From assembly GCA_003330885.1 (NCBI GenBank), contig CP030277.1, positions 1,984,001-2,048,000 on the forward strand: DNA of 64,000 nucleotides. The letters are read 5' to 3'. Each line of letters opens with the position of its first letter. Positions within the stretch are counted from its first letter, which is position 1. This DNA is from Rhodobiaceae bacterium. Its GTDB lineage: Bacteria > Pseudomonadota > Alphaproteobacteria > Parvibaculales > Parvibaculaceae. The notes under the pieces are model-generated. The model worked only from the letters and a program-made list of their open reading frames with translations. It ran no database searches and was not told where the DNA came from. Shown piece by piece: positions 1-64,000 of the stretch. The translations under genes and the position numbers were made by a program.

Positions 1-1
1 T

Positions 2-442
2 GCCAAAGCTCTGAGGAAGCTTGCAGAACGCGAAAATGCTGGCCTCATGGTGACGACTTCAAGGCGCACCACCGCAGAGGCAACCGCCGTCCTGCGCGAG
101 GAGATCCGTTCAGTGCCCCACGACATTTATGATGCGCTGTCAGATGCACCGGAAGACAACCCCTATCCAGGCCTGCTCGGGCTAGCGGATGCTATTGTCG
201 TCACCTGTGATAGTCACAATATGGTGGGTGAAGCGACCGTCACGGGCAATCCAGTCTATGTTGTGGAGCTCGAGGGTGGATCGCCCAAGTTCCGCCGTTT
301 TTTGAAGGCTCTCTACGTTAACAATGTCGCGCGACAATTTGACGGCTTGCTTGAAACATGGTCCTACGCACCCTTAAATGCTACGCAGGAAATCGCGACA
401 GCAATTGCCGCAGCGTACAACCGCAAACAGGTAAGTGATTAA
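2..442 (+). CDS. Mitochondrial-fission ELM1-like protein (DUF1022), C-terminal part
   Basis: Only the C-terminal 146 residues are in the window; the frame is open to the left edge, so the true start lies upstream. The visible part contains LADAIVVTCDSHNMVGEA and GNPVYVVEL, a pattern I recognise from the bacterial ELM1-like (DUF1022) family, which has a GT-B-like fold and no firmly established bacterial function. The gene ends next to the following oxygenase gene with a five-base gap between its stop and that gene's ATG, so the two are probably co-transcribed. The family call is from memory of its conserved tail; function is uncertain. Confidence 0.7.
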   Translation, partial: AKALRKLAERENAGLMVTTSRRTTAEATAVLREEIRSVPHDIYDALSDAPEDNPYPGLLGLADAIVVTCDSHNMVGEATVTGNPVYVVELEGGSPKFRRFLKALYVNNVARQFDGLLETWSYAPLNATQEIATAIAAAYNRKQVSD

Positions 443-446
443 CGCC

Positions 447-1082
447 ATGAGCTTGATCGATCTTGAAGCGCTCCGCGCAACATCTTTGAAAACCGACCCT
501 TACGACTTTCTTGTCGTTCCAAACTTCGTGACAGGTGACAATCTGGATCGCGTCATTCGTGACTATCCCAATGTAACGACGCCCGGCTCCGTTCCCCCGT
601 CCGAGTTGGACATAAGCGGTGACTTCGACGCGCTGATGAAGGAAATGAACGGTCCCGAGTTTGAAGCCATCATCGAAGAGAAATTCGATCTGGACCTGTC
701 TGACCGCCCTACCATGTTTACGGTACGCGGTCATTGCCGTGAGACAGATGGAAAAATCCATCCCGACAGTGAGACCAAGATCATCACGGTCCTGCTCTAT
801 CTCAACAAGCCAGACGAGTGGGGCCATGAAGGCGGAAAACTGCGTATCCTCCGCAGCCCCACAGATCTGGAAGACTATGTTGATGAAGTTCCTCCCTATG
901 GGGGCACCTTGCTCGTGTTCCGTCGGGCCGACCATTCCTGGCATGGGCATGAACCCTTCAAAGGCCCCCGTCGCGCCGTGCAGATGAATTGGGTAACAGA
1001 CCAGCGTGTCGTCATGGCAGAACAGCGCCGACACAAATTGTCTTCCACTGTAAAAAAACTGAACCCTTTCTCATCCGCTTGA
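447..1082 (+). CDS. 2-oxoglutarate/Fe(II)-dependent oxygenase, prolyl-4-hydroxylase type
   Basis: A 211-residue soluble protein. It carries the Fe(II)-binding HxD motif as His-Pro-Asp at about residues 105-107, a distal His pair in SWHGHEPF at about 166-168, and an Arg pair just after it (KGPRRAVQMNW) that would bind 2-oxoglutarate. This is the double-stranded beta-helix layout of small P4H-like oxygenases that hydroxylate amino acid side chains or small molecules. ATG at 447 was chosen over the in-frame GTG at 435, which lies inside the upstream gene. The substrate cannot be told; the next gene is an unknown protein that could be a partner or target. Confidence 0.8.
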   Translation: MSLIDLEALRATSLKTDPYDFLVVPNFVTGDNLDRVIRDYPNVTTPGSVPPSELDISGDFDALMKEMNGPEFEAIIEEKFDLDLSDRPTMFTVRGHCRETDGKIHPDSETKIITVLLYLNKPDEWGHEGGKLRILRSPTDLEDYVDEVPPYGGTLLVFRRADHSWHGHEPFKGPRRAVQMNWVTDQRVVMAEQRRHKLSSTVKKLNPFSSA

Positions 1083-1158
1083 AGCAGATCAAAGCAGCGG
1101 TCCCTGCGAACCGCTACATCAACAACCAACGACACGCAGACAAGATCGAAAGACTTTC

Positions 1159-3138
1159 ATGACCCTCAACATCGAGACCTTCACGAACGCGGATCTTTCT
1201 CAAGGGTGGCGACCCGGGAACAATGCTGGCGGGGCATCGCTCTTTAAAGCACTGGGTCATCCGTTGGCGGCACCAAAAGGCCACGCGATCATTGAACGTC
1301 TGAAAGATCTGGGGCCTGTTGCGATCTACGACCCGAGCGGAGCGATTGGCAACTTCCATTCCTATTACGATCTCTCCAAAGTCGAAATTGAAGGTTATTA
1401 CGTTCAGCGCGTGGAGGATTTGGATCAGCCATTCCTGGGTCACGACGCAAAACCAGTTTCATCCTGCGCAAAGAGCGATGCGGCGGTTGTCCTTGTTCTT
1501 TTGTTTGATGCGCAAAAAGTTTTGGGGCCCATCTCCCATTGTTTCCCGAAGGACGCGACCATCGTCACCCTCGACGACATGCGCATTCCGGACAAGATGC
1601 TGACCAACCAGCGCAATTATCTCGACCCGATGAACTTCGCCACCAACTTTGCGTTCCTCCGCGATCACAAAGGCGCCAATGGCTCAGACGGGCTTCACAC
1701 AACCATCGCCAGTGCCAACTATTGGGCGACTCACGGCGCAAAGGACCCAAAACTCTGGCTGTGTCTATTTGATGAAGCAGGAGAGGTACTCGCTGCATGG
1801 GAAGAAGACCTTCCTGACGCAGGCTGCCCCTATGCAGTGAACAGCGAAACGGTGCGTAAGAAGTTCGACCTAGACGATTTTCAGGGTTCTCTCTTCATTC
1901 ACGCAATCCGCATTGCAGGGCACGATGTGGTGAAATACGCCATGGACGTCTATGGCGACAATGGCAAAAGTCTGACGTGCAGCCACGATGCCAATGCCTG
2001 GCCTGCAGACTTTTATGCTGGCATGCCCGCTGGCGATGAAGATGAAGAGCTCACAATGATTGTGCAGAACTCTCATCCCATGCCCATCCCACCGAAATCG
2101 GTCGGGTTCAATATTGTTGGCGCTCAGGACATTGCCTGGCATGAAGAAGAAATTCCGCCCTTTGGTACCAAGACGCTGAATGTAAGCGAGATGCTCCCGC
2201 AGGCGCAGTTCCCAGATCAGATTGAAACGGTAGCTGGACGCTATTTTGTGCGCCCACGCTATGAGGTGCTGCGCACCAAAACAGGACAACGCCGCATCGC
2301 CCACGCCAATGTGGAACGCACGGACCTCGAACCCAATCCGGAAATCCCGGGTCTCGAAGCAACCATGGGCAAAGGCTACATCATGCCTTTGCCGGTTCTA
2401 CCGACCAACCTCTTCAACTCCACGGTCTTACCCACACCGATGGCGCGTTCCGAACAGGAAATGCCGCTGCGGATCGAACTTATGGACGCGGATGGATCGA
2501 CAGTCGCGTCAAAATATCTCGGCCGCATCCAACGCCGCGATCACATGGCAATCGACATTGACGCCTGGCTCAAAGAAGAAGGCGCTAAGCTTCCGTCCGG
2601 CCACGGTCATGCTGAGTTTCTCTATGATTTCCGTGAAGGTGGTGAGGCAAATGGCTGGCTTCATGCACTCGGCCGCTATGAGCAAAAATCATCTGGCCAC
2701 CGCGCAGAAACGATCTTCGGTGCTCACATTTACAACACAGCAATCATCTATAAAGACGAGCCGCAATCCTACATTGGCAAGCCGCCAGGTCTGACCACCC
2801 GATTGTTTCTGCGCCTTGGCGATGATCCAAAGGACACCCTGTGTCACCTGGTCTACCCTGCCTCCACGCCCTGGCATGAGAAGTCAGACACACGCCTTAT
2901 CCTGCACAATGCAGAAGGTGAACCGGTGGCGGAAAAGCGCATTCAGATCAATTGTGGGGGCTCCCGCTTCTGGCGCTATCATGAACTCTTTGATGCAGAA
3001 GAGCGCTCCCGCGTGTCTGTAAAAGGCAATGATCTTGGCTACATTATCGTGCGCGACACCACGTGCCGCCTCTTCGGCTTTCACGGACTGATCAATGGGG
3101 ATACCAGCTTCTGCCTGGACCATATGTTCGGATTTTGA
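1159..3138 (+). CDS. Unknown 659-residue protein
   Basis: I do not recognise the family. There is no signal peptide and no obvious membrane segment. The sequence is rich in aromatic and acidic residues and seems to alternate beta-strands (for example DPKLWLCLFDEAGEVLAAW and ASKYLGRIQRRDHMAIDID), which suggests a multi-domain beta-rich soluble protein. The last part has several Cys and His residues (LINGDTSFCLDHMFGF). It follows the oxygenase by 76 bases on the same strand. Codon use looks like that of its neighbours, so recent transfer is not suggested. It could be a structural or binding protein; no catalytic motif was seen. Confidence 0.75.
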   Translation: MTLNIETFTNADLSQGWRPGNNAGGASLFKALGHPLAAPKGHAIIERLKDLGPVAIYDPSGAIGNFHSYYDLSKVEIEGYYVQRVEDLDQPFLGHDAKPVSSCAKSDAAVVLVLLFDAQKVLGPISHCFPKDATIVTLDDMRIPDKMLTNQRNYLDPMNFATNFAFLRDHKGANGSDGLHTTIASANYWATHGAKDPKLWLCLFDEAGEVLAAWEEDLPDAGCPYAVNSETVRKKFDLDDFQGSLFIHAIRIAGHDVVKYAMDVYGDNGKSLTCSHDANAWPADFYAGMPAGDEDEELTMIVQNSHPMPIPPKSVGFNIVGAQDIAWHEEEIPPFGTKTLNVSEMLPQAQFPDQIETVAGRYFVRPRYEVLRTKTGQRRIAHANVERTDLEPNPEIPGLEATMGKGYIMPLPVLPTNLFNSTVLPTPMARSEQEMPLRIELMDADGSTVASKYLGRIQRRDHMAIDIDAWLKEEGAKLPSGHGHAEFLYDFREGGEANGWLHALGRYEQKSSGHRAETIFGAHIYNTAIIYKDEPQSYIGKPPGLTTRLFLRLGDDPKDTLCHLVYPASTPWHEKSDTRLILHNAEGEPVAEKRIQINCGGSRFWRYHELFDAEERSRVSVKGNDLGYIIVRDTTCRLFGFHGLINGDTSFCLDHMFGF

Positions 3139-3225
3139 AGCAGAACACCTGCCAACATCTGATCGATTGACTCAACCGATACTTCTGGCGAGGGTACCGC
3201 TGTCACAGTTGGTCGGAAGTCAGTC

Positions 3226-4128
3226 ATGCGCATATTTATCAGAATCATCCTTGGAATAGTCAGCCTCGTCGTACTCGGCCTCGCGATATTCCTGGTGCCG
3301 CCTCATCTACAGACTCAGGGCATAGAGCCCGATCTCCCCAACGAACAGGCACTCCGCGATCTGATGACGACGCAAAACGGCCCAATCGCCGTGCACTATG
3401 TCCTCACCGCGAGCCAGGATGTGCGTGGCCGTGACCTGGGCCATACCAGTTTCGTCATTGAATGGGCGAACGGCAATCTCTTCCTTATTGACGCCGGCAT
3501 GGATGAAACAGGCGCTGAGGAGTTTGCAGAGCTGATGGCTGGCATCAGCGGCGGCGGCGACGCGAAGTTCTTTGGCAAGCTTGGCGAACAGCTGGGAGGA
3601 AAGCTTGAGCGGGTGAAAGGCATCGGCTTTACCCATCTCCATATTGACCATACCCAGGGTGTTACCGCTTTTTGTGAGGCCCGAGGTCCTGGCACTGACC
3701 TTCTCCAGACAGATGACCAGCGTGACGAGCACAACTTCAACACAGTCGAAGGGGCTGAGATCGTTGTTAAGTCTTGCCTGTCACGGGGTACCCTGCAGGG
3801 CCGAGAAATATTGACCAGCGATGCCTTCCCCGGTCTTGGCCTCATTGCGCTGGGCGGGCACACACCCGGCTCGACGCTCTTTGCTGTTGGACTTAAGGAT
3901 CATCTGTGGCTCTTCTCCGGCGACACAACCAACACGAGAGCCGACCTGATCAACAATAGAGGCAAAGGCTTCCTTTACTCCGGAGTCTTCGTACCAGAAA
4001 ACACCGGCCGCACTGAAGATCTGCGCCTATGGCTTACGGGACTCGACACCAACGAAGATATCGACGTTGTCGTCTCTCATGACCTAGCAGCTCTGCTTGA
4101 AACTGGATTGCCAAAATTTAACCAGTAG
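3226..4128 (+). CDS. Membrane-anchored metallo-beta-lactamase-fold hydrolase
   Basis: A 300-residue protein with an N-terminal hydrophobic segment (about residues 3-24) that is a signal anchor or signal peptide, so the enzyme probably works outside the cytoplasmic membrane. The zinc-binding HxHxDH motif is present as HLHIDH near residue 138, followed by GGHTPGST, SGDTT and VVSHD, giving a complete dinuclear metal site. Enzymes of this fold hydrolyse lactones, esters, thioesters or phosphodiesters; the substrate here cannot be named. Two more MBL hydrolases lie at 10.9 and 12.5 kb but belong to a different subgroup. Confidence 0.82.
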   Translation: MRIFIRIILGIVSLVVLGLAIFLVPPHLQTQGIEPDLPNEQALRDLMTTQNGPIAVHYVLTASQDVRGRDLGHTSFVIEWANGNLFLIDAGMDETGAEEFAELMAGISGGGDAKFFGKLGEQLGGKLERVKGIGFTHLHIDHTQGVTAFCEARGPGTDLLQTDDQRDEHNFNTVEGAEIVVKSCLSRGTLQGREILTSDAFPGLGLIALGGHTPGSTLFAVGLKDHLWLFSGDTTNTRADLINNRGKGFLYSGVFVPENTGRTEDLRLWLTGLDTNEDIDVVVSHDLAALLETGLPKFNQ

Positions 4129-4173
4129 CGGGAGACAGGCGGTCAGGCACTAATACCTTCTGATCTGCGGACA

Positions 4174-4422
4174 CTACTGGCCAGCAATCACCGACTCGCC
4201 CCGCTGATACCGATCAAGCTCGTCCGGGTCGAACCCCTGATCATTGTCGATAAACTCATCCCGCATAAAGTCTTTCTCGGGATCGACGGTCGTCGCCTTG
4301 GTGATCATCTTCCGGCACATCCTGTCGAGGAATGTCTTGTTGCGCGAACTCCGCGCCGCCATCCAGATGGCAAGACGCGCGGAGCGTTCCTTCTTGCGAA
4401 CGTTCTTCTGCTCAACACTCAT
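4174..4422 (-). CDS. Small hypothetical partner of the molybdopterin oxidoreductase
   Basis: An 82-residue, highly charged protein with a basic N-terminal half and an acidic C-terminal half (DNDQGFDPDELDRYQRGE). Its ATG overlaps the stop of the oxidoreductase gene by four bases, a typical translationally coupled arrangement. It has no membrane segment and no Cys, so it is not an electron carrier. It may be a small assembly or stability factor for the enzyme, but that rests on position only. Longer open frames on the other strand here run into the oxidoreductase and are shadows. Confidence 0.6.
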   Translation of the reverse strand: MSVEQKNVRKKERSARLAIWMAARSSRNKTFLDRMCRKMITKATTVDPEKDFMRDEFIDNDQGFDPDELDRYQRGESVIAGQ

Positions 4423-6707
4423 TCTGCGGGTTCCATATGCTCGACCTTGGTTTCGGTGTCGGCAGACGCATCCGACGTAAACGGCACCACGCGACAGGGG
4501 ATGCCCTTCAGGTGCGGAATGCCCTGCTCCAAATCAAGATAGTCGGGGTCATCGCGGCAAAGCTGCGCGTCGCTATAATCCCAAGCTCCGCTCAGCGACC
4601 CGTTGCCTTGTGCCATCTCAGGCTTCCACCAACCGTGGGGCACCCGTACAAGGTCATCGGGCATCGCATCCTTGATGGCGAGAAGAGCTTTGACACTGCC
4701 GAGCTGGTTTTCCACTGTTACCCAGTCGCCTTCAGCAACACCTGCTGCCTTCGCAGTCTTTTCATTCAGATAGATTTGTGGCTCCGGACACCGGGCACGC
4801 ATTTCAGGGATGTGGCGATGCCCGGTTTGGAAGAACGGATCTTCACGCACACCGGTGAACATCTTCAGCGGATAGTCTTTGTCATGCGGCGGGTCTTCAC
4901 GGAAGTAAGGCAGAGGGTCAAAGCCAAGCTCCTCAAGCAGCGAGGACTTGAGTTCCACCTTCCCGCTCGGCGTGGCAAATCCAGTCTTTTCGTAAGTCTT
5001 GAATGCCGGTTTCTTGAAATAGACTTCAGTGTCTGAAATCAGATCAGCGAAACTCTTGCCCGTCGCCTCAACACGATAGTCATAAAAGTCTTCAATCGTG
5101 TCCCACGGAACAACTTCTGGCATGTCCAGGGCACCAGCAACCTGCTTCCAGAATTCAAAGGTGCTTTTGCATTCACCTGGCGGGTCCATTGCTTTTTCAG
5201 AGAAGCGGATAGTGGACATCCACCCAAACATATCGTGAATCCACGGGCGCTCAAGCCAGCTATCGGCAGGCAGGATATAGTCCGCCAGCTGCGCTGAGGG
5301 TGTCATGAACTGCTCATGAGACACGATCAGGTCCTGGTTCATCATCGCCTTGTGAATGAGCGGCATGTTCGCGTAGCTCATAAGTGGATTATTGCCCAGA
5401 AAGAAGAACGCCTTCACAGGATACTCGCCCTCGCCAGCCATCGCCTTAAAGGTCTCCGACGGCGTTGCCATATGGCAGCCGGTCACGAGGTTGGCATATT
5501 CCTGACCATAGACGCGCTTGGTAGGTTCGCGAAACGCCAGCTGTCCGCGATAGGTAAAGGCCGGATGGTCTTTAGACCCAAGCTGTTTCATCTTCTGTTC
5601 GTCAGAGAGCGCATGGTGCATCTCTATCGTGGACTCGTTCACAATGTCCGGGTTGAACCCTTGCAGCAATTCACCACCTGGCACGTCCACATAGCCGCAA
5701 ATAGAGCGCAGGATCGTCTGTAGCCGAATGCCCGACGTGCTGTTTCGCTGCATATCTGTGATGGGTGTCCAGGGAATGATGGACGGACCGCTGGTTGCAT
5801 AGACACGTGCAGCCTCAGCAATCATCTCTGGATCACAGCCGGTGAGCTCGGCAACCCGGTCCAGCGGATATTCATTCACCCGCTCTCTCAGTTCTTCAAA
5901 ACCAATGGTCCAGTTCGCAACAAACTCTTTGTCATACAGCTCTTCATCAATAATGACCTTGAGCCAACCAAACATCATGGCGGCATCACTCCCCGCCTTG
6001 AGAGGTAGCCAGATGTCGGCGCGCTCAGCGCTGGAACTGCGGCGCGGGTCCATAACAATGAGTTTCGCGCCCCGCGCCTGGGCAGACCGGATGCTGTTAT
6101 AGAGCGGCGTCCAACTGTGGCGTCGTGGATTGTGCCCCATAAGCACAATACAGTTTGTGCTGCTGAAATCTCCAAACGGGAACCAGCCATAGGTAAAGCG
6201 ATTAACCGCCGCTGTATTCCCGGCACAAAGGGCAACACCGCTGATCCAGTTGGGCGAGCCCACATGGTTCATGACGCGGCGGCCAAGCCCGTGATCTGTC
6301 GACGTATTCCATTGGCTGGTCGACACAGCCCAGGCTTCAGGACCGTGCTCAGCAACAATCTTTTTGAGGCGAGAGCCAATATCGCTCATCGCCTCTTCCC
6401 AGGTGACCTGCTCAAACTTGCCAGACCCGCGCTCGCCAACACGCTTCAGGGGGTGAAGAATACGGTTCGGATGCGCGAGGCCTTTGGGTGCCACGATCCC
6501 CTTCATGCAGATATTGTCTTTGAAGATGGGATTGTCCGATGAACGGATTTTCGTCACCCGCCCTTTTTGAACCTCACCGACGACGCTGCAGGCAATGTCG
6601 CATGCTGCGCAAATCAATCGCTTGGTCGTGACACCTTCTCGAGTTGGACGCTCTTCATATTTGGCATCGACAATCTCTTGGGGGTCGAAGGGAACTGGTG
6701 CTGGCAT
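4419..6707 (-). CDS. Molybdopterin-dependent oxidoreductase, DMSO reductase superfamily
   Basis: A 762-residue catalytic subunit. The N-terminus binds a [4Fe-4S] cluster through Cys33, Cys36, Cys40 and Cys67 (C-x2-C-x3-C-x26-C). Cys161 in SGVALCAGNT is at the place where Cys-type members of the superfamily ligate Mo or W. The bis-MGD-binding body follows, and the C-terminal beta-barrel domain (dinucleotide-binding) starts near residue 600 (FTGVREDPFFQTGHRHIPEM). No Tat signal is present, so the enzyme is cytoplasmic. No FeS or membrane subunit is adjacent, so the electron partner is unknown. Divergent TetR and mobA genes make a compact Mo-enzyme locus. The substrate is unresolved. Confidence 0.9.
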   Translation of the reverse strand: MPAPVPFDPQEIVDAKYEERPTREGVTTKRLICAACDIACSVVGEVQKGRVTKIRSSDNPIFKDNICMKGIVAPKGLAHPNRILHPLKRVGERGSGKFEQVTWEEAMSDIGSRLKKIVAEHGPEAWAVSTSQWNTSTDHGLGRRVMNHVGSPNWISGVALCAGNTAAVNRFTYGWFPFGDFSSTNCIVLMGHNPRRHSWTPLYNSIRSAQARGAKLIVMDPRRSSSAERADIWLPLKAGSDAAMMFGWLKVIIDEELYDKEFVANWTIGFEELRERVNEYPLDRVAELTGCDPEMIAEAARVYATSGPSIIPWTPITDMQRNSTSGIRLQTILRSICGYVDVPGGELLQGFNPDIVNESTIEMHHALSDEQKMKQLGSKDHPAFTYRGQLAFREPTKRVYGQEYANLVTGCHMATPSETFKAMAGEGEYPVKAFFFLGNNPLMSYANMPLIHKAMMNQDLIVSHEQFMTPSAQLADYILPADSWLERPWIHDMFGWMSTIRFSEKAMDPPGECKSTFEFWKQVAGALDMPEVVPWDTIEDFYDYRVEATGKSFADLISDTEVYFKKPAFKTYEKTGFATPSGKVELKSSLLEELGFDPLPYFREDPPHDKDYPLKMFTGVREDPFFQTGHRHIPEMRARCPEPQIYLNEKTAKAAGVAEGDWVTVENQLGSVKALLAIKDAMPDDLVRVPHGWWKPEMAQGNGSLSGAWDYSDAQLCRDDPDYLDLEQGIPHLKGIPCRVVPFTSDASADTETKVEHMEPAE

Positions 6708-6735
6708 TTTTTCCTCCCTGGTTCGGAAACGCCAT

Positions 6736-6761
6736 TTACATACATACGTGAATGTATGTAA
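6736..6761. promoter_or_regulatory. Perfect 10-bp inverted repeat, probable TetR operator
   Basis: The arms TTACATACAT (6736-6745) and ATGTATGTAA (6752-6761) are perfect inverse complements separated by 6 bases. The palindrome lies between the divergently transcribed oxidoreductase (start 6707) and TetR gene (start 6801), where a repressor could control both promoters. A 26-bp dyad is a usual size for a TetR dimer pair site. That the neighbouring TetR protein binds it is inference. Confidence 0.75.
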
Positions 6762-6800
6762 GATAAGTTAAACAACCACCGCTGAGAGTTCAACACTCAA

Positions 6801-7406
6801 ATGACAGCAACATCCACAAAAGCCCGCACGCAGTCAGATCGCTCCAGCGAAATGCGGCAAAAGCTGATCACAGCAACCATTCAAGCGCTGATAGACAAGG
6901 GATATGCTGGAACGACAGCTGTGGAGGTATGCGCGAGAGCAGGCGTCACCCGTGGCGCCCTCTTTCATCACTTCGAAAGCCTGCCAGCCCTGATCGCGGT
7001 CGCATTGACTGATACCTATGACCGCCTGCTTCTTGGATCACGCACAATCGAAGCAGACACGACCCTTGAACAATGGCTCGCTTGGGCCTGGTCCCGTGTC
7101 AGCCAACGGGAGTTCAAAGCCGTCATCGAAATCTGGCTCGCCTCCCGCAATGACCCGGAATCTACCGCAGACATTCAACCAGCCATTGAACGCTACAAAG
7201 CCATCTTCACGCCGTCAGAAAACAACGCACTCTTCAAACGCTTTGGGTCAGACAAAAAGGCAAGCGCGTTCTACCGATTGGCAGCAGAAACAATGTTTGG
7301 CTTGGCTCTTGGGCGGGCAACCAATCCAAATGGAGCAGCCCTTGATCACGAAGGGATCGTGCTGGATCAGCTGCGAATATATGCGCGCGAGATCGACACC
7401 CAATGA
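6801..7406 (+). CDS. TetR family transcriptional regulator
   Basis: A 201-residue protein. The N-terminal helix-turn-helix spans about residues 19-65 (TIQALIDKGYAGTTAVEVCA, then ARAGVTRGALFHHF), the classic TetR pattern. The C-terminal domain is a ligand-binding and dimerisation domain of unknown specificity. It is divergent from the molybdopterin oxidoreductase and overlaps mobA downstream by four bases. The palindrome at 6736-6761 is its likely operator. It probably represses the oxidoreductase until a substrate-like ligand binds, and by sitting in one operon with mobA it would link cofactor maturation to the same signal. Confidence 0.9.
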   Translation: MTATSTKARTQSDRSSEMRQKLITATIQALIDKGYAGTTAVEVCARAGVTRGALFHHFESLPALIAVALTDTYDRLLLGSRTIEADTTLEQWLAWAWSRVSQREFKAVIEIWLASRNDPESTADIQPAIERYKAIFTPSENNALFKRFGSDKKASAFYRLAAETMFGLALGRATNPNGAALDHEGIVLDQLRIYAREIDTQ

Positions 7407-7993
7407 CTGCCATTGCGGGGCTTATCTATGCAGGCGGCGAAAGTACACGCTTCGGCGGCAAAAAGGCGGAAGCATCACTCCGCGGACACCGCCTAATCGA
7501 CCATGTTGCAGAACGCCTTGGACCTCAGGTGACGACGCTTGCCGTTGCAGGTCCCGTTCATGTCACAAACGCCACCCCCCTGGGAGATGGCGTGCATGTT
7601 GGCAAAGGCCCATTGGCCGGATTGTTGGCGGGCCTCAAATGGGCATCAGACCTCCCTGGCGTTAAATGGCTTGTAACCACTCCTTGCGACGTTCCACTCT
7701 TACCCAAGAATCTGGTCTCTTCTCTCAGCAATAACCTCACGGACAAGCCCACAGTCTTGAACGTTGCCGGTCGCTGGCAGGCGGGCTGCGCCCTATGGCC
7801 CACGAGTGTGGGTCCGTTCATTCAGGACACCCTTATAAAGGGAGAAGACCTATCGCTGCACCGCGCCCTTAGGTCCCTCAACGTCGAAGCAATTGAGATC
7901 ACTTCGGATGCGCTCGACGGAAACTTTCTGAACATCAACACCCGCGAAGATCTCATTGGGTGCACCCAGAGTTCCTCCAGTCATCAGCCCTAG
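7403..7993 (+). CDS. mobA: Molybdenum cofactor guanylyltransferase MobA
   Basis: Transfers GMP from GTP to molybdopterin to make the guanine dinucleotide form of the cofactor needed by DMSO-reductase-family enzymes. The 196-residue protein has the nucleotide-binding signature near its start (AGGESTRFGGKKAEA) and the later TPCDVPLLP motif for metal and product binding, both typical of MobA. Its length is normal for the family. The start overlaps the TetR stop by four bases. Location beside a Mo oxidoreductase supports the assignment. Confidence 0.9.
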   Translation: MTAIAGLIYAGGESTRFGGKKAEASLRGHRLIDHVAERLGPQVTTLAVAGPVHVTNATPLGDGVHVGKGPLAGLLAGLKWASDLPGVKWLVTTPCDVPLLPKNLVSSLSNNLTDKPTVLNVAGRWQAGCALWPTSVGPFIQDTLIKGEDLSLHRALRSLNVEAIEITSDALDGNFLNINTREDLIGCTQSSSSHQP

Positions 7994-8063
7994 CCGAACC
8001 ACTGAGGCATTGTGACGCGATCCCAGGAAAAGCGGCAATTTCCGCCAAACTCGCCTTGAAAAT

Positions 8064-8113
8064 AGTTTGGAATAAATCTAACTAGCACTCAGAAGTTAGA
8101 TTAATTCCAAACT
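8064..8113. promoter_or_regulatory. 19-bp near-perfect inverted repeat upstream of peroxiredoxin
   Basis: The arm AGTTTGGAATAAATCTAAC (8064-8082) pairs with the arm at 8095-8113 at 18 of 19 positions, with a 12-base spacer. It ends 13 bases before the peroxiredoxin ATG. This may be a large operator, for two dimers of a redox or iron regulator, or a stem-loop in the mRNA leader occluding the start region. It has no run of T, so it is not a standard terminator. Confidence 0.7.
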
Positions 8114-8126
8114 GGGAGTTCCCCTC

Positions 8127-8732
8127 ATGAGCGTATTGGTCGGCAAAGCCGCCCCCGATTTCACCGCAGCTGCTGTTCTCGCCGATGGCGACATCGTTGA
8201 TGACTTCAACCTCACCGAGCACCTGAAGGGTCATTATGGTGTGATCTTCTTCTATCCGCTCGACTTCACCTTTGTCTGCCCGTCTGAAATCCTGGCTTTC
8301 TCAAACCGGGTCCCAGCATTTGAAGAGCGCAACACCAAGGTGATCGCCGTTTCCGTCGACAGCCAATACAGCCATTTTGCCTGGCGGAACACCTCGCCAA
8401 ATGAAGGCGGCCTTGGCCCAGTCCAGTTCCCCATGGTGGCCGACATCACCAAGCAGATAGCGCGGGATTATGACGTCTTGATCCCGGAAGACGGCGTAGC
8501 GCTGCGCGGGACCTTCCTCATCGACAAAGATGGCATTGTCCGCCATCAGCTCGTCAATGACCTGCCCATCGGCCGGAACGTGGACGAAGCAATCCGCACG
8601 CTGGACGCCCTCCAGTTCCATGAAGAGCATGGCGATGTCTGCCCGGCAGGCTGGAACAAGGGCGATGAAGGCATGAAGGCGGACGCTGACGGTGTCGCTA
8701 AGTATCTGGGAGAGCACGCAGAAGCGCTCTAA
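8127..8732 (+). CDS. Typical 2-Cys peroxiredoxin (AhpC/TSA family)
   Basis: Reduces hydrogen peroxide and organic peroxides in the cytoplasm. The peroxidatic Cys51 lies in FTFVCPSEI, with Pro44 and Thr48 forming the usual PxxxTxxC pocket. The resolving Cys is in HGDVCPAGW near residue 173. The 201-residue length fits the family. Thioredoxin reductase follows downstream on the same strand, so a thioredoxin-linked reducing route is likely, with thioredoxin itself encoded elsewhere. The long inverted repeat just upstream suggests specific regulation. Confidence 0.93.
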   Translation: MSVLVGKAAPDFTAAAVLADGDIVDDFNLTEHLKGHYGVIFFYPLDFTFVCPSEILAFSNRVPAFEERNTKVIAVSVDSQYSHFAWRNTSPNEGGLGPVQFPMVADITKQIARDYDVLIPEDGVALRGTFLIDKDGIVRHQLVNDLPIGRNVDEAIRTLDALQFHEEHGDVCPAGWNKGDEGMKADADGVAKYLGEHAEAL

Positions 8733-8745
8733 ACCACGACCTCTC

Positions 8746-8777
8746 GGCCCGCCGCGATCACAGCTTCGCGACGGGCC
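8746..8777 (+). terminator. Strong hairpin after the peroxiredoxin gene
   Basis: GGCCCG (8746-8751) pairs with CGGGCC (8772-8777), and inside it CGCGA pairs with TCGCG with one mismatch between the two blocks. The total is 11 bp around an 8-base loop, 14 bases after the stop codon. It is followed by only a short pyrimidine stretch (CTCTTGACC), so it may attenuate rather than fully terminate transcription before thioredoxin reductase. Confidence 0.5.
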
Positions 8778-8894
8778 CTCTTGACCCCGTTTGCCCCCCT
8801 TTTGACCCGCTGCAGGAGTCCCTATATTGAGGCCCTGCTTGAGGAACAATTGACCGATTCCCCCCCGGCATCAAAAATCAACCGAGTACGCACT

Positions 8895-9860
8895 ATGTCA
8901 AACCAGCATCATTCCAAAGTCACCATTATTGGCTCAGGCCCTGCAGGCTACACAGCCGCCATCTATGCCGCCCGCGCGATGCTGGAACCGACAATCATTC
9001 AGGGCATCCAGCCCGGTGGTCAGCTCACCATCACCACGGAAGTGGAAAACTATCCAGGCTTCGCTGAAGAAATTCAGGGCCCCTGGTTGATGGAACAGAT
9101 GGAAGGCCAGGCCCGCAATGTGGGTACCAACATCGTGTCTGACACCATCACTGAGGTCGATCTGAAGACGACACCCATCCGTATGGTTGGCGACAGCGGT
9201 GACATTTACACAACCGACGCCCTCATCATTTCAACCGGCGCCCAGGCCAAATGGCTGGGGCTACCCTCAGAAGAAAAATTCCAGGGCTTTGGTGTCTCGG
9301 CGTGCGCCACCTGTGACGGCTTTTTCTATCGTGGCAAAGAAGTGATCGTCGTCGGCGGCGGTAACACGGCTGTGGAAGAGGCTCTCTTCCTCACCAATTT
9401 CGCAAGCAAAGTGACCGTCGTGCATCGCCGGAACGAATTCCGCTGCGAAAAAATCCTCGCTGATCGCCTGTCAAAGAACGACAAGATTGAAGTCGTCTGG
9501 GACACAGTTGTTGACGAAATCGTCGGGGATACCGACCCACTCGGCGTCACCGGCGCGAAAGTGCGCAACATCAAAACCGGCGAAGAGAACACCATCAATG
9601 CAGACGGTGTCTTCATTGCCATTGGTCATGCGCCATCAACTGAATTGTTCGTTGATCAGCTGGAAACGAAACAAGGCGGCTATCTGATCACAGCGCCAGA
9701 CAGCACGGCGACATCCATTCCGGGTGTCTATGCCGCTGGTGACGTGACAGACGACATTTATCGCCAGGCAGTGACAGCCGCAGGCATGGGCTGCATGGCC
9801 GCTCTTGAAGCAGAAAAATATCTTGCGGCAAAAGAGTCCGTCGCTGAAGCAGCTGAATAG
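8895..9860 (+). CDS. trxB: Thioredoxin reductase
   Basis: NADPH-dependent FAD enzyme that reduces thioredoxin. The FAD-binding motif GSGPAGYTAA is at residues 13-22, the redox-active CATC at 137-140, the NADPH-binding GGGNTAVEEA near 155, and the C-terminal FAD motif GVYAAGDV. The low-molecular-weight type of about 320 residues is normal. The ATG at 8895 was chosen because an upstream in-frame start at 8781 would add 38 residues with no similarity to the family before the beta-strand leading to the FAD motif. It likely supplies reducing power for the upstream peroxiredoxin. Confidence 0.95.
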   Translation: MSNQHHSKVTIIGSGPAGYTAAIYAARAMLEPTIIQGIQPGGQLTITTEVENYPGFAEEIQGPWLMEQMEGQARNVGTNIVSDTITEVDLKTTPIRMVGDSGDIYTTDALIISTGAQAKWLGLPSEEKFQGFGVSACATCDGFFYRGKEVIVVGGGNTAVEEALFLTNFASKVTVVHRRNEFRCEKILADRLSKNDKIEVVWDTVVDEIVGDTDPLGVTGAKVRNIKTGEENTINADGVFIAIGHAPSTELFVDQLETKQGGYLITAPDSTATSIPGVYAAGDVTDDIYRQAVTAAGMGCMAALEAEKYLAAKESVAEAAE

Positions 9861-9884
9861 GCCACCAAATTCAGCGCACCTGCC

Positions 9885-10844
9885 TCAGATGATATCGACG
9901 GAATAGACCCAAGCGGTGTAGAGCACATAGAGCGATAGAAACACAAAGCCCTCTACACGCCCAATCGATGGGCGGCGCCAGATAAGCGGTGCCAGCAAAA
10001 GCGCAACGCCGAGAACAATCCAAACGTCAATGTCGGCAATGCGACCAGCAATGGGCATCGGCGTTACGATTGCTGTCGTTCCCAGAATACCGAGCACATT
10101 AAACAGATTGCTGCCCAGCACATTGCCCATCACCACATCGGCATGACGCCGATAGGCCGCGACAATGACAGTGGCAAGCTCTGGTAAGGACGTCCCAATC
10201 GCTACAAGCGTCAGCCCGATGATGGCGTCCGATACGCCAAGCTGTCTGGCGAGCGAGGTCGCTCCCTCCACAAGGGCATAGGCACCGCCTGCGAGGAACA
10301 GGAGGCCTGCCAGGCAAAACAGAATGGCCGTCGAGAGAGCAATCCGTGACGCGCTGATATCCCGCTCAACCCGTTGCAGGATCTCTTTCCCGTTTTTGCT
10401 TTTGCGACGTTCAACGAGGAAAGCAAATGTGAGGTAAGCGACCAAGGCAGCCAACATCACGACGCCTGTAGGGCGATCGACAACACCGCCAAACGACAGG
10501 CCGACCAGCACGATGCTCGCGATCAACACCGCCAAAGCGTCTCGCTTGACTTCCCGTCCGCTGCACGCGACCGGGGCGAGAACTGCCGCTATGCCCAGAA
10601 TGAGAAGAATATTGGCAATGTTGGACCCGACGACATTACCAAGTGCAATATCCGGCACTCCACCCATGGCAGCCGTCAAAGACACCATAAGTTCAGGAAG
10701 TGACGTCCCAAACCCAACTATCACCATGCTGACAAACAAGGTCGAAAGATGGAATCTGTGGGCAACAGCAATGCTCCCGCGAAGGATTGCCTCACCACCC
10801 AAAAACAACAGCACTAAACCGAGACCAAGAAGGAAAATATCCAT
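9885..10844 (-). CDS. Calcium/sodium antiporter, CaCA family (YrbG-like)
   Basis: An integral membrane exchanger of about 320 residues with roughly ten transmembrane segments in two inverted repeats. Both alpha-repeat signatures are visible: GFGTSLPELMVS with GNVVGSNIANILLILG, and GTSLPELATVIVAA with GNVLGSNLFNVLGILG. The acidic residues in these repeats coordinate the cation. The ATG at 10844 (MDIFLLGL) begins directly at the first membrane helix and is preferred to the longer frame. A paralogue sits at 59.05 kb, where a KefB-like antiporter is its divergent neighbour. Confidence 0.92.
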   Translation of the reverse strand: MDIFLLGLGLVLLFLGGEAILRGSIAVAHRFHLSTLFVSMVIVGFGTSLPELMVSLTAAMGGVPDIALGNVVGSNIANILLILGIAAVLAPVACSGREVKRDALAVLIASIVLVGLSFGGVVDRPTGVVMLAALVAYLTFAFLVERRKSKNGKEILQRVERDISASRIALSTAILFCLAGLLFLAGGAYALVEGATSLARQLGVSDAIIGLTLVAIGTSLPELATVIVAAYRRHADVVMGNVLGSNLFNVLGILGTTAIVTPMPIAGRIADIDVWIVLGVALLLAPLIWRRPSIGRVEGFVFLSLYVLYTAWVYSVDII

Positions 10845-10935
10845 ACGCACTACCTTTCCCCCGAAGGTAGGGCGAAAGGACGATGACGACAATGGTCAAG
10901 TTGCTTAGCAAGCCAAGCGTTTGGTCATTTTGAGC

Positions 10936-11910
10936 CTACTCAAAATCCCAGCTTGACCCACCCGGCCCAGTCCAGTCGGCCAGCACATCTGTGTTGCGGT
11001 TAATGGGATAGGCACGCGGCCAGAATCCCGTTCCAGTAAGACGCCCGTCGCGCATGGCGCGAAGCCCATCGCGGAGATCTGCCAGATTCTGCATACCCAC
11101 ACTCGGCGCCGCTTTGGTGTCGGCGCCGCCATGGGCAGCAAACAGAAGCGTCTCGGGTGGTAGATCCGACAGCAGACGTTCTGTTGTTTCGAGATAAGCG
11201 CCCAGACTGGAGTTCGGCAGGAACGCATAGATCTCCCCGTCGCCCGCATAGTCCCCCATGAAGAGGCGATTTCTGGATCTATCCCAAATGGAAATCGAGT
11301 CTGGCGTATGGCCGGGGGTGGCAAGCAGTGTCAACGAACGTCCACCCAGATCAAGCTCTGCACCCACGGTCCACCAGCCACCCACATCCCAACCAGGAAT
11401 GGCATAGCCTTCCACCCTACCCAGATGTTCCAGGTCCTCGGGCACAAATTTGCCGTCACGCGTCCGCCCGCGCAGACCAGCGACGTCAGGCATCAGAACC
11501 TTCTCAAAACGTGTGTGGTTACCGACATGGTCGAAATGAAGATGGGTGGCGATCACACTGACCGGTCTATCTGTGAGCTGAGCGACAATGGAACTGATGT
11601 CGCGGAGCGGTGAACCACTATCAATAAGCAGAGCTTCCCGCTCACCGACGATCAGGTAGGAATAGACGTCGCGAAAATAGCGCGGTTCACTGATCGCAAA
11701 CGTATCGGCATCCAGACGTTCGACAGTATAGAAGTCATCAGCCCAGACCTCTTTTTCGCCAAGCGCCACCGCCTCTAGCTCGGTGAGCGGCGGAGCTCCT
11801 GCAAGCTCAATGGCTTTAAGGAGCAGGGGTGCTCGAAACACATAGAACGCACCCACCAGCACGACGAGAACACCACCAATCACTATTGCAGCCCGTAATG
11901 TGCGTCGCAT
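10936..11910 (-). CDS. Membrane-anchored MBL-fold hydrolase, paralogue A
   Basis: A 324-residue enzyme with an N-terminal membrane anchor (about residues 5-26) and a complete zinc site: THLHFDHVGN, TPGHTPDSIS, MGDYAGDG and FAAHGG. It shares the unusual block YAFLPNSSL and the overall plan with the MBL protein at 12.5 kb, so the two are paralogues that now flank an AhpD-like gene. The ATG at 11910 is preferred to a TTG at 11928. It lies 18 bases after the AhpD-like gene on the same strand, so they probably form an operon. The substrate is unknown. Confidence 0.85.
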   Translation of the reverse strand: MRRTLRAAIVIGGVLVVLVGAFYVFRAPLLLKAIELAGAPPLTELEAVALGEKEVWADDFYTVERLDADTFAISEPRYFRDVYSYLIVGEREALLIDSGSPLRDISSIVAQLTDRPVSVIATHLHFDHVGNHTRFEKVLMPDVAGLRGRTRDGKFVPEDLEHLGRVEGYAIPGWDVGGWWTVGAELDLGGRSLTLLATPGHTPDSISIWDRSRNRLFMGDYAGDGEIYAFLPNSSLGAYLETTERLLSDLPPETLLFAAHGGADTKAAPSVGMQNLADLRDGLRAMRDGRLTGTGFWPRAYPINRNTDVLADWTGPGGSSWDFE

Positions 11911-11928
11911 CGCCCCTGCTCCTCTCAA

Positions 11929-12372
11929 TTAAAACGTCGCATTATGGTTAGACACCTGCAGTCGGTTCCAGGTGTTGATCATCACAATGATCAGCGTCAG
12001 ATAGTCAATCTGCTCTTGCGAAAAATGCTCAAGCAGACCGCTGTGCAACTGCGTAAGGTCCGCACCGCTACCCTGAACAGTCAGGGCCTCGCCCCATGCA
12101 AGCGCTGCTTTTTCTGCCACCGTAAACAGATCGGTGTTGCGCCAGACCACGAGATGGTCGAGACGAGCCTCGGTTTCATTGTCATCGCGCGCTTCGCCTG
12201 TGTGCATATTCACACAATAGGCACATCCATTGATTTGCGAGATACGAAGCTTCACTAGATGTCGCAACAGGGGATCAACCGGGCAATTCTCAAACATCGT
12301 TTCAACACTGCCAAAGGCGCCGAGTGCCTCAGGAACTGTTTTCACAAGCGTAACTCTATCTGCTCCAGACAT
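11929..12372 (-). CDS. Carboxymuconolactone decarboxylase-like (AhpD-type) protein
   Basis: A 147-residue all-helical protein. CAYCVNMHTGEAR contains the CxxC...H motif of the AhpD-like peroxidase core, where the Cys pair acts as a disulfide reductase or peroxidase centre. It may support peroxide defence together with the peroxiredoxin and thioredoxin reductase encoded nearby. ATG at 12372 (MSGADRV) fits the family's usual length; the extended upstream frame does not. It is the first gene of a probable two-gene operon with the downstream MBL hydrolase. Confidence 0.85.
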   Translation of the reverse strand: MSGADRVTLVKTVPEALGAFGSVETMFENCPVDPLLRHLVKLRISQINGCAYCVNMHTGEARDDNETEARLDHLVVWRNTDLFTVAEKAALAWGEALTVQGSGADLTQLHSGLLEHFSQEQIDYLTLIIVMINTWNRLQVSNHNATF

Positions 12373-12523
12373 GTGTTTTCTCCATCTTACACAACAGGTT
12401 GTTGCTACTAAGACGAGAGAGAGCAGGGCTTTGTGACAGCCAGGACCCAAATCATTTCAGCGCGTGGAAGGCAAACGCCCAAAGTGATAGGGTGCCATGG
12501 GTCAAAGGTCGGGGGACACATCC

Positions 12524-13471
12524 ATGCTACGTATATTGCTCATTTCAGCCGTTATACTGGTCGCAATCGGCGCAGCGCTCCTCCACTTTCGATTTGACCT
12601 CGCTGTTGCCGCTCTATCAACGGACAGTCCGCCGCCCCTTCTCGACAAAAGAGAACTATCAGCCTCTGAGCGATGGTTTGACGACTATTACACGATCGAC
12701 AGTATTGATGAGCGCACCCATGTGATTGGGGAACCTCGAGCCAGCGGACCAGTTTTCTCCTATCTCATAGAAGGACGCGACCGCGCCATCCTGTTCGACA
12801 TTGGATATCCTTCTGCGAACATCCTGCCCGTCGTCGAGAGCCTCACCGATAAGCCTGTGCTCGCTGTCCCTTCCCATCTTCACTATGACCACGTTGGTAA
12901 TCTGGAACGATTTGAGCAGATCGCGCTTTTAGACACGCCACAACGTCGAGCACAAATGAACGGCGATCTATTCTCGCCTACGCACACGCAATATTTAGGG
13001 TCTGCCGAAGGGCATGACATTCCAAGTTGGAAAATCACAAAATGGTTGTCGGACGGCGAGACAATTGACCTTGGCGACAGAACCATAAGGGTCGTCTTCA
13101 CGCCCGGTCATACAGACGAGTCCATTTCGGTTTGGGATGAAGCGAACGACCAATTCTTCACAGGCGACTATATCTACGAGGGCCCGCTATACGCGTTTCT
13201 CCCCAATTCATCTCTGAGCGACTATCTGAAGGTTGCAGAAAACCTTCTCCTCACCCTGCCGCGCGAGACCAGGCTTTACACCGCCCATCGGATGAACATT
13301 ACCGGCACACCAGTTCTCGAAATGAGAGACATTGTGGCGCTGCGCGATACGTTGGAAGCGGTGCGAGACGGGGATATGGCTGGCAGCGGGTTCTTCCCGA
13401 CACGCTATCCAGTGAACGAGCGTATCGATCTGGATGCTGATATTCCCTGGTATCAAGACTGGGTGAACTAG
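12524..13471 (+). CDS. Membrane-anchored MBL-fold hydrolase, paralogue B
   Basis: A 315-residue paralogue of the MBL hydrolase at 10.9 kb. It has an N-terminal anchor (LRILLISAVILVAIGAALL), zinc motifs SHLHYDHVGN, TPGHTDESIS, TGDYIYEG and YTAHRM, and the shared block YAFLPNSSL. The ATG at 12524 has a G-rich ribosome site about ten bases upstream; an in-frame ATG at 12497 is an alternative. It is divergent from the AhpD-like gene and its stop overlaps the convergent ester cyclase gene by four bases. Confidence 0.85.
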   Translation: MLRILLISAVILVAIGAALLHFRFDLAVAALSTDSPPPLLDKRELSASERWFDDYYTIDSIDERTHVIGEPRASGPVFSYLIEGRDRAILFDIGYPSANILPVVESLTDKPVLAVPSHLHYDHVGNLERFEQIALLDTPQRRAQMNGDLFSPTHTQYLGSAEGHDIPSWKITKWLSDGETIDLGDRTIRVVFTPGHTDESISVWDEANDQFFTGDYIYEGPLYAFLPNSSLSDYLKVAENLLLTLPRETRLYTAHRMNITGTPVLEMRDIVALRDTLEAVRDGDMAGSGFFPTRYPVNERIDLDADIPWYQDWVN

Positions 13472-13911
13472 CTTTCTGACACGTCATCCGGCATGCGGAT
13501 CAAACCAAGTTGATGAAGTGCTGCCACATTGTCAGCTACACCTGATTGGTGTGTAACTTTCCCGTCTTTGAGGGTTAGCACCACGATTTCGTCAAAGGCG
13601 ACGGACTGACCCGTCGGTGGAATCGCACCCCATTTTCCGGTTTGTTCGCCGCTCACCGTAAACCGCGCAACCACCTTGTCTCCGTCTGCAAGCACGTCCC
13701 TTAATTCTTCATGATAATTGGAGAAGGCAGCATGCGCCCTCTCCACCATGCCCCGTATCGCTTCATGGCCACGACGAACCGGCGCGTAGGGCCGGTAATC
13801 GACTTCATAATCATTGGCGTAATAGTCAGGGATTTTCGCAAGGTCGGACTGGTTCCAGATAGTCTCTGTCAACTGCCGGACAACCGCCTTGTTAGCTTCT
13901 TGCTCATTCAT
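13468..13911 (-). CDS. SnoaL-like ester cyclase / NTF2-fold protein
   Basis: A 147-residue protein of the SnoaL-like polyketide cyclase group: NQSDLAKIPDYYANDYEVDY, RRGHEAIRGMVERAHAAFSN and the strand pair around GEQTGKWGAIPPTGQSVAF are characteristic. Family members form small cone-shaped alpha+beta barrels that bind hydrophobic ligands; many are not cyclases. ATG at 13911 (MNEQEANK) is preferred to the upstream start. No pathway context identifies its ligand. Confidence 0.8.
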   Translation of the reverse strand: MNEQEANKAVVRQLTETIWNQSDLAKIPDYYANDYEVDYRPYAPVRRGHEAIRGMVERAHAAFSNYHEELRDVLADGDKVVARFTVSGEQTGKWGAIPPTGQSVAFDEIVVLTLKDGKVTHQSGVADNVAALHQLGLIRMPDDVSES

Positions 13912-13962
13912 GTCAGCCCTTCCCGTCAACGGCATCTATCGGAAAGCCTAGCGCGCGCCCTC

Positions 13963-14631
13963 TTATAAATCGAGGATCTTGGGGAGCTGTCGCATATCCT
14001 CAAAAACGGTTGCACCAGCCGCCTCAAGTGCCACGGCATCTGTCAGCGGATCTCCTGCATAGCCAAGCACTTGCATGCCCGCAGCAACACCAGCTTCAAT
14101 GCCTGGACGGCTGTCTTCAATCACAACACAAGTTTCCGGGGCGTGGCCCATTTCGTCAGCGGCATGAAGGAAAAGGTCTGGCGCAGGCTTGCCCCGCGCC
14201 ACCATATCCGCATTGAACAGAACATCTTCGACAAGGTGTAAAAGCCCAGAACTTCCAAGTGTCGCGTGCATCTTTTCCATCTGCCCCGACGAGGCGACAC
14301 AGTAGGGCATGCCATCGTCCCGCAACCGCTCGATCTGACCTTTGACATGAGGAACAGCTTCGATGCCCGCGGCAAAAAGCTTGATCGATTCATCGCGCAC
14401 CATTTGATGCCAATCTTCAGGTAGAGACCGTCCGGCAAGCTCTTCCACTTCTGCCTGAACCGTCTTCATGGACTTACCCAAAAAACGCTTTCGGCATTGC
14501 TCATAGGAAAGAGGTGCACCCGCTTCTGTCACCAGCCGGGAAAGCAGCTGATTGGCCACATGCTCGGTATCCACCAGCACACCATCACAATCAAAAATCA
14601 CTAAAGAAGGCCGCGCATTAGCCGTACTCAA
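13963..14631 (-). CDS. HAD-superfamily phosphatase, beta-phosphoglucomutase-like (copy 1)
   Basis: A 222-residue HAD hydrolase. Motif I is FDCDGVLVDTE with the nucleophile and acid/base Asp, motif II is VASSG, the Lys of motif III is in GKPAP, and motif IV is VIEDSRPGIEA. A helical cap sits between motifs I and II, as in phosphoglucomutase, phosphoglycolate phosphatase and sugar-phosphatase relatives. It is a tandem paralogue of the next gene upstream, one base apart, and the two are presumably co-transcribed. The substrate is unknown. Confidence 0.87.
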   Translation of the reverse strand: MSTANARPSLVIFDCDGVLVDTEHVANQLLSRLVTEAGAPLSYEQCRKRFLGKSMKTVQAEVEELAGRSLPEDWHQMVRDESIKLFAAGIEAVPHVKGQIERLRDDGMPYCVASSGQMEKMHATLGSSGLLHLVEDVLFNADMVARGKPAPDLFLHAADEMGHAPETCVVIEDSRPGIEAGVAAGMQVLGYAGDPLTDAVALEAAGATVFEDMRQLPKILDL

Positions 14632-14632
14632 A

Positions 14633-15289
14633 TCACAACCCCATTAATGTTGGAAGTTTCCGCATGTCATCAAATACCATCGCGCCCGCTTCAGCCAGCG
14701 CCCGCCCATCAGTGACCGCGTCTCCGACATACCCAAACACGCGCATACCGGCAGCAACACCCGCCTGCACGCCGGGAAGGCTATCTTCAATAACGACGCT
14801 TATCTGAGGTGAATGCCCCATCTCCCGCGCGGCATGCAAAAACAAGTCGGGCGCAGGCTTACCCTTCTCAACCATTGTCGCGCTAAAAAGATTCCCCGAG
14901 AAATGGTCAGCAAGACCGATCTTCTCCACGGAGTTTTCGATATGACTCATGCGCGCAGACGATGCCACACAGCGGGCAAGCCCCTCATTTTCAATCACGC
15001 CCACTACATGATGCACATGAGGGATAGGATCGACGGATCGACGAAAAATGCCCTCTACTTCTTCTATTATGTCCTGACCCCAGTCCGACGGAAGTGCCCG
15101 ACCCAGATCAGCTTCAATAATCTTGATAGCGGTTTTCATGGAGCGACCGCGGAAAAGTCTAAGGCACTCTTCCTGCGAGCCCGAAAAGCCTGCCGCACGC
15201 ACATAGTCGGCAAACATCGCACCAGCAATGGTCTCCGTATCAACCAGAACACCATCGCAGTCGAATATGACAAGAGTGGGTTTTTTCAT
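14633..15289 (-). CDS. HAD-superfamily phosphatase, beta-phosphoglucomutase-like (copy 2)
   Basis: A 218-residue paralogue of the downstream HAD gene with the same motifs: FDCDGVLVDTE, VASSA, GKPAPDLFLHAA and VIEDSLPGVQAG. The shared C-terminal segment (AGMRVFGYVGDAVTDGRALA against AGMQVLGYAGDPLTDAVALE) shows a tandem duplication followed by divergence mainly in the cap region, which sets substrate choice. ATG at 15289 is closest to motif I; another ATG lies at 15301. Confidence 0.85.
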   Translation of the reverse strand: MKKPTLVIFDCDGVLVDTETIAGAMFADYVRAAGFSGSQEECLRLFRGRSMKTAIKIIEADLGRALPSDWGQDIIEEVEGIFRRSVDPIPHVHHVVGVIENEGLARCVASSARMSHIENSVEKIGLADHFSGNLFSATMVEKGKPAPDLFLHAAREMGHSPQISVVIEDSLPGVQAGVAAGMRVFGYVGDAVTDGRALAEAGAMVFDDMRKLPTLMGL

Positions 15290-15356
15290 GGGCCGCAGCA
15301 TAGGCATACGTGCACCTACGGCCAGTCACTTTCTATGACGAACTTTTACCGACAAA

Positions 15357-15551
15357 TCAGGCCTGCCAGCTTGGCGCCCGGGTCGCGTGTTCATTGACGA
15401 ACGCTTCCAGGTCCTTCACCGCCACCCGAAATTCCCGACCGATCTTCACCGCCCGCAACTCCTCTTGCCGGATCCAGGAGCGCACCGTTGGCTCGCGAAC
15501 CTTCAGCAGTTCAGCGACGTCCTGCGTGGTCATGAATGGCCTGCTCAACAT
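15357..15551 (-). CDS. Small helix-turn-helix DNA-binding protein, excisionase/MerR type
   Basis: A 64-residue protein with the winged-helix motif MTTQDVAELLKVREPTVRSW followed by a basic wing (AVKIGREFRVAVKDLEAFV), the layout of the excisionase-family HTH found in phage Xis and in chromosomal BldC-like regulators. No integrase or phage gene is near, so a transcriptional role is more likely than excision. It is divergent from the universal stress protein gene with about 155 bases between them. The true start may be the internal Met at residue 7. Confidence 0.75.
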   Translation of the reverse strand: MLSRPFMTTQDVAELLKVREPTVRSWIRQEELRAVKIGREFRVAVKDLEAFVNEHATRAPSWQA

Positions 15552-15706
15552 TAACCCCTCTCCCCATCCGGAAATACACGCCTAAGTATGTAAACAGCTT
15601 TGAGAATACGTCAACCACTCTCAGGATCGTTGAAAACACATATTTTGGCCCTATCTTTAGAAGAAGCCTGAACCAGCCTCCTCCGCATTGAACAGACAGG
15701 TAGCAA

Positions 15707-16627
15707 ATGCCCCCAATCGCCCGAACCGACGACAGCCCCTCCGACACTGCCGCGGCGACATACAAAGCCCCTAAGATCATCTTGATGGCGACTGATCTAT
15801 CGGCGCGGTCCGACAGAGCCCTTGAACGCGCGGTGAGTCTCGCAGGCCAGCACAATGCCCGCCTGGTCATTCTCAATATTATCGATGAGGACCTGCCGGC
15901 ATCGGTCCAGGATCGCGTGCAGGACGCCACGCTAAAGGAAATCCAGAGCAGCCTCGACAGGGTCGATGGATCAAAGACGCTGGAGCCAACCATCGACGCC
16001 ATCGCCGGCAAAGACTATCGCGACATTCTGGATCATGCAGACAAGATTGCCGCTGATCTGATTGTCATGGGCATCCACAGAAATGAAGCAGGCAATAAAC
16101 CTGTTGCGGGCACCACAATGGAGCGGGTCATTCGCAAGGGACAGCAGCCTGTCCTGGTGGTTCCCAGTCGGACAGAAGGTCCCTATGAGAAAGTTGCCAT
16201 TGCGGTCGACTTTTCAGCCTTCTCCCGGATAGCCATTCGTCAGGCACTATCGTTGGCACCTGACGCTGAGTTCAACGCCATCCACTCATACCATGTACCT
16301 TTCGGTGGATTTCAACGAGGCCGCGAAACCCGGAATGCCTACCGAGACGAACACGAACGCACCCTCAATCAGCTTATTGAAGAAGAGATGGAAACACTCA
16401 TTGGTTCAGCGACAACCGTCGCGCGACAGGACATTCCCTTCAACAAGATCGTCAAGCAGGGAGAGACCCAATCCGTCATTCGCTCAGAAGTAGAGAGGCT
16501 GCAGCCGGACCTCCTCGTGCTGGGAACCCATGGCCGAGTGGGGCTCACCCATGCACTGCTGGGCAGCATTGCCGAGAGCTTCCTCAACAATCCGCCATGT
16601 GACGTGCTGGTCGTGAAAGCCTGGTAA
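15707..16627 (+). CDS. Tandem-domain universal stress protein
   Basis: A 306-residue cytoplasmic protein with two UspA domains, about residues 22-150 and 160-306. The ATP-binding G-2x-G-9x-G-S/T pattern is visible in both: VMGIHRNEAGNKPVAGTTME in the first and LGTHGRVGLTHALLGSIAES in the second. Two-domain Usp proteins typically respond to redox, starvation or oxygen limitation. Its convergent neighbour encodes MsrP, a periplasmic repair enzyme, which fits a stress theme. Confidence 0.9.
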   Translation: MPPIARTDDSPSDTAAATYKAPKIILMATDLSARSDRALERAVSLAGQHNARLVILNIIDEDLPASVQDRVQDATLKEIQSSLDRVDGSKTLEPTIDAIAGKDYRDILDHADKIAADLIVMGIHRNEAGNKPVAGTTMERVIRKGQQPVLVVPSRTEGPYEKVAIAVDFSAFSRIAIRQALSLAPDAEFNAIHSYHVPFGGFQRGRETRNAYRDEHERTLNQLIEEEMETLIGSATTVARQDIPFNKIVKQGETQSVIRSEVERLQPDLLVLGTHGRVGLTHALLGSIAESFLNNPPCDVLVVKAW

Positions 16628-16641
16628 AGGGACGGCAGCAG

Positions 16642-17628
16642 CTAGCGATAGAGTGGCTGGTTATTGCCAGCATACAGGTGGGCGACCTGCTCTGCATAGC
16701 CATTGAAAAGCTGCGTCGGCACCCGCGTGCCAGTCCCGAGTAACTCTTCCGTCGCCTGGCTCCAGCGGGGGTGCGCAACGTCCGGATTTACGTTCGCCCA
16801 GAAGCCATATTCCGCCGCGTTGATTTCTTCCCAGAAACTGACAGGGCGCTCAGCCGTGAACGTAAAGCGGACGATCGACTTAATGGACTTAAAGCCATAT
16901 TTCCATGGCACTGCCAGACGCAGCGGCGCGCCGAACTGCTTCGGCAGCGGCTTGCCGTAAACACCGGTCACAAGGAAGGCGAGATCGTTTGTGGCTTCCT
17001 CAAGAGTGAGTCCCTCCACATAAGGCCAGGGATACCAGAACTGGTTCTGTCCGGTCGCCACTTCCGGATTCATGAAGGTTTCCATGCGCACGTAGCGCAC
17101 GCCGGATTTAATGTCTGCGAGCTTCACAAGCTCTGAGAAAGGAAAGCCTGTCCACGGGACTGCCATCGCCCAGGCTTCCACACACCGGTGCCGATAGAGC
17201 CGCTCTTCCAGCGGCATCGCTTTGATCAGCTCATCGCAATCAAGAGTGAGTGGCTCCGCCACATCCCCATCAATCACCACCTGCCAGGGACGGATTTCAA
17301 GGTCCTGGGCCGCACTCGAAATGCGTTTATGACTGCCAAACTCGTAGAAATTATTGTAACGCGAGGAGACTTCTTCCCGCGTGATATCCCGCGTTAATGT
17401 GAAGTTGGGATTGCGGGCGGCTGGATATTTGGACGCATTGGGGTCGAGGGAAATAGCACTTCCGGTATCTGCTTCTGCCCCATCCTCACAAGCTGCAAGG
17501 AGCCCGGACCCGACACCAGCAGCAAGAAGCCCGCTGGTTTTCAAGAATTTTCGACGATTGAAGAAGATGTGCTCAGACGTCGCTTCGTTCTCAGAAATTT
17601 CCCAAGGGCGGGTCTTTTTGATGAGCAT
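16642..17628 (-). CDS. msrP: Periplasmic methionine sulfoxide reductase catalytic subunit MsrP (YedY)
   Basis: A molybdopterin enzyme that repairs methionine sulfoxide in periplasmic proteins. The N-terminus has a Tat signal (FNRRKFLKTSGLLAAG). The Mo-ligating Cys is in RHRCVEAWAMAVPW. The start at 17628 follows an AGGAGA ribosome site. No msrQ heme-membrane partner is adjacent: the next gene upstream is dps. The electron donor must be encoded elsewhere. MsrP uses the Mo-molybdopterin form without the guanine dinucleotide, so it does not need the mobA product found at 7.4 kb. Confidence 0.93.
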   Translation of the reverse strand: MLIKKTRPWEISENEATSEHIFFNRRKFLKTSGLLAAGVGSGLLAACEDGAEADTGSAISLDPNASKYPAARNPNFTLTRDITREEVSSRYNNFYEFGSHKRISSAAQDLEIRPWQVVIDGDVAEPLTLDCDELIKAMPLEERLYRHRCVEAWAMAVPWTGFPFSELVKLADIKSGVRYVRMETFMNPEVATGQNQFWYPWPYVEGLTLEEATNDLAFLVTGVYGKPLPKQFGAPLRLAVPWKYGFKSIKSIVRFTFTAERPVSFWEEINAAEYGFWANVNPDVAHPRWSQATEELLGTGTRVPTQLFNGYAEQVAHLYAGNNQPLYR

Positions 17629-17751
17629 CTCTTTCTCCTGTAGGTGCAACGATAGAATTGGCTCAAAACGCAACAGGGGCAAGTCACCTTAAAGCGACCT
17701 GCCCCCAATTCTGCTCGCGTTTTCGTGAATGCCTTGGGCCCACCAACCCGA

Positions 17752-18222
17752 TTAAGTCTCCAGCATTGAGCGCAACATCCAAGCAGTCTTTTCTGATGCC
17801 TGCATGCGCTGGGTCAAAAGGTCCGCAGTTGGTTCATCACTTGCCTCTTCCGCCAACGGGAACACCGCACGTGCCGTGCGCGCAACCGCTTCATGAGCCT
17901 TTACAAGGTTGGCCAGCATCGCCTCTGCCTTTGGTACCCCAGCATCTTCCTCAATACTGGTGAGGGTGGCATAGGCCGCATAGCTGCCCGGCGCATATTC
18001 ACCGAGTGACCGGATGCGTTCCGCAATCTCATCAACCGCCATCCAGAGCTCGTTATACTGAACCTCAAACATGGTGTGCAGCGTATTGAACATCGGACCC
18101 GTCACATTCCAGTGGTAATTGTGGGTCTTGAGATAGAGCGTATAGGTGTCCGCCAGAACATGTGTCAGCCCTTCCGCGATCTTTGCGCGTTCAGCTTCCG
18201 GAATTCCAATATCAATCTGCAT
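17752..18222 (-). CDS. dps: Dps-family ferritin-like DNA protection protein
   Basis: A 156-residue four-helix protein. [13 protein letters not shown] and [20 protein letters not shown] carry the inter-subunit ferroxidase ligands typical of Dps dodecamers (His in the first, Asp and Glu in the second). It oxidises iron with peroxide and stores it, preventing Fenton damage. An Irr/ICE-like palindrome lies about 60 bases upstream of the start, pointing to iron-responsive control. Confidence 0.92.
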
Positions 18223-18279
18223 GAGTCATCTCCTTGAATGGCCCAAATATAGGCCATCCTTCATTCTCATACAAGGTAG

Positions 18280-18296
18280 TTTAGAACTATTTTAAA
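18280..18296. promoter_or_regulatory. Irr/ICE-like iron box upstream of dps
   Basis: The sequence TTTAGAA-CTA-TTTTAAA matches the alphaproteobacterial iron control element TTTAGAA-N3-TTCTAAA at 13 of 14 fixed positions. It sits 58-74 bases upstream of the dps ATG, within reach of the promoter. Irr binding and iron control are inferred from the consensus as I remember it. Confidence 0.6.
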
Positions 18297-18387
18297 GAAG
18301 AAAATGTGACAGCCCACTTGGGCTTGTGAGGGGCTTTGGGTAGAGTAAACAAGAGCTTCTAGGGGTGCGTCACATAGGGGAAGTAGA

Positions 18388-19188
18388 ATGACCATTAAGT
18401 TTCTTGATCAGGACCCGATCATCATCAGCAGACGTAAGCTGGTTCAGGGCCTGGCTGCTGGCTCCATCGTGGCCGTTGCGGGCTGTGCACGGAATCAAGC
18501 GATTGGCCGCGACCAACTGTTGCTTGTGTCAGAAGGACAGATTGCCCAGATGGCCGCTGCCTCCTGGACCCAGTTGAAGCGGCAGACAAAAATCTCCCAA
18601 GACCGCAACCTCAACCGTCGGCTGAATACTGTCGGCAACAAAATTGTCCAGACAGCGGGTCTGCAGAGACAACCATGGGAATTCACGGTCTTTGATGACG
18701 ATCAGGCAAACGCCTTTGTTTTGCCGGGCGGCAAGGTGGGTTTCTATACCGGTATCTTCAAACGCATGAAAAATGACCACCATCTAGCAACCGTTATGGG
18801 ACACGAAGTCGGCCATGTGACCGGCAGACATGCGGCCGAGCGCTACAGCCAGCAGGTAGCTGCAGGTGTCGCAACAACTGCCGCTGCTGTCGCACTGGAG
18901 GCAGGAGATGTGCGCGGTGGCGCACAGATCGCTGGCATTCTGGGTCTCGGTGTTCAGTTCGGCATTCTGCTGCCCTATTCCCGCCGCCATGAGCTGGAAG
19001 CCGATCGGCTGGGCGTCAACTATATGCACCGCGCGGGCTACGACGCCCGTCAGGCCGTTGCCTTCTGGGACAACATGTCATCTCAGCGGACAGGCTCATC
19101 ACCGCCTGAGTTCATGTCGACCCACCCGTCCGACGCCACCCGGAAAAACGCAATCCGTCAGGAACTGCAGCGCCTGGGGCTGGCATAG
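18388..19188 (+). CDS. M48-family metalloprotease, Tat-exported lipoprotein
   Basis: A 266-residue secreted zinc protease. The signal has a twin-arginine start (ISRRKLVQGL) and ends in a lipobox (AVAGC), so the mature protein should be a lipid-anchored periplasmic protein. The catalytic HEVGH is near residue 138, with the third zinc ligand Glu in HELEADRLGV. BepA/YfgC-like and LoiP-like proteases of this type act in outer-membrane quality control. The upstream segment has a possible promoter; downstream are palindromic repeats. Confidence 0.9.
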   Translation: MTIKFLDQDPIIISRRKLVQGLAAGSIVAVAGCARNQAIGRDQLLLVSEGQIAQMAAASWTQLKRQTKISQDRNLNRRLNTVGNKIVQTAGLQRQPWEFTVFDDDQANAFVLPGGKVGFYTGIFKRMKNDHHLATVMGHEVGHVTGRHAAERYSQQVAAGVATTAAAVALEAGDVRGGAQIAGILGLGVQFGILLPYSRRHELEADRLGVNYMHRAGYDARQAVAFWDNMSSQRTGSSPPEFMSTHPSDATRKNAIRQELQRLGLA

Positions 19189-19550
19189 GACTTCACGAAA
19201 ACGACGGATAAGTTCACACCCAAGGCCACGACCGTGGCCCGGCGCTCCTGCGCCGCTCCCGCGAAGGCCCACGCGAATGCGTCCGGCCGTGAGCGATAAA
19301 AAGGCGTTTGCGCGTGAGCAGGAGGAGCCCCACCCTTCCCTCTCCCCCAAATGGAGGAGAAGGAAGGTCCGGTGCATGGGGGGATGCGGGGGGACACACG
19401 CACCGGTGGGGTAGTTTCGACGATCACCGAAGATCGTATCAGTCATTTGGGTACGCCCAAGCTCGCGACTGCGAGCCGGGCGGTCAGCCCGCCCTGGCGG
19501 AGGCGGCGGGCGCGAGCCCGCATCGCCGTGAGCAACGAGAGACCAACCCC
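19189..19550. repeat. Intergenic region with two copies of a palindromic repeat
   Basis: Two copies of a dispersed element are recognisable: about 19215-19295 (GCCACGACCGTGGC stem, then GGCGC..GCGCC) and about 19444-19535 (GCTCGCGACTGCGAGC stem, then GGCGG..CCGCC), each ending near CGTGAGC. Between them (19318-19400) is a G/C-rich stretch with CCTTCC and GGAAGG arms. Related copies are at 20.55, 23.30 and 24.17-24.31 kb. No gene is supported in this stretch; the open frames are low-complexity products of the repeats. Confidence 0.65.
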
Positions 19551-19919
19551 TTACATCACCGGCATATAGACAACCGGGCCACCAAGGGTGACATAGGCAT
19601 CAATGGTGGACGCAATGAAGAGCGCCGCTGCCCAGTTGATCGCCACGACACAACCAAACCACCGAAGCGCTGAGGCAAGACCTGTCCAATTGCCGTTCAC
19701 AGGATCAGCCGGATTGTCATGATCGCCGAGTGCCGCGAACAACCAGGCGACACCGGAGATTTCGAGAGCCGGAACCACCACCAGCAACCATTCAAACAAA
19801 TCCTCGGCAGGGTCGAGCCCCAACCGGTGGACGAGGAACAGGAACAATGCCGCACCCACGGCAAGTGTCCGCGCGTGCGTCAGATTGAACAAAGTTTCTC
19901 TCTCTAGTTCGATATTCAT
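19551..19919 (-). CDS. Small hypothetical membrane protein
   Basis: A 122-residue protein with about three to four hydrophobic segments (ARTLAVGAALFLFLVHRL, LFEWLLVVVPALEISGVAWL, and a C-terminal pair), probably an inner-membrane protein. The ATG at 19919 has a strong GGAGG site nine bases upstream, which decides against the longer frame. Its leader on the minus strand is unusually structured (several hairpins between 19945 and 20102) and a candidate RNA with a terminator lies further upstream, so it may be under RNA-level control. No function can be given. Confidence 0.65.
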   Translation of the reverse strand: MNIELERETLFNLTHARTLAVGAALFLFLVHRLGLDPAEDLFEWLLVVVPALEISGVAWLFAALGDHDNPADPVNGNWTGLASALRWFGCVVAINWAAALFIASTIDAYVTLGGPVVYMPVM

Positions 19920-20262
19920 TTTCTTTAACCTCCGTACGCGGGCCGAGCGAAACCGATCGCTCCCGACACACGGAAACTCCTTGTACAGATTTATTGATCG
20001 AGCCGACCCCAGATCAATCGCAAGGAGGGCAGGCGCCACGTAGGCGAACGAAACCCCTCACCGCGACGTGAAAGTCGCAGAGCCGATGCGCGAAACTCGC
20101 GCGTTACATCACTGAAAAGCCGAAGCGGAAAACGTGAGGCAGGACGTTAAGCGTACGAACCGACGGACACGTGAATCGCAGGGTTTTTCAGCGTTTGGGA
20201 ATGAAAACAAACCATCTGACTATCCTTCGATTGTTATCGGGTCACCTTTTGGGGCCATACAT
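19920..20262 (-). promoter_or_regulatory. Structured leader region upstream of the small membrane protein
   Basis: No coding region is supported here. On the minus strand there are at least four hairpins: GAGCGA/TCGCTC (19945-19962), ATTGATC/GATCAAT (19993-20018), GCGAC/GTCGC (20063-20078) and GCGCGA/TCGCGC (20088-20102). They sit between a candidate RNA with a terminator and the Shine-Dalgarno of the membrane protein gene. The density of perfect stems suggests a structured 5' leader; function is unknown. Confidence 0.45.
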
Positions 20263-20406
20263 ACAAAAAGCCCCAACAGGATCTGGTGGGGCTTTGAAAG
20301 TGACTTCGGATAAGCGCGGTTGCGCTTAGTCGCAAAGGAGCCCGCCCCAGGGCTCCGATTGCCAGCCCATAGATGGGCGCCGATATTTTGTGGTCACTGT
20401 CATGGG
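20258..20406 (-). ncRNA. Candidate structured small RNA with intrinsic terminator
   Basis: Read on the minus strand, a promoter-like TTGACG (20439-20434), 17-base spacer and TACTCA (20416-20411) precede a chain of helices. The closing stem pairs AGTGAC (20398-20393) with GTCACT (20304-20299), plus TCGG with CCGA just inside. Enclosed are hairpins at 20378-20365, GGAGCCC/GGGCTCC (20356-20337) and TAAGCGC/GCGCTTA (20328-20311). A terminator with a T-run follows. The 5' segment holds a second copy of the 3' arm of the first hairpin, allowing an alternative fold. I could not match it to a known RNA family. It may be a trans-acting RNA or a riboswitch-like leader of the downstream membrane protein gene. 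Confidence 0.6.
20262..20297 (-). terminator. Rho-independent terminator
   Basis: AAAGCCCCA and TGGGGCTTT (20295-20287 and 20275-20267) form a 9-bp perfect stem with an 11-base loop, followed on the minus strand by TTTTTGTAT once the stem's own T residues are counted. This is the clearest intrinsic terminator I saw in the window and defines the 3' end of the candidate RNA. Confidence 0.75.
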
Positions 20407-20728
20407 CGCTTGAGTACACCCGCCATCACGCGACGTCAACAACACTTGCCGATGTTTTTTTGTTTCATCCGCTCCAAGACAAACTTGAGCGCAATGTGTG
20501 ATGCAAGAGTCACAGAATGTAAATGCGAAGTGAAGGTGACAAAGCAACATACCCAAGGTCACGACCGTGACCCGGCGCCCCTGCGCCGCCCTAACGGAGG
20601 CGGCAAGCAACGCGAACTCGCCGTGAGTGCAAAGCAACGTGAGCGATCAACCAGAGTCCTGTTGCATCACACCGCACAACACGCGAACCTCTTCTCAAAG
20701 AAACAAAAGACCACCGGAGGAAACAAAC
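20407..20728. repeat. Gene-free region with RNA promoter and one palindromic repeat
   Basis: The left part holds the minus-strand promoter-like elements of the candidate RNA. At about 20550-20647 lies another copy of the repeat with the stem GGTCACGACCGTGACC, then GGCGCCCCTGCGCC, ending near CGTGAGC. The last bases (CCGGAGG at 20714-20720) are the ribosome site of the DUF169 gene. I see no further gene. Confidence 0.55.
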
Positions 20729-21526
20729 ATGGCAACGAATGCAAACTGTTGGGGTGATGAAACGGAATATGATTTCAACGACCTCACTGCAAAGCTCAAC
20801 CAATACTTACGACTAAGAACCAATCCGGTCGCCATGAAACGCTTTGCAACGGAAGCAGATCTCGACGCGATCCCGAAACTCCGCCGTCCCCGCGAGGGCG
20901 AGCTCATGGCTACTGACCAAATTGTCGGTCAGTCGCGCTGGATCGGCTACACCATCGGCGTCACCATGAAAAACCTCATGGGCCAGCAATGCGGCGCCGT
21001 TGTGGGCCTCACCGCACGGGATGAAGAATTTCTCGACGGCAAACGCTTCCATGGTGTCTGGTATGGGGACCTGGAAGGAAGCGCCGAACATCAGCGGGAA
21101 ATGTCCTGCGCGCCTCATGGCGACTATGAGGCGCTCGTCACCTCGCCGCTCATTTCAGGCCGCATCGACAATCCGGACATTTGCCTCATCTACGGCACGC
21201 CCGGTCAGATGATTACGCTGATGAACGGCCTGCAATATAAGAACTACAAGAAGTACACCTTCACCTGCGTGGGCGAGAGCTCATGCTCGGACAGCTGGGG
21301 CAATGCGCTCAAAACCGGCGAGCCCTCCATGTCCATCCCTTGTTATGCAGAGCGCAAGTTTGGCGGTGTGCAGGATGATGAAATGCTGATCGCCCTGCCG
21401 CCTAAATTCTTGCCCCAGATCGTCGACGGCCTCGCCGCCCTCTCAAAGAACGGCCTGCGCTACCCCATCCCCAACCACGGGATCGACAAGTCCCCCATGG
21501 CCAGCATCACTCAGAGCTATGGGTGA
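20729..21526 (+). CDS. DUF169 family protein
   Basis: A 265-residue cytoplasmic protein. The N-terminal segment LNQYLRLRTNPVAMKRF and the later blocks MNGLQYKNYKKYTFTCVGES and MSIPCYAERKFGGVQDDEML match the DUF169 family as I remember it; these proteins have several conserved Cys residues (here in FTCVGESSCSDSW and SIPCY) and are often near redox or one-carbon enzymes, but have no settled function. ATG 20729 with a CCGGAGG site eight bases upstream fixes the start. Confidence 0.8.
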   Translation: MATNANCWGDETEYDFNDLTAKLNQYLRLRTNPVAMKRFATEADLDAIPKLRRPREGELMATDQIVGQSRWIGYTIGVTMKNLMGQQCGAVVGLTARDEEFLDGKRFHGVWYGDLEGSAEHQREMSCAPHGDYEALVTSPLISGRIDNPDICLIYGTPGQMITLMNGLQYKNYKKYTFTCVGESSCSDSWGNALKTGEPSMSIPCYAERKFGGVQDDEMLIALPPKFLPQIVDGLAALSKNGLRYPIPNHGIDKSPMASITQSYG

Positions 21527-21569
21527 CTGGGGGCTGGACTTTTTAGTGAATTCTTGCGTTCAATGAGGG

Positions 21570-23174
21570 ATGAGCGAAAGAACATGTGAATACCAAAGTC
21601 CACCAGATGTCTTGGGTGAACGAAAGACTTGTCAGTTTATGTCGGAGTCCAATGCACTAGATAGGCTCGTTGAAGTCGCAGATCGGCACTTTTGTCCTTA
21701 TCACCTACCTCACAGCGCAAAAACTCAGGGCGAAACTTATGGTCGAAGCACACCAACCCTAATCCCTAATCGAAAGGAAAACTGGAGCTCCGCAGACATC
21801 GAAGTATTCAATAATGACATACTCGAGCGCATAGAAACTGCACTAAAAAACGGGACGCATTGCGACCTATCCGGTGTAGTTTTTCCCGGTAGCTTTTCTT
21901 GCGCCGATCGCGCACTCCCAGAAATCGATTTCAGCCATTGCCGTTTTGAGAGGGGCAACGTGGACTTCTCCGGCGCGGAGTTCAGTGGAAATACTGCCAG
22001 CTTCTCAAGTGCTGTTTTCAGCTGCGTTGACGTTTCCTTCAAAGACACGCTTTTCACATCCAAGCGGGCCGAGTTTTACGAAACTGTTTTCAGGTGCCTC
22101 GACGTATGGTTTGCAGGCGCCGATTTTTCAGACTGTTATGCAGCCTTCAGTGGTTCAAACTTTGACTGCAATCACGTCGATTTTCTTGGGGCAAGCTTCA
22201 CCGGTGGGGACAATTTCCAACGGACCAAATTTTCCGGTACCAGCACATCTTTTTCAAACAGCCAATTTACCGGCGGAGATTTTTCGCTAGCGGAGTTTGG
22301 CAGCGATGAAACATATTTCGATAGAGCGGAGTTTCTAGACGGGTACCCGACCTTCGAAAACGCGAAATTCTTTGGTCATAAGGTAGACTTCTCCAATTCT
22401 GCTTTCTGTACAACCGTGTCATTTGCTGCGTCACCGAGAAAAAAAGCAGACATCAGAGAGCTCGCATTCGGCGAGTTGAATTTCAACAACGCAAATTTCG
22501 CATCCAGAGTCTCGTTTTCCAACCGTGTATTCCTCGCCGCAACGAGCTTCAAAAACACTGGGTTCGCTCGCGCGCCAGAATTCCACGGATGCGAGCTTCA
22601 TCAGAACACTGCATTTCCTTCAATAGGTAGCTTCCGAGATACATCATATAAGGGTGCCGCCACCGCCTACCGCACGCTTAGGCTAGCGATGAAGCAGCAG
22701 GAGGCTCATGAGGAAGAAGCAATGTTCTGGGCTCTGGAGCAAATATCGAAACGCAATGATCTGGAGTGCAATCCTCTCAACAATTGGAAAAACTTGTTCA
22801 ACTGGATACCTTGGTCGCTATCAGCAGTATATGCACTGCTCTCCAACTATGGCTTGAGCATAAACCGCCCCCTTGTCGCTCTCACCGTCTGGCTCTTCGG
22901 TGCGACCCCAATCTTCTATTTCTGCCTCCGCAGCAACGTAGACAAACTCTTCGGGTCGACCACCTATAGCGACCTGCTCGGTTTTTCTATCGCCCAGTCT
23001 TTGAGGCCCTTTTTCATATGGGGCGACTATAACGGCTCCGGCATCAGATCTGTGCTGGGCGAGAATGTGAACGTCTTGAGCGTGAAACTATTCGCAACAG
23101 CAGACAGTCTGATCAGTTTGGTTTTGATCGCCTTGCTCATCCTCGCGGTGCGCCGTCGTTTCCGGATGCAATAG
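21570..23174 (+). CDS. Pentapeptide-repeat-like membrane protein with Cys-rich N-terminus
   Basis: A 534-residue protein. Residues about 1-60 have Cys and His pairs (CEY, TCQF, HFCPYHLPH) that could bind zinc. Residues about 95-350 are quasi-repeats of roughly 20 residues built on xxDFSGAxF / xASFSxxxF units, implying a right-handed quadrilateral beta-helix. The C-terminal 140 residues have two or more transmembrane helices and a basic end (AVRRRFRMQ). Base composition looks more AT-rich than that of the flanking genes, hinting at horizontal origin. Proteins of this plan are found widely but have no defined function; the membrane part recalls small ion channels. Confidence 0.8.
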   Translation: MSERTCEYQSPPDVLGERKTCQFMSESNALDRLVEVADRHFCPYHLPHSAKTQGETYGRSTPTLIPNRKENWSSADIEVFNNDILERIETALKNGTHCDLSGVVFPGSFSCADRALPEIDFSHCRFERGNVDFSGAEFSGNTASFSSAVFSCVDVSFKDTLFTSKRAEFYETVFRCLDVWFAGADFSDCYAAFSGSNFDCNHVDFLGASFTGGDNFQRTKFSGTSTSFSNSQFTGGDFSLAEFGSDETYFDRAEFLDGYPTFENAKFFGHKVDFSNSAFCTTVSFAASPRKKADIRELAFGELNFNNANFASRVSFSNRVFLAATSFKNTGFARAPEFHGCELHQNTAFPSIGSFRDTSYKGAATAYRTLRLAMKQQEAHEEEAMFWALEQISKRNDLECNPLNNWKNLFNWIPWSLSAVYALLSNYGLSINRPLVALTVWLFGATPIFYFCLRSNVDKLFGSTTYSDLLGFSIAQSLRPFFIWGDYNGSGIRSVLGENVNVLSVKLFATADSLISLVLIALLILAVRRRFRMQ

Positions 23175-23187
23175 ACACAAATAGATG

Positions 23188-23285
23188 ATGTCACCACCCG
23201 ACTTGTTCGGGTGGTCCAGGGGCGAGATTATCGACACCTGAGTTTGTATCCCTGGATTGCCCGAATAAATCGGGCAATGACACTG
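23188..23285. repeat. Dispersed palindromic repeat, family 1 (isolated copy)
   Basis: A composite unit of two palindromes facing each other: CACCACCCGACTTGTTCGGGTGG at the left and ATTGCCCGAATAAATCGGGCAAT at the right. The same layout occurs in tandem at 50.9-51.3 and at 51.74-51.87 kb. Such elements are known from intergenic regions of many alphaproteobacteria and resemble REP/BIME units. Confidence 0.7.
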
Positions 23286-23298
23286 AGTTTTTGAGAGG

Positions 23299-23396
23299 CA
23301 CCCAAGGCCATGATCGTGGCCTGGCCGGTCAGGCCGCCCGCAAAATTAGATTGGGGAGCGGGTCACCTTTAGTGACCACGCGTGAGCGACAAAACC
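23299..23396. repeat. Dispersed palindromic repeat, family 2
   Basis: Begins with the stem GGCCATGATCGTGGCC, continues with a GGCCGGTCAGGCCGCC segment, and contains GGTCACCTTTAGTGACC before ending at CGTGAGCGAC. It resembles the copies at 19.2, 19.45, 20.55 and 24.2 kb. It lies between two genes and carries no open frame of its own. Confidence 0.6.
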
Positions 23397-23399
23397 AGC

Positions 23400-24047
23400 C
23401 TACTCACACGTCTCGTAAATGCCGATGACATGAAGCGCATCGGAGCACATGATCCCGCCCCACTGATAGCCTTCTACCCCTTCGCCGTAGGAAATCTTGA
23501 ACCAGTAATAGCCGTTCATCTCCACGCCCGTGTTCTGAATAAGCACAACAGGTTCTTTGTACTGAAGCGAGTCCACCTGCGGTGCATCCATCGCAGGACC
23601 AGAGCGCACTTTACCGCCGAGCGAAAAGCCCATCGCATTGAGCGGCGGCCACGCCATGTCATCAGAGAGGTCCGGCAGAATGCGCGCCTCCTCTTCTTCC
23701 ATCACAGGCTCGCCCTGGAAGCGACATTCAACGACCTCATGCCCGTCGGACAGGCGTCCAACGTCGCCTTTGCCATGAAACTCAAACTCCCCGCCTGTAT
23801 ATCGAAAGCCGGAGCCGGACGGTGCTGCTTTGAGCTTGGTGACGGCGGGCTCACCCTCCTGAGGATATTCGGCCCCCAACTGATAGACGACGCTTGCCTG
23901 ACTCGGATCTCGTGAAGAGATCGTGATTGTGTACGCCCCGTCCCCAATCGCATCGCAGACAAATTGATCATCAAAGGAAGCAGAAGCAGGCGAGAACATT
24001 AGCGGCGCTGCAAGAGCAAGCACGCCGAGACCAAGTGAAAGTTTCAT
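23400..24047 (-). CDS. Secreted hypothetical protein with SH3-like domain
   Basis: A 215-residue protein with a cleavable signal peptide (LSLGLGVLALAAPLMFSPASA). The C-terminal third (LGGKVRSGPAMDAPQVDSL, then EPVVLIQNTGVEMNGYYWFK and GYQWGGIMCS) has the pattern of a bacterial SH3 domain, a small beta-barrel common in periplasmic cell-wall-associated proteins. The middle region is beta-rich and unknown. Four Cys residues could form disulfides. ATG 24047 was chosen because it starts directly before the signal sequence. Confidence 0.75.
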   Translation of the reverse strand: MKLSLGLGVLALAAPLMFSPASASFDDQFVCDAIGDGAYTITISSRDPSQASVVYQLGAEYPQEGEPAVTKLKAAPSGSGFRYTGGEFEFHGKGDVGRLSDGHEVVECRFQGEPVMEEEEARILPDLSDDMAWPPLNAMGFSLGGKVRSGPAMDAPQVDSLQYKEPVVLIQNTGVEMNGYYWFKISYGEGVEGYQWGGIMCSDALHVIGIYETCE

Positions 24048-24159
24048 GTCGACCATCCCAATCAAGCTCGCGTCAACCGCAAGCGCCGTACCCGGAATGA
24101 GTGTCAGCGCTCCTGGACCCTCAGGTCAAGCCCGAGGCTAACGATAGGGAGAATACTGG

Positions 24160-24305
24160 GCGCCCTAAGCTCGCGACCGTGCCCCGGCCGGTCAGGACGC
24201 CCAAAACTCAAACTCAAAGACAAATCACCCAAGCTCGCGACTGCGAGCCGGTGCTACTGCACCGCCCCGGCGGAGCGCGTCGCCGCTGGCGGCTGCGCGT
24301 GAGCC
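24160..24305. repeat. Two adjacent copies of palindromic repeat family 2
   Basis: One partial copy starts near 24163 (GCTCGCGACCGTGCCCCGGCC) and a second near 24229 with the perfect stem GCTCGCGACTGCGAGC, followed by G/C-rich arms and the terminal CGTGAGCCC. The second copy abuts the stop codon of the aminotransferase gene, so it may also serve as its transcript end. Confidence 0.55.
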
Positions 24306-25547
<1,242 letters not shown>

Positions 25548-25589
25548 CTAAGCCTCTGAGGCCGCGCACGCAACCAGCGATAGGCTGAT

Positions 25590-26186
25590 TCACGCCTGTT
25601 TCATGGCTTTCGCGAGATCGACATCACCCCGGACCTCAACCGCCTTGATAAAGGCCGCCTTGTCCGCAGCCTCCCGGTTCTGGCTGAGCTTCCATTTCCC
25701 CTCAAGGGAGGTCACGGGCATCTGAAACACCACAAGCGCGGCGAGCAGCTGCTCAAGTTTTTGCGCGTCCAGATCACCGATCACCCAGGGCGCAGGCTGC
25801 CCCGCTTCATGAACCTCAGTCATCTGATGCAGCAACCGGATTTTGTCCGCGCGGGCCTCTACCAGAGTGGGCGCGCCGCGCGCATGGACCACCATATAGT
25901 TCCAGGTCGGCACCAATTTTGAACAATCCCCCCAACTTGGCGAGATATATCCGTTGGGGCCCTGGAACATCACAAGCGCGGCACTTTCCCCGTCAAAAGC
26001 CTGCCAATGGGGGTTGGCTTTGGCCACATGACCGTGAAGCACCAAACCATCCTCCCCGTCCTGCAGCAGAAAGGGAATATGGCTGGCCTGTAGGTCGTCC
26101 GTGACAATCGTTCCAAACGGATGGGAGCGAACAAGCTCCACAAGTGCCTGATCATCTGATGGACTGAAAAATTCCGGCACATACAT
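25590..26186 (-). CDS. FMN-binding negative regulator, PaiB family
   Basis: A 198-residue protein starting MYVPEFFSPSDD, the signature of PaiB-like proteins, which have the split-barrel FMN-binding fold. NPHWQAF, SPSWY-like GYISPSWGDCSK and VPTWNYMVVHARG are conserved family blocks. PaiB of Bacillus was described as a repressor of sporulation and protease genes, but many homologues may be flavin or heme-binding enzymes. It is the last gene of a minus-strand cluster controlled from the region facing the MocR regulator. Confidence 0.87.
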   Translation of the reverse strand: MYVPEFFSPSDDQALVELVRSHPFGTIVTDDLQASHIPFLLQDGEDGLVLHGHVAKANPHWQAFDGESAALVMFQGPNGYISPSWGDCSKLVPTWNYMVVHARGAPTLVEARADKIRLLHQMTEVHEAGQPAPWVIGDLDAQKLEQLLAALVVFQMPVTSLEGKWKLSQNREAADKAAFIKAVEVRGDVDLAKAMKQA

Positions 26187-26197
26187 GAGAGCCACTC

Positions 26198-26572
26198 CTA
26201 ATCGGTTTGCATCCAGACTGCCACGCCGGCGATGGCAAGCGCGGCAATGCCAACATAGTCCACCAATGCCACCCTGCCGAGTTCCGTATTGGTCTGCCCT
26301 TCCAATGCCTGAAACACCAGGAAGCTCACCATGCTCAACATGCCCGCAAAAAATGCCGCCCAGCGGAAGGAGGGCATAAATGCCGCCGCCGCCAGCAACG
26401 CTCCCACAACACCGAACAGAATGGCGCGGTGACGCATCAAGACGGCGATGTCAGGCCCCTCAAGGGCAATGCCATACATGCGCTCCAGCTGCGGCACGCC
26501 CACCACCCCCATAACCGGCAAGAGGTTGATAATTGCGGCCACAAGAAAGCCGCCCATGATGAGGATCTGCAT
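26198..26572 (-). CDS. Small four-helix membrane protein
   Basis: A 124-residue hydrophobic protein with four predicted transmembrane segments (starting MGGFLVAAIINLLPVMGVVG). It looks like a conserved family of small proteobacterial inner-membrane proteins whose function I do not know; some database entries of this type carry unreliable enzyme names. It lies between the PNPOx-like and PaiB-like genes with short gaps, so it belongs to that operon. Confidence 0.75.
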   Translation of the reverse strand: MQILIMGGFLVAAIINLLPVMGVVGVPQLERMYGIALEGPDIAVLMRHRAILFGVVGALLAAAAFMPSFRWAAFFAGMLSMVSFLVFQALEGQTNTELGRVALVDYVGIAALAIAGVAVWMQTD

Positions 26573-26581
26573 ATCTCTCTC

Positions 26582-27241
26582 CTATTTCCTGAACAGGGGG
26601 CCCGCAAGTTCCGGGCGCCCCGCATCGCTTACCGATGGATCATGCTGTCGCGGCACGCCGAAGACTGTGTTCACTGGAACAATGCCGGCCCAGACCGGCC
26701 AATCGAGATCTTCCGGTTCTTCATTGGGTGCATCGCCGACACTCACCTTGGCCGTCACCTGGTCCAAGATCAGCCGCACCACATGGGTTGCCTTGATCTC
26801 TTGCTCATTCATAGGACGCAAATGCGCCGCCCGTCCCGGCTCCAACCGGTCGACCATAAAGTCGAGCGCAGCAAGCTTGTCATCGCCGGTCAGAAGCTCT
26901 GTGGCACCATGCGCCGCGACCGACCGAAATTTCATGGAGTGATGAAAGCCTGAGCGTGCATAAACGATGGAGTCAATAAGCGTCACCGTGGCACACATTT
27001 CCACCCCCTTCTTTGCGGCAAGCCCCAACCCGCTTTTGGAGGAGGCATGGAACAAGAGCTCGCCGCCGCGGCGCGCATAGAAGATCGGGATCACATGCGG
27101 CTCGCCTTTGTCACCGACATAGCCAACATGGGCGACAAGACCCTCATCGAGAATTCCGTGCACCGTCTCTTTGTCATAATGCGCCCGGTCCGGTGTCCGC
27201 CGTGCCCGAAAGGGCTTCTCTGTTGGATAAACCTCAGACAT
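26582..27241 (-). CDS. Pyridoxamine 5'-phosphate oxidase-like flavoprotein
   Basis: A 219-residue protein with the split beta-barrel fold: VAHVGYVGDKGEPHVIPIFY is the conserved strand pair, and LLFHASSKSGLGL forms the FMN phosphate site. This group includes FMN-dependent reductases, heme-degrading and antibiotic-modifying enzymes rather than true PdxH. ATG at 27241 (MSEVYPTEKP) is fixed by family length and by overlap of eight bases with the small DUF1272 gene upstream. It is under likely control of the divergent MocR regulator. Confidence 0.85.
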   Translation of the reverse strand: MSEVYPTEKPFRARRTPDRAHYDKETVHGILDEGLVAHVGYVGDKGEPHVIPIFYARRGGELLFHASSKSGLGLAAKKGVEMCATVTLIDSIVYARSGFHHSMKFRSVAAHGATELLTGDDKLAALDFMVDRLEPGRAAHLRPMNEQEIKATHVVRLILDQVTAKVSVGDAPNEEPEDLDWPVWAGIVPVNTVFGVPRQHDPSVSDAGRPELAGPLFRK

Positions 27242-27413
27242 CGAGCGTCCTTTTTGGCCGGAGCGTGAGTTCCCCGCCGCAATTGGGACAGACCCGGTCC
27301 ATGTCGTCCGAACAGGGCACACAGAAGGTGCATTCGAAGCTGCAAATGCAGGCCTCACCCGACTTTGGCGTTGGCACCTCGCATTTTTCGCAGTTTTCCT
27401 TCATATCCAACAT
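27234..27413 (-). CDS. DUF1272 zinc-ribbon-like small protein
   Basis: A 59-residue protein starting MLDMKENCEKCEV and containing CICSFECTFCVPC and CPNCGG: nine Cys in all, in the order expected for DUF1272, a tiny family of unknown function likely to bind one or two zinc ions. It has a clear AGGAGG ribosome site. It was found by translating the gap upstream of the PNPOx-like gene, which it overlaps by eight bases, so the two are translationally coupled. It is the first gene of the cluster facing MocR. Confidence 0.88.
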   Translation of the reverse strand: MLDMKENCEKCEVPTPKSGEACICSFECTFCVPCSDDMDRVCPNCGGELTLRPKRTLDV

Positions 27414-27439
27414 GAATGGTCCTTCCTCCTGTCTGGCGA

Positions 27440-27508
27440 ATTGGCCCCACCATGCCGAAACATTGGCTCCTAAATCAGACCCAATTTGTGATTATATTGA
27501 GGGCCAAT
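27440..27508. promoter_or_regulatory. Repeated ATTGGCYC boxes between MocR gene and its divergent cluster
   Basis: ATTGGCCC (27440-27447) and ATTGGCTC (27462-27469) are direct repeats 22 bases apart. Inverted copies GACCCAAT (27478-27485) and GGGCCAAT (27501-27508) are 23 bases apart. ATTGGCCC and GGGCCAAT are perfect inverse complements. MocR/PdxR regulators bind direct repeats with this sort of spacing between divergent promoters, so these boxes are probable binding sites. Confidence 0.6.
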
Positions 27509-27533
27509 AAATCAGGACCTGAGGAGAGGACAT

Positions 27534-29024
27534 ATGGGGCAATCCATCGCACTGGTTGAACCGATCAATCTCGACCGCAATGGCGACCGACCGCTGCAGT
27601 GGCAGCTCTATGAAAGCCTACGCCTTGCGATCCTGGATGGGCGCCTGACCGCAGGCCAACGCCTGCCATCGAGCCGCGCTCTTGCAAACGATCTGGCACT
27701 CGGCAGAAACACTGTTGTCGCCGCCTATGAACAATTGGCCGCGGAAGGCTATGTGCTCTCGCGGACCGGGGCCGGAACCGAAGTGGCGGCCTTGCCCCCC
27801 GAGACAGTGTTGGAAGTAGGCCGAAGCGAAACACAAAACCGGCAGCAAGACCCACGGCGTCATCTCTCCAATCGGGGCGAGGCGACCATCGCCATCAAGC
27901 GCGCCAGTCCCCGCTACGAAAAACTCGCCGCCCTCCCCTTCCAGCATGGTCTCCCTGCGATGGATTCTTTTCCACGCGATACCTGGGCGCGGCTTCTGGC
28001 GAGGCGCGCCCGCCAGCCCCAGTCCCGCCTCTATGATTATCAGTTCGGGCCGGGCTTCCCGGCGTTGCGTGAAGCGATAGCTGCTTATCTCGGCGCTGCG
28101 CGGGGTGTCGTGTGCGGACCGGACAATGTGATCGTCACGGCGGGTGCCCAAGCCGCCCTCGATCTCGCCGCCCGCATGACATTGGACCCCGGCGATCCCG
28201 TCTGGATTGAAGACCCTGGATATCTCGGTGCCCGCGGCGCGCTGCAAAGCGCTGGCGCCAATCTCATTCCTGTGCCTGTCGACAAAGAAGGCATGAACCC
28301 GGACGCCCTGCCAGAGGGAACAAAAGACCCGAAACTCATTTACGTGTCGCCGTCCTATCAATTCCCGTTGGGCGTCACCATGAGCCTCAACCGCCGCCTG
28401 GCCTTACTCGAAAGGGCAAAGGAAACCGGCGCCTGGATTCTTGAAGACGATTATGACAGCGAGTATCGCTACACAGGTCGTCCGCTTGCGGCGCTGCAAG
28501 GTCTCGATGGCACCGGTGGCGTCATCTACATGGGCACATTCGCGAAGACCCTGTTCCCTGCGCTTCGCGTCGGCTACCTCGTGGTACCTGACAGCCTGAT
28601 CGATGCATTCACCAACGCCATCCGCATGACCGGCCAGAGCCCGGCACCCGCCATTCAGGCAGCGCTCGCAGACTTTATGGATGATGGTCACTTCACGGCC
28701 CACATTCGCCGCATGCGCACCCTATATGCCGGACGCCAACAACATCTGATCGACGCGCTGAAGCGCGAGACCGGTGATATGTTCACCGTGCCGAAGCTTG
28801 AAGGCGGCATGCAGCTCGCGGCTTATCTGAGCGACGATGCAGATGACGTCAAAGCGGCAGAAGCGGTGAACGCTGCCCGTGTCTTCACCACGCCGCTGTC
28901 TGGCTACTATCTCAAAGACGCGCCGAAACGCGGCCTCTATCTGGGCTATGCAGGTGTGCTGGAAAGCGATATTGACCGCGCCGCCAAAAAGCTCGGCCGC
29001 GCCATGATCGATGCTGGTTTTTAA
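27534..29024 (+). CDS. MocR/PdxR-type GntR regulator with aminotransferase domain
   Basis: A 496-residue regulator. Residues about 18-90 form a GntR winged helix (LPSSRALANDLALGRNTVVA). The rest is a fold-type I aminotransferase-like domain that binds PLP through Lys in MGTFAKTLFPALRVGY. Such proteins sense PLP or amino compounds and usually regulate divergent genes. Here the divergent cluster encodes a DUF1272 protein, a PNPOx-like flavoprotein, a membrane protein and PaiB, so vitamin B6 or flavin-related metabolism is a reasonable guess. Repeated ATTGGCYC boxes lie between. Confidence 0.9.
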   Translation: MGQSIALVEPINLDRNGDRPLQWQLYESLRLAILDGRLTAGQRLPSSRALANDLALGRNTVVAAYEQLAAEGYVLSRTGAGTEVAALPPETVLEVGRSETQNRQQDPRRHLSNRGEATIAIKRASPRYEKLAALPFQHGLPAMDSFPRDTWARLLARRARQPQSRLYDYQFGPGFPALREAIAAYLGAARGVVCGPDNVIVTAGAQAALDLAARMTLDPGDPVWIEDPGYLGARGALQSAGANLIPVPVDKEGMNPDALPEGTKDPKLIYVSPSYQFPLGVTMSLNRRLALLERAKETGAWILEDDYDSEYRYTGRPLAALQGLDGTGGVIYMGTFAKTLFPALRVGYLVVPDSLIDAFTNAIRMTGQSPAPAIQAALADFMDDGHFTAHIRRMRTLYAGRQQHLIDALKRETGDMFTVPKLEGGMQLAAYLSDDADDVKAAEAVNAARVFTTPLSGYYLKDAPKRGLYLGYAGVLESDIDRAAKKLGRAMIDAGF

Positions 29025-29096
29025 AGAACCAAGCATTTGCAGGAAAAGTGGCCCCGGTTTTCCGTCTGCGAATACGCAACAAAGAGAAGAAAGTAT

Positions 29097-29696
29097 ATGC
29101 GTCTCTACAACATGGCCGACAGCGGCAATTGTTACAAAATCAGACTCTGCGCCGCACAGGTTGGTCAGGAACTGGAGCTCATGCCCGTCGATATTCTGAA
29201 AGGCGAAAGCCGGACAGAAGAGTTTCTGAAAAAGAACCCGAACGGTCGCGTCCCCACGCTGGAACTAGACGACGGCAAATGTCTGCCTGAGTCCAATGCA
29301 GCCATGTTCTACCTGGCAGAAGGCACACCGCTCTTGTCAGACGACAGACTGATCCGCGCGCAGACCCTGCAATGGATGTTCTTCGAACAATATAGCCACG
29401 AGCCCTATATCGCGGTTGCCCGCTTCTGGAAGTCGATCCAGCCCGGCGGCGAAGAAGAAAAGAAACACATGTTCCCGGAATGGCATGATCGGGGCTATCA
29501 GGCACTCAGTGTCATGGAGCGTCATTTGTCAGAAAATGAATTCTTTGCAGGCAATGCCTACTCCATCGCTGACATCGCGCTGTATGCCTATACCCATGTC
29601 GCTCACGAAGGTGGCTTTTCACTTGATGCATATCCTCATGTGCGCACCTGGATTGACAAAGTTTCATCGCAATCAGGCCATATTCCAATGATGTAA
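29097..29696 (+). CDS. Glutathione S-transferase family protein
   Basis: A 199-residue cytoplasmic protein. The N-terminal thioredoxin-like domain has MADSGNCYKIRLCAAQVG and the cis-Pro glutathione-binding motif GRVPTLEL, followed by ESNAAMFYLAEG for the gamma-glutamyl group. The C-terminal helical domain carries NAYSIADIALYAYTH, the N-capping box seen in GSTs. ATG at 29097 is preferred to the earlier in-frame start. It probably conjugates or reduces electrophiles; the substrate is unknown. Confidence 0.9.
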   Translation: MRLYNMADSGNCYKIRLCAAQVGQELELMPVDILKGESRTEEFLKKNPNGRVPTLELDDGKCLPESNAAMFYLAEGTPLLSDDRLIRAQTLQWMFFEQYSHEPYIAVARFWKSIQPGGEEEKKHMFPEWHDRGYQALSVMERHLSENEFFAGNAYSIADIALYAYTHVAHEGGFSLDAYPHVRTWIDKVSSQSGHIPMM

Positions 29697-29727
29697 CAGC
29701 CCCTTCTGACGCAAAGGGGACATCAGA

Positions 29728-30600
29728 TTGCATCCGATCTCAAAATTTCTTGGCGCACTCGCAATCAACGTGACAGGGATCACGATGCCTGCACTCGCGA
29801 CTGACGACAGCATTCTCGAAACCGTTCGCACCGTTGAAAGCAGATTGGGTGGGCGCGTCGGCATCTCAATTCACGACACAGGCTCAGGCCAGCGCTGGGA
29901 ACATCGCAGTGATGAGCGCTTCCCCATGTCCAGTACCTTCAAGGCCTTTGCCTGCGCAGCCGTCCTTTCCCGCATCGAAGGTGGTGCAGAGCGGCTGCAT
30001 CGTGTCATCGAGATTGAAGAGGAAGACCTCGTCACCTACTCACCTGTGACCGAAACACGGGTGAACACTGTCGGCATGACCATCGCCGAACTTTGCGAAG
30101 CCACCATCACCCTAAGCGACAACACAGCCGGCAATCTGATCCTTAAGAGCATTGGTGGACCCAAGGCGTTCACCGACTATATGCGCTCCATAGGGGATGA
30201 AACCACGCGCCTCGATCGCTGGGAGACAGACCTCAATGAAGGCAAACCCGGCGACAGACGCGACACCACCACGCCACGCGCCGCCACGACATCGCTCGGC
30301 CGCCTGCTCTTGGGGCCCACCCTCTCCGAGAGCTCCCGCGAACAGCTCACCACTTGGATGGAAAACGACAAGGTTGCTGACGCGCTTTTGCGCTCAGTCT
30401 TGCCAGTGGGCTGGCGCATTGCCGACAAGACAGGTGCTGGCGGTCATGGCGCACGCTCTATCATTGCGGTGATCTGGCCCCCAGCAGAGAGCCCGATTTT
30501 GATCAGCATCTACATGGCGGAGAGTGACGCGAGCTTTGCAGAGAGAAATGAAGCCATCGCAGAGATCGGCGCGGCCATCGTCACCGCAGTCAGCAACTAA
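29728..30600 (+). CDS. Class A serine beta-lactamase
   Basis: A 290-residue periplasmic enzyme. By plain residue count from the start the catalytic motifs fall close to Ambler numbering: SxxK as Ser69-Thr-Phe-Lys72, SDN at 130-132, Glu166 and Asn170 in RWETDLN, and KTG at 234-236. All are intact, so it should hydrolyse beta-lactams. The N-terminal hydrophobic stretch ending in MPALAT is a signal peptide. The start is TTG at 29728, after GGGGA, since no ATG lies before the signal. It appears chromosomal: no transposon or integron is nearby. It sits 31 bases after the GST gene. Confidence 0.92.
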   Translation: MHPISKFLGALAINVTGITMPALATDDSILETVRTVESRLGGRVGISIHDTGSGQRWEHRSDERFPMSSTFKAFACAAVLSRIEGGAERLHRVIEIEEEDLVTYSPVTETRVNTVGMTIAELCEATITLSDNTAGNLILKSIGGPKAFTDYMRSIGDETTRLDRWETDLNEGKPGDRRDTTTPRAATTSLGRLLLGPTLSESSREQLTTWMENDKVADALLRSVLPVGWRIADKTGAGGHGARSIIAVIWPPAESPILISIYMAESDASFAERNEAIAEIGAAIVTAVSN

Positions 30601-30735
30601 GTCGGGACACTTGGTGGGCGATCACATTCTCGCCTCAAAATAACCCTTGCCCCGGCACAAAGCGACTGACATGTCGCCCCATTGCACCCCTAAAACGTCA
30701 GTCTACCGACCAAATGCTGCCATTAGGGGATCAAC

Positions 30736-33009
30736 ATGGCCATTCACACACTCAGCACCGACCGGCAACTCGTCCGGCTCTTCTCACTCCTCCCTCTCAT
30801 CCTTGTCTGTCTGGTATTGAGTATTGTCGGCGCCCAAGCCAATAGTTTGGCCGACATTGCATATGTGAGCCCGAATGACATGCAGCGCGGCGCGCTTCTG
30901 CTGAAAGGCAAAGAGCCCGGAAAGTTTATTGAGGCGCCGGTCCTTGCGACAGATGTCGACATTCAGGTCACCGGACCGACAGGACGTACCCGTGTCACCC
31001 AAAGGTTTGAAAACCCAGGAGAGGGATGGGTGGAAGGCATCTATGTCTTTCCACTCCCTGAAGATGCCGCCGTCGACACGCTGAGAATGGTGATCGGCGA
31101 CAAAGTCATTGAAGGCGAAATCAAAGAGAAGGTCGAAGCGCGCCGTATCTACGAAGAAGCGAGAGATGCAGGCCAACGTGCCAGCCTGGTAGAACAGGAG
31201 CGTCCCAACCTCTTCACCAATTCAGTCGCAAATATTGGCCCTGGCGAAACGGTCATCATCCAGATCGAGTATCAGGAAACCATCCGTCAGTCGAATAACA
31301 CCTTCTCTCTGCGTTTTCCCATGGTGGTCGCACCCCGCTACAACCCGCAGCCCACAATTGTGCACACCGTCGATATCGACAATCGCAATGGCTGGGGTGT
31401 GGTTGATCCAGTGCCAGATCGCGATCGCATCGAGCCACCGGTTCAACATCCCGACGAAGGACCGATCAACCCGGTCACACTGACACTGTCCCTCGACGCC
31501 GGTTTCCCCATCGATCGGATTGTCAGCCACCATCATGAAGTCCGCATTGAGCGCGGCGAGCGCAACGCCACCCTGACCCATAAAGAAGGTGAAGTGCCCG
31601 CCGATCGCGATTTCGAGCTCACCTGGACACCAGAAGAAGGCTCAGAACCGACGGCGGCACTTTTTCGAGAAAGCTGGAAGGGCGAGGATTACCTGCTCCT
31701 GATGGTGACGCCTCCCTACGGTGAAGAAGTCGACACAGCCCCTGCCCGTGAAGTCATCTTTGTCATCGACAATTCAGGCTCTATGGCGGGCGAAAGCATG
31801 CCCCAGGCTAAAGAGAGCCTCTTGAAAGCCCTCGACCGTCTGAAACCAACAGATACATTCAACGTGGTGCGGTTTGACGACACACATGAAGTTCTGTTTG
31901 AAACATCGATCCGTGCCGACAGGGAAAACCTCAACGTCGCACGCCGGTTTGTCCGCTCTCTGGAAGCTGACGGCGGAACGGAAATGCTGCCCGCACTTCA
32001 GGCCGCCCTTCGTGACCCATTAAACGACACATCCCGCCTGCGTCAGGTCATTTTCCTGACAGACGGCGCCATCGGTAACGAACAACAATTGTTCGAGGCC
32101 ATTGTCGACCAGGCGGGTCGGTCCCGGCTCTTCCCGGTGGGCATCGGCTCCGCCCCTAACAGCTACTTCATGACCCGCGCAGCCGAAATGGGCCGCGGTG
32201 CATTCACGCATATCGGATCAGAAGCACAAATTTCCGAGCGCATGAAGGAATTGTTCCTGAAACTCGAAAATCCCGCCATGACAGATCTGCGTCTGGTCTG
32301 GCCGGATGGTGTTGAAGCTGAAGCCTGGCCTACGCCACTGCCTGATCTCTATCGTGGAGAGCCCATTGTTCTCTCAGCAAAAATTGCTGACGGAACCGAA
32401 GGCACCCTGCGCCTTACCGGCAAGACCGGCGACGAGGTTTGGGCCATCGACATGGAAATCTCTGACGAAGCACCAAATCGCACAGGCGTTTCCCAGCTTT
32501 GGGCAAGACGTAAAATCGCTTCCCTGGAAGCGGCCCGCACCATGGGCGGCGATTGGGATGCTTTTGACAAGGAAATCACTAAGGTGGCCCTCGCCCATCA
32601 TTTGGTGAGCCGCCTCACAAGCCTGGTCGCTGTCGACAAGACACCGGCACGCCCTGCAGGTGAAGAATTGACCCAAACAGAGGTTCCTTTGAACCTGCCA
32701 GCTGGCTGGGAATTTGAGAAAGTCTTTGGCGAGCCCGATGCGTCAGCACCGGTCATGCAACGTGCCCGTGCAGGGGCCATGCGCTCTATGCTCGCAGCAG
32801 CCCCGGCACCAATGATGATGGCCGACGCAAGCCAGACACAAGGCATTGCGCTTCCTCAAACGGCGAGTGAAGCACCGGCTCTCATTGCGCAAGGGATCAT
32901 GATGCTCCTTCTGGCACTCTCCCTCCTCGCGGGTTGGTTCCTCTGGATGAAGCAGACCAGTAGTGGCTCACTGTTTGAGCGGAGCTCCTCTTTCAAGTGG
33001 AGACGGTGA
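30736..33009 (+). CDS. VIT/vWA-domain protein, marine proteobacterial sortase target
   Basis: A 757-residue surface or periplasmic protein. After a signal peptide comes a VIT domain (about residues 55-190) and a von Willebrand A domain with an intact metal site (IFVIDNSGSMAGESM, then DGGTEMLPAL and FLTDGAIGN). The C-terminus has an LPxTG-like LPQTA motif near residue 717, a hydrophobic helix and a basic tail (FKWRR), which is a sortase-sorting signal. Its stop overlaps the start of the sortase gene by one base. This is the known substrate-sortase pair of marine proteobacteria; the true role is not known. Confidence 0.92.
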   Translation: MAIHTLSTDRQLVRLFSLLPLILVCLVLSIVGAQANSLADIAYVSPNDMQRGALLLKGKEPGKFIEAPVLATDVDIQVTGPTGRTRVTQRFENPGEGWVEGIYVFPLPEDAAVDTLRMVIGDKVIEGEIKEKVEARRIYEEARDAGQRASLVEQERPNLFTNSVANIGPGETVIIQIEYQETIRQSNNTFSLRFPMVVAPRYNPQPTIVHTVDIDNRNGWGVVDPVPDRDRIEPPVQHPDEGPINPVTLTLSLDAGFPIDRIVSHHHEVRIERGERNATLTHKEGEVPADRDFELTWTPEEGSEPTAALFRESWKGEDYLLLMVTPPYGEEVDTAPAREVIFVIDNSGSMAGESMPQAKESLLKALDRLKPTDTFNVVRFDDTHEVLFETSIRADRENLNVARRFVRSLEADGGTEMLPALQAALRDPLNDTSRLRQVIFLTDGAIGNEQQLFEAIVDQAGRSRLFPVGIGSAPNSYFMTRAAEMGRGAFTHIGSEAQISERMKELFLKLENPAMTDLRLVWPDGVEAEAWPTPLPDLYRGEPIVLSAKIADGTEGTLRLTGKTGDEVWAIDMEISDEAPNRTGVSQLWARRKIASLEAARTMGGDWDAFDKEITKVALAHHLVSRLTSLVAVDKTPARPAGEELTQTEVPLNLPAGWEFEKVFGEPDASAPVMQRARAGAMRSMLAAAPAPMMMADASQTQGIALPQTASEAPALIAQGIMMLLLALSLLAGWFLWMKQTSSGSLFERSSSFKWRR

Positions 33010-33593
33010 TGCGTATCACACCGGCCCTCCTGCTTGCCGCCGCCTTGGGCCTCACCGCCCTTGGCGGTTGGCAGCTGGGCCAGGGTCTCTACATGGACGC
33101 CAAGGCTGAGCTCGCCCAGACCCTACTCGAAAATGCCTGGGACGAAACCAAACAAACCGGCAAGCCAGTTAAGGCCTGGGAGTGGGCAGACACATGGCCG
33201 GTCGCGCGGGTGACTGCACCCCGCGTCAAAGGAACTGCCATCGTGCTGGCAGGTGCCAGCGGCGAAGCATTGGCCTTCGGCCCCGGTCATCTCTCAAACA
33301 GTGCAGAACCAGGCGCACAAGGCACGAGTGTAATCGCCGCCCATCGCGACACACATTTTGAGTTTCTAAAACACGTGGAGATCGGCGATGCCGTTGAGCT
33401 GGAAGCGCAAGATGGGGAAAGCCACACCTATATTGTCGATGAGATGAAAATCGTGCGTGCGGATGCATCGGGCATTGACCCGCGTGAACCCGGAAAACGT
33501 CTCGCCCTTGTCACCTGCTTTCCCTTCAACACGACCGAACAAGGGCCGCTCAGATATGTGGTCTTTGCCACGGCGGAGGAGGATCTGATTTGA
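33009..33593 (+). CDS. Class GN sortase
   Basis: A 194-residue membrane-anchored cysteine transpeptidase. The N-terminal helix (ITPALLLAAALGLTALGGW) anchors it. The catalytic triad is visible: His112 in IAAHRDTHF, Cys170 in LALVTCFPFN, Arg182 in GPLRYVVF. It should cleave the LPQTA signal of the protein encoded just upstream and join it to a still unknown acceptor. Gram-negative bacteria rarely have sortases; this single-substrate pair is a recognised exception. Confidence 0.93.
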   Translation: MRITPALLLAAALGLTALGGWQLGQGLYMDAKAELAQTLLENAWDETKQTGKPVKAWEWADTWPVARVTAPRVKGTAIVLAGASGEALAFGPGHLSNSAEPGAQGTSVIAAHRDTHFEFLKHVEIGDAVELEAQDGESHTYIVDEMKIVRADASGIDPREPGKRLALVTCFPFNTTEQGPLRYVVFATAEEDLI

Positions 33594-33985
33594 AGCGCGG
33601 ACGCGAATCAGCCCAACTTTCCGATTTTAACAAATAGATCTTTAGAACTAGATTCTTCTACTTGGATTCCCCTGCGTCAATCTCTTCTGCCAAAGGCGAC
33701 GATCAAACTAATTTAAGAATGGATTTAAATAAAAAAGCAGGTCAACGCGTCTCTTGACGTAGCGTTGGTACGCAAATTCCGACTTCGCAGGTAGGGTATT
33801 TTAGGCTGAAATTACCAATCATCTCAAAGACTTATGGAAGACCTCGTCAGTATTATTCACATCGCAAACAGTTCATGCTTGCATTGAACGCGAATTCCAT
33901 GACAAAAAGATGGTGTAAAAATGGGGCATTTCTGAAGGTCGGTTTTGCCCAAGGGGGACACGAGTTTTTGTGAGGAGTTCTTAAT
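33594..33985. other. AT-rich intergenic region before a TetR gene
   Basis: No gene is supported. The stretch is clearly richer in A and T than its flanks. It contains a 6-bp dyad CAACGC/GCGTTG (33743-33767), a TTTAGAACTAGATTCTT segment (about 33639-33657) that weakly resembles half an iron box, and the TetR ribosome site GAGGAG before 33986. The dyad could be the operator of the following TetR gene. Confidence 0.4.
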
Positions 33986-34600
33986 ATGGGACTGGAAGGT
34001 TATCGACGCCGGGTCAGTGAATCGAAAAGAAAATCGATCATGGCTGCGGCAGGTGCGGAATTTCAAGACAACGGTTTTACCCATGCGGCTATGGCCGAAA
34101 TAGCTCGTAAAGCCGACGTTTCAACTGCGACGCTCTATAAGCATTTTGGATCGAAAGAAGAGCTGTTCAGCTCCATTATCGAAGCTTCCTATGCTGGCAT
34201 CGGGATTCCGCAAAGCTCCGCCAGTGAGGCGAAAGATGCAAAAGAAGCGCTGACGATTGCTGCCAATGACTATCTGAACCAGCAATTTGGAGCGGGTATC
34301 AACGCACTTATGCGTGCGGTGATTTCGGAAACATCAGGTGTTCCAGAGGTTGGTAAAGACTTTTTGAAACGCGGCGTGCATCAACGCACGAAGGATCTGG
34401 TTACCTACCTGGACCAATTGGTCGAGAGAAAACTATTGAAGCCGCACGATACAAAGATATCAGCGATGCAGTTCGGTGGCATGGTCAAAGAAAGCTTTGT
34501 TTGGCCCGCTATGTTTGATCCAAACTTCAAAATGCCATCCAACAAGGATGCCATTATTGAAAACGCCGTTGATACTTTCCTTGCTCGCTACGGCGCTTAA
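33986..34600 (+). CDS. TetR family transcriptional regulator
   Basis: A 204-residue protein with a TetR helix-turn-helix (AGAEFQDNGFTHAAMAEIA, then ADVSTATLYKHFGSKEELF). The C-terminal domain resembles the AefR-like group. It is monocistronic, with a long AT-rich upstream region, and converges on a methyltransferase gene with a six-base gap. Its target and ligand cannot be told. Confidence 0.88.
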   Translation: MGLEGYRRRVSESKRKSIMAAAGAEFQDNGFTHAAMAEIARKADVSTATLYKHFGSKEELFSSIIEASYAGIGIPQSSASEAKDAKEALTIAANDYLNQQFGAGINALMRAVISETSGVPEVGKDFLKRGVHQRTKDLVTYLDQLVERKLLKPHDTKISAMQFGGMVKESFVWPAMFDPNFKMPSNKDAIIENAVDTFLARYGA

Positions 34601-34606
34601 CTCGCG

Positions 34607-35398
34607 CTATTTCATCGCCACAAACATGTAGCGATTGACGCTGAAAAAGAAGGCGCCCAGCTCCGCCAGACGGAGCTGGTCGTCATACCAGCGCTGAACA
34701 TCTTCTTGACTGAGCCCGTGCTTGTCCGCATTCCCGCGCACAAATGATCGTATGCCACGCATGATACCCGCAGCATATGAGTGCGGCTGAAAGCCGACAC
34801 TCAACATCGGGACAATCTCAACGCGCGACACCTGAAAACCAGCCCGCTTAAGCCTCCGCGCCAACGTCGCGGGCAAATGAGGGTCTGCCAAATGATCGTC
34901 CCAACAGGCAAGCACCCGCTTCATCAGATCAGCGTCCCCTGCATGCCAGACAATCGAGTCCCAATCTGTATCCAGGATAACGGCCCGACCACGCGGTTTT
35001 AGAACGCGATGCAATTCTTTCAGCGCCTTGTCCACATCATCCACATATTCGTAGACCTGGGTGGAAACTGCCGCATCAAAGCCCCCATCCGGCACCTCAA
35101 GTTTTGTGGCATCACTAGCAATGAACTCAGCTTGAGGCAGCGCCGCACAGCGGGTCCGTGCCATGGTGACCATCGCATCGCTGACATCCACACCCAGCAC
35201 ACGCCCCTCGGCGCCCACCATTTTGGCAGCATCTTCAGCCAGCAGACCAGGACCAGACCCGATGTCTAATACATGCTCATAAGGAGCAAGGCCGAGCGCG
35301 TTCAGAACCGCGATCCGCTGCCCCACAACATCCGGCGTTTGATACATAGCCTCAACGGCCTTGGCGGCGTTCGCATCAAAATCAATCTTCCCACTCAT
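34607..35398 (-). CDS. Class I SAM-dependent methyltransferase
   Basis: A 263-residue cytoplasmic enzyme with the Rossmann SAM-binding motifs in order: VLDIGSGPGLLAED (motif I), VLGVDVSDAMV, EFIASDATKLEVPD, FDAAVSTQVYEYV and LHRVLKPRGRAVILDTDWDS. The last blocks resemble UbiE-like and small-molecule methyltransferases. The start codon overlaps the upstream PH-like gene by four bases. The acceptor substrate is unknown. Confidence 0.87.
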   Translation of the reverse strand: MSGKIDFDANAAKAVEAMYQTPDVVGQRIAVLNALGLAPYEHVLDIGSGPGLLAEDAAKMVGAEGRVLGVDVSDAMVTMARTRCAALPQAEFIASDATKLEVPDGGFDAAVSTQVYEYVDDVDKALKELHRVLKPRGRAVILDTDWDSIVWHAGDADLMKRVLACWDDHLADPHLPATLARRLKRAGFQVSRVEIVPMLSVGFQPHSYAAGIMRGIRSFVRGNADKHGLSQEDVQRWYDDQLRLAELGAFFFSVNRYMFVAMK

Positions 35399-35841
35399 CC
35401 CACACTCACTTTGTCTACGCCTTCTTGTTCAGGTCTGATCGCCTCAACAAGGCGGTCGGGCGCGCTCATATCATCCAGAACAAACTGGCGTCCATCGGTG
35501 AGATCAATTCTGACCTGCCCTGCGCCAACCAGCTTTTGCAGATAGGACTGCGCGGTATGAACATTGCTGACAGACGCGAGGTCGACACGCACTTTCTCCG
35601 ACCGAAGCCCGCCCGTTGAGATCATCATATCACCTGAGGCAACCGCGACCTCGGCTCCGCGTGTTCGAAAGAACGCCCAGAAATAGAGCGCGGGCACGGC
35701 GATTATCTCTACTGCAAGTGCAAGGAGTTTCAGCGTTTCCAGGGGCGGCTCACGCCCATCTGCCCAGAACAAAACGCCCGCCCACAGAATAGAAATGCTG
35801 AGCGCAGGCAGATAGATTGACCAATGTCTTTCAGACCGCAT
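35395..35841 (-). CDS. Small membrane protein with PH-like domain
   Basis: A 148-residue protein with two N-terminal transmembrane segments (YLPALSISILWAGVLFW and LLALAVEIIAVPALYFWAFF) and a C-terminal beta-rich domain (SGDMMISTGGLRSEKVRVDL, then SVSNVHTAQSYLQKL) that resembles the bacterial PH domain arrangement. The gene is coupled to the downstream methyltransferase by a four-base overlap. The function is unknown; the domain call is by pattern only. Confidence 0.65.
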   Translation of the reverse strand: MRSERHWSIYLPALSISILWAGVLFWADGREPPLETLKLLALAVEIIAVPALYFWAFFRTRGAEVAVASGDMMISTGGLRSEKVRVDLASVSNVHTAQSYLQKLVGAGQVRIDLTDGRQFVLDDMSAPDRLVEAIRPEQEGVDKVSVG

Positions 35842-35974
35842 TACGAAGCTTCACCTTTCAACACTGATCCTTGTCATCATCAATGGGATTGTCCCAGATG
35901 CGCGCGCCATTGTTAAGCCTTCTCCGCGGATTTGGCCGATTGCTGCCCGGTGAACAATCAGATAAACCGGACCA

Positions 35975-36853
35975 ATGACCCGTTTGCGCGCTGATCTGCT
36001 TCTGCTTTTAACGGCGCTCATCTGGGGCGCAGCCTTCGTTGGACAATCGACCGCGATGGACCATCTCGGTCCATTTCTATTCACGGGCACACGTTTCTTG
36101 CTAGCGACCCTCGTCGTCCTGCCCTTCGTGTTGGCAGAAAGCAAGCAAGGCCCGCCCCTCCGCCGCGACCACATATCACTCATGGGTGTGGCTGGGGTCG
36201 TTTTTTTCATCGCAAGCATGACTCAACAGGCAGGGTTACTCGCCACAACAGTCACAAATGCCGGATTCTTGACCGCACTTTATGTCGTGCTTGTCCCTGT
36301 CATCGCCTTCATGGCCTTAAGGCACAAGCTGCCCTGGGTCGTCTGGCCAGCAGCCGCTCTCTCCCTTACGGGCACCTGGTTGCTCGGAGGCGGGCTCTCT
36401 GGCTTGAACTGGGGAGACGGCATCATGATCTTCAGCGCCGTCTTCTGGGCGCTGCAGGTCTTGCTGGTAGGGTCACTTGCAAGCCGGTCCGGACGCCCCA
36501 TCACCCTGGCTGCATTGCAGTTTGGCGTGACCGCAATACTCTGCCTGATTTTAGGCGCCGTGTTTGAACCCCTATCGTTCACAAACATGGCTGCCGCGTG
36601 GAAAGAACTCCTTTTCACCGGCATCATCTCAGGCGGATTGGGCTTCACACTGCAGGCCGTCGGACAGCGCTACACGCCAGCGTCCGACGCCGCGATCATC
36701 ATGTCATCAGAAGCTCTTTTTGCCGCCCTCTTCGGCGCGCTGCTACTCGGTGAACGGCTACCGCTGCTCGGATGGATCGGATGCAGCTGCATTCTGGCCG
36801 CTGTCATCGGGGTGCAACTCGCGCCGCTCTGGAGACAACGCACCCTCACCTGA
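35975..36853 (+). CDS. EamA-family drug/metabolite transporter
   Basis: A 292-residue inner-membrane protein with about ten transmembrane helices in two EamA repeats. The first begins LLLLTALIWGAAFVGQSTAM, the second near GDGIMIFSAVFWALQVLLVG. It ends in a conserved SSEALFAALFGALLLGERL block, typical of the DMT superfamily. These carriers export amino acids, purines or other metabolites; the substrate cannot be told. It is monocistronic. Confidence 0.9.
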   Translation: MTRLRADLLLLLTALIWGAAFVGQSTAMDHLGPFLFTGTRFLLATLVVLPFVLAESKQGPPLRRDHISLMGVAGVVFFIASMTQQAGLLATTVTNAGFLTALYVVLVPVIAFMALRHKLPWVVWPAAALSLTGTWLLGGGLSGLNWGDGIMIFSAVFWALQVLLVGSLASRSGRPITLAALQFGVTAILCLILGAVFEPLSFTNMAAAWKELLFTGIISGGLGFTLQAVGQRYTPASDAAIIMSSEALFAALFGALLLGERLPLLGWIGCSCILAAVIGVQLAPLWRQRTLT

Positions 36854-36862
36854 CACGGTGTC

Positions 36863-37939
36863 CTAATAGGGATACTCCAACTGAAGCGCGACGAACTCAG
36901 CGCTGTCCCGTCCATATTGCGCTGTCAGAAAGGCAAGTATCTGCTCCGGCGCAGTCGCGCCTGGTTCCAGTTGAAGGTCTCCCCCTGGACCAAAACCCAC
37001 CGACGCTGTGGCACCAACAAGCTCCGGCTCATCTGGCAACACGGTCAGTCCGCTCAACGTGCGCACGGCATCGCGCGCCACGGGCACGGCCTGGGAACGA
37101 TAGGTCCTGGCAAACATATCCACAGCAAACGCCAGCGCTATCTCATCCATGCCGTCAGAAAGAACAAGAGCATAGTCATCCCGGGGCCAGCCAAAGAGGA
37201 AATTGCGCGCAGCAACCCAGATAGGGCCCGCTCCGAGGACAAACTCTTCCGAATTGTGATCGGCATCAAACCCTTCAAGAGCAAGCTCCGCCGCAAGGGC
37301 ATCAGCGCGGGCCTTCCCTGCCAACATCTCAACTAGGTGAAGCGAGATGGGCAGAGACGCGCTTACGCCTGCAGAGGTCGCAACATTGCCATCACGCACA
37401 TAGCGGGTGTTCTCCTGCCAAAGGACTTTTGGGAAATCATCCTGCCGAACGTCCCGCGTATACCAGTGGCCCGTCGCCCGCCGACCATCAAGCAACCCCG
37501 TACGGGCAAGAACAAGCGCCCCATCACAGATAGAGACAAGCATTGCGCCCTTTGCCGATTGCGCACGCAACCAGTCAATGAGCACCTGATCATCATGATC
37601 AAGGACGGCGGGAATGATCACAAGGTCAGCGCCCCCCGGCAACCGGGCATCGAATTGATCCAGTGTTTCGTCTGCCTCAATACTCAGACCCGGCCAGAGA
37701 TAAACCGGTCCAGGCTCTGTCGACACAGCACGAACATCACCAACCCCCGCCCTTGAAAGAACACCATAGGGCACAAGGAAATCCGTGACCTCAGTGCCGC
37801 CATTTTGCGCAACCACCACAATGGTCCGATCCTCCGCGCGGGCCTCCCCAACTGCCGACAGCGTCACAAGCACCATAAGAAAAACGGTGAGAAACAGAGC
37901 CGTCCCTATATGGCCGGACGGCAGATGAAACCTGAACAT
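36863..37939 (-). CDS. Exported DJ-1/PfpI-family protein
   Basis: A 358-residue protein with a signal peptide (ALFLTVFLMVLVTLSAVGEARA) in front of a DJ-1/PfpI domain. The nucleophile-elbow segment SICDGALVLARTGLLDGRRA keeps the Cys. A further C-terminal region of about 130 residues has no AraC DNA-binding domain. The divergent gene is a GlxA regulator with a homologous DJ-1 domain (SVCSGAFFLSRTGLLDGHRA), so the two look like a duplicated sensor, one exported and one cytoplasmic. ATG at 37939 follows a GAAAGGA site. Confidence 0.8.
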   Translation of the reverse strand: MFRFHLPSGHIGTALFLTVFLMVLVTLSAVGEARAEDRTIVVVAQNGGTEVTDFLVPYGVLSRAGVGDVRAVSTEPGPVYLWPGLSIEADETLDQFDARLPGGADLVIIPAVLDHDDQVLIDWLRAQSAKGAMLVSICDGALVLARTGLLDGRRATGHWYTRDVRQDDFPKVLWQENTRYVRDGNVATSAGVSASLPISLHLVEMLAGKARADALAAELALEGFDADHNSEEFVLGAGPIWVAARNFLFGWPRDDYALVLSDGMDEIALAFAVDMFARTYRSQAVPVARDAVRTLSGLTVLPDEPELVGATASVGFGPGGDLQLEPGATAPEQILAFLTAQYGRDSAEFVALQLEYPY

Positions 37940-38047
37940 GGCTTTTCCTTTCAAGGGTCAAATACAGGATCAAAATGGCCTTGCATTCGCCTGGCAGCAA
38001 TGACACGATAAAAGCATATTCTGCCAATCTTAGTTTGGAGTTCCCCC

Positions 38048-39046
38048 ATGCGCCCCGCCACGACAGCCCCCGTCCGCAAGATCGTCATCTACACCTATGA
38101 GGGAGGCATGATGTTGGACGTTGTCGGGCCGGCAGACGTCTTTTCAACCGCCGCGCAATTTGTCGCTTACTCGGAAAACGCGCCAGCGCCTTACACGATT
38201 GAGGTCGTCGCCAACGAGGCAGGCCCGGTCACCATGTCAAACGGCGTTCAAATCGTTGCGGCGAAAAGCTTCCGGGACGTGAAAGGGTCCATCGACACTT
38301 TGATTTTTGCCGGGGGCTCCGAAGACGGAATTGCGGAGGCAGAGCAAGACCCTGCCCTGCACCCTTGGATCAAACGTAAAGCAGACACCGTGAACCGATT
38401 GGCCAGCGTATGCTCAGGAGCCTTCTTTCTGTCACGGACAGGGCTGTTGGATGGACATCGCGCAACAACTCATTGGGTTGCCTGCGAAAGACTTGCCAGA
38501 GATCACCCGAAAGTCGATGTGGTAGACGATGCAATCTACGTAAAAAGCGGCGACACCTACACATCCGCAGGCGTATCTGCTGGCATCGACCTGGCACTGG
38601 CCATGGTAGAAGAAGACCTCGGACGCGAAGTCGCCATGCAGGTCGCGCGACATCTCGTGCTTTTCCTTCGGCGACCCGGCGGGCAATCGCAATTCTCAGC
38701 ACAACTTGCAGCCCAGAGCACCAAGACGGAAAAGTTCGACGCCCTGCTCACTTACATTGCGGAACATCCGGAAGACGACCTGACCGTTCCTGCACTCGCA
38801 GAACAGGCAGCCATGAGCCCGCGCAACTTTGCCCGCCTGTTCAGACAGCAGGTCGGCGAAACACCCGCCAAATATGTTGAACGCGCGCGCCTTGATGCCG
38901 CCCGCAGACGTTTGGAAGAAGATGATGACAAGGTAGAGGCCGTCGCCGCCGCAACCGGATTTGGCAGCGCCGAAACCCTGCGCCGCACCATGAAACGGCA
39001 TATGGCGACAACGCCGGAAGCCTATCGCGCAAGTTTTGGCGGATAA
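38048..39046 (+). CDS. GlxA family AraC-type regulator with DJ-1/PfpI domain
   Basis: A 332-residue regulator. Residues about 10-190 form a DJ-1/PfpI domain with Cys in LASVCSGAFFLSRTG. Residues about 230-330 form two AraC helix-turn-helices (LTVPALAEQAAMSPRNFARL and AVAAATGFGSAETLRRTMKR). It likely regulates the divergent gene for the exported DJ-1 protein, or the P450 and rubredoxin genes downstream on its own strand. Family members sense amines or quaternary ammonium compounds in several alphaproteobacteria. Confidence 0.88.
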   Translation: MRPATTAPVRKIVIYTYEGGMMLDVVGPADVFSTAAQFVAYSENAPAPYTIEVVANEAGPVTMSNGVQIVAAKSFRDVKGSIDTLIFAGGSEDGIAEAEQDPALHPWIKRKADTVNRLASVCSGAFFLSRTGLLDGHRATTHWVACERLARDHPKVDVVDDAIYVKSGDTYTSAGVSAGIDLALAMVEEDLGREVAMQVARHLVLFLRRPGGQSQFSAQLAAQSTKTEKFDALLTYIAEHPEDDLTVPALAEQAAMSPRNFARLFRQQVGETPAKYVERARLDAARRRLEEDDDKVEAVAAATGFGSAETLRRTMKRHMATTPEAYRASFGG

Positions 39047-39219
39047 ATTTTTTCCCCCATTTCACCGGGGGTTTTCAATGACGCAGGGTCGGCCTAGGTC
39101 CAACAGCTGAGTCCCAAAACCACGCCGAAAAGCCGCGAAATCTCCTTGATTTGAAACAAGAGCGTGATGAAATTCTGTGCCAAGCTCTCAAAACAAAGAG
39201 CACTTTTGCGGAGGACCCC

Positions 39220-40494
39220 ATGCGCATTGCCCAAGACATAGCCGAGACGATTGTTGACCCCAAAGCCTACGCCGCGGGCACGCCCATCGACGACGCCTTC
39301 AAAATACTGCGCAAAGAAGCCCCCTTCGCCATTGCCGAACCAAAGGGCATCGACCCGTTCTGGGTGGTCACCAAGTTCGACGACATCCAACTGATCGAAC
39401 GTCAAAACGATCTATTCCACAATGGCGACCGTTCCGCCGTGCTCACCACCATTGAAGCTGACAAGATGGTCCGCGACATGATGGGCGGCTCGCCCCACCT
39501 GGTACGCTCGCTTGTGCAGATGGACAATCCTGACCACATGGCCTACCGGCGGCTGACGCAGGCCTGGTTCCTGCCGCAAAACATCAAAAAGCTTGAACCA
39601 CGCATTCGCGAGATTGCGCGCACTTCCGTTGACCGTATGGCGGCCTTTGGCACGGAGTGTGACTTCGCCCGCGACGTGGCCTTCCTCTACCCGCTCCATG
39701 TGATCATGGAGATCCTCGGCGTGCCGGAAAGCGACGAGCCCAAAATGCTGAAGCTCACTCAGGAACTCTTTGGCGCAGCCGACCCGGAAATGAACCGCAC
39801 CGGCACAACAGACCAGGGAACCGAAGCGGGCGTCAGCGCCATCGCGGAAACGGTCGGCGAATTTATTGAATATTTCAACGCGCTAACGGAAGACCGGCGG
39901 GCAAATCCTCGAGACGATGTGTCCAGCGTCATTGCAAACGGCCAGATCAATGGCGAGCCCCTCGATCACTTTGCCGCCATGTCCTACTACATCATCGCCG
40001 CGACTGCGGGTCATGACACAACCTCCCACACAACAGCAGAGGGTCTGTGGGCGCTCTGTGACAATCAGGGGGAGCTCGCCAAGCTGCAAGCTGATCCCAC
40101 CTTGATCAACGGGCATATTGAGGAATCGATCCGCTGGACCACCGCGGTGAAACACTTCATGCGCACCGCTACCGAGGATACGGAAGTTGCGGGTCAGAAA
40201 ATCGCCAAGGGAGACTGGTTGATGCTTTGCTATCAATCCGGCAACCGGGACGAAGATCATTTCGACGACCCCTTCGCCTACCGTGTCGATCGCGACCCGA
40301 ACAAACATGTTGCCTTCGGCTATGGCGCCCATGTTTGCCTGGGCCAACATCTCGCCCGAATGGAGATGCGCATCCTTTGGGAAGAACTCCTGCCACGCCT
40401 CGATACCATTGAGCTGTCTGGCGCACCTGAACGGATGAAGTCGTCCTTTGTCTGTGGTCCAAAATCGGTGCCAGTGACCTTCAAGATGAAGTGA
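39220..40494 (+). CDS. Cytochrome P450
   Basis: A 424-residue soluble class I-type P450. The I-helix oxygen-activation motif is ATAGHDTTSHT, the ExxR motif is EESIRW, and the heme-ligating Cys373 is in AFGYGAHVCLGQHL. ATG at 39220 (MRIAQDIA) is preferred; an in-frame upstream start would precede it by 23 residues. The sequence is like the CYP families that hydroxylate terpenes, steroids or alkanes. A rubredoxin gene follows after 13 bases, an unusual partner since most such enzymes use a [2Fe-2S] ferredoxin. Confidence 0.92.
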   Translation: MRIAQDIAETIVDPKAYAAGTPIDDAFKILRKEAPFAIAEPKGIDPFWVVTKFDDIQLIERQNDLFHNGDRSAVLTTIEADKMVRDMMGGSPHLVRSLVQMDNPDHMAYRRLTQAWFLPQNIKKLEPRIREIARTSVDRMAAFGTECDFARDVAFLYPLHVIMEILGVPESDEPKMLKLTQELFGAADPEMNRTGTTDQGTEAGVSAIAETVGEFIEYFNALTEDRRANPRDDVSSVIANGQINGEPLDHFAAMSYYIIAATAGHDTTSHTTAEGLWALCDNQGELAKLQADPTLINGHIEESIRWTTAVKHFMRTATEDTEVAGQKIAKGDWLMLCYQSGNRDEDHFDDPFAYRVDRDPNKHVAFGYGAHVCLGQHLARMEMRILWEELLPRLDTIELSGAPERMKSSFVCGPKSVPVTFKMK

Positions 40495-40507
40495 GGTCAA
40501 AAGCAAA

Positions 40508-40687
40508 ATGTCTGAGACAGACTTCAAAACCTGGCAATGTCGCACCTGCGGCTACATTTATGACGAAGCCGAGGGAGACGAGGGCGAAGGCCTGGCGCCT
40601 GGCACCCGCTGGGCCGACATTCCCGACGACTGGGTCTGCCCGCTCTGCGGCACACCCAAGTCCGACTTCGACATGATCGAGCTCTAG
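40508..40687 (+). CDS. Rubredoxin
   Basis: A 59-residue electron carrier with the two Cys pairs that bind one iron: CRTCGYIYDEAEGD at residues 11-24 and CPLCGTPKSDF at 44-54. Its length and sequence are those of an AlkG-like or general rubredoxin. It starts 13 bases after the P450 stop, so it is in the same transcript and is a candidate electron donor to it, or serves another oxygenase or peroxide reductase. No rubredoxin reductase is adjacent. Confidence 0.93.
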   Translation: MSETDFKTWQCRTCGYIYDEAEGDEGEGLAPGTRWADIPDDWVCPLCGTPKSDFDMIEL

Positions 40688-40695
40688 ATCAAGCT

Positions 40696-42468
40696 TTATC
40701 CCACGGCCTGCACGTCAGCGAGGAAAGTATCGACATGAGTGCGCAGGGCCTCTGACTGATGGCTCATCTGTGTCACGGATTCAGTAACGCGCCTTGCCGT
40801 TGTTCCAGAAAGATCAGCAGACTGCTGCACACCCGTCATTGCCTGAGCAATTTCCTGTGTACCCAGAGCAGCCTGCTGCACACTCCCGCTGATTTCCTGT
40901 GTCGCGTTCCGTTGCTCGGCAATTGCAGCTGCAACCGTCGCTGTGTATTCGTCGATATCCCTAATTGTCTGAGAAATATCGCCGATAGCCGACACCGAGT
41001 CTTTCGTGACAGCCTGAATGGCAGATATCTGCTCGCCGATCTCACCGGTCGCTTTAGCCGTCTGCATTGCCAGTTCCTTCACTTCTGATGCAACGACCGC
41101 AAATCCTTTGCCTGCCTCCCCTGCACGTGCGGCTTCAATGGTCGCGTTAAGTGCAAGCAGGTTGGTCTGCTCTGCGATATCATTTATGAGGCTCACAACG
41201 TCCCCAATACGTGTTGCAGCGTCTTCCAACCCATTCACAGATTGGGTTGTCCTATCCGCATCCTCAACGGCCTTTTGAGTAATCTGTGTCGTGGTGGTGA
41301 TGTTTTGTGCAACTTCAGCGATCGAATTCGACATTTCTTCCGCTGCAGACGCCACAACTTGCACATTTGTACTGGCTTCTTCTGAAGCAGCCGCGACAGA
41401 TGCGGTCTGAGTTTGACCCTCCGTTGCCACGCTCGACATATCCGACGCAGCCATGTCGAGAGTCGACATCGCCTCACCGATGACAGTCATTACCGACTCA
41501 AGAGAGGTATGGAACCTGTGTGTGATGGCCTCGACCTCAAGCCGGCGTTTTTCCTTTTCCTCTAGATTGGCTTTTTCCCTCGCTGCCAGGGCCTGGGCTT
41601 CTTCAGTACGTTCCCTCAAGACACTGTAAGCATGTGCTGTTCTACCAACCTCATCCTGCGTATCCACGTCCAACTCTCGGCTTGTGTCTCCGTCAGCAAG
41701 GACTGTCAGGGCATCAATCACACCAATCAAGGGTTTGACAACCGCTCTTACGACAACAAAAGAAACCACGCCGCCGAGCCCAATTGCAGACACAGCCATA
41801 ACCATGATCGTCATAACGGCGCTTTTTTCATGGGCCAGCACCGTCGCTAAAGACTGGGCTGTCAATTCTTCAATATCGAACAGGATCTCTTCGATTTCAT
41901 GATCGAGCGCATCTTCCTCGGCAATTACCGCAGGTGCCTTTTCCCGGGCTGCCGATATTCGTCCTGTCTGCAACAGGCGGTTGACCTCATTTGCATGCTC
42001 TTCATATGTCAGATGGGCCGCGTCGAAATGCTTGAGGGATTTTAAGATCGCCTGGTAGCGCTCACGTGTATGGGCATCGCGGGTTAGAGAAATCGCTTCC
42101 TCTGCGATTTTCTCCGCCTTGATCACGTCAACATCGACCTGATGGCTGTATTTTTCAAATTTCTCAATATTGGCTTCAAGTGACCGACGCTCAGGAGATC
42201 CGTAGTCCGCCAACCCTGCCCGCAGGGTCCGCTCAAAATAAACGGCTTGCTCAAGTTGCGCGAGCGCCACCTTTGTCACCATTTCGGTCAGCGGCATATG
42301 TTCCTCAGAGATTTCTTCAATCTCTGCAGTAATGCTGTTCATCTGCCAGAGCGTCACAGACGCTGTGGCGACAAAGCAGGAAATCAGAAAAACGATGACA
42401 CCATAAAATTTGGTGGAAACTGAAAACTGGCCGAGAAACTTATGTCCGGCGGAAAGGGCCCCATTCAT
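40696..42468 (-). CDS. Methyl-accepting chemotaxis protein
   Basis: A 590-residue transmembrane receptor. A first membrane helix ([20 protein letters not shown]) is followed by a helical periplasmic sensor domain of about 190 residues, a second membrane helix ([20 protein letters not shown]), a HAMP domain and a long cytoplasmic coiled coil. The signalling tip has [23 protein letters not shown] at 42468 follows a GGAGAAA site. No che gene is near. The ligand is unknown. The sensor domain is of the four-helix bundle type. Confidence 0.9.
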
Positions 42469-42799
42469 TGGCTTTCTCCGAAGTAAAAAGCCACCCGCCG
42501 CTATATTCCTTATCAAGAGATACCAAAACGCTAACACCGGAGAAAACAATGATGGTCTTTGTCTCCAATGCCAAAGACACGCCTGCCCTAGCGCACAGGC
42601 TAAGGGAAGAGATCAGGCGCTCGGCCAGAGCGCGGCTTTTTGGCCACACACCCTGAATAACACCCCCCGACGACCTGAAAATCGGGGCCAATCTGTCAAT
42701 TACGCGACAGGAGCATCCTGAAACCTCCGTTAACTAAGTTGGTGCGCAGAATTAACCATGACAGAATTCTTAGCGGAGCCAGGAGAAGTGGGGCACACC
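42469..42799. other. Intergenic region between chemoreceptor and crystallin-like gene
   Basis: No gene is supported. The last part contains TTAACTAAG and, 15 bases on, TTAACCAT (about 42751-42758), the latter identical to the core half-site of the cell-cycle regulator CtrA in alphaproteobacteria. A CCCCCCGACGACCTGAAAATCGGGG hairpin-like segment (about 42663-42687) lies in the middle. Both are weak single observations. Confidence 0.35.
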
Positions 42800-43213
42800 A
42801 TGTTGGGAAACACCAAAGGACAAGGAGCGCTGGCCGGCGCGTTCATATGCACACTGGCCCTAACCACTGTCCCCGCCCATGCGGATGAGAACTCCGTTTG
42901 TTTTTTTAACGGGCCCAGTTTCGAGGGGGCTGCCTATTGCACCTCCGCAGGCACCCGCAAAGGCATGATCGATCATCCCTTCGGCAAACGTTTCCGGTCC
43001 GTTGAACTCACCGGGAGCGCCGTCGTCCATATCTGCGAATATTCGGGCTTCGGCGGTCGCTGCATGGTGGTGGAGAAAAGCCAGCCCGATCTCGACACGC
43101 TCTATGTGAACAATGTCGAGTCCTTCGAAGTGCTGACCGTGGAAAGCTCCGGCGCTCGCTTCTTCAATCATGTGGGCTATGCCGACAGCGGTGTCCACAT
43201 CGCGGGTGAATAG
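42800..43213 (+). CDS. Secreted beta/gamma-crystallin-like protein (peptidase inhibitor I36 type)
   Basis: A 137-residue protein with a signal peptide (GALAGAFICTLALTTVPAHA). The mature part shows two Greek-key-like units: CFFNGPSFEGAAYCTS with FRSVELTG, and CEYSGFGGRCMVVEKS with VNNVESFEV. Four Cys residues can form two disulfides. Proteins of this fold bind calcium or inhibit metalloproteases such as SMPI of Streptomyces. ATG 42800 was chosen as nearest to the signal; an upstream ATG at 42758 is possible. Confidence 0.75.
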   Translation: MLGNTKGQGALAGAFICTLALTTVPAHADENSVCFFNGPSFEGAAYCTSAGTRKGMIDHPFGKRFRSVELTGSAVVHICEYSGFGGRCMVVEKSQPDLDTLYVNNVESFEVLTVESSGARFFNHVGYADSGVHIAGE

Positions 43214-43500
43214 CAAATGCTACTCATCAGCTAAGCGCTGACCCGGTCACAGACCATATTTGAGACCAAGTGTTCCTCTGAGACCAAGTGTTCCTCCAAG
43301 ATCCGCCCATCCTGATTTGTCAAACCCCAATCCCCACCGCTCAGAAGTGCTTAGGCACAACCTCGATTGTCCCCCTTACCAATACGCAAAACAACGCTCT
43401 ATGTAAGCATTATAATAAACTAGTTGTTTCGTTTTGTGTTTGGGTCTTCAATAGTCCTTCCACAGACTAAGTGGGAAAAAAAGACAATCGGGAGAACATC
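43214..43500. repeat. Intergenic region with an 18-bp direct repeat
   Basis: GAGACCAAGTGTTCCTCT (43262-43279) is followed at once by the same 18 bases with one change at the end (43280-43297), a short tandem duplication. The rest of this 287-base gap is AT-rich towards the lipoprotein gene, with the ribosome site GGGAGAA just before it. No further feature is supported. Confidence 0.6.
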
Positions 43501-44673
43501 ATGGTCAGCTATCTAGAGAGTTTCCTCAGACGGACAAATTGTGCAGCCACCCCCGTCCTGGCTTCGATGATCGCAGCATTATTTCTCGCCGCCTGTGAGC
43601 ATCAGAACGAAGGTGTCGTGAGCACAGCCCACCTGACTGCGAATACAAAAGCGCAGGCGACCCAAGACTATGACAAACGGTATTTTCGCCCTTCCGAGAT
43701 TGACGCCCTTCATTTAGTCAATAAGGGAGATGCTTATTCAATCAGCATCATCTCCATCTTCGTCTGTAACTTTCATGAAATTGGGTGGCTTGATCTAACA
43801 CTGTCTGCGAATTCCTCGGCAAGCTGTGACAATGGCAGCGGCGACGCCGGAGGCTCTCCAAACACTCGAGGCGAAATCGTATTGATTGCAAACGTTGTCG
43901 AAGGCCCTATCGGTGAGGACGATCCGTCAGCAGGCCGGGTTGTTTTCTATAGCTCGGATGTTCGTGAGTCAGGCCAGACAGTGAACGACAAGCCTATTTC
44001 GATTCAAGGCACTCAGTTTTACGACGGGACCGGCCTAAACATGTCTCTAGCTATGCTCGAGCTGGACAACCAAGAGAACGAAGCAGCCAAGAGCATGATG
44101 CAGACTCTCGCCAGCGTAGGAACCGCCGCATATCCACCGTCAAGCGCCGCCCTAGGTGCGTTATCCAAATTGGGCGACAGCTTGTTGTCTGGCAATCAAG
44201 ACGACACTGAGTTCTGGCGTCGCATAACTTTCGACCCACCACGGACCACAAGCAGTGACAACGGGACCAGTGTCTACAGAAATCCACTAGCCGAGGGTTA
44301 TATTGCCTTTATGCGCAGCGAGGACAGAAGCGCAGATTTACGTTTTGATGCAGATGAGAGAGGCTGGACCATCTGTCCTCGGCAAGGCGAAATCATGGTT
44401 GGAAACTGCAACGAAGGAAAAATATACCGCGAACGAAGCTGGGTTCTTGTGAGGATCTCAAAGGAGGACAAAGGCACAGCGACTAATCTGGAAGCTCGCG
44501 AAACGCTAGCGCAGTTACAAGAACGCCTTAGTAACTCAGCGAAAGCGGGAGTGGACATGACAAAAATCGTCGCGAAAATCTCAGAAGTTGCGACCGAGGT
44601 ACTGAACGCCGAAGCCGCAAATATCAAAGAAAATTTGGAGGCGGGCGCTAAAGCAACCCCGCCCGCGCGATAA
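43501..44673 (+). CDS. Hypothetical lipoprotein
   Basis: A 390-residue exported protein. The signal peptide ends in a lipobox LFLAAC, so the mature form should be lipid-anchored. The body (for example EIVLIANVVEGPIGEDDPSA, RVVFYSSDVRE, FYDGTGLNMSLAMLELDNQE) reads as a beta-sandwich module followed by helices; the end is a helical or coiled-coil tail with heptad-like Ala/Glu content. I do not recognise the family. ATG 43501 follows GGGAGAA. Composition is more AT-rich than its neighbours, so transfer is possible. Confidence 0.75.
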   Translation: MVSYLESFLRRTNCAATPVLASMIAALFLAACEHQNEGVVSTAHLTANTKAQATQDYDKRYFRPSEIDALHLVNKGDAYSISIISIFVCNFHEIGWLDLTLSANSSASCDNGSGDAGGSPNTRGEIVLIANVVEGPIGEDDPSAGRVVFYSSDVRESGQTVNDKPISIQGTQFYDGTGLNMSLAMLELDNQENEAAKSMMQTLASVGTAAYPPSSAALGALSKLGDSLLSGNQDDTEFWRRITFDPPRTTSSDNGTSVYRNPLAEGYIAFMRSEDRSADLRFDADERGWTICPRQGEIMVGNCNEGKIYRERSWVLVRISKEDKGTATNLEARETLAQLQERLSNSAKAGVDMTKIVAKISEVATEVLNAEAANIKENLEAGAKATPPAR

Positions 44674-44718
44674 TAGCTGCCTCCTCTGTTTCTTGACCAA
44701 TATAACGGGACGCACTGA

Positions 44719-44755
44719 TCAGGAGTGATCCAGGATAGAATTTGTATACTCCTGA
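44719..44755. promoter_or_regulatory. 8-bp inverted repeat upstream of uvrB
   Basis: TCAGGAGT (44719-44726) and ACTCCTGA (44748-44755) are perfect inverse complements with a 21-base spacer, two helical turns apart, about 65 bases upstream of the uvrB start. It does not match the alphaproteobacterial LexA box GTTC-N7-GTTC or GAAC-N7-GAAC. It could be a regulator site or part of a short stem. Confidence 0.4.
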
Positions 44756-44821
44756 CACATCCTGACAGGTGAGACGCCCTGCCCTCTTTGAAACCGGATG
44801 ATTCCGGGCCATATTGGGGTC

Positions 44822-47119
44822 ATGAGCTCATCCAAATCAGATCAGCCGGGATTCTCCGAAGCAGCGGGCGCGAGTTTCGTGCCTCAAAGCCCTGCGCCTG
44901 AAAACGCAGTCGTTGAGCGCGCGCCAAATGGCGACCCGCTGGAAGACTTCACGCCCCACCGTCCCGCACGCCCGGAAAAGTCCGAAGGCGGCATCGCCTT
45001 CAAGCTCGTCTCGCAGTTTGAACCCAAGGGAGACCAGCCCGCCGCCATCAAGGAACTCGTGGCCCAGGTGAAAGACGGCGAGCGCGACCAGGTGTTGCTT
45101 GGCGTCACCGGCTCCGGCAAAACCTTCACCATGGCGAAGGTGATTGAACAGACCCAGCGCCCGGCGATCATCCTCGCGCCGAACAAGACGCTGGCCGCCC
45201 AGCTCTATGGAGAGTTTAAAAACTTCTTCCCCGACAATGCGGTCGAATATTTCGTGTCCTATTACGACTATTACCAGCCGGAAGCCTATGTCGCCCGCAC
45301 GGACACCTATATCGAAAAAGAAAGCTCCATCAACGAGCAGATCGACCGCATGCGCCACGCCGCCACCCGCGCGCTGCTGGAGCGCGACGATGTCATCATC
45401 GTGGCCTCGGTCTCCTGCATTTACGGCATCGGCTCGGTCGAAACCTATTCCGAGATGACCTTCACCGTGACGGTGGGCGACAAGCTCGACCGCAACCAGC
45501 TGATCGCGGACCTGGTGGCGCTGCAATATAAGCGCAACGACAATGCCTTCCAGCGCGGCACCTTCCGCGTGCGTGGCGACACGGTGGAAGTCTTCCCCGC
45601 TCACCTGGAAGACAGGGCATGGCGCGTCAACATGTTTGGCGATGAGGTGGAGGAGATTGTCGAGTTCGATCCGCTGACCGGCCACAAGACAGACCGCCGC
45701 CCGTTCATCAAGCTCTACGCCAACTCTCACCACGTGACGCCCGGCCCGACGCTGCAGCAGGCGGCAACCCAGATCAAAAAAGAGCTCGGCGAGCGCCTGG
45801 ATGAGCTGAACGCCCAGAACAAACTGCTGGAAGCCCAGCGGCTGGAACAGCGCTGCAACTTCGACATTGAGATGATGCTCGCCACCGGCAGCTGCGCGGG
45901 CATCGAGAACTATTCCCGCTACCTCACCGGCCGCAAGCCCGGCGAGCCGCCGCCCACGCTGTTTGAATATATCCCGGACAATGCCCTCATCTTTGCCGAT
46001 GAAAGCCATGTGAGCGTGCCCCAGATCGGCGGCATGTATCGCGGCGACTATCGGCGGAAATCGACCCTGGCGGAATTCGGCTTCCGCCTGCCCAGCTGCG
46101 TGGACAACCGTCCACTGAAGTTCGAGGAATGGAACGCCATGCGGCCGCAGACGGTCTATGTCTCGGCGACGCCGGGCCCCTGGGAGATGGAGCGCACCGG
46201 CGGCGTCTTCGTGGAACAGGTGATCCGCCCCACAGGCCTCATCGATCCGCCGACGGAAATCCGCCCCGTGGACACGCAAGTGGATGATCTGATTGACGAG
46301 TGCAAACAGGTGGCCGCCCGCGGCGGGCGCATTCTCGTCACCACGCTCACCAAGCGCATGGCCGAAGACCTCACCGAATATATGCACGAACAGGGCATCC
46401 GCGTGCGCTACATGCATTCCGACATTGAGACGCTGGAGCGCATCGAGATCATTCGCGACCTGCGCCTCGGCGCCTTTGACGTGCTGATCGGCATCAACCT
46501 GCTGCGCGAAGGCCTCGACATTCCTGAGTGCGAGCTGGTGGCGATCCTCGATGCAGACAAGGAAGGCTTTCTGCGCTCAGAAACCTCGCTGGTGCAGACC
46601 ATTGGCCGCGCGGCGCGAAACGTGGATGGCCGCGTCATCCTCTATGCGGACAAGGTGACGGGCTCCATGGAGCGCGCGCTGGCGGAAACCGCACGGCGGC
46701 GGGAGAAGCAGGAAGCGTATAATAAGGAACATGGCATCACGCCGGAAAGCATTCGCAAGAATATCGGCGACATCATGGAGAGCATGTACGAGAAAGACCA
46801 TGTGATGGTCGACACGGGCGATGAGACCGTGGAACTTGTCGGCCACAATCTGCGCGCCCACATTCAGGACATGGAAAAGCGGATGAAGGACGCCGCCGCC
46901 GACCTGGAGTTCGAGGAAGCCGCCCGCCTCCGCGACGAAATCCACCGCTTGGAACAGACGGAACTCGCCATCGCCGACGACCCGTTTGCGCGCCAAAGCG
47001 CCGTCGCCGCCGCGGGGGAGAAAGACAGACCTCTCGCCCGCTCAGCACAAGGCAAGGCCGGCACGCGCACATTTAAGAAATCCGGCCAGACCAAGCCACG
47101 GCGGCGCAAGGGGCCTTAG
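44822..47119 (+). CDS. uvrB: Excinuclease ABC subunit B
   Basis: Central helicase-like subunit of nucleotide excision repair; it loads with UvrA and calls UvrC for incision. The protein of about 765 residues has the Walker A motif [10 protein letters not shown], the beta-hairpin region [21 protein letters not shown]-type DESHV, helicase motifs IV-VI ([16 protein letters not shown] and [12 protein letters not shown]), and a C-terminal UvrB/C coiled coil ([20 protein letters not shown]). There is an N-terminal extension of about 55 residues before the usual start [14 protein letters not shown]. uvrC is 14.6 kb away. ATG 44822 or 44798 are both possible. Confidence 0.95.
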
Positions 47120-47246
47120 GCGGTCCCTCTCAATCCGGCAACGAAAGAAAACCGTCCGCCCCTTATTTTCTTGAAATCATCATTTTTTTGCGCTCTCATC
47201 CTCTAAGATAGTTTCGGCATCCATAACAACAATCCGGACCGTTCTT

Positions 47247-48260
47247 ATGCACTTGAAGGCAGAGACGCTTGACGATCTGCTGATCGCAACCTTTGAAAGA
47301 TTGCTAAAACGCGGAAAGAGGATCACAGCAACTCGAGGAGAAACCTATGAACTTCAAGGTGTTTTGCTTGAATTGTCTGACCCACGCGCGAGATTAAGCC
47401 GCACAGAGTCAAAGGGGAAGGTCTTTAGTTCGCTAGGCGAACTGCTTTGGTATCTGTCTGGCACAAACTCTTTGGAGTTCATCAAATACTACTTGCCGAA
47501 GTATGAGGATGAGACCGAAGATGGAGCGACAATTTTTGGTGGATATGGACCTAGGCTGATCGACCATCACGGTCATAATCAAATCGAAAATGTTCTGAAG
47601 TTGTTGAAGGGCAATTCAAACTCAAGACGAGCAGTAATACAGGTATTCGATGCCGCCGACATCTCACGAACGCGCAAAGAAATTCCTTGCACATGCACAA
47701 TACAATTTCTACTTCGAGAGGAAAAACTAAACGCTATTGTGCATATGCGGTCCAACGATGCCTACTTTGGATTGCCTCACGATGTGTTCGCTTTCACATT
47801 TCTGCAGGAGATAATTGCGCGAAGCCTTGGCGCAGGACTCGGTACTTATAAACACTTTGTGGGCAGTCTACACCTTTACAGCGACTACGAGTTTCACGCT
47901 CACAGCTACATCGGGGAAGCCTACCAACCAACCACCAAGAAGATGCCCCCGATGCCGCCTGACACACCTTGGCAGTCTATAGAAAAAATTCTCAAAATTG
48001 AGTCCAAGCTGAGAGCTGACGAGCCAGTTCTGCTAAGTCAATTCTCTCTAGATTCATACTGGCTGGACTTGGCCAGAATCCTCCAGTTTTTTGCTGCCTC
48101 GAGGGGCCCTCAAATGGATGAAATCGAAATGGAACGCCTCAAATCGGAACTGGCAGGCTCAGTTTACGAGATGTATCTCAATGGCCGTACACGCACTATC
48201 GGCCCCCCGAACCTATCCGAACCAACTCTGCCGTTACTATTCGATCGAACGAACAAATGA
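47247..48260 (+). CDS. Thymidylate-synthase-fold enzyme, probable dNMP hydroxymethylase-like
   Basis: A 337-residue enzyme of the thymidylate synthase superfamily. The nucleophile is Cys148 in IPCTCTIQF; the phosphate-binding Arg pair is in SRRAVIQVF; the base and sugar loop is RSNDAYFGLPHD; the ribose His and Tyr are in SLHLYSDYEF (209 and 211). At the position of the Asn that reads uracil in ThyA (E. coli N177) this protein has Asp179, as in T4 dCMP hydroxymethylase. It also lacks the usual tryptophan-rich block after GELLWYLSGT. So it may act on dCMP, or transfer hydroxymethyl instead of methyl. It overlaps the AGPT-pyrophosphorylase gene by four bases. Confidence 0.85.
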   Translation: MHLKAETLDDLLIATFERLLKRGKRITATRGETYELQGVLLELSDPRARLSRTESKGKVFSSLGELLWYLSGTNSLEFIKYYLPKYEDETEDGATIFGGYGPRLIDHHGHNQIENVLKLLKGNSNSRRAVIQVFDAADISRTRKEIPCTCTIQFLLREEKLNAIVHMRSNDAYFGLPHDVFAFTFLQEIIARSLGAGLGTYKHFVGSLHLYSDYEFHAHSYIGEAYQPTTKKMPPMPPDTPWQSIEKILKIESKLRADEPVLLSQFSLDSYWLDLARILQFFAASRGPQMDEIEMERLKSELAGSVYEMYLNGRTRTIGPPNLSEPTLPLLFDRTNK

Positions 48261-49195
48261 GACCAATAGATACCGCTGATTTCACCAGCCTAGACAACAA
48301 ACTGAGCAGCTATGAAACAAACCATGGCGTTTTGCCTGGTATCTCACAACAGAACGCCCGACTGGTGTTGCTTGAGCAGCTAATAGAAAGCGTGCGGCGG
48401 GTAAAATTCCTCGAAACTATACAGGCTCGCCCCATTTCGAATACTAGGAAGGATCCTGCGAATCCGGGATTCGATCCCCTCAGAGCTGCATTACTATATG
48501 CACGCGATGGCAACCTAGACGAAGCCTGCTGGCTGGTGTTTCTCGCGATTCACTTTGGTAAGCACCACAAAGATGGCTGGCGGCTCGCGCGCGATGTGTA
48601 TGGAGCATTGCACAACTCCCCCGTATGGACGTGGGATCGGGTGGTTTCACACCGTTCAGAATTCAGAAAATGGATGGTTGAAAATGAAGCGACCCTGCAA
48701 ACAGACGGCGTATCTCGTCGTTTCGGAAACCACAGACGGTATGAAAGCCTTAAAGCAGACTCACCAAAAGGTACCCTTGCGGTAATCGATTCCTATATCG
48801 AATGGATCTCACCTCCACAAACTCATGCATCAAAATTTTCGAATGCGATAGCGTCGGTCGGCCAAGATCCCAAATTGGTCTTCGATGAGCTTTACAATTC
48901 CCTGAAACAGGTCACTCGATTTGGCCGTCTGGCAAAATTCGACTTCCTATGCATGCTGGGAAAACTGAGGCTTGCACCCGTAGAGGCACCATCCGCTTAC
49001 CTAAAAGAAGCGACAGGACCACTACGCGGTGCTCGATTAATTTTCGAAGGAAGTGTGAACTCCAAAACACCACCGGTCGACCTAGAAAGTAAGCTGCACG
49101 AATTGGGAACAAGCCTCGATCTTGGAATGCAGGTTTTGGAAGACGCACTCTGCAACTGGCAAAAAAGTCCGCAGAAGTTCGTGCCATTTCGCTAG
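48257..49195 (+). CDS. Alpha-glutamyl/putrescinyl thymine pyrophosphorylase clade 3 family protein
   Basis: A 312-residue protein that I recognise from its conserved helical blocks: FDPLRAALLYARDGNLDEA, HFGKHHKDGWRLARDVYG (99-116), RRFGNHRRYESL (154-165) and FGRLAKFD (222-229). The family was predicted from phage hypermodification systems; phage relatives of clade 2 phosphorylate 5-hydroxymethyluracil in DNA so that amines or amino acids can be attached. The fold is helical and DNA-glycosylase-like. Overlap with the TS-fold gene by four bases points to a shared pathway: one enzyme makes a hydroxymethyl base, the other activates it. The reaction of clade 3 itself is not established. Confidence 0.75.
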   Translation: MRPIDTADFTSLDNKLSSYETNHGVLPGISQQNARLVLLEQLIESVRRVKFLETIQARPISNTRKDPANPGFDPLRAALLYARDGNLDEACWLVFLAIHFGKHHKDGWRLARDVYGALHNSPVWTWDRVVSHRSEFRKWMVENEATLQTDGVSRRFGNHRRYESLKADSPKGTLAVIDSYIEWISPPQTHASKFSNAIASVGQDPKLVFDELYNSLKQVTRFGRLAKFDFLCMLGKLRLAPVEAPSAYLKEATGPLRGARLIFEGSVNSKTPPVDLESKLHELGTSLDLGMQVLEDALCNWQKSPQKFVPFR

Positions 49196-49205
49196 CAGAC
49201 TAGGA

Positions 49206-50288
49206 TCACATTTCGTTCCATCGGTATCGACGCTTCAACCAATTTAACTGGTTGTGCCTAATTCGCCCCATATGTTGCAACTGGCCAACGATAATTCCCG
49301 GGGAGACAGAACAGGCGTTCGCAAATCTCACTATCTCATATTTGCTAAGCTCGATCTCATGTAGCTTCTCCTGATACCCGTGAGGTATCAAGGTATCGAA
49401 TGAAAACTCATCAGCCTCAGCTTCTTCGGCTTGTGTGACATCTGAGTCGTCCTCAATAAATAGTGCGTTTTTGTCATGAAGGACTAGATGGCCCGCTTCA
49501 TGAAAAAAGGTAAACCAAAATTGATCATCGGAAAGGTACCGCATACTCAATAGGATAAGCGCCTTAGAAGGATTAGTGAACATCGTAGCTCCACTTGCTC
49601 GAGTTCCTTTTGGGGCACGCTGAATCACTACAGCTACACCACACTCTGCGCACAGAGAAACCAACTGGGAAAGAAATATTGAAGGTTGTTTGATTCTAGT
49701 GAGTTTCTTTATTTCACTCAGTGTCGAAGAAAACTTTCCAACATCCCATGGCTTGCATTGGATTTTCTCCGCAAGCTGGTGACCGCGACGCAACCAGGCA
49801 ATAGTTGAGTATTGGTCGACTTCATGTGTTGAAGATGCCCTAAAAGAAACAGCCTTCAGCTGCGTTTCATATTTCTCTTGCCATGCTTCGATACTTCCAG
49901 TCTCGAAGAACTTAAGACACTCCGAAAGTTTATCACCTCCACTCGCGACCCAGCCCATCTTTCGCATTTCATTGATAGGAAGTTGCGACAACCAAGCCCT
50001 GCCATCATCATCCGATATCTTCTTTGCACATTCATCAAGAAGGGCCTCATATCGAGACTGCCGATTGAGCCAATACTGCGAAGTCCCTCCCACGCTTACC
50101 TCTAGCTTCTCCGCGAGATCTTCTGTAATTGGCAATACACCGTCCAACAATTTGATCGCGTCATCGAGGCTCAACCCGACATGGATGGAGAACTCTTGCA
50201 GACCTATCTCACCTTTCGACAAAGCTGCAGAAATAGAAGATCCAGGAATCGAAAACCAAGTGGGATTGAAAGACACTGTCTCAGCCAT
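49206..50288 (-). CDS. HigA-type antitoxin fused to ImmA/IrrE metalloprotease
   Basis: A 360-residue protein. The N-terminal part (about residues 10-85) has a HigA-like HTH (ISAALSKGEIGLQEFSIHVG and TEDLAEKLEVSVGGTSQYW). The C-terminal part is an IrrE-like zinc protease with the active-site HEAGH at 263-267 and acidic residues in AEEAEADEFS for the third ligand. Proteases of this kind cleave repressors or antitoxins after a signal. The gene overlaps the HigB-type gene by eight bases. It may bind the palindrome in the promoter upstream and self-process or destroy a partner under stress, which is inference. Confidence 0.88.
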   Translation of the reverse strand: MAETVSFNPTWFSIPGSSISAALSKGEIGLQEFSIHVGLSLDDAIKLLDGVLPITEDLAEKLEVSVGGTSQYWLNRQSRYEALLDECAKKISDDDGRAWLSQLPINEMRKMGWVASGGDKLSECLKFFETGSIEAWQEKYETQLKAVSFRASSTHEVDQYSTIAWLRRGHQLAEKIQCKPWDVGKFSSTLSEIKKLTRIKQPSIFLSQLVSLCAECGVAVVIQRAPKGTRASGATMFTNPSKALILLSMRYLSDDQFWFTFFHEAGHLVLHDKNALFIEDDSDVTQAEEAEADEFSFDTLIPHGYQEKLHEIELSKYEIVRFANACSVSPGIIVGQLQHMGRIRHNQLNWLKRRYRWNEM

Positions 50289-50592
50289 TTTGAATCTCAA
50301 TCGCTGTAAGTTTAATCCGACCTATCTCGTGTAGTTGCAAATCAGCCCCAGCGTGGTTTGCCATAAAACAAATCGAAATTTGATCATCGACCGACAGCTC
50401 ATAGCTGATTTCACTGCCGCTGTCCTTCTTATTCAGTCCAAGGAAAACCAGGTCCTGCAATGACACTGCCGCTTCGAGGTCAGAAATGCGGTCTTTTAGC
50501 TTCGAGGCACGAACACCGCCGAACTTCCTGATCGCGACGTTCTCATGTTCGCAAAGTCTACGTAGACCCTTGGTCTCAAAAGCCAATTCCAA
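50281..50592 (-). CDS. HigB/RelE-like toxin component
   Basis: A 103-residue protein starting (M)ELAFETKGLRRLCEHENVAI, the typical beginning of HigB-like killer proteins of the RelE/ParE superfamily. The fold would be a small ribonuclease acting on ribosome-bound mRNA. The later part (ISYELSVDDQISICFMANHA) provides the beta-sheet. The start is TTG at 50592, giving the expected N-terminus; a TTG at 50613 would add seven residues. It is first in an operon with the HigA-ImmA fusion. Confidence 0.75.
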   Translation of the reverse strand: MELAFETKGLRRLCEHENVAIRKFGGVRASKLKDRISDLEAAVSLQDLVFLGLNKKDSGSEISYELSVDDQISICFMANHAGADLQLHEIGRIKLTAIEIQNG

Positions 50593-50643
50593 TCGTCCCG
50601 CCCACGTCGACAATCAACGAATCACGTCAAAGTACTGACGCAA

Positions 50644-50672
50644 TTTATAGCGGTAAATTGCCGCTTGTGCCA
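50644..50672 (-). promoter_or_regulatory. Promoter and operator of the toxin-antitoxin operon
   Basis: On the minus strand the -35-like TGGCAC (50672-50667) is followed by exactly 17 bases and the -10-like TATAAA (50649-50644). The spacer holds a 15-17 base palindrome (AGCGGTAAATTGCCGCT on the plus strand, 50649-50665) with one mismatch. A regulator bound there would block RNA polymerase. This is the usual autoregulatory layout of HigBA-like operons. Confidence 0.6.
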
Positions 50673-50739
50673 TGCAGCCTTACCATTGAAGACGGCATAA
50701 TGCATGCGCAGCCCCACACGACATGCACCGAACAAATGA

Positions 50740-50880
50740 TTCTGCTAAGCTGCTCCCACGGCGAGCACCCTTCGAGACGCATAGCTGCGCAATTCTCCTC
50801 AGGGTGAGGTGAGTTTGAAATAAGAGCCTCACGGTGAGGAGGCGCGCTTGCGCCATCTCGAACCAGGGCGGGCCGCACCC
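50740..50880. repeat. Third type of dispersed palindromic sequence
   Basis: CACCCTTCGAGACGCATAGC (50768-50787) with CTCCTCAGGGTGAGG (50797-50811) and CTCACGGTGAGG further on form imperfect dyads. It resembles a dispersed alphaproteobacterial intergenic sequence with CCCTTCGAGAC and CTCAGGGTGAGG arms. No gene is supported in it. Confidence 0.45.
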
Positions 50881-50897
50881 ATTGTTTCCCCCCCCCA

Positions 50898-51300
50898 ACA
50901 ATGTCACTACCTGACTTGTTCGGGTAATCCAGGGTTACAGAATAGAAGCCTGTACACGACGCTCTGGACCACCCGAATAAATCGGGTGGTGACAATAGTG
51001 TTTAGTGGGTTCTGCTGCAGACCATCCAACCAAAAGTGTCATTACCCGGCTTGTCCGGGTAATCCAGGGTGACAGAATAGAAGCCTGTACACGACGCTCC
51101 TGGACCACCCGAATAAATCGGGTGGTGACAATAGTGTTTAGTGGGTTTTGCTGCAGACCATCCAACCAAAAGTGTCATTACCCGGCCCAAGGGTCTGGCT
51201 TCGCCAGCCCGAGGATAAACTCGTCGGGTAATCCAGGGTTACAGAATAGAAGCCCGCGTTTGTCGCTCCTGGACCACCCGAATAAATCGGGTGGTGACAG
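50898..51300. repeat. Tandem array of about three 135-bp units, palindromic repeat family 1
   Basis: Two full units start at 51006 and 51141, exactly 135 bases apart, with the shared run CTGCAGACCATCCAACCAAA and nearly identical following sequence. A truncated unit precedes them at 50898-51005. Each has a left palindrome (TTACCCGGCTTGTCCGGGTAA) and a right one (CACCCGAATAAATCGGGTG). The third copy has an extra hairpin block inserted in its left palindrome (TCTGGCTTCGCCAGCCCGAGG). Another copy is at 51.74-51.87 kb. Confidence 0.85.
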
Positions 51301-51311
51301 CAGAGGCAGGA

Positions 51312-51668
51312 GAACGGTCGAGAAAAAAACTTATCCTCCCCCCTGTCTGAGACCCCATTTAATAGGGCATCTCCCGCCCATGTGAGGGGCGTGTCGACCG
51401 TTCAGTCAGGCGGGTGGGAGTGCGGCTTTCGGGCGGGAGAGTTGACGGCTTCCGTACCGGAGCAACCTGCAAGAGGACCGGAGAGACCCTCCGGGGCGGG
51501 CACTTAAGGCCCGGTCACGACCGGCGGATGAAAGTCCAACGGTACGGCCCGGGAAAAACAGGCGCTTAGCTCGGGATATGATGGATGGCAGCGATTGCAG
51601 CAGCCGCGCGCGGAGTGCCGGAAGGCCTCTAAAAAAGAAACACAGATGAGGCTTTGCGGCATTCCGCG
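51312..51668 (+). ncRNA. Candidate large structured RNA, no known family
   Basis: There is no credible gene here, but many perfect helices are present. GAACGGTCGA (51312-51321) pairs with TCGACCGTTC (51394-51403), 10 bp. CCGTACCG (51452-51459) pairs with CGGTACGG (51540-51547), 8 bp at long range, and encloses hairpins CCGGAG/CTCCGG (51478-51494) and CCGGT/ACCGG (51511-51524). At the end is a 20-bp stem with one G.G mismatch (51609-51629 with 51648-51668) around an A-rich 18-base loop. The strand is arbitrary, since no promoter or terminator was clear. It does not show the conserved cores of RNase P, tmRNA, SRP, 6S, cobalamin, TPP or glycine RNAs. Confidence 0.5.
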
Positions 51669-51741
51669 TCCCTCACGACCTAAACCAGACCTACAGACAT
51701 ACCGTTTATGTGGGCCGCGCAAGCGTGCCTAAACACTCAGT

Positions 51742-51869
51742 GTCATTAACCGGCCCACGGGTCTGGCTTCGCCAGCCCGAGGACAAACTCGTCGGGTAAT
51801 CCAGGGTTACAGAATAGAAGCCTGTACACGACGCTCTGGACCACCCGAATAAATCGGGTGGTGACAGTC
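51742..51869. repeat. Separate copy of palindromic repeat family 1
   Basis: It matches the variant third unit of the array at 51.17-51.30 kb, including the inserted hairpin TCTGGCTTCGCCAGCCCGAGG and the shared stretch GGTTACAGAATAGAAGCCTG. It ends with CACCCGAATAAATCGGGTG. The candidate structured RNA region lies between this copy and the array. Confidence 0.75.
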
Positions 51870-51908
51870 GTTATTTGGAGAAACTCAAGCGCACGAAAAC
51901 ACATGCCC

Positions 51909-52595
51909 TCACGAACAGCCCTCAACCCAGTGCACTTCCGGCGGGCGACCGACGCGGTAGGCCGTCACCTTGCCCTCATCGGTTTCAAAGACGATGCCTT
52001 TACTGTCCGTGAGCGTCACGATGTAATCGGTGCCCACGCCAAATTTGTTGGGTTCGGATTCCACCTTGTCGCCCCAGGCGGCAGTGATGTCGCCAACCGG
52101 GCTACCAAGGCCAACGCCGTTGGGGAGCGAGGGTCCGGTGGTCACCCCTTCTGGCCCCATGCTGCTCACATCAAGCCGCGCGGCCATACCCTCCACAATC
52201 ATGAGATAGAGAGGCCCCGCCGGATGATCGAAACGCACATAGTGGCACTCCGGATTGATCGGTCCCGAAGCCGCAATCTCCGGATCAGCGAGATTGACCG
52301 CCTCACCAATCACGTAAGGGCCGTAGCCCACTTCTGTGAAAGGGCGCACAGGCTTTTGCGGGGGAATGGGCGCGGCCTCAAACTGGCTGCCCCGCGGGCG
52401 CGGGGTTGCGGGGGTGAGAAAGTCGCTCGGCGGCGGCAGGGCTGTGCCCTTCTCAATCTCGGGAGATCCGCCCACGTCCGGCGAGAGGTCAATCCCGTCA
52501 ATGGCGGCAAAGGAGACCGTTGTTCCCGCAAGGAGCAATCCAACAGCAAGTGGGGCAGCCCCACTCACCAAACTCAAAACCCGACCGCGACCCAT
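51909..52595 (-). CDS. Secreted hypothetical protein
   Basis: A 228-residue protein with a signal peptide (AAPLAVGLLLAGTTVSFAA). After a Pro-rich linker (ATPRPRGSQFEAAPIPPQKP) comes a beta-rich domain (VGYGPYVIGEAVNLADPEIA, YLMIVEGMAARLDVSSMGPE, GTDYIVTLTDSKGIVFETDE). It looks like a small periplasmic protein of unknown family. ATG at 52595 gives the shortest n-region before the hydrophobic core. It is divergent from the next small secreted protein gene. Confidence 0.7.
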   Translation of the reverse strand: MGRGRVLSLVSGAAPLAVGLLLAGTTVSFAAIDGIDLSPDVGGSPEIEKGTALPPPSDFLTPATPRPRGSQFEAAPIPPQKPVRPFTEVGYGPYVIGEAVNLADPEIAASGPINPECHYVRFDHPAGPLYLMIVEGMAARLDVSSMGPEGVTTGPSLPNGVGLGSPVGDITAAWGDKVESEPNKFGVGTDYIVTLTDSKGIVFETDEGKVTAYRVGRPPEVHWVEGCS

Positions 52596-52705
52596 GACCA
52601 CCAACTCCCAACACACCGCTCAAAAAAAACCGACAAACAACAGGCCGCCAGTGTGACCGCAATTAACCAAAGAAGGAAGCGGCTTAAATCCTGCAAGGAG
52701 AGACT

Positions 52706-53065
52706 ATGAGCCCTCGCATCTGTTCCATATTGGCACCGATTGCCGCCTTCCTGTGCCTGATTGGGCCAGGTCACGCCCTGCCCCAGGTCGAGCTGCGCGG
52801 GTCGGATTCGAAACTGACCCAGATCGGGATTGAGCCGCGCCTGCCCGCCTCGCAGTTTCTGACGCCAGATGAGGGTCTGAGGGCTACGATTCCCGCTGCC
52901 ACCAAAGCCGAGATCGAGGCCGCCGGCGACGCGCTTGTGCAGAAATACACCCCGATCCGCGAAAAGGGCGCGCGCGTACATCTGGATCTCTATACCGACC
53001 GCGCCGAGCAGACCGGCAAGCTGGAAGACCTCGCCCTCACCGCCAATTACACGGTCAGCTGGTAG
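52706..53065 (+). CDS. Small secreted hypothetical protein
   Basis: A 119-residue protein with a signal peptide (ICSILAPIAAFLCLIGPGHA) and a mature domain of about 95 residues that is mixed charged. It has a good AGGAGA site before ATG 52706. I do not recognise the family. A longer open frame on the other strand covers the same DNA but has no start site or recognisable content. Confidence 0.6.
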   Translation: MSPRICSILAPIAAFLCLIGPGHALPQVELRGSDSKLTQIGIEPRLPASQFLTPDEGLRATIPAATKAEIEAAGDALVQKYTPIREKGARVHLDLYTDRAEQTGKLEDLALTANYTVSW

Positions 53066-53124
53066 AGACAGGTCAACGCTGCCCGTTTTGCATTCTGTTA
53101 ATTCCATCGGTCTAGTCTTAGGGG

Positions 53125-53736
53125 ATGGGTGCGCATCAAGATCAAAACCCGGCACTGCAATCGCCAAAAACCGTCGGCTTTGCCGATCTCTGGTATCGCG
53201 CTCGGACAGTCGTAAAAACCACCATTCCATTAAAGACCGACATGCCCTTGATGGAACTGGCCCCCTTCATGGCCAACCTCGCCATGCTGAAGCACGAGCC
53301 CGACGGCCGCGCCCGCTATACTCTGTTCGGCACCGGCCTTGCCGCCGCTTTTGGCCAGGACCTCACCGGCCAATATGCCGAAACGCCCATGAATGAGGAG
53401 GCTCGCGCGAAGCTCGAAGCAGTCATCGGGGCCTTCTATGAGGAGCATGGCCGCGACGCTCTCTTTGGCCGCTGGACCTTGTCCAAGGCGCGCACTTCCA
53501 GCGGACGGTTGATTGAATTTGAAAACCTGGCCCTTCCCTATCGCGAAGAGAATGACGACAGCATCCGCTACATCGCCTACGCCATCGCCCTCACCACCCT
53601 GGATTTCGGCGAAGGCATGGTGGAACGCTTTCCTGATACAGCAACACGAATGTTCAACGCAGAAACAGATCGCCCCGACTGGCTACAGCAGGACCCAGCG
53701 TCCGCCGCACTGATTGTCGAGGCCAATGTTGCCTAA
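53125..53736 (+). CDS. PAS-domain protein (PAS_5 type)
   Basis: A 203-residue cytoplasmic protein. The arrangement LWYRARTVVKTTIPLKTDMP, MANLAMLKHEPDGRARYTLF, GTGLAAAFGQDLTGQYAE and FGRWTLSKARTSSGRLIEFE fits the alphaproteobacterial single-domain PAS_5 family, in which a PAS fold stands alone without an output domain. Such proteins occur in many copies in alphaproteobacterial genomes and probably serve as small sensors. It is monocistronic. Confidence 0.8.
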   Translation: MGAHQDQNPALQSPKTVGFADLWYRARTVVKTTIPLKTDMPLMELAPFMANLAMLKHEPDGRARYTLFGTGLAAAFGQDLTGQYAETPMNEEARAKLEAVIGAFYEEHGRDALFGRWTLSKARTSSGRLIEFENLALPYREENDDSIRYIAYAIALTTLDFGEGMVERFPDTATRMFNAETDRPDWLQQDPASAALIVEANVA

Positions 53737-53806
53737 AGCTGGGGTCGCCTAAAGCCTGCGCCCCTAAAAACTGGCTCCTCCCTGCCGAACCCCTTACAAA
53801 TAGACT

Positions 53807-54346
53807 ATGGCAGATCACGCACTCCTTATCGGCACCACAGGCATGCTTGCCCCGGTCGCCCGTCAGATTGTTGGCGAAAGCCAGCACGCAACGCTCTGCG
53901 CCCGCAGCGCAAGCAAGTTCTCTTTCGGCGAAAGCTTCCTCGACGACAAAGTCATGAAGCTTCCCCTCGACTATACGGACGAGACCCATTTCCTCGACAC
54001 GCTCCGTGTGCGCGGTCCGGTCGATCTCGCGGTCACCTGGCTTCATCCGGAAGCTCACTCTTTGCGGGACGGCATTGCCGACTGTGTGATCCCCGGCGGT
54101 AAGATCATCGAAATTATGGGCTCCGCCTCCGGCAAGCCAGACGGCTTTGCAGATCAGCGCCTGGAAGCCATGCAGGCTCAGGGCGGTAAAACCTATCGCC
54201 AGGTTATTCTGGGATTTGTCGTGGAAGACGACAGCTCCCGCTGGCTCACCCATGACGAGATTTGCGACGCCACCCTGCGCGCCTATCGGGGTTTCGACAC
54301 CCGCACCATTGCCGGAACTCTGGAACCCTGGGAGAAGCGACCATGA
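53807..54346 (+). CDS. Rossmann-fold short-chain dehydrogenase-like protein
   Basis: A 179-residue protein with an N-terminal nucleotide-binding turn (ALLIGTTGMLAPVARQI), a degenerate form of GxxGxxG. There is no YxxxK catalytic pair, so it may bind a nucleotide without SDR catalysis. It is shorter than a usual SDR (about 250 residues). The end overlaps the next gene by four bases. Its role is unknown. Confidence 0.75.
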   Translation: MADHALLIGTTGMLAPVARQIVGESQHATLCARSASKFSFGESFLDDKVMKLPLDYTDETHFLDTLRVRGPVDLAVTWLHPEAHSLRDGIADCVIPGGKIIEIMGSASGKPDGFADQRLEAMQAQGGKTYRQVILGFVVEDDSSRWLTHDEICDATLRAYRGFDTRTIAGTLEPWEKRP

Positions 54347-55425
54347 AACATCTGATGGCGGCTCTGGTCGCAGTCTTCGCCACGCCTGCTCTTGCCGATT
54401 TCAACGAAACACCCATGGCTCCGCCACCACAGGATGTGATTGACCGCGCCTTGGATGACCCAGACTGTTTTCTGCCGGAAGCGTTTGATGTCCTGGAAAT
54501 GTGGGACGGCACGACACTAGATTCCAACACACGCATACACATCGTGCCCTGCCAGCTTGCCGCCTATAACATGATCTCAAAGGTCATCGTTGAACGCCGC
54601 GACGATGAGGGAACTGAATCTACGTTCGACCTGCAAAGTTTTGCAGACTACTCAACACTCTATGGGTGGACGGCCTCCGACACGCTCACCAACACCTTCA
54701 TAAACCCAGAAACAGGGCACCTTGCGCACTTTCACAAAGGGCGCGGCATTGGCGATTGTGGTGCCAGTGGCTCATGGGAGTGGACGGGCTTTCTCTTTGC
54801 CATGATCGAATACAGAGTCCACGAGGCCTGCGATCAAAGTCTGATGCCCGACGCCTGGCCCATCGTCTACCAACGTGCCTCTAAGCCGGAATCAGCAATG
54901 AGACCGGATCCAGTCATCGACTCCCCAGAAACCGAGACCGCCGATTGTTCAGTGGCTCCCTTCTGCGAAGACCGCCGATATTTCAAAGACTTTCTTGTTT
55001 CCTGCCGCCAGCCTCGGGACGACGGCTCCCGGTTTTGTTCTGCGAACACCTATGTTCATGATACGGACGCCCCCGCTGGATATAAATATCAACTACGCAT
55101 CAGCCGCGAACGGCGCGATGCCCCGTTGCGTATTTCATTCATTGCCGTTTTTGAGATGATGGATCGAAACAAACCGATGACCATCAGCATTGACGGCGAG
55201 CGGGTCGCCGCACTTCAACCAGATGAAATTGAAACGCCTGAAGCCATCAACGACTATTTTGTTGGTCCACAAGAGAAAACAGATCAACTGGTCGAGGCCA
55301 TGCGGGCAGGCACCAACATCACAATCACCTATCGAAGCGAGCACGGACAAAACCTCACTGTGCCATTCTCCCTCTCAGGGCTTGTGGCCTCCCTCCTTTG
55401 GATGCAGGAAAACGCCGGAAACTGA
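54343..55425 (+). CDS. Secreted DUF1176/IalB-like fusion protein
   Basis: A 360-residue protein with a signal peptide (LMAALVAVFATPALA). The first half (VLEMWDGTTLDSNTRIHIVP, IGDCGASGSWEWTGFLFAMI and a following Cys) matches DUF1176-like sequences. The second half (YFKDFLVSCRQPRDDGSRFC, then LRISRERRDAPLRISF) resembles the invasion-associated locus B (IalB) domain with its paired Cys. The two halves thus look like a fusion of periplasmic modules. ATG 54343 overlaps the previous stop by four bases. Confidence 0.7.
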   Translation: MKHLMAALVAVFATPALADFNETPMAPPPQDVIDRALDDPDCFLPEAFDVLEMWDGTTLDSNTRIHIVPCQLAAYNMISKVIVERRDDEGTESTFDLQSFADYSTLYGWTASDTLTNTFINPETGHLAHFHKGRGIGDCGASGSWEWTGFLFAMIEYRVHEACDQSLMPDAWPIVYQRASKPESAMRPDPVIDSPETETADCSVAPFCEDRRYFKDFLVSCRQPRDDGSRFCSANTYVHDTDAPAGYKYQLRISRERRDAPLRISFIAVFEMMDRNKPMTISIDGERVAALQPDEIETPEAINDYFVGPQEKTDQLVEAMRAGTNITITYRSEHGQNLTVPFSLSGLVASLLWMQENAGN

Positions 55426-55498
55426 ACTCACGAAGCTGTGCATGGACGAGCCGGGCCAAGCATCTATCCTGAAGACATTGTTCTTATAGGGGGAGCCC

Positions 55499-56038
55499 AT
55501 GCGTGCACTCACGCTCATCACAGTCGTTTTGACAATTCTTGCAACGCCGAGTTTCGCTGAAGAGGAAACAATCCCGCGCGAGGGCACCATGTCCCTTGAG
55601 ACCATGCACACAATCCTCGAGCGGTTGGACGACGACCTGCAAAATCAAAATGGCAATTGGCAGCTCACCATTGCCGATGTGCCGGTTGTTATCGTCACCG
55701 ATGCAGCGAACAACAGGATGCGTATCCTCGTCGCCATCCGCAAAGCAGATACGCTGACAGAAGAAGATCTCACCCGTATCATGCAGGCAAATTTCGATAG
55801 CGCGCTGGACGCCCGCTACGCAATTGCAAAGGACATCCTCTGGAGCACCTTCATCCATCCACTCAGCACGCTCCACGCCCGGCAGCTCATTGAAGCCATA
55901 GGGCAAACCGTGAACCTAGCCCGCACCTATGGCTCAAGCTACTCGTCAGGCCTTTTGCTCTTTGGCGGGGGCGACAGCGGCACCATTCAGCAACGCGAAC
56001 TCATCGACCAATTGCTGAAACAGGGCCAGCCGACGTAA
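55499..56038 (+). CDS. Secreted YbjN-like protein
   Basis: A 179-residue protein with a signal peptide (LITVVLTILATPSFA). The mature part LETMHTILERLDDDLQNQNG, then WQLTIADVPVVIVTDAANNR has the alpha-beta-beta pattern of YbjN / type III chaperone-like domains, which mediate protein-protein contacts. A Gly/Ser-rich segment (SSYSSGLLLFGGGDSGT) precedes a C-terminal helix. It follows the DUF1176 fusion gene by 73 bases and may be in its operon. Confidence 0.6.
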   Translation: MRALTLITVVLTILATPSFAEEETIPREGTMSLETMHTILERLDDDLQNQNGNWQLTIADVPVVIVTDAANNRMRILVAIRKADTLTEEDLTRIMQANFDSALDARYAIAKDILWSTFIHPLSTLHARQLIEAIGQTVNLARTYGSSYSSGLLLFGGGDSGTIQQRELIDQLLKQGQPT

Positions 56039-56042
56039 CAGC

Positions 56043-56450
56043 TCAGCTCAGAAGATATTGGCCGACATCTTTTACATCGAAGATGAGCGAAATCCACAAG
56101 GTCGCCAGTGCCAGCACATACCAAACACCGTAAATGCTCTTCACCTCAATCTGGGAGAAGCGCCGTGCCATATAAATTGCGACCGGTAACCAGAGAATAA
56201 GATGAGTGATGCCCCACAATCCGTTCCACCCCACATAAACGCCTAGGATCATGGTGGCCGGGATCGTCAGCACCACGGCGAGCAGCAGCCAGCGGGCTTC
56301 AACCTTGAAAACAGCAAACACCAGAGCGCCCAGGCCCAGCACAAGCATCATCCAGTTCATCCACAGCTGTACCCATTGCGGCAATGCAGCGATGTAAACT
56401 TCCTGTTCCGCCTGCGCGATAGCCCAGGCATCCATAAACTCTGCAAACAT
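56043..56450 (-). CDS. Hypothetical inner-membrane protein
   Basis: A 135-residue protein with about four transmembrane helices (WVQLWMNWMMLVLGLGALVF, WLLLAVVLTIPATMILGVYV, LWGITHLILWLPVAIYMARR and VWYVLALATLWISLIFDVKD). I know similar short proteins in other alphaproteobacteria but no function. The start at 56450 (MFAEFMDAW) follows a GGGGGACCCC region. It converges on the YbjN-like gene. Confidence 0.72.
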   Translation of the reverse strand: MFAEFMDAWAIAQAEQEVYIAALPQWVQLWMNWMMLVLGLGALVFAVFKVEARWLLLAVVLTIPATMILGVYVGWNGLWGITHLILWLPVAIYMARRFSQIEVKSIYGVWYVLALATLWISLIFDVKDVGQYLLS

Positions 56451-56558
56451 GGGGTCCCCCTCCCTCACCTTGATTGGTTCTTGTTATTGATGACTATTGT
56501 CGAACCTCTGCATAAAGCCTGCATCTGACAATCTCGTGAGACAAGAAGAAAGAACGCC

Positions 56559-57074
56559 ATGCCGCCAAAAAGAAACCAGGGAAACGCCGACAAAGCCTAT
56601 CTGACGCATCCCGAGTGGGTAAAAGGCGCCTGTGGCTGCGGAATTGTGCAATTCGAAATCAAATATCCCGCAAGGTGGGCCTATCACGACCACTCAATCG
56701 CCACCCGACAAATCATGGGAACCGCGTCAGTAACCTATGTCGGATCCTGGCGCAAAAGGTTCAGGTTCACCGGTGGTGAAGAGGCGCTCACAGACCATCG
56801 AGATGACAACAAAGGCATTACACGACGCTTCTGCATCGAATGCGGAACGCCTGTCGCCTATGAGCGCGACGCATCACCTCACATGATCAACACACCAAGA
56901 GGGCTTTTTGCTGAAGGTGTTGGTCGCGAACCGCGCTACCATATTCGAATGGGTGAAATGCCTGACTGGGCCTATACCGGCGAGCAGGTCAATCCGCTCA
57001 AAGATTATCCGACTGTATTATATGAACGCCCGCGCAAAACGAAAAAACGGACACCGCCCGACGACATGTTTTAG
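56559..57074 (+). CDS. GFA-family zinc-binding protein
   Basis: A 171-residue cytoplasmic protein related to glutathione-dependent formaldehyde-activating enzyme. Zinc-binding Cys residues are seen in KGACGCGIVQFEI and RRFCIECGTPVAYER. The His and Cys that complete the usual sites in the middle are less clear, since YPARWAYHDHSI replaces the standard CHCxxCR. It may be a degenerate member with one zinc site. Catalysis with S-hydroxymethylglutathione is doubtful in this family. Confidence 0.8.
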   Translation: MPPKRNQGNADKAYLTHPEWVKGACGCGIVQFEIKYPARWAYHDHSIATRQIMGTASVTYVGSWRKRFRFTGGEEALTDHRDDNKGITRRFCIECGTPVAYERDASPHMINTPRGLFAEGVGREPRYHIRMGEMPDWAYTGEQVNPLKDYPTVLYERPRKTKKRTPPDDMF

Positions 57075-57095
57075 GTATTTGCAGGAACGCTAAGC

Positions 57096-58844
57096 CTATT
57101 CCACATCTGGGTTTACGCGCGCATACCCTTCTTCGCGGATACGGTCCAAATGAGGCACAATCGCCTCATGCGGCGTACCAAGCGAATGCAAGACATCAGA
57201 CGCGAGTTGCAAGGATGCTTCCAGCGTCTCTGGAACAATGCCTGTTGCTCCAAGCTTCATGAGCTCCTGAGAATGCGTCAGATCATGAGCACGCACAAAC
57301 ACCGGAAGCTTCGGCCATTTGGCGCGAACAGACGCCACCCCTTTTGTACTTGCGGCATAGTCATTCAACGTAATCACAATGGCCGCTGCGCGATCGGCCC
57401 CAACCCGCTCCAACACATCATGACGCGCGGCATCACCATAAAATACAGGCTCACCACTTTTTCGGGCTTCCTGCGCACGCGCAACACTCATATCCAGCGC
57501 CACAAAGGGAACCATCTGCTCTGACAAGAGCCGAGCGACCGTACGGCCCACCCGACCATATCCAGCAATAATGACATGCCCACTCAGATCATCGTCAATC
57601 GACGACACTTCGACTTCTTTTTCTACACGATAGCGTCTGGCGATAAGGGCCGAGACACCATTACCAACAATCATGAGAAGCGGGGTCAGGGCCATAGACA
57701 CGCCAGCGACAATCAGCATGTATTGCGCAACATCACGGTCGAGCACGCCACCAGCCATTGCGCCTCCAATGATCACAAAAGCAAATTCGCCACCGGCGCT
57801 TAACAGCAAACCGGTCCGCACTGCCTGACTGGCCGTCACACCAAAACCGACCGTGAGGGACGAGATCATGATCGCCTTGATGCCGATCAGGCCGACAACA
57901 CCCAGGAAGATTTCATAGGGAATGGCCTGCATGATCGCGAAATCGAGGCCCATCCCAACACTGATGAAAAAGAGGCCAAGCAAAAGACCCTTGAATGGCT
58001 GAATGTCAATTTCGATCTGCGGACGGAATTCCGTCTCTGACAGCACAAGGCCAGCGAGGAAGGCACCCAATGCCATGGAGAGACCGGACTGACCAGTCGC
58101 CCAGGCTGTGCTGAGAACCGCCAACAGCGTCAAAGCCATAAAGAGCTCCGGCGACCTGGCCCAGGTCACAAGTCGAAACAAATACCTCAGTGCGTAGCGA
58201 CCAACGATGAGGATGAAGGCAATTGCTGCCACCGCCTGCAAAACCGCGAGCCCGATCAGTTTGACCAAATCAAGCGGACCGTCTGCACCTCCGTTAGACA
58301 AGATCGCAACCAGCATAATGAGCGGCACAACGGCCAGGTCCTGAAAGAGCAGAATCGAGAATGTCCGGCGGCCCATCGGCGTTGCAAACTCGCTGCGTTC
58401 AATCAACACCTGGGTAACAATGGCGGTAGAGGAAAGAGCTAGCGCGAAACCAATAACCACAGAGGCTTCAATGGAATTGCCCCACATGTTTGCAAAGAGC
58501 GCGAGGACGACCCCACAGATGAGCACCTGCAACCCGCCCAAGCCAAAAATCAGGCGCCGCAAAGCCAGCAGACGTTCAAATGGCAATTCGAGCCCAATAG
58601 TAAACAGAAGAAAAACAACGCCCAGCTCAGCCAACCGGGCCACGCCTTCAGTGTCCGCAATCACCGCGAGACCAAAGGGGCCGATCAGGGCCCCTGCTGC
58701 CAGATACCCCAATACTGGACTGGCTTTCATCCATTGGAACAGCGGCACAATCAGCACAGAGGCAACCAGAAAGACGACAATCTCCCTCAGATAGGGAATG
58801 ACCTCTGTATGCCCTGCACCCGCTTCCACCAGCCATATCTCCAT
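57096..58844 (-). CDS. CPA2-family cation:proton antiporter with RCK (TrkA-N) domain, KefB-like
   Basis: A 582-residue membrane protein. The first 390 residues hold about 12-13 transmembrane helices of the Na/H-exchanger fold (LAELGVVFLLFTIGLELPFE and LSMALGAFLAGLVLSETEFR are typical CPA2 blocks). The C-terminal RCK domain has the NAD-binding GYGRVGRTVARLL. KefB/KefC relatives export potassium in response to electrophiles and are gated by glutathione adducts. No ancillary KefF/KefG-like subunit is adjacent. ATG at 58844 was preferred. It is divergent from the Ca/Na exchanger. Confidence 0.9.
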   Translation of the reverse strand: MEIWLVEAGAGHTEVIPYLREIVVFLVASVLIVPLFQWMKASPVLGYLAAGALIGPFGLAVIADTEGVARLAELGVVFLLFTIGLELPFERLLALRRLIFGLGGLQVLICGVVLALFANMWGNSIEASVVIGFALALSSTAIVTQVLIERSEFATPMGRRTFSILLFQDLAVVPLIMLVAILSNGGADGPLDLVKLIGLAVLQAVAAIAFILIVGRYALRYLFRLVTWARSPELFMALTLLAVLSTAWATGQSGLSMALGAFLAGLVLSETEFRPQIEIDIQPFKGLLLGLFFISVGMGLDFAIMQAIPYEIFLGVVGLIGIKAIMISSLTVGFGVTASQAVRTGLLLSAGGEFAFVIIGGAMAGGVLDRDVAQYMLIVAGVSMALTPLLMIVGNGVSALIARRYRVEKEVEVSSIDDDLSGHVIIAGYGRVGRTVARLLSEQMVPFVALDMSVARAQEARKSGEPVFYGDAARHDVLERVGADRAAAIVITLNDYAASTKGVASVRAKWPKLPVFVRAHDLTHSQELMKLGATGIVPETLEASLQLASDVLHSLGTPHEAIVPHLDRIREEGYARVNPDVE

Positions 58845-59050
58845 CACTATCGCGTGTTGCGGGCATGCCACGCACACGTCAGCCCAATTTGAGCGGTTTT
58901 ACTTCAGCCGGAAGGCCCCTATATATGGAGGATAGGGGATCGACGTTAAGAAAGAAAATAAATGACCGCCGACGGGAGCTTCACCGCGATAGCACACTCT
59001 TGGATCGATTCCATGATCCATCGCGACCTCTTCTACCGGAGCGGCTTCGC

Positions 59051-60040
59051 ATGATGTACCTGTCGCTAATCAGCGGTTTTGTCATTCTGCTGTTTTGTGG
59101 CGACCTGTTGGTACGTGGCGCAGTCTCCCTTGCTCTGAAGCTAGGCATTCCATCTATGCTCATCGGCCTGACGGTGGTCGCCTTTGGGACCTCCGCGCCT
59201 GAGCTTGTTGTGTCTATTCGAGCAGCCCTAACCGGCGTGAGCGGAATCGCCATCGGGAACGTTGTCGGGTCCAATATCGCAAATGTGCTCCTCGTGCTGG
59301 GCATTCCCGCTCTGATTTATCCCACACTTTGCGATCAGGTCTCCGTCCGCCGAAATACCCTCTTCATGGTGGCAGCGACCCTCATATTCATATTCCTCTG
59401 TCTGTTTGGTCAGCTTGTTTTCTGGCAGGGCCTGATCCTTTTCACCCTCGTTCTTCTGTTTCTTGGATATGTCGCAACCCACGCTGTTAGCTCAGCCAAC
59501 GGGTCTGGCGTCTCCCCTGTTGAAGAAGAATTCGAACTCCCCGACGAGAGCTCGGGACTTCCCAAAAACCCCATCGTGATTGCCCTCTTTCTTGGAGCCG
59601 GAGTGCTGGGCCTTCCTTTGGGTGCCCACTTCATTGTTGATGGCGGGACGGAGATCGCCCGAACCTTCGGCGTCTCAGACAGCGCCATCGGCCTGTCTCT
59701 TATTGCCTTCGGCACCTCCCTGCCAGAACTCGCCACGACCGTTATCGCGGCGCTACGCCGTCAGGCTGACATCGCGGTTGGCAATGTCCTGGGCTCCAAT
59801 CTATTCAATATTCTGGGAGTGATGGGCATTACGGCCATGGTGGCCCCGATCGACGTTCCCCCTGCATTCATCTGGTTCGATCTTTGGGTGATGTTGATCG
59901 CTGCACTGCTGGTGGTGCCATTTGCGATGTCGAAAGGCACCATCACACGCTCGGCAGGCGCCTTTTTCTTGATCGGCTATGTCGCCTATCTCTATTTCCT
60001 CTTTGTTGCGGACCGTGCCGCTACAATGCACGGCGCATAA
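59051..60040 (+). CDS. Calcium/sodium antiporter, CaCA family (second copy)
   Basis: A 329-residue exchanger with two alpha-repeats (VVAFGTSAPELVVSIRAAL with GNVVGSNIANVLLVLG, and AFGTSLPELATTVIAALR with GNVLGSNLFNILGVMG). It is paralogous to the exchanger at 9.9 kb, mainly different in the central cytoplasmic loop (VEEEFELPDESSGLPKNP). ATG at 59051 begins just before the first helix; the upstream frame is not membrane-like and is disregarded. A KefB-like antiporter is divergently encoded, so both may serve ion homeostasis. Confidence 0.9.
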   Translation: MMYLSLISGFVILLFCGDLLVRGAVSLALKLGIPSMLIGLTVVAFGTSAPELVVSIRAALTGVSGIAIGNVVGSNIANVLLVLGIPALIYPTLCDQVSVRRNTLFMVAATLIFIFLCLFGQLVFWQGLILFTLVLLFLGYVATHAVSSANGSGVSPVEEEFELPDESSGLPKNPIVIALFLGAGVLGLPLGAHFIVDGGTEIARTFGVSDSAIGLSLIAFGTSLPELATTVIAALRRQADIAVGNVLGSNLFNILGVMGITAMVAPIDVPPAFIWFDLWVMLIAALLVVPFAMSKGTITRSAGAFFLIGYVAYLYFLFVADRAATMHGA

Positions 60041-60049
60041 GTTCCGAAG

Positions 60050-60814
60050 ATGACAAACCCCTCTGTGAAAAATGTGCTCATTACCGGTAGTGCGAAACGC
60101 ATTGGCCGCGCTATCGCACTTGAGCTGGCAGCTGACGGTTGGGGCGTCGCGGTTCATTATGGCGGCTCAGATGGAGCTGCATCCGAGACCGTTCGAGACA
60201 TTGTAGAAGCAGGCGGCCGCGCATCCGCCTTTCAGGCTGATTTGGCGGATGTGAACACGCTCTCGCCGCTTGTCGAACAGGCACATGGTGAAATTGGCCC
60301 GCTGACGGCCCTCATCAACAATGCCTCCCTATTTACCGATGACAACCTGGAGAGCCTGACACCGGACAGCTGGTCAGCCCATATGGATACGAACCTCCGC
60401 GCGCCCTTGTTCCTCGCCCAGGCATTTGCAAAACAGTTACCCGAGAGTAATGCAGGGAACATCATCAACATCATCGATCAACGCGTCTGGCGCCTGACTC
60501 CGCGTTTTCTGTCCTATACCGCCTCCAAGGCAGGTCTATGGACCCTGACACAAACCCTCGCACAAGCGCTGGCTCCAAAGATCAGGGTCAATGGTATAGG
60601 CCCTGGCCCGACCCTTTCCAACGACCGCCAATCCAGCGCCGATTTCGAGGCACAGGCAACATCCACTCTGCTGCAGCGCCAGATTTCGATGGAAGAAATT
60701 TGCGCAGCGGTCAGATTTATCCTTGCCAGTCCTGCTATGACAGGCCAAATGATCGCTCTAGACAGCGGTCAGCATCTCGCCTGGGAAACCCCTGACGCTA
60801 TCGGACCCGAATAA
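60050..60814 (+). CDS. SDR oxidoreductase, FolM/pteridine-reductase-like
   Basis: A 254-residue NAD(P)H enzyme. The cofactor motif is ITGSAKRIGRAIA (TGxxxRIG, typical for pteridine reductases), and the catalytic Tyr and Lys are in LSYTASKAGLW. GPGPTLSNDRQS is the loop that follows. It lies 32 bases before folB, which makes a role in reducing dihydromonapterin or dihydrofolate likely, as with FolM. Many alphaproteobacteria have this pair. ATG at 60050 was chosen. Confidence 0.88.
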   Translation: MTNPSVKNVLITGSAKRIGRAIALELAADGWGVAVHYGGSDGAASETVRDIVEAGGRASAFQADLADVNTLSPLVEQAHGEIGPLTALINNASLFTDDNLESLTPDSWSAHMDTNLRAPLFLAQAFAKQLPESNAGNIINIIDQRVWRLTPRFLSYTASKAGLWTLTQTLAQALAPKIRVNGIGPGPTLSNDRQSSADFEAQATSTLLQRQISMEEICAAVRFILASPAMTGQMIALDSGQHLAWETPDAIGPE

Positions 60815-60846
60815 CGTCTAAGAGCGCAAACAAGGACCCTAATTCC

Positions 60847-61293
60847 ATGAGCCATCGCTCCTCAAACAATGACGAAGATCCGAACGCCAGTTTGGACAAT
60901 GTGACACGCCTGAGGATCGCCGATGGATCCCAGTCTATCCGCCATGTCTTTGTTCGTGACCTGGTGCTTGAAGGGGAAATCGGCGTGTACGCGCACGAAA
61001 AAGACGGTTTCCAGCAACCTATGCGCTTCAATATCGACCTCACGGTGCGCGAAGTGGCCCATGGCGATGCACTGGAGAATGTCGTTTGCTACGAGCAAAT
61101 CGTCAATAAGGTCAAAAACCTGCTGACCGAGGGGCACGTCAATCTGGTCGAAACCCTAGCTGAGCGCATCGCATCCAGATGTTTGGAAGACGCTCGGGTG
61201 GAGTGCGCGAGGGTTCGTGTAGAAAAGCTTGCTGCGATTGCAGAAGTGGCAAGTGTAGGTGTGGAAATCGAGCGTGGGCGGGCTCTGAGTTAA
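60847..61293 (+). CDS. folB: Dihydroneopterin aldolase
   Basis: Splits 7,8-dihydroneopterin to 6-hydroxymethyl-dihydropterin and glycolaldehyde in folate synthesis. The 148-residue protein has RDLVLEGEIGVYAHEKDGFQ at the N-terminal part of the fold and the catalytic region VNLVETLAERIASRCLED, ending with VRVEKLAAIAEVASVGVEIE. An N-terminal extension of about 30 residues precedes the usual start. It follows the FolM-like SDR gene by 32 bases, so an operon is likely. Confidence 0.92.
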   Translation: MSHRSSNNDEDPNASLDNVTRLRIADGSQSIRHVFVRDLVLEGEIGVYAHEKDGFQQPMRFNIDLTVREVAHGDALENVVCYEQIVNKVKNLLTEGHVNLVETLAERIASRCLEDARVECARVRVEKLAAIAEVASVGVEIERGRALS

Positions 61294-61745
61294 GCCAGAA
61301 ACGCGCTTAAGTAAAACAACAAGACTACCTTTAGGCCGTTGAATTTTTTCACATTTTTGTCATCTATGAATAGACCGCATGCGGACATTTGTGCACACAG
61401 CCGCCACCGCCCAATTAACCATAAGATCTAGCATCCTAAATTGGGGCTAATCGCCGGAAACAATAAGACTGCTCAGAAAACCTGTTTCTTTTCAATGAGT
61501 TAGAAATCGGTAATTTGGACCCAATATTCGAATAATCGTTGTGCGACAATCAGTTGCGTCGAATCCCTTGAGATTCTCAACAACTTTATCCACAGGCCAC
61601 AGGTGAAACAGATCGGTACAGTAAAGACGCAAAGTTTGGGGAATAAAAGCGGCACCTGACACGCCCTTCTATTCAACAGTCTTACGCCACTACTACATCG
61701 ATCCAGCCATCACAAAACTCTACACAAACCGGACTAGGGAAAGCG
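61294..61745. other. AT-rich intergenic region upstream of uvrC
   Basis: No gene is supported in these 452 bases. They are distinctly AT-rich. A perfect consensus DnaA box TTATCCACA is at 61586-61594, and TTAACCAT, the CtrA core half-site, is at 61415-61422. A short dyad TTGAGATTCTCAA (61569-61581) lies beside the DnaA box. The stretch probably contains the uvrC promoter; a replication origin is not supported by one box. Confidence 0.4.
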
Positions 61746-63677
61746 ATGAACAAAGACGCCATGGACAGTGAAGCAGAAGAGCTTCATGGCGCGGCTTTGA
61801 TCGCTGAAAAGGTCAAAACCCTGCCTGACAGCCCCGGCGTCTACCGGATGCTGAAAAGCAATGGCGACGTCCTCTATGTGGGAAAAGCTCGCAGCCTGAA
61901 AAAGCGCGTGACGAGCTACACGAAGCTTGCTGGCCACTCCAATCGCATCGCACGCATGATCTCATCCACTGAGGCCATGGAGTTCATCACGACGGCGACA
62001 GAGACCGACGCGCTCCTGCTCGAAGCCAATCTCATCAAGCAGCTAAAGCCCCGCTACAATGTCCTGCTGCGCGACGACAAGTCCTTCCCCTATATCTTGC
62101 TCACCTCTGATCATGATTATCCGCAGGTAGTGAAGCATCGTGGCAGCCGCTCACGAGACGGCGACTATTTCGGCCCCTTCGCCTCCGCAGGTTCTGTCAC
62201 CCGGACACTCAACACCCTCCAGAGGGCCTTTCTGCTCCGCTCATGTACGGACTCTGTTTTTGACGCACGAACCCGCCCCTGCCTGCTCTACCAAATCAAA
62301 CGCTGTTCAGCGCCCTGCACCGGCGAAATCAGCAAAGAGGACTATGCCGAGCTGGTTTCAGAATCCCGAGACTTCCTGCAGGGCAAAAGCCGGCGCACGC
62401 AGGAACACCTGGCCGAAATGATGGAAGCTGCCAGCGCCAAACTCGATTTTGAAGGTGCCGCAATCTACCGCGACCGTATTCGCGCGCTGACGAACATCCA
62501 GTCCCACCAGGGCATCAACCCGCAATCTGTGACAGATGCCGACGTCTTCGCCATCGCAGAAGACAGCGGTCAGACCTGCGTACAAGTCTTCTTTTTCCGT
62601 GGCGGCCAGAACTGGGGCAACCGCGCCTATTTCCCGCGACACGAAAAAGGCTTCACTCCCGCCGAAGTGCTTGATGCATTCCTTGCGCAGTTCTATGACG
62701 AGCGGCCCGCGCCACCTAAAATCTTCCTAAGCGACGATGTTCCCGGACGCACGCTTCTGGGCGAAGCGCTCTCCATCAGAGCTGAGCGGCGCATTACGGT
62801 TTCTGTCCCCCAACGTGGTGAGAAGCGGGAACTCGTGGAGCATGCGCTCCGCAATGCCATAGATGCCCTGGGCCGCCGCCTTGCGGAATCCGCAACCCAA
62901 CGCAAACTCCTGAATGAGCTGGCAGAGATATTCGGTCTCGACACCCCGCCAGAGCGCATCGAAGTCTACGATAACAGCCACATTCAGGGCACCAACCAGG
63001 TCGGCGGGATGATCGTCGCGGGACCGGAAGGTTTCCTGAAAAACCAGTACCGCAAGTTCAATATCAAGGGCGACGACATAGAACCGGGTGATGATTACGG
63101 CATGATGCGTCAGGTGCTCACACGCCGCTTTACCCGGCTGCTCAAAGAAAGTGCCGCTGCTGCGGAAGCAGACGGGTCCACCGAGACATCAGAACAAACT
63201 ATCGACGAAAAACGCGCCAATGGTTGGCCAGACATCATCCTGATTGACGGTGGCATGGGCCAGCTCTCTGTCACAATGGAAGTTATGACGGAGCTCGGCA
63301 TCGACGATGTTACGGTGGTCTCCATCGCCAAAGGGCCAGACAGGAACGCGGGCCGCGAACGCTTTTTTATGGCCAATCGCGATCCATTTTCATTGCAGGA
63401 GAAAAGCCCCGCACTCTATTTCCTGCAGAGGCTGCGCGACGAAGCCCACCGATTTGCCATCGGCTCTCACCGCGCCAGACGCGCAAAACAGGCCAAGTCA
63501 AACCCGCTCGACAATGTGCCGGGCGTCGGCGCCTCAAGAAAACGTGCCCTGCTCCATCATTTCGGGTCCGCCAAGGCCGTCTCACGGGCTGGTCTCACAG
63601 ATCTGAATTCCGTTGAGGGTATCTCTGAAAAAGTTGCCAAAGCAGTCTATGATCATTTTCACGGGACACCCGATTGA
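61746..63677 (+). CDS. uvrC: Excinuclease ABC subunit C
   Basis: Makes the two incisions in nucleotide excision repair. The 643-residue protein has the GIY-YIG nuclease domain at about residues 24-110 ([20 protein letters not shown]), the Cys-rich [15 protein letters not shown], a UvrB-binding UVR motif ([17 protein letters not shown]), the RNase H-like nuclease domain with [16 protein letters not shown] and [10 protein letters not shown], and C-terminal (HhH)2 ([19 protein letters not shown]). The length is normal. An acidic insert ([20 protein letters not shown]) lies in the nuclease part. pgsA follows by 25 bases, a common arrangement. Confidence 0.96.
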
Positions 63678-63702
63678 CGTATTCCAGTGGTAAGGTGCGA
63701 GT

Positions 63703-64000
63703 ATGACGGAGACACAAAGCAGCAAACTGGACCGACGAACGGCGGTTCTGACGAGCTTGCCCAATTTGCTGACCTATGCCCGCATCCTTATGGTGCCCGC
63801 ACTGGTGGCGGGGTTTTACCTGGAAGGTCCAGCTGCCAATTGGACCACCCTTGGCATCTTCACCCTTGCGGCAATTACTGACTATTTTGATGGCTACTTC
63901 GCCAGAGCCTGGGAGCAGACGTCAAACCTTGGGCGTATGCTGGACCCAATCGCAGATAAGCTTTTGGTCTCAGCAGCTCTCTTCATGCTGATCGCCAACG
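63703..64000 (+). CDS. pgsA: CDP-diacylglycerol-glycerol-3-phosphate 3-phosphatidyltransferase, N-terminal part
   Basis: Makes phosphatidylglycerol phosphate, the first step to phosphatidylglycerol and cardiolipin. The first 99 residues are in the window. They include the start MTETQSSKLDRRTAVLTSLP, the first membrane helix, and the CDP-alcohol phosphotransferase motif beginning DYFDGYFARAWEQT and continuing through LGRMLDPIADKLL, with Asp residues that bind Mg and CDP. The gene runs past the right edge. It is placed 25 bases after uvrC. Confidence 0.95.
   Translation, partial: MTETQSSKLDRRTAVLTSLPNLLTYARILMVPALVAGFYLEGPAANWTTLGIFTLAAITDYFDGYFARAWEQTSNLGRMLDPIADKLLVSAALFMLIAN

Follow-up and report, generated by a model that had tools for sequence, protein, structure and literature searches.

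A putative leaderless leader-peptide attenuator upstream of an orphan membrane-protein gene in an alphaproteobacterial family

The known system most similar to the element reported here is the alphaproteobacterial trpL attenuator, whose RNA has the start codon of a short leader ORF at its 5' end (PMC7298713). According to the accessible text of that source, rnTrpL of Sinorhizobium meliloti starts at the trpL ATG, carries an antiterminator/terminator switch and, when terminated, is an sRNA. Nascent peptides form a second point of reference, since RAPP and RGPP motifs are reported, in the consulted portion of PMC12992588, to support robust arrest. Our literature search found no leader-peptide paper for Parvibaculum and nothing on the present element, and the available part of PMC2965389 does not mention Parvibaculum; this absence from print holds for the searched literature only.

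The element lies on the minus strand of a 64,000-nucleotide stretch of a Rhodobiaceae genome, referred to as the window. Its parts, and the reading frames downstream of it, are listed below.

20411-20439, minus strand: promoter, TTGACG (20439-20434), 17-nt spacer, TACTCA (20416-20411); spacing to the ATG is the same in relatives
20326-20403, minus strand: ORF1, leaderless leader ORF with its ATG at the predicted +1, encoding MTVTTKYRRPSMGWQSEPWGGLLCD; stop codon TAA within hairpin 3
20393-20401, minus strand: 5' arm of the closing stem, equal to ORF1 codons 1-4; paired in 100% of alignment cells, with a single G-C pair replaced by A-U
20365-20378, minus strand: hairpin 1; in relative G005 its aligned form is not retained
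20332-20362, minus strand: hairpin 2, whose loop holds the antiterminator candidate; compensatory change at two pairs
20344-20349, minus strand: UGGGGC, the antiterminator candidate, within the hairpin 2 loop (ORF1 codons 19-20); complementary to 20287-20292
20311-20328, minus strand: hairpin 3, with the ORF1 stop codon inside; compensatory change at two pairs
20296-20304, minus strand: 3' arm of the closing stem, which is paired in 100% of cells
20263-20295, minus strand: intrinsic terminator; GCCCCA (20292-20287) is its 5' arm, and UUUUU follows
20147-20215, minus strand: uORF2, encoding MVCFHSQTLKNPAIHVSVGSYA, with SD AAGGA, between the terminator and the membrane gene
19551-19919, minus strand: small membrane protein, the presumed regulated gene; 122 aa, SD GGAGG, four predicted helices, family-restricted

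A sequence-only reading had claimed a promoter-like pair with 17-base spacing, a closing stem around three hairpins, and a terminator. Both promoter boxes are indeed present, and the claimed helices, including the terminator hairpin, constitute the minimum free energy fold (z = -2.82; 4 of 200 shuffles equally stable). The fold is also kept in all seven members of the genus. In the seven-sequence alignment 92.2% of cells are paired and 6 pairs have changed on both sides, giving a covariation score reached by none of 500 shuffles. A DNA search of 61 genomes recovered the element in 7, which are all 7 of the window's genus searched, in single copy each; a sequence pattern scan found it in five genome records, again all of this genus, and none in viral contigs; plasmids had no match. 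The promoter, fold and terminator thus form a real, genus-conserved RNA element. A generic promoter/terminator scanner listed neither its promoter nor its terminator, because the rule requires a T ending the -10 box and a short loop. The composite pattern (TTGAC..., 17 nt, TA...., 7 nt, ATG, short ORF, terminator), drawn up after the element was seen, occurs once in the window and in none of 60 Markov shuffles. An Rfam scan of the window yielded no match above gathering score, and only weak chance matches fell on the element (E up to 5). One of the families considered, asX2, was rejected: it covers only the terminator region, on the opposite strand, with 23.2 bits where the gathering score is 70. 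The element's sequence family and its target are new to the libraries searched; its probable kind, the leaderless attenuator, is already known.

The predicted +1 (20403) coincides with the first base of the ORF1 start codon, ATG; this frame has 25 codons, and its stop precedes the terminator. Both the start of transcription at this base and the translation of ORF1 are predictions from the DNA. The sequence-only reading had overlooked both ORF1 and uORF2. Start, frame and stop of ORF1 are kept in 7 of 7 members of the window's genus, including two divergent relatives, which encode MTVTKTYPVRFWGLHAYLPGRGIRV and MTVTQTYPAQKWCCYSYQHTYPRDWVVCV (the latter ORF 12 nt longer); here the sequence is altered and the place of start, frame and stop is retained. 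ORF1 analogues occur at 21 further loci outside the genus. The predicted start also bears on a switch proposed earlier, in which two copies of ATGGGCGC would compete for one partner. Both copies exist, yet the one at 20402-20409 lies almost wholly upstream of 20403, and it is not kept in relatives, which carry ACGCCCATG, GCGACCATG, ACGCTCATG or ACGTTCATG there; that switch does not stand.

Conservation extends to three genera. Of 40 family genomes, 28 encode a homologue of the small membrane protein, and at all 28 loci (7 of the window's genus, 19 of g5, which is probably Parvibaculum, and 2 of g3) the membrane gene is preceded by a terminator and, at the 5' end of the RNA, an ORF 24-29 codons long. 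The promoter, TTGnnn-16/17-TAnnnn-6/7-ATG, is retained at 26 of them; L069 has a weak -35 box and L084 no clear promoter, and the starts of both were placed by hand. In g3, the terminator's U-run and the start of the membrane gene are 36 nt apart, so that readthrough is the natural route to expression of this gene. Model R1, run with filters off, placed its top matches directly 5' of the membrane gene in many family genomes (22 loci searched, best E 0.0036). A run of R1 over 289 class genomes gave 5 weak matches outside the genus (E 0.011-0.038). A looser 5'-end pattern allowing 2 mismatches gave candidate matches in 22 of 40 family genomes. Model R2, made from 18 g5 elements only and run on 385 class genomes at E <= 0.01, reported 17 genomes: three of the window's genus, one of g5 and 13 others. 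It recovered the window element exactly at its ATG (genome position 2004403, window 20403; E 0.0039), and matched two further members of the genus, G002 (9.6e-4) and G003 (0.0043).

The sequence-only reading had left open whether the element is a free sRNA or a riboswitch-like leader of the membrane gene. The position before this gene, conserved in three genera and down to a 36-nt gap in g3, upholds the leader part of that proposal. A trans-acting sRNA, in which the fold matters for itself and the 5' AUG is incidental, would account for the strong closed fold with its compensatory changes and for the roughly 20 bases near the 5' end that are conserved in the window's genus and mostly unpaired; a terminated transcript is expected as well. 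We nevertheless consider this reading unlikely, as each of the 28 loci has an AUG on its predicted start and a stop codon in an equivalent place, always before the same gene family, the g3 gap leaves almost no space for a separate membrane-gene promoter, and the fold is not the same in g5.

The membrane protein itself matched no family in Pfam or NCBIfam and had no significant PHROG match, and its structure model (mean pLDDT 81) matched neither PDB nor viral entries at E <= 0.001. A search of 385 class genomes detected the protein in 4, each a member of the family (in the protein alignment, L068 was excluded because it contains X, and sets of near-identical loci were thinned). The divergent DUF169 gene (20729-21526, plus strand), which within the family is present in all 7 genomes of the window's genus and 1 other, was rejected as the regulated gene: the element accompanies the membrane gene in g5 and g3, and this DUF169 protein occurs in only 8 of 40 family genomes. 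Farther along, a pentapeptide-repeat protein (21570-23174, plus strand) has a C-terminus that by eye looks membrane-spanning. A 54-nt GC-rich direct repeat (19215-19268 and 20548-20601, plus strand; 83% identical) flanks the segment with the leader and the membrane gene. Its core is present in 2 copies in the window against 0 expected, and it is possibly a dispersed element linked to movement of the segment.

The same anatomy appears in amino-acid leaders elsewhere. The 13 R2 matches outside the family were read individually, and two (L093, L094) proved to be leaderless Thr-rich leaders, whereas no such anatomy was seen in the remaining 11. In these other alphaproteobacteria, the leader preceding thrS encodes MSQMRKHQQVTTTWTADRRPRGVGLC and the one preceding asd encodes MTQATKRATTTKTKPSGAGIARA. 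A scan of the window's own genome for TTGAC-N18-TA-N11-ATG gave 4 matches, against 0 in the reversed control, among them the window element, a leader of leuA and the start of a TetR-like protein (L142, by eye). The leuA leader (L144, around 3277017-3277055) is a leaderless 16-codon ORF, MMTNRTALLRLTTPAA, with Leu codons (ALLRLTT), 238 nt upstream of leuA, and is likely a Leu attenuator.

These parallels weigh on the other half of the earlier proposal, riboswitch-like sensing. A ligand riboswitch or protein-binding leader that regulates the membrane gene with no need for ORF1 translation would suit the leader position and the conserved 5' stretch in the window's genus. It is nonetheless very improbable: Rfam has no match, the fold varies between genera while the ORF layout and terminator are constant, and the anatomy coincides with that of the Thr and Leu leaders. 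The sensing part is more likely a translated leader ORF than an aptamer for a ligand. The element is probably neither an independent sRNA nor a ligand riboswitch, and a free sRNA released by termination is possible as a by-product.

We next consider what ORF1 encodes. Over 13 distinct g5 ORFs (28-codon group; L069, L070, L078, L082 and L084 omitted, L088 a duplicate) its pN/pS was 1.49, so that no selection on the g5 peptide is shown; in the five closest genomes, with few changes, the value was 0.41. A second reading frame over the region is also open. At the DNA level, all 18 aligned g5 elements carry GGGGCC unchanged. A peptide with no clear constraint around an invariant motif fits, without proving it, a leader that is read for the position of the ribosome instead of for its peptide sequence. 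These data also touch on a different possibility, namely that ORF1 is a free-standing leaderless gene whose 25-aa peptide acts in trans, with the terminator ending the gene and the membrane gene having its own promoter in the window's genus. Such a gene would have exactly the observed leaderless ORF with promoter and terminator, the membrane gene begins about 340 nt downstream, and trans action has a precedent in peTrpL (as presented in PMC7298713). The poor conservation of the peptide between genera, the lack of amino-acid constraint in g5 and the constant linkage to the same downstream gene make this reading quite improbable.

Codon composition gives hints of a signal. Across codons 2-16 of 13 clade representatives (L077 dropped), Trp was observed 9 times against 2.2 expected, Phe 13 against 3.8, Met 9 against 2.8 and Thr 27 against 16.5, in a post hoc comparison of 20 residues among related lineages. 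Thr codons are frequent at the beginning of ORF1 in the window's genus, and none of the loci tested shows consecutive regulatory codons for a single amino acid. Given the over-representation of Trp and Phe and the frequent Thr codons, limited amino-acid charging or a general slow-down of translation are candidate stall signals.

How a stalled ribosome could be sensed is suggested by the UGGGGC in the loop of hairpin 2, which can base-pair with the GCCCCA that forms the terminator's 5' arm. The six-base complement is found in the five closest genomes. In G005 the loop has changed from G to A and the arm from C to U, which keeps the antiterminator pair as A-U and turns the terminator's own pair into U-G; this single covarying pair, reached in 70 of 500 shuffles, is not significant alone. 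We simulated the switch by hiding the first 24-48 nt, as if under a ribosome, before the 3' arm of the terminator is made. In the window, an early stall gave a modelled probability of 0.70 that the terminator arm pairs with ORF1; without a ribosome, or with one at the stop codon, the value was 0.00. When early-stall pairing was compared with 60 codon shuffles (11 of 28 loci), it was reached by at most 3% of shuffles at 8 loci and by 8%, 12% and 38% at the other three, the last being the window, whose own pairing is thus no better than codon shuffles (0.38); nor is the length of its antiterminator duplex (0.41). With the full-length RNA (14 of 26 loci modelled) the terminator dominates at 13 of 14, and any switch must therefore be kinetic, as it is in classical attenuators. 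At several g5 loci the terminator arm was captured already without a ribosome. An antiterminator/terminator switch operating in vivo is a prediction from this pairing potential.

Building on the observed anatomy, conservation, pairing potential and one compensatory change in the antiterminator, we propose, with a probability of roughly 0.7, that the element is a leaderless leader-peptide, ribosome-dependent transcription attenuator of the orphan membrane-protein gene. As the first base of the transcript would be the A of the ORF1 ATG, the nascent RNA would be a leaderless mini-mRNA. A ribosome that reaches the ORF1 stop would leave GCCCC free for the terminator; with no ribosome, the closed multi-branch fold of the window's genus would likewise leave it free. 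In either case transcription would end near 20263 and release an RNA of about 140 nt. A ribosome held early in ORF1 would instead open the closing stem, allowing GGGGC to capture GCCCC first, and RNA polymerase would then run on into uORF2 and the membrane gene.

The second micro-ORF, uORF2, was examined by codon tests in five groups covering 20 of 26 loci. For the five closest genomes, pN/pS was 0.36 in frame and 1.05 or undefined in the other frames. The in-frame value was 0.15 in a six-locus g5 group (other frames above 1 or undefined), 0.44 in a window-genus pair (1.93 and 0.83 out of frame) and 0.46 in a g5 pair (1.37 and 1.64); a g5 group of five loci gave 0.74 in frame and 0.56 in frame 2. 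RAPP or RGPP stands near the C-terminus in 9 of 19 g5 loci and is absent from all 7 loci of the window's genus, where uORF2 ends in (A)I(D/H)VSVGS. The g5 micropeptides that end in IRAPPR or contain RGPP before the membrane gene (for example L087, 1254-1319) are conserved and are candidate arrest peptides. In g3, the 36-nt gap between terminator and gene leaves no room for uORF2.

In part of g5 the leader may serve further genes. Among 12 genomes checked, 3, all g5, have trpE at 2-3 kb beyond the membrane gene, and the other 9 have it elsewhere. The latter include the window's genome, with trpE at 924 kb and the element at 2004 kb, a location that does not support a trp role there. In the one trpE-linked g5 genome that is annotated, ppiD lies between the membrane gene and trpE; no such leader was seen before ppiD in three unlinked genomes with a readable start. 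At L110 (G018), L108 (G015) and L109 (G010), tpiA (named by eye) and ppiD-trpE flank the segment with the leader and the membrane gene. From this placement, the attenuator may also control the trp genes in part of g5. More tentatively, one could imagine a leader with two checkpoints, in which ORF1 tests ribosome progress at the level of transcription and uORF2, as a RAPP/RGPP arrest peptide in many genomes of the Parvibaculum group, gates the membrane protein and in some genomes ppiD-trpE, while the terminated RNA may act in trans as both mini-mRNA and sRNA.

The proposed attenuator recasts what looked like an orphan sRNA as a testable regulatory leader and would tie an uncharacterised membrane-protein family to translation sensing. 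Its simple signature (promoter, 7 nt, ATG, short ORF) is shared by Thr and Leu leaders of Alphaproteobacteria, and the variation of the downstream genes by genome, the membrane gene alone or with ppiD-trpE, would offer a natural case of attenuator re-use.

Compared with known systems, the uORF2 of 9 of 19 g5 loci resembles the arrest peptides ApdA, ApdP and CruR, as far as these are described in the accessible text of PMC12992588 and PMC9426467, in having RAPP/RGPP near its C-terminus and in lying upstream of a membrane-protein gene; it differs in that the uORF2 peptides are short (13-36 aa) and those of the window's genus lack the motif. Relative to rnTrpL, as described in the consulted part of PMC7298713, ORF1 is longer (25 codons against 14), lacks a Trp-codon run and, in the window's genome, has no trp genes downstream. 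The Thr leaders L093 and L094 share with the element the promoter-to-ATG layout, a leaderless short ORF and an early terminator with a GCCCC arm, and the leuA leader shares the exact promoter-ATG spacing and a leaderless short ORF. All three, however, carry runs or groups of their cognate codon and precede the genes of that amino acid, whereas the gene behind the window element encodes an orphan membrane protein.

Follow-up and report, generated by a model that had tools for sequence, protein, structure and literature searches.

Pairs of an enzyme with the thymidylate synthase (TS) fold and an adjoining protein of the aGPT family are known from the thymine hypermodification modules of phages (phiW-14, ViI and M6). 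According to phage work attributed to Lee et al. in 2022, a separate kinase reportedly carries out the activation, and the aGPT-type proteins transfer the amino acid. The dCMP hydroxymethylase of phage T4, gp42, is encoded in the phage genome alongside a kinase and glucosyltransferases. MilA, the CMP 5-hydroxymethylase of mildiomycin synthesis (PDB code: 5b6d), sits in an antibiotic cluster; in the pathway it is followed by the N-glycosidase MilB, which acts on hmCMP (PMC4081090). Among bacterial defence systems, PD-lambda-2 was experimentally shown to protect against lambda by abortive infection (PMC9519451), and Brig3 is an anti-phage 5hmC glycosylase of the UDG superfamily (PMC13160076). 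In the available part of the DefensePredictor report (Science 2026, PMC13092281), an aGPT-Pplase system is among the predicted, unvalidated defence systems and another system, with a thymidylate synthase domain, was validated; both domains found in the locus described here are thus flagged as defence, whereas the available text gives neither chemistry nor substrate.

The present locus lies in the window, by which we mean the whole stretch of 64,000 nucleotides that was analysed. It resembles the phage thymine modules in the adjacency of a TS-fold gene and an aGPT gene, the open reading frames of which overlap by four bases (ATGA). A sequence-only reading had recognised these two genes, and their place and overlap were confirmed. 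The pair is, however, half of a compact mobile cassette: a peptidase gene and a gene for a small HigB-like protein lie directly downstream, convergent to it. As these two are as constant as the TS/aGPT pair, the unit consists of four genes in about 3.5 kb, not two, and the term 'cut-down' used for it previously does not fit a cassette that is constant in its make-up. The features, in window positions, are as follows.

47121-50711, no strand: inserted cargo segment holding the cassette, delimited by blastn against congeners.
47247-48260, plus strand: TS-fold enzyme, MilA-like, predicted dCMP 5-hydroxymethylase; 337 aa, nucleophile C148, D179/S169/R127 triple.
48257-49195, plus strand: aGPT-Pplase clade 3/ADDT protein; 312 aa, all-helical fold, PF18746 and PF18724.
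49206-50300, minus strand: XRE-type HTH plus ImmA/IrrE (M78) metallopeptidase, PD-lambda-2_B-like; HEAGH zinc motif, PF06114, PADLOC.
50281-50613, minus strand: small HigB-like (RelE/ParE-type) putative toxin; 110 aa, overlaps the peptidase gene, phrog_3066.
50620-50661, no strand: two inverted repeats found by pattern matches, one at 50620-50645 with 11 pairs, the other formed by GCAATTTA/TAAATTGC at 50640-50661.

We judge the chances to be even that this is a mobile anti-phage cassette in which a hydroxymethylcytosine effector arm is joined to a PD-lambda-2-like toxin/peptidase control arm; that the cassette serves defence of some kind is, taken by itself, likely.

The TS-fold protein matches PF00303 (E 1.8e-23, over the gathering cut-off in the profile search), in line with the TS active site noticed earlier. 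It misses the ThyA equivalog cut-offs of NCBIfam (77.8 bits versus 327) and stays below the cut-off of TIGR03284 (68.9 bits; cut-off 108). The host genome has a separate, full-length ThyA elsewhere, which scores 433 bits versus 84 for the cassette protein, so the cassette gene does not encode the housekeeping enzyme; a duplicate thyA was ruled out on the same grounds. When the family profile was compared with the PDB, MilA was the best match (E 4e-71; best ThyA 4e-27), and in single-sequence comparison MilA reached 165 bits versus 70 for true thymidylate synthases and 50 for T4 gp42. The 258 residues that align with MilA take in part of the C-terminal extension, and the Cys nucleophile, the Glu, His and Tyr residues and the cytosine-type Asp are shared.

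The study of MilA describes three diagnostic positions: Asp186 marks cytosine enzymes and Asn dUMP enzymes, while Ala176 with Lys133 marks ribose enzymes and Ser with Arg deoxyribose enzymes (PMC5175136). Read from the alignment, the Asp186, Ala176 and Lys133 positions of MilA correspond to D179, S169 and R127 in the window protein. It therefore differs from MilA in having the deoxyribose-type S169/R127 in place of the ribose-type A176/K133, and it carries the full triple of the dCMP hydroxymethylases (Asp at ThyA N177, Ser and Arg at ThyA S167/R126), which it has in common with gp42 at a much lower overall similarity. In the 87 family rows surveyed, taken from a biased sample of 88 loci (the best-scoring 80 of 203 relatives, plasmid loci and the window), the D179 position is Asp in 86, the sole exception being a frameshifted copy (L020); the S169 position is Ser in 87/87 and the R127 position Arg in 85/87. 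The host ThyA has Asn where the cassette proteins have D179. C148, R168 and D171 are kept in 87/87 rows, H209 and Y211 in all 86 rows with letters, and the catalytic Cys, Arg, Asp, His, Tyr, Glu and Trp of TS are all conserved across the family. With MilA as the closest solved relative and with the D179/S169/R127 triple, the enzyme is predicted, with good confidence, to make 5-hydroxymethyl-dCMP; a dCMP methylase is less likely. The sequence-only reading had pointed to the hydroxymethyl-dUMP step of the phages. Synthesis of this compound was rejected in view of D179 and of the relationship to a CMP 5-hydroxymethylase, Asp and not Asn being present in all 86 intact copies. Unlike the TS-fold enzymes of the phage thymine modules, that of the cassette is of the cytosine type, not the uracil type.

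The protein encoded by the second gene matches PF18746, aGPT-Pplase3 (E 5.7e-109; 364 bits versus a gathering cut-off of 25), which bears out the earlier family assignment, and also PF18724, the amino acid:DNA transferase family ADDT (E 6.7e-71, over the gathering cut-off). The earlier remark that no amine-transferring enzyme is present thus needs correction, since the aGPT protein itself belongs with such a family by profile. The family name goes back to an old prediction by which aGPT proteins 'activate' the hydroxymethyl group, and the cassette has no activating kinase: it holds no DNA hydroxymethylpyrimidine kinase beside the ADDT-type protein and differs from the phage thymine modules by having neither a hydroxymethyluracil kinase nor tailoring enzymes. 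The AlphaFold2 model is all-helical and confident (pLDDT 95.8). Foldseek found no significant match for it in the PDB, the top entry being an 8-oxoguanine glycosylase. The top rows of VIA-align are HhH DNA glycosylases and DUF2419, at Z 8-9, which is middling for a helical protein; the DUF2419 row, an enzyme bound to queuosine-5'-monophosphate, gave Z 8.2-8.4. In BFVD the model matches phage ADDT proteins best; also among the nearest viral models are 5-hmdU DNA kinases, through their helical domain.

HhH glycosylase activity was considered for this protein. The sequence profile gives it no support (hhalign detected no profile similarity to HhH glycosylases), and the likeness, which is suggestive for a helical protein, is one of fold alone. 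The invariant residues (Q41, R48, F72, P74, W92, H159, R224, F228, G254-P255, E295-D296, C299-N300-W301 and K303) appear to outline a family-specific active site, whereas residue 275, which would hold the catalytic Asp of the glycosylases as judged by motif only, is Asp in 8/51 and Glu in 13/51 sequences and otherwise Val, Thr, Gln or others. Because the family-specific site is invariant while the glycosylase-Asp place varies, we favour transferase-type chemistry over base excision. Pyrophosphorylase/transferase activity of clade 3 on hydroxymethylpyrimidine DNA is predicted, and hydroxymethylcytosine, in DNA or as a nucleotide, is the rather probable substrate.

A further gene, absent from the window copy, is found in 32/88 loci, about a third of the sample of 80 best-scoring relatives out of 203, 7 plasmid loci and the window. 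The model of its product resembles the family 4 UDG 4zby (VIA Z 14.5; Foldseek E 2.8e-5), and the Asn of its G-[LI]-N-P-S motif is invariant in 27 sequences. Its fold in the model and its active-site Asn motif place it in the UDG superfamily; hhalign gave no link to a narrow UDG set, though the predicted structure is plainly UDG-like. The optional gene shares with Brig1/Brig3 the UDG superfamily and hmC chemistry. The difference is that Brig targets hmC made by the phage, whereas the cassette encodes the predicted hydroxymethylase itself.

Whether these enzymes meet their substrate in DNA or as free nucleotide is the point at which a small-molecule version of the cassette has to be weighed. 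In such a version the TS-fold enzyme would make hm-dCMP, and the aGPT protein (with the UDG-fold protein where present) would act on the free nucleotide to give an antiviral nucleotide, a toxic base or an antimetabolite, in the way that MilA and MilB process CMP. The cassette holds no dNMP kinase, and in particular none for hm-dCMP. To our knowledge, phages that put hmC into their DNA bring an hm-dCMP kinase; incorporation into DNA is therefore not assured, and the lack of such a kinase weighs most heavily against the DNA route. By analogy, the parallels with MilA, the closest solved relative, and its successor MilB, together with a DUF2419 enzyme bound to a free nucleotide among the fold matches, keep the small-molecule route alive. 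The named aGPT/ADDT relatives are, however, phage DNA-modification proteins, DNA is the target of UDG-superfamily enzymes, and the S169/R127/D179 triple indicates dCMP, a DNA precursor. We regard the small-molecule version as possible but doubtful, and consider DNA a somewhat more probable target than free nucleotides.

The peptidase matches PF06114 (E 7.5e-10) and PADLOC PD-Lambda-2_B (E 3.8e-33), and HExxH is kept in every intact copy. Its listed start is TTG, with an in-frame ATG 12 bases downstream, at 50288. As the host genome has just two M78 genes, the adjacency of one of them to the TS/aGPT pair is not due to chance. The small gene lies upstream of the peptidase gene, a place conserved across loci. 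Its product matches phrog_3066, 'toxin of TA system' (E 2.6e-4), as do 9/34 family members; it found no match in Pfam and none to the PD-lambda-2 A component in PADLOC, and its HigB-like identity is weakly suggested by these comparisons. The inverted repeats immediately 5' of the toxin gene are a possible operator for the HTH protein. As in PD-lambda-2, the XRE-peptidase gene comes after the HigB-like gene. The third component of that system is P4-antitoxin-related; none of the four cassette proteins matches the C profiles of PADLOC and the cassette has no further gene, but has a convergent nucleotide/base-modifying operon instead.

The likeness could also mean a plain toxin-antitoxin system, in which the HigB-like/XRE-peptidase pair would be the sole effector and the TS and aGPT proteins sensors, antidotes or accessories, like the third component of PD-lambda-2. 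In that system the toxicity resides in the peptidase protein and is neutralised by the HigB-like protein, and defence requires the third part (PMC9519451). The TS catalytic residues of the cassette are, however, fully conserved, for which a mere sensor has no need, and its accessory part comprises two enzymes of one chemistry, or three with the UDG-fold protein. A plain toxin-antitoxin system is accordingly quite improbable.

Two peptide patterns found 203 relatives among 84,980 species genomes. The 88 loci studied are the best-scoring 80 of these, 7 plasmid loci and the window, a biased sample that gives a lower bound. TS occurs with the aGPT gene in 87 of these 88, which upholds the earlier expectation that the pair would recur in other genomes; the locus without a recognisable TS is L053. 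The order TS(+) aGPT(+) peptidase(-) toxin(-) is found in 55/88, and 28 further loci have the same order plus one UDG-fold gene between TS and aGPT; the remaining loci of this best-80-of-203, plasmid and window sample are single variants or run into contig ends. Both control genes are present in 86/88, and the two exceptions (L087 and L073) end at contig ends. In a Sorangium locus (L017) the control pair is flipped with its internal order kept. Pairwise distances of the four proteins correlate (r 0.65-0.76, whereas 500 permutations reach 0.18 at most): the four genes co-evolve. Frames are broken in a few copies: TS and aGPT in L020, from a Bradyrhizobium MAG, aGPT in L005, from a Leptospira plasmid, and the peptidase in L021.

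The carriers belong to at least ten phyla (Pseudomonadota, Acidobacteriota, Chloroflexota, Actinomycetota, Bacteroidota, Planctomycetota, Myxococcota, Gemmatimonadota, Verrucomicrobiota and Spirochaetota); the phylogeny of the family is a quick tree. In the class of the host 1/385 sampled genomes has the cassette, and in its genus 2/7. Eight aGPT relatives were found in the plasmid collection, and the four-part plan was present in 7/7 regions opened, the toxin gene being unannotated in some and detected by profile. A copy over at least 80% of the length, nearly always at an identity of at least 99%, is carried by 226/5,426 complete E. coli genomes (about 4%); it comprises TS, aGPT, XRE/peptidase and an unannotated toxin gene, and occupies 4158-7499 in L153. 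The cassette is a rare, widely spread, mobile unit. The E. coli copies adjoin a MazG-like gene and a helicase, and in PCN033 also a dGTP triphosphohydrolase-family gene (L153 7631-7894, L154 1446-2678), and they lie between transposase remnants. In Rhizobiaceae, plasmid copies carry one more gene just 5' of TS, with a 261-aa, weakly DUF5677-like product (L007 3073-3858, L009 3046-3831), a possible accessory. In IMG/VR, 26 loci with the cassette lie on contigs of uncertain nature, and one 118-kb contig of the viral collection has two copies about 90 kb apart (L138, L140).

Several copies on plasmids and some on viral-labelled contigs would suit self-marking, by which TS and aGPT would hypermodify the chromosome or plasmid that carries them and so shield it from nucleases, in the manner of phages; TS and aG/PT-PPlase1 have been reported together in pelagiphages (PMC9599517). 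The constant partners of the pair are, however, a toxin-like gene and a peptidase, not a nuclease, and the UDG-fold glycosylase in a third of the cassettes would attack such a mark. We hold self-marking to be unlikely. The cassette also departs from the phage thymine modules in these TA-like partners and in its place on bacterial chromosomes and plasmids.

The homology of the window to congeners stops on the left at the uvrB stop (47120) and restarts on the right at 50712-50731 (blastn). GC content is 46-50% across 47-51 kb versus about 55% in the flanks, so that the AT-richness noticed before is real, and a foreign origin is supported. Five genomes of the genus have five different cargos downstream of uvrB (window 47120-50712, loci L122-L125). 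Besides the present cassette, these are an OLD/GajA-like ATPase-TOPRIM protein, Gabija-like and with a strong match to a PADLOC defence model (G143), a SIR2-STAND-TPR protein with a PADLOC match over the SIR2 part (G387), an HD-CE/HATPase protein with a weak PADLOC match (G009), and a group of small genes, among them one for a putative membrane protein (G386). The genus has a hotspot for mostly defence-like cargo downstream of uvrB. Beyond it, at 50900-51871 of the window, an 80-base unit is present four times with the hairpin ACCACCCGAATAAATCGGGTGGT, along with two further direct repeats of 84-87 bases; relatives lie at the same place in congeners, and it looks like a dispersed repeat of the genus.

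The families of the effector pair take their names from phage systems, which would fit a functionless remnant of a phage hypermodification operon. There is, however, no phage gene nearby, and 50,697 phage records gave no match to the cassette; across ten phyla the open frames and catalytic residues are intact, and clear disruption is confined to L020. A remnant is thus extremely improbable. The absence from phage records and the hotspot with its defence-type cargo support the sequence-only reading in so far as it placed a defence module before a phage remnant.

For the anti-phage cassette we propose the following course of events. The MilA-like enzyme would hydroxymethylate dCMP, and the aGPT-Pplase3/ADDT protein would act on 5-hydroxymethylcytosine, most likely by transferring an amino acid or amine to the base, or by processing it in some other way, within replicating DNA. 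The UDG-fold glycosylase, in a third of the cassettes, could excise the hydroxymethylated base. The HigB-like protein and the XRE-ImmA/IrrE peptidase may, as in PD-lambda-2, silence the effector or toxin and react when the cell is infected. Where phage DNA is copied fast, modified or abasic cytosines in it would block replication, and the control pair might arrest the cell. Such infection-triggered poisoning of replicating DNA is a tentative proposal, somewhere between unlikely and possible. Its most novel form, which we hold to be unlikely, is a mark-and-attack immunity in which the host would make 5-hydroxymethyl-dCMP on infection, replicating phage DNA would take up hmC, and the ADDT-type (and UDG-fold) enzymes would convert it to blocking adducts or abasic sites, with the toxin/peptidase pair as trigger. 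We know of no earlier case in which a bacterial defence puts its own target base in place, and this would be the first. In the literature we found no phage assay of this cassette.

Near-identical four-gene copies are present in the 226 complete E. coli genomes, so each step can be tested directly in E. coli. One conserved unit joins toxin/peptidase pairs of the PD-lambda-2 type with base-targeting glycosylases, two lines of defence research. If the proposal is true, the hydroxymethylcytosine chemistry of T-even phages and nucleoside-antibiotic pathways would enter bacterial immunity, and the aGPT-Pplase clade 3 family would gain its first function.

Follow-up and report, generated by a model that had tools for sequence, protein, structure and literature searches.

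A probable family of stand-alone structured RNA genes in Parvibaculum and its relatives

OLE, GOLLD and ROOL are orphan bacterial RNAs, independently encoded, elaborately folded and known from comparative genomics. They form RNA-only multimers (PMC12286853). The element described here is an orphan structured RNA gene of the same general kind (PMC12286853) and, by the comparisons below, a member of none of these classes. It shares their independent encoding and elaborate fold, but is shorter, chromosomal and multicopy, lacks a constant protein partner, and occurs in one alphaproteobacterial order and a small second one; the covariance models of the three classes, so far as they are in Rfam 15, do not match it. 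RNase P RNA (RF00010) is like the element in length, GC-richness and the presence of a pseudoknot. It was rejected as an identity, since the genome carries its own RF00010 copy (G000:C1:1925773-1926158, E = 5e-108) and the element does not match the model. A tmRNA was also rejected: ARAGORN reports neither tRNA nor tmRNA in the window, and there is no Rfam tmRNA match. The alphaproteobacterial sRNA families of Rfam (e.g., ar35, RF02346) are stand-alone intergenic RNA genes, some of them multicopy. In contrast to these, the element is larger and pseudoknotted and has no match among them; the only ar35 match, at locus L015, scores below the gathering threshold and lies about 600 nt from the element on the opposite strand. 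MITE-like repeats also occur as dispersed noncoding copies, but the element differs from them in its old conserved sites, its promoter-like head and its compensatory changes in single-stranded pairing, including the pseudoknot. No terminal inverted repeat common to the copies was seen by eye.

The window is a stretch of 64,000 nucleotides from a Rhodobiaceae bacterium (contig CP030277.1), in which a first-pass annotation proposed an undescribed large structured RNA at 51312-51668. That proposal is borne out by covariation in several helices and a pseudoknot, by conservation exceeding that of the neighboring genes, and by the comparison with Rfam 15 that the annotation had called for. The latter gave no credible match for the window copy (gathering cut-off and E <= 10, weak chance-like matches only) and nothing at or above gathering score for 20 homologous loci (E <= 1, again chance-like). 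A literature search for an RNA in Parvibaculum found nothing relevant. The family is thus unlisted, with no Rfam entry and no paper found that describes it. The limits needed shifting: the real unit spans about 51327-51680 and includes a promoter-like block. On the sequence comparisons that follow, 51327-51680 (+) is very likely a stand-alone structured noncoding RNA gene. Its features are as follows.

51327-51360, plus strand: promoter-like block, nearly invariant at the 5′ end of every copy across unrelated sites
51327-51336, plus strand: -35-like AAACTTATCC, sigma32-like by eye
51353-51360, plus strand: -10-like CCCCATTT, sigma32-like by eye
51361-51680, plus strand: putative structured noncoding RNA with predicted start and end (96% identity to congener G006; covariation)
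51371-51379 with 51412-51420, plus strand: P1 hairpin, CCCATGTCC/GGGCATGGG in genome G002 (partner permutation)
51382-51388, plus strand: 5′ strand of the pseudoknot, GTGAGGG, located in the P1 loop; partner strand 51670-51676 (partner permutation)
51422-51427 with 51602-51607, plus strand: P2 long-range helix (permutation; double-sided changes in four of six pairs)
51428-51461, plus strand: P3 hairpin, stems 51428-51432/51457-51461 and 51434-51439/51449-51454
51478-51494, plus strand: small hairpin CCGGAG/CTCCGG, window type only; G002 has CCGGAGG/CCTCTGG
51498-51512, plus strand: P4 hairpin GGGC-ACTTAAG-GCCC (double-sided changes in four of five pairs)
51526-51537, plus strand: P5 hairpin GGA-TGAAAG-TCC, GATAAAAG in other types (P5 covariation)
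51608-51620 with 51657-51669, plus strand: P6 terminal hairpin with an inner stem and an A-rich loop
51670-51676, plus strand: pseudoknot 3′ strand CCCTCAC after the last hairpin (permutation, pair counts)

The conserved block starts at the A-run before ACTTATCC (51323) and ends at 51679. Over this block (51323-51679) identity to the syntenic place in congener G006 is 96%, against 78-84% for the flanking and downstream genes there. The homologue in G002 is about 70-78% identical and precedes the same set of genes. One indel separates the block from that of G006 and several from that of G002, which argues against a conserved reading frame. Dispersed repeats of about 80-170 nt (GGGTAATCCAGGGTTACAGAATAGAAGCC...ACCACCCGAATAAATCGGGTGGTGACA) surround the RNA gene at 50902-51303 and 51739-51871. 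Further away, after uvrB, an island at 47247-50613 comprises a thymidylate-synthase-like gene (337 aa), a 312-aa unknown, a 364-aa gene with a helix-turn-helix and a metallopeptidase-like part (ImmA/IrrE type by eye) and a small gene. This island apparently has no connection with the RNA. The first-pass annotation placed the RNA next to a "modification island"; that setting is irrelevant, as the neighbors of homologous copies are unrelated.

In the proposed fold, P2 closes an inner domain that holds P3, P4 and P5, and the P1 loop pairs to the 3′ end. The helices of the window copy were assigned by analogy with other copies and then checked pair by pair. The consensus P3 of the Parvibaculum type is predicted by RNAalifold unaided, and its window pairs were checked, the outer part by hand; its loop reads AGTTGACGG in the window and GGTAACGG in G002. 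The P4 loop of other types is CACTACG. The P6 stem is invariant in the Parvibaculum-type alignment save for one G-C to A-U exchange. Counted from just after the -10 block through P6, the length ranges from about 170 to 310 nt among copies, a variation due to inner hairpins that are lost or gained and to exchange of the P6 top. The tops of many copies (e.g., L193, L194, L226, L236) carry repeated self-complementary hexamers, ACATGT or ACGCGT, which suggests that repeats, or separate molecules, may pair with each other. Two copies are shortened (L255 in G027, L259 in G024): they retain a small hairpin besides the 5′ block and run on into a downstream reading frame.

Support for this fold comes from partner permutation and pair counts across family copies, which reveal compensatory changes in excess of controls. 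For the permutation, 16 copies dereplicated at 70% were used, and the 5′ zones were paired with their own 3′ zones or with those of all other copies. The true partners stand out for P1 (z = 4.9, P = 5e-5), P2 (z = 5.3, P = 5e-5), P6 with a wide 3′ zone (z = 5.5, P = 5e-5) and the pseudoknot (z = 3.5, P = 4.5e-4), the test windows of the last and of P2 having been placed around helices that pairing had identified. For control zones shifted from these positions, z is -1.8, 1.2 and 1.7; the value of 1.7 belongs to the pseudoknot control, is marginal (P = 0.046) and shows that composition can produce a mild signal in C-rich and G-rich zones. Pairs were counted in a plain MAFFT alignment built from 16 copies of the Parvibaculum type, the window copy not among them. 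The named structure has double-sided changes in 15 pairs and 53 cells, compared with 9.3 pairs and 20.5 +/- 3.4 cells in shuffles; slid versions of the structure reach 3-6 pairs and 3-14 cells, all far below it. Without guidance, RNAalifold recovers P1, P3, P4, P5 and P6. P1 and most of P6 are nearly invariant within the Parvibaculum subtype, so that their support derives from the wider comparison.

The interval is also rich in pairing potential by itself. It contains seven perfect 8-bp inverted repeats against a shuffle mean of 0.87 (seven are reached by 0.4% of shuffles), and the plus strand of 51305-51690 folds with z = -3.2, a stability reached by 0 of 100 shuffles, compared with z = -0.6 for the minus strand. 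Comparison with homologues decides which of the helices first listed are real. All three are literally present in the sequence, and two of them do not belong to the RNA. In the 10-bp helix GAACGGTCGA/TCGACCGTTC (51312-51321/51394-51403), the left arm lies upstream of the conserved block and is absent from G006. The long-range 8-bp helix CCGTACCG/CGGTACGG (51452-51459/51540-51547) loses three of eight pairs in G006 and is missing in G002, and its left arm overlaps the conserved P3 hairpin. It had been judged hard to explain by chance; 47% of shuffles contain at least one perfect 8-bp match. The terminal stem of about 20 bp (51608-51669), by contrast, is helix P6 and is kept across the family with compensatory changes.

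The element is single-copy in the window genome (3.86 Mb). It is missing from most congeners and is therefore not essential. With the G002 copy as query, matches occur in 16 of 40 genomes from the bacterial family, often with several copies each. Because MAFFT aligned P1 in a different register for different subtypes, wider searches employed R1, a model built from sequence only and covering 93 positions at the 5′ end, instead of a structural covariance model. In the order that comprises Parvibaculum and its relatives, R1 finds about 80 places in 33 of 40 genomes, with 1-5 in each. Scanning named genomes for a DNA pattern gives carriers among Parvibaculum, Parvibaculaceae, Rhodobiaceae and similar MAGs, including Parvibaculum sedimenti and P. 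indicum; judging by these names, the order would be Parvibaculales. Among 385 sampled alphaproteobacterial genomes only one other group scores with R1, a small order (f121/g125) in which three of four genomes do so weakly, with 1-5 places each. Its elements are longer (about 500 nt), share the 5′ block, the GTAACGG loop and the CCGGACCGUCCGG hairpin, and are probably relatives. Seven loci from three genomes of this second order (L184, L185, L187, L188, L278, L280 and L281; G159, G262, G347) are about 500 nt long and have a GCCGAAGACCATCCG stretch in common. A single match (L062) falls in the betaproteobacterial Piscinibacter MAG ACE_PRO42, whose sample series also yielded Parvibaculum MAGs; its contig is probably mis-binned.

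Every copy is preceded by a near-invariant head, AAACTTATCC-N16/17-CCCATATT, which we take to resemble sigma32 sites. Its position and this resemblance suggest that the 5′ block serves as a promoter. A search of the window block for a sigma70-type promoter gave no match, no canonical terminator was found for the window element, and the literature yielded nothing on the promoter type. The strict -35/-10 motif occurs once each in G000, G006 and G011, where it belongs to the RNA itself, and once in G021, and is absent from six of six other genomes. In G021 the promoter-like block stands without the RNA before a peroxiredoxin gene (L263, G021:C7:415212-415280), a hint of a stress sigma factor.

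The RNA most likely belongs to a family of stand-alone, trans-acting noncoding RNA genes. One competing view, an unlikely one, treats the copies as a noncoding kind of mobile DNA, either MITE-like or the ornate end of a transposon, with a fold that is incidental or that helps the element to move. Copies are indeed dispersed at unrelated sites with sharp edges, and some are recent and near-identical within one genome (L199/L200 in G022; those of G012). However, flanking DNA is common to 136 pairs of copies from different genomes, so that many sites are old and shared between species; the first-pass suggestion of a mobile element's noncoding end thus finds no support in its simple form. Against mobility also stand the single copy in the window genome, the promoter-like block at one fixed place, and searches of mobile DNA: blastn with the window copy found no match in plasmids and phages, and none of six pattern matches in IMG/VR was scored by R1. 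Within-genome identity is 97-99% for the G012 copies and 94-97% for those of G022, compared with 75-85% (full-length copies) and 75-91%, respectively, against copies at the same site elsewhere. Such a pattern would fit concerted evolution, or else repeated replacement. Other genomes carry copies of different subtypes, and there the same-site copy is closer. The corresponding place in congener G004 is empty, as would be expected if the element moved, but it holds one of the direct repeats that flank the window copy (51224-51303 and 51792-51871). This fits deletion by recombination between the repeats, with insertion as the alternative.

Two further explanations keep an RNA and change what it does. 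The element may be an RNA machine of its own, either a ribozyme or a homo-oligomer in the manner of OLE, GOLLD and ROOL. The complex, pseudoknotted fold, the homogenised copies of some genomes, the self-complementary repeats in many P6 loops and the precedent of RNA-only multimers (PMC12286853) point in this direction, but Parvibaculum types are only about 170-310 nt long, Rfam models recognise no ribozyme core, and the window copy lacks the ACATGT repeat, which together leave this explanation improbable. Equally doubtful is its fuller form, a new class of RNA machine that would be driven by an alternative sigma factor, kept as several matched copies and represented by relatives of about 500 nt in a second alphaproteobacterial order. 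Least probable is that the element acts in cis, as a leader or riboswitch, or that it is distantly related to a known RNA but escapes the Rfam models. The few shortened 5′ copies that continue into a reading frame and the lone block before the peroxiredoxin gene would suit a leader, but the downstream genes vary (217 flanking ORFs fall into 151 clusters, with no constant neighbor gene) and the next gene downstream is mostly convergent. A known relative is disfavored by the chance-like matches of cmscan (window at E <= 10, 20 loci at E <= 1) and by the RNase P RNA encoded elsewhere in the genome.

Returning to the trans-acting RNA gene, a conserved promoter, probably for an alternative sigma factor, would be followed by an RNA of about 310 nt, transcribed perhaps under stress. 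The RNA would adopt a compact pseudoknotted fold in which the P1 loop is tied to the 3′ end, P2 closes a junction with P3-P5, and P6 is terminal, and would have a structural or regulatory role in trans. A protein would most likely bind at the conserved loops GTAACG, CACTACG and GATAAAAG. This molecular role is the least certain step of the explanation: that the RNA works bound to a protein, rather than as a ribozyme, an RNA-only assembly or otherwise, is put forward tentatively.

New classes of large structured bacterial RNA are rare and often have unexpected functions. The present family gives most of the genomes sampled in one order an RNA gene that is not yet listed. Given the strong covariation, the promoter-like head, the paralogues and the named carrier strains, its expression, deletion and structure are directly testable. 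The similarity of copies within some genomes, together with an exchangeable terminal hairpin, raises the question of why a bacterium would keep several matched copies of one complex RNA.
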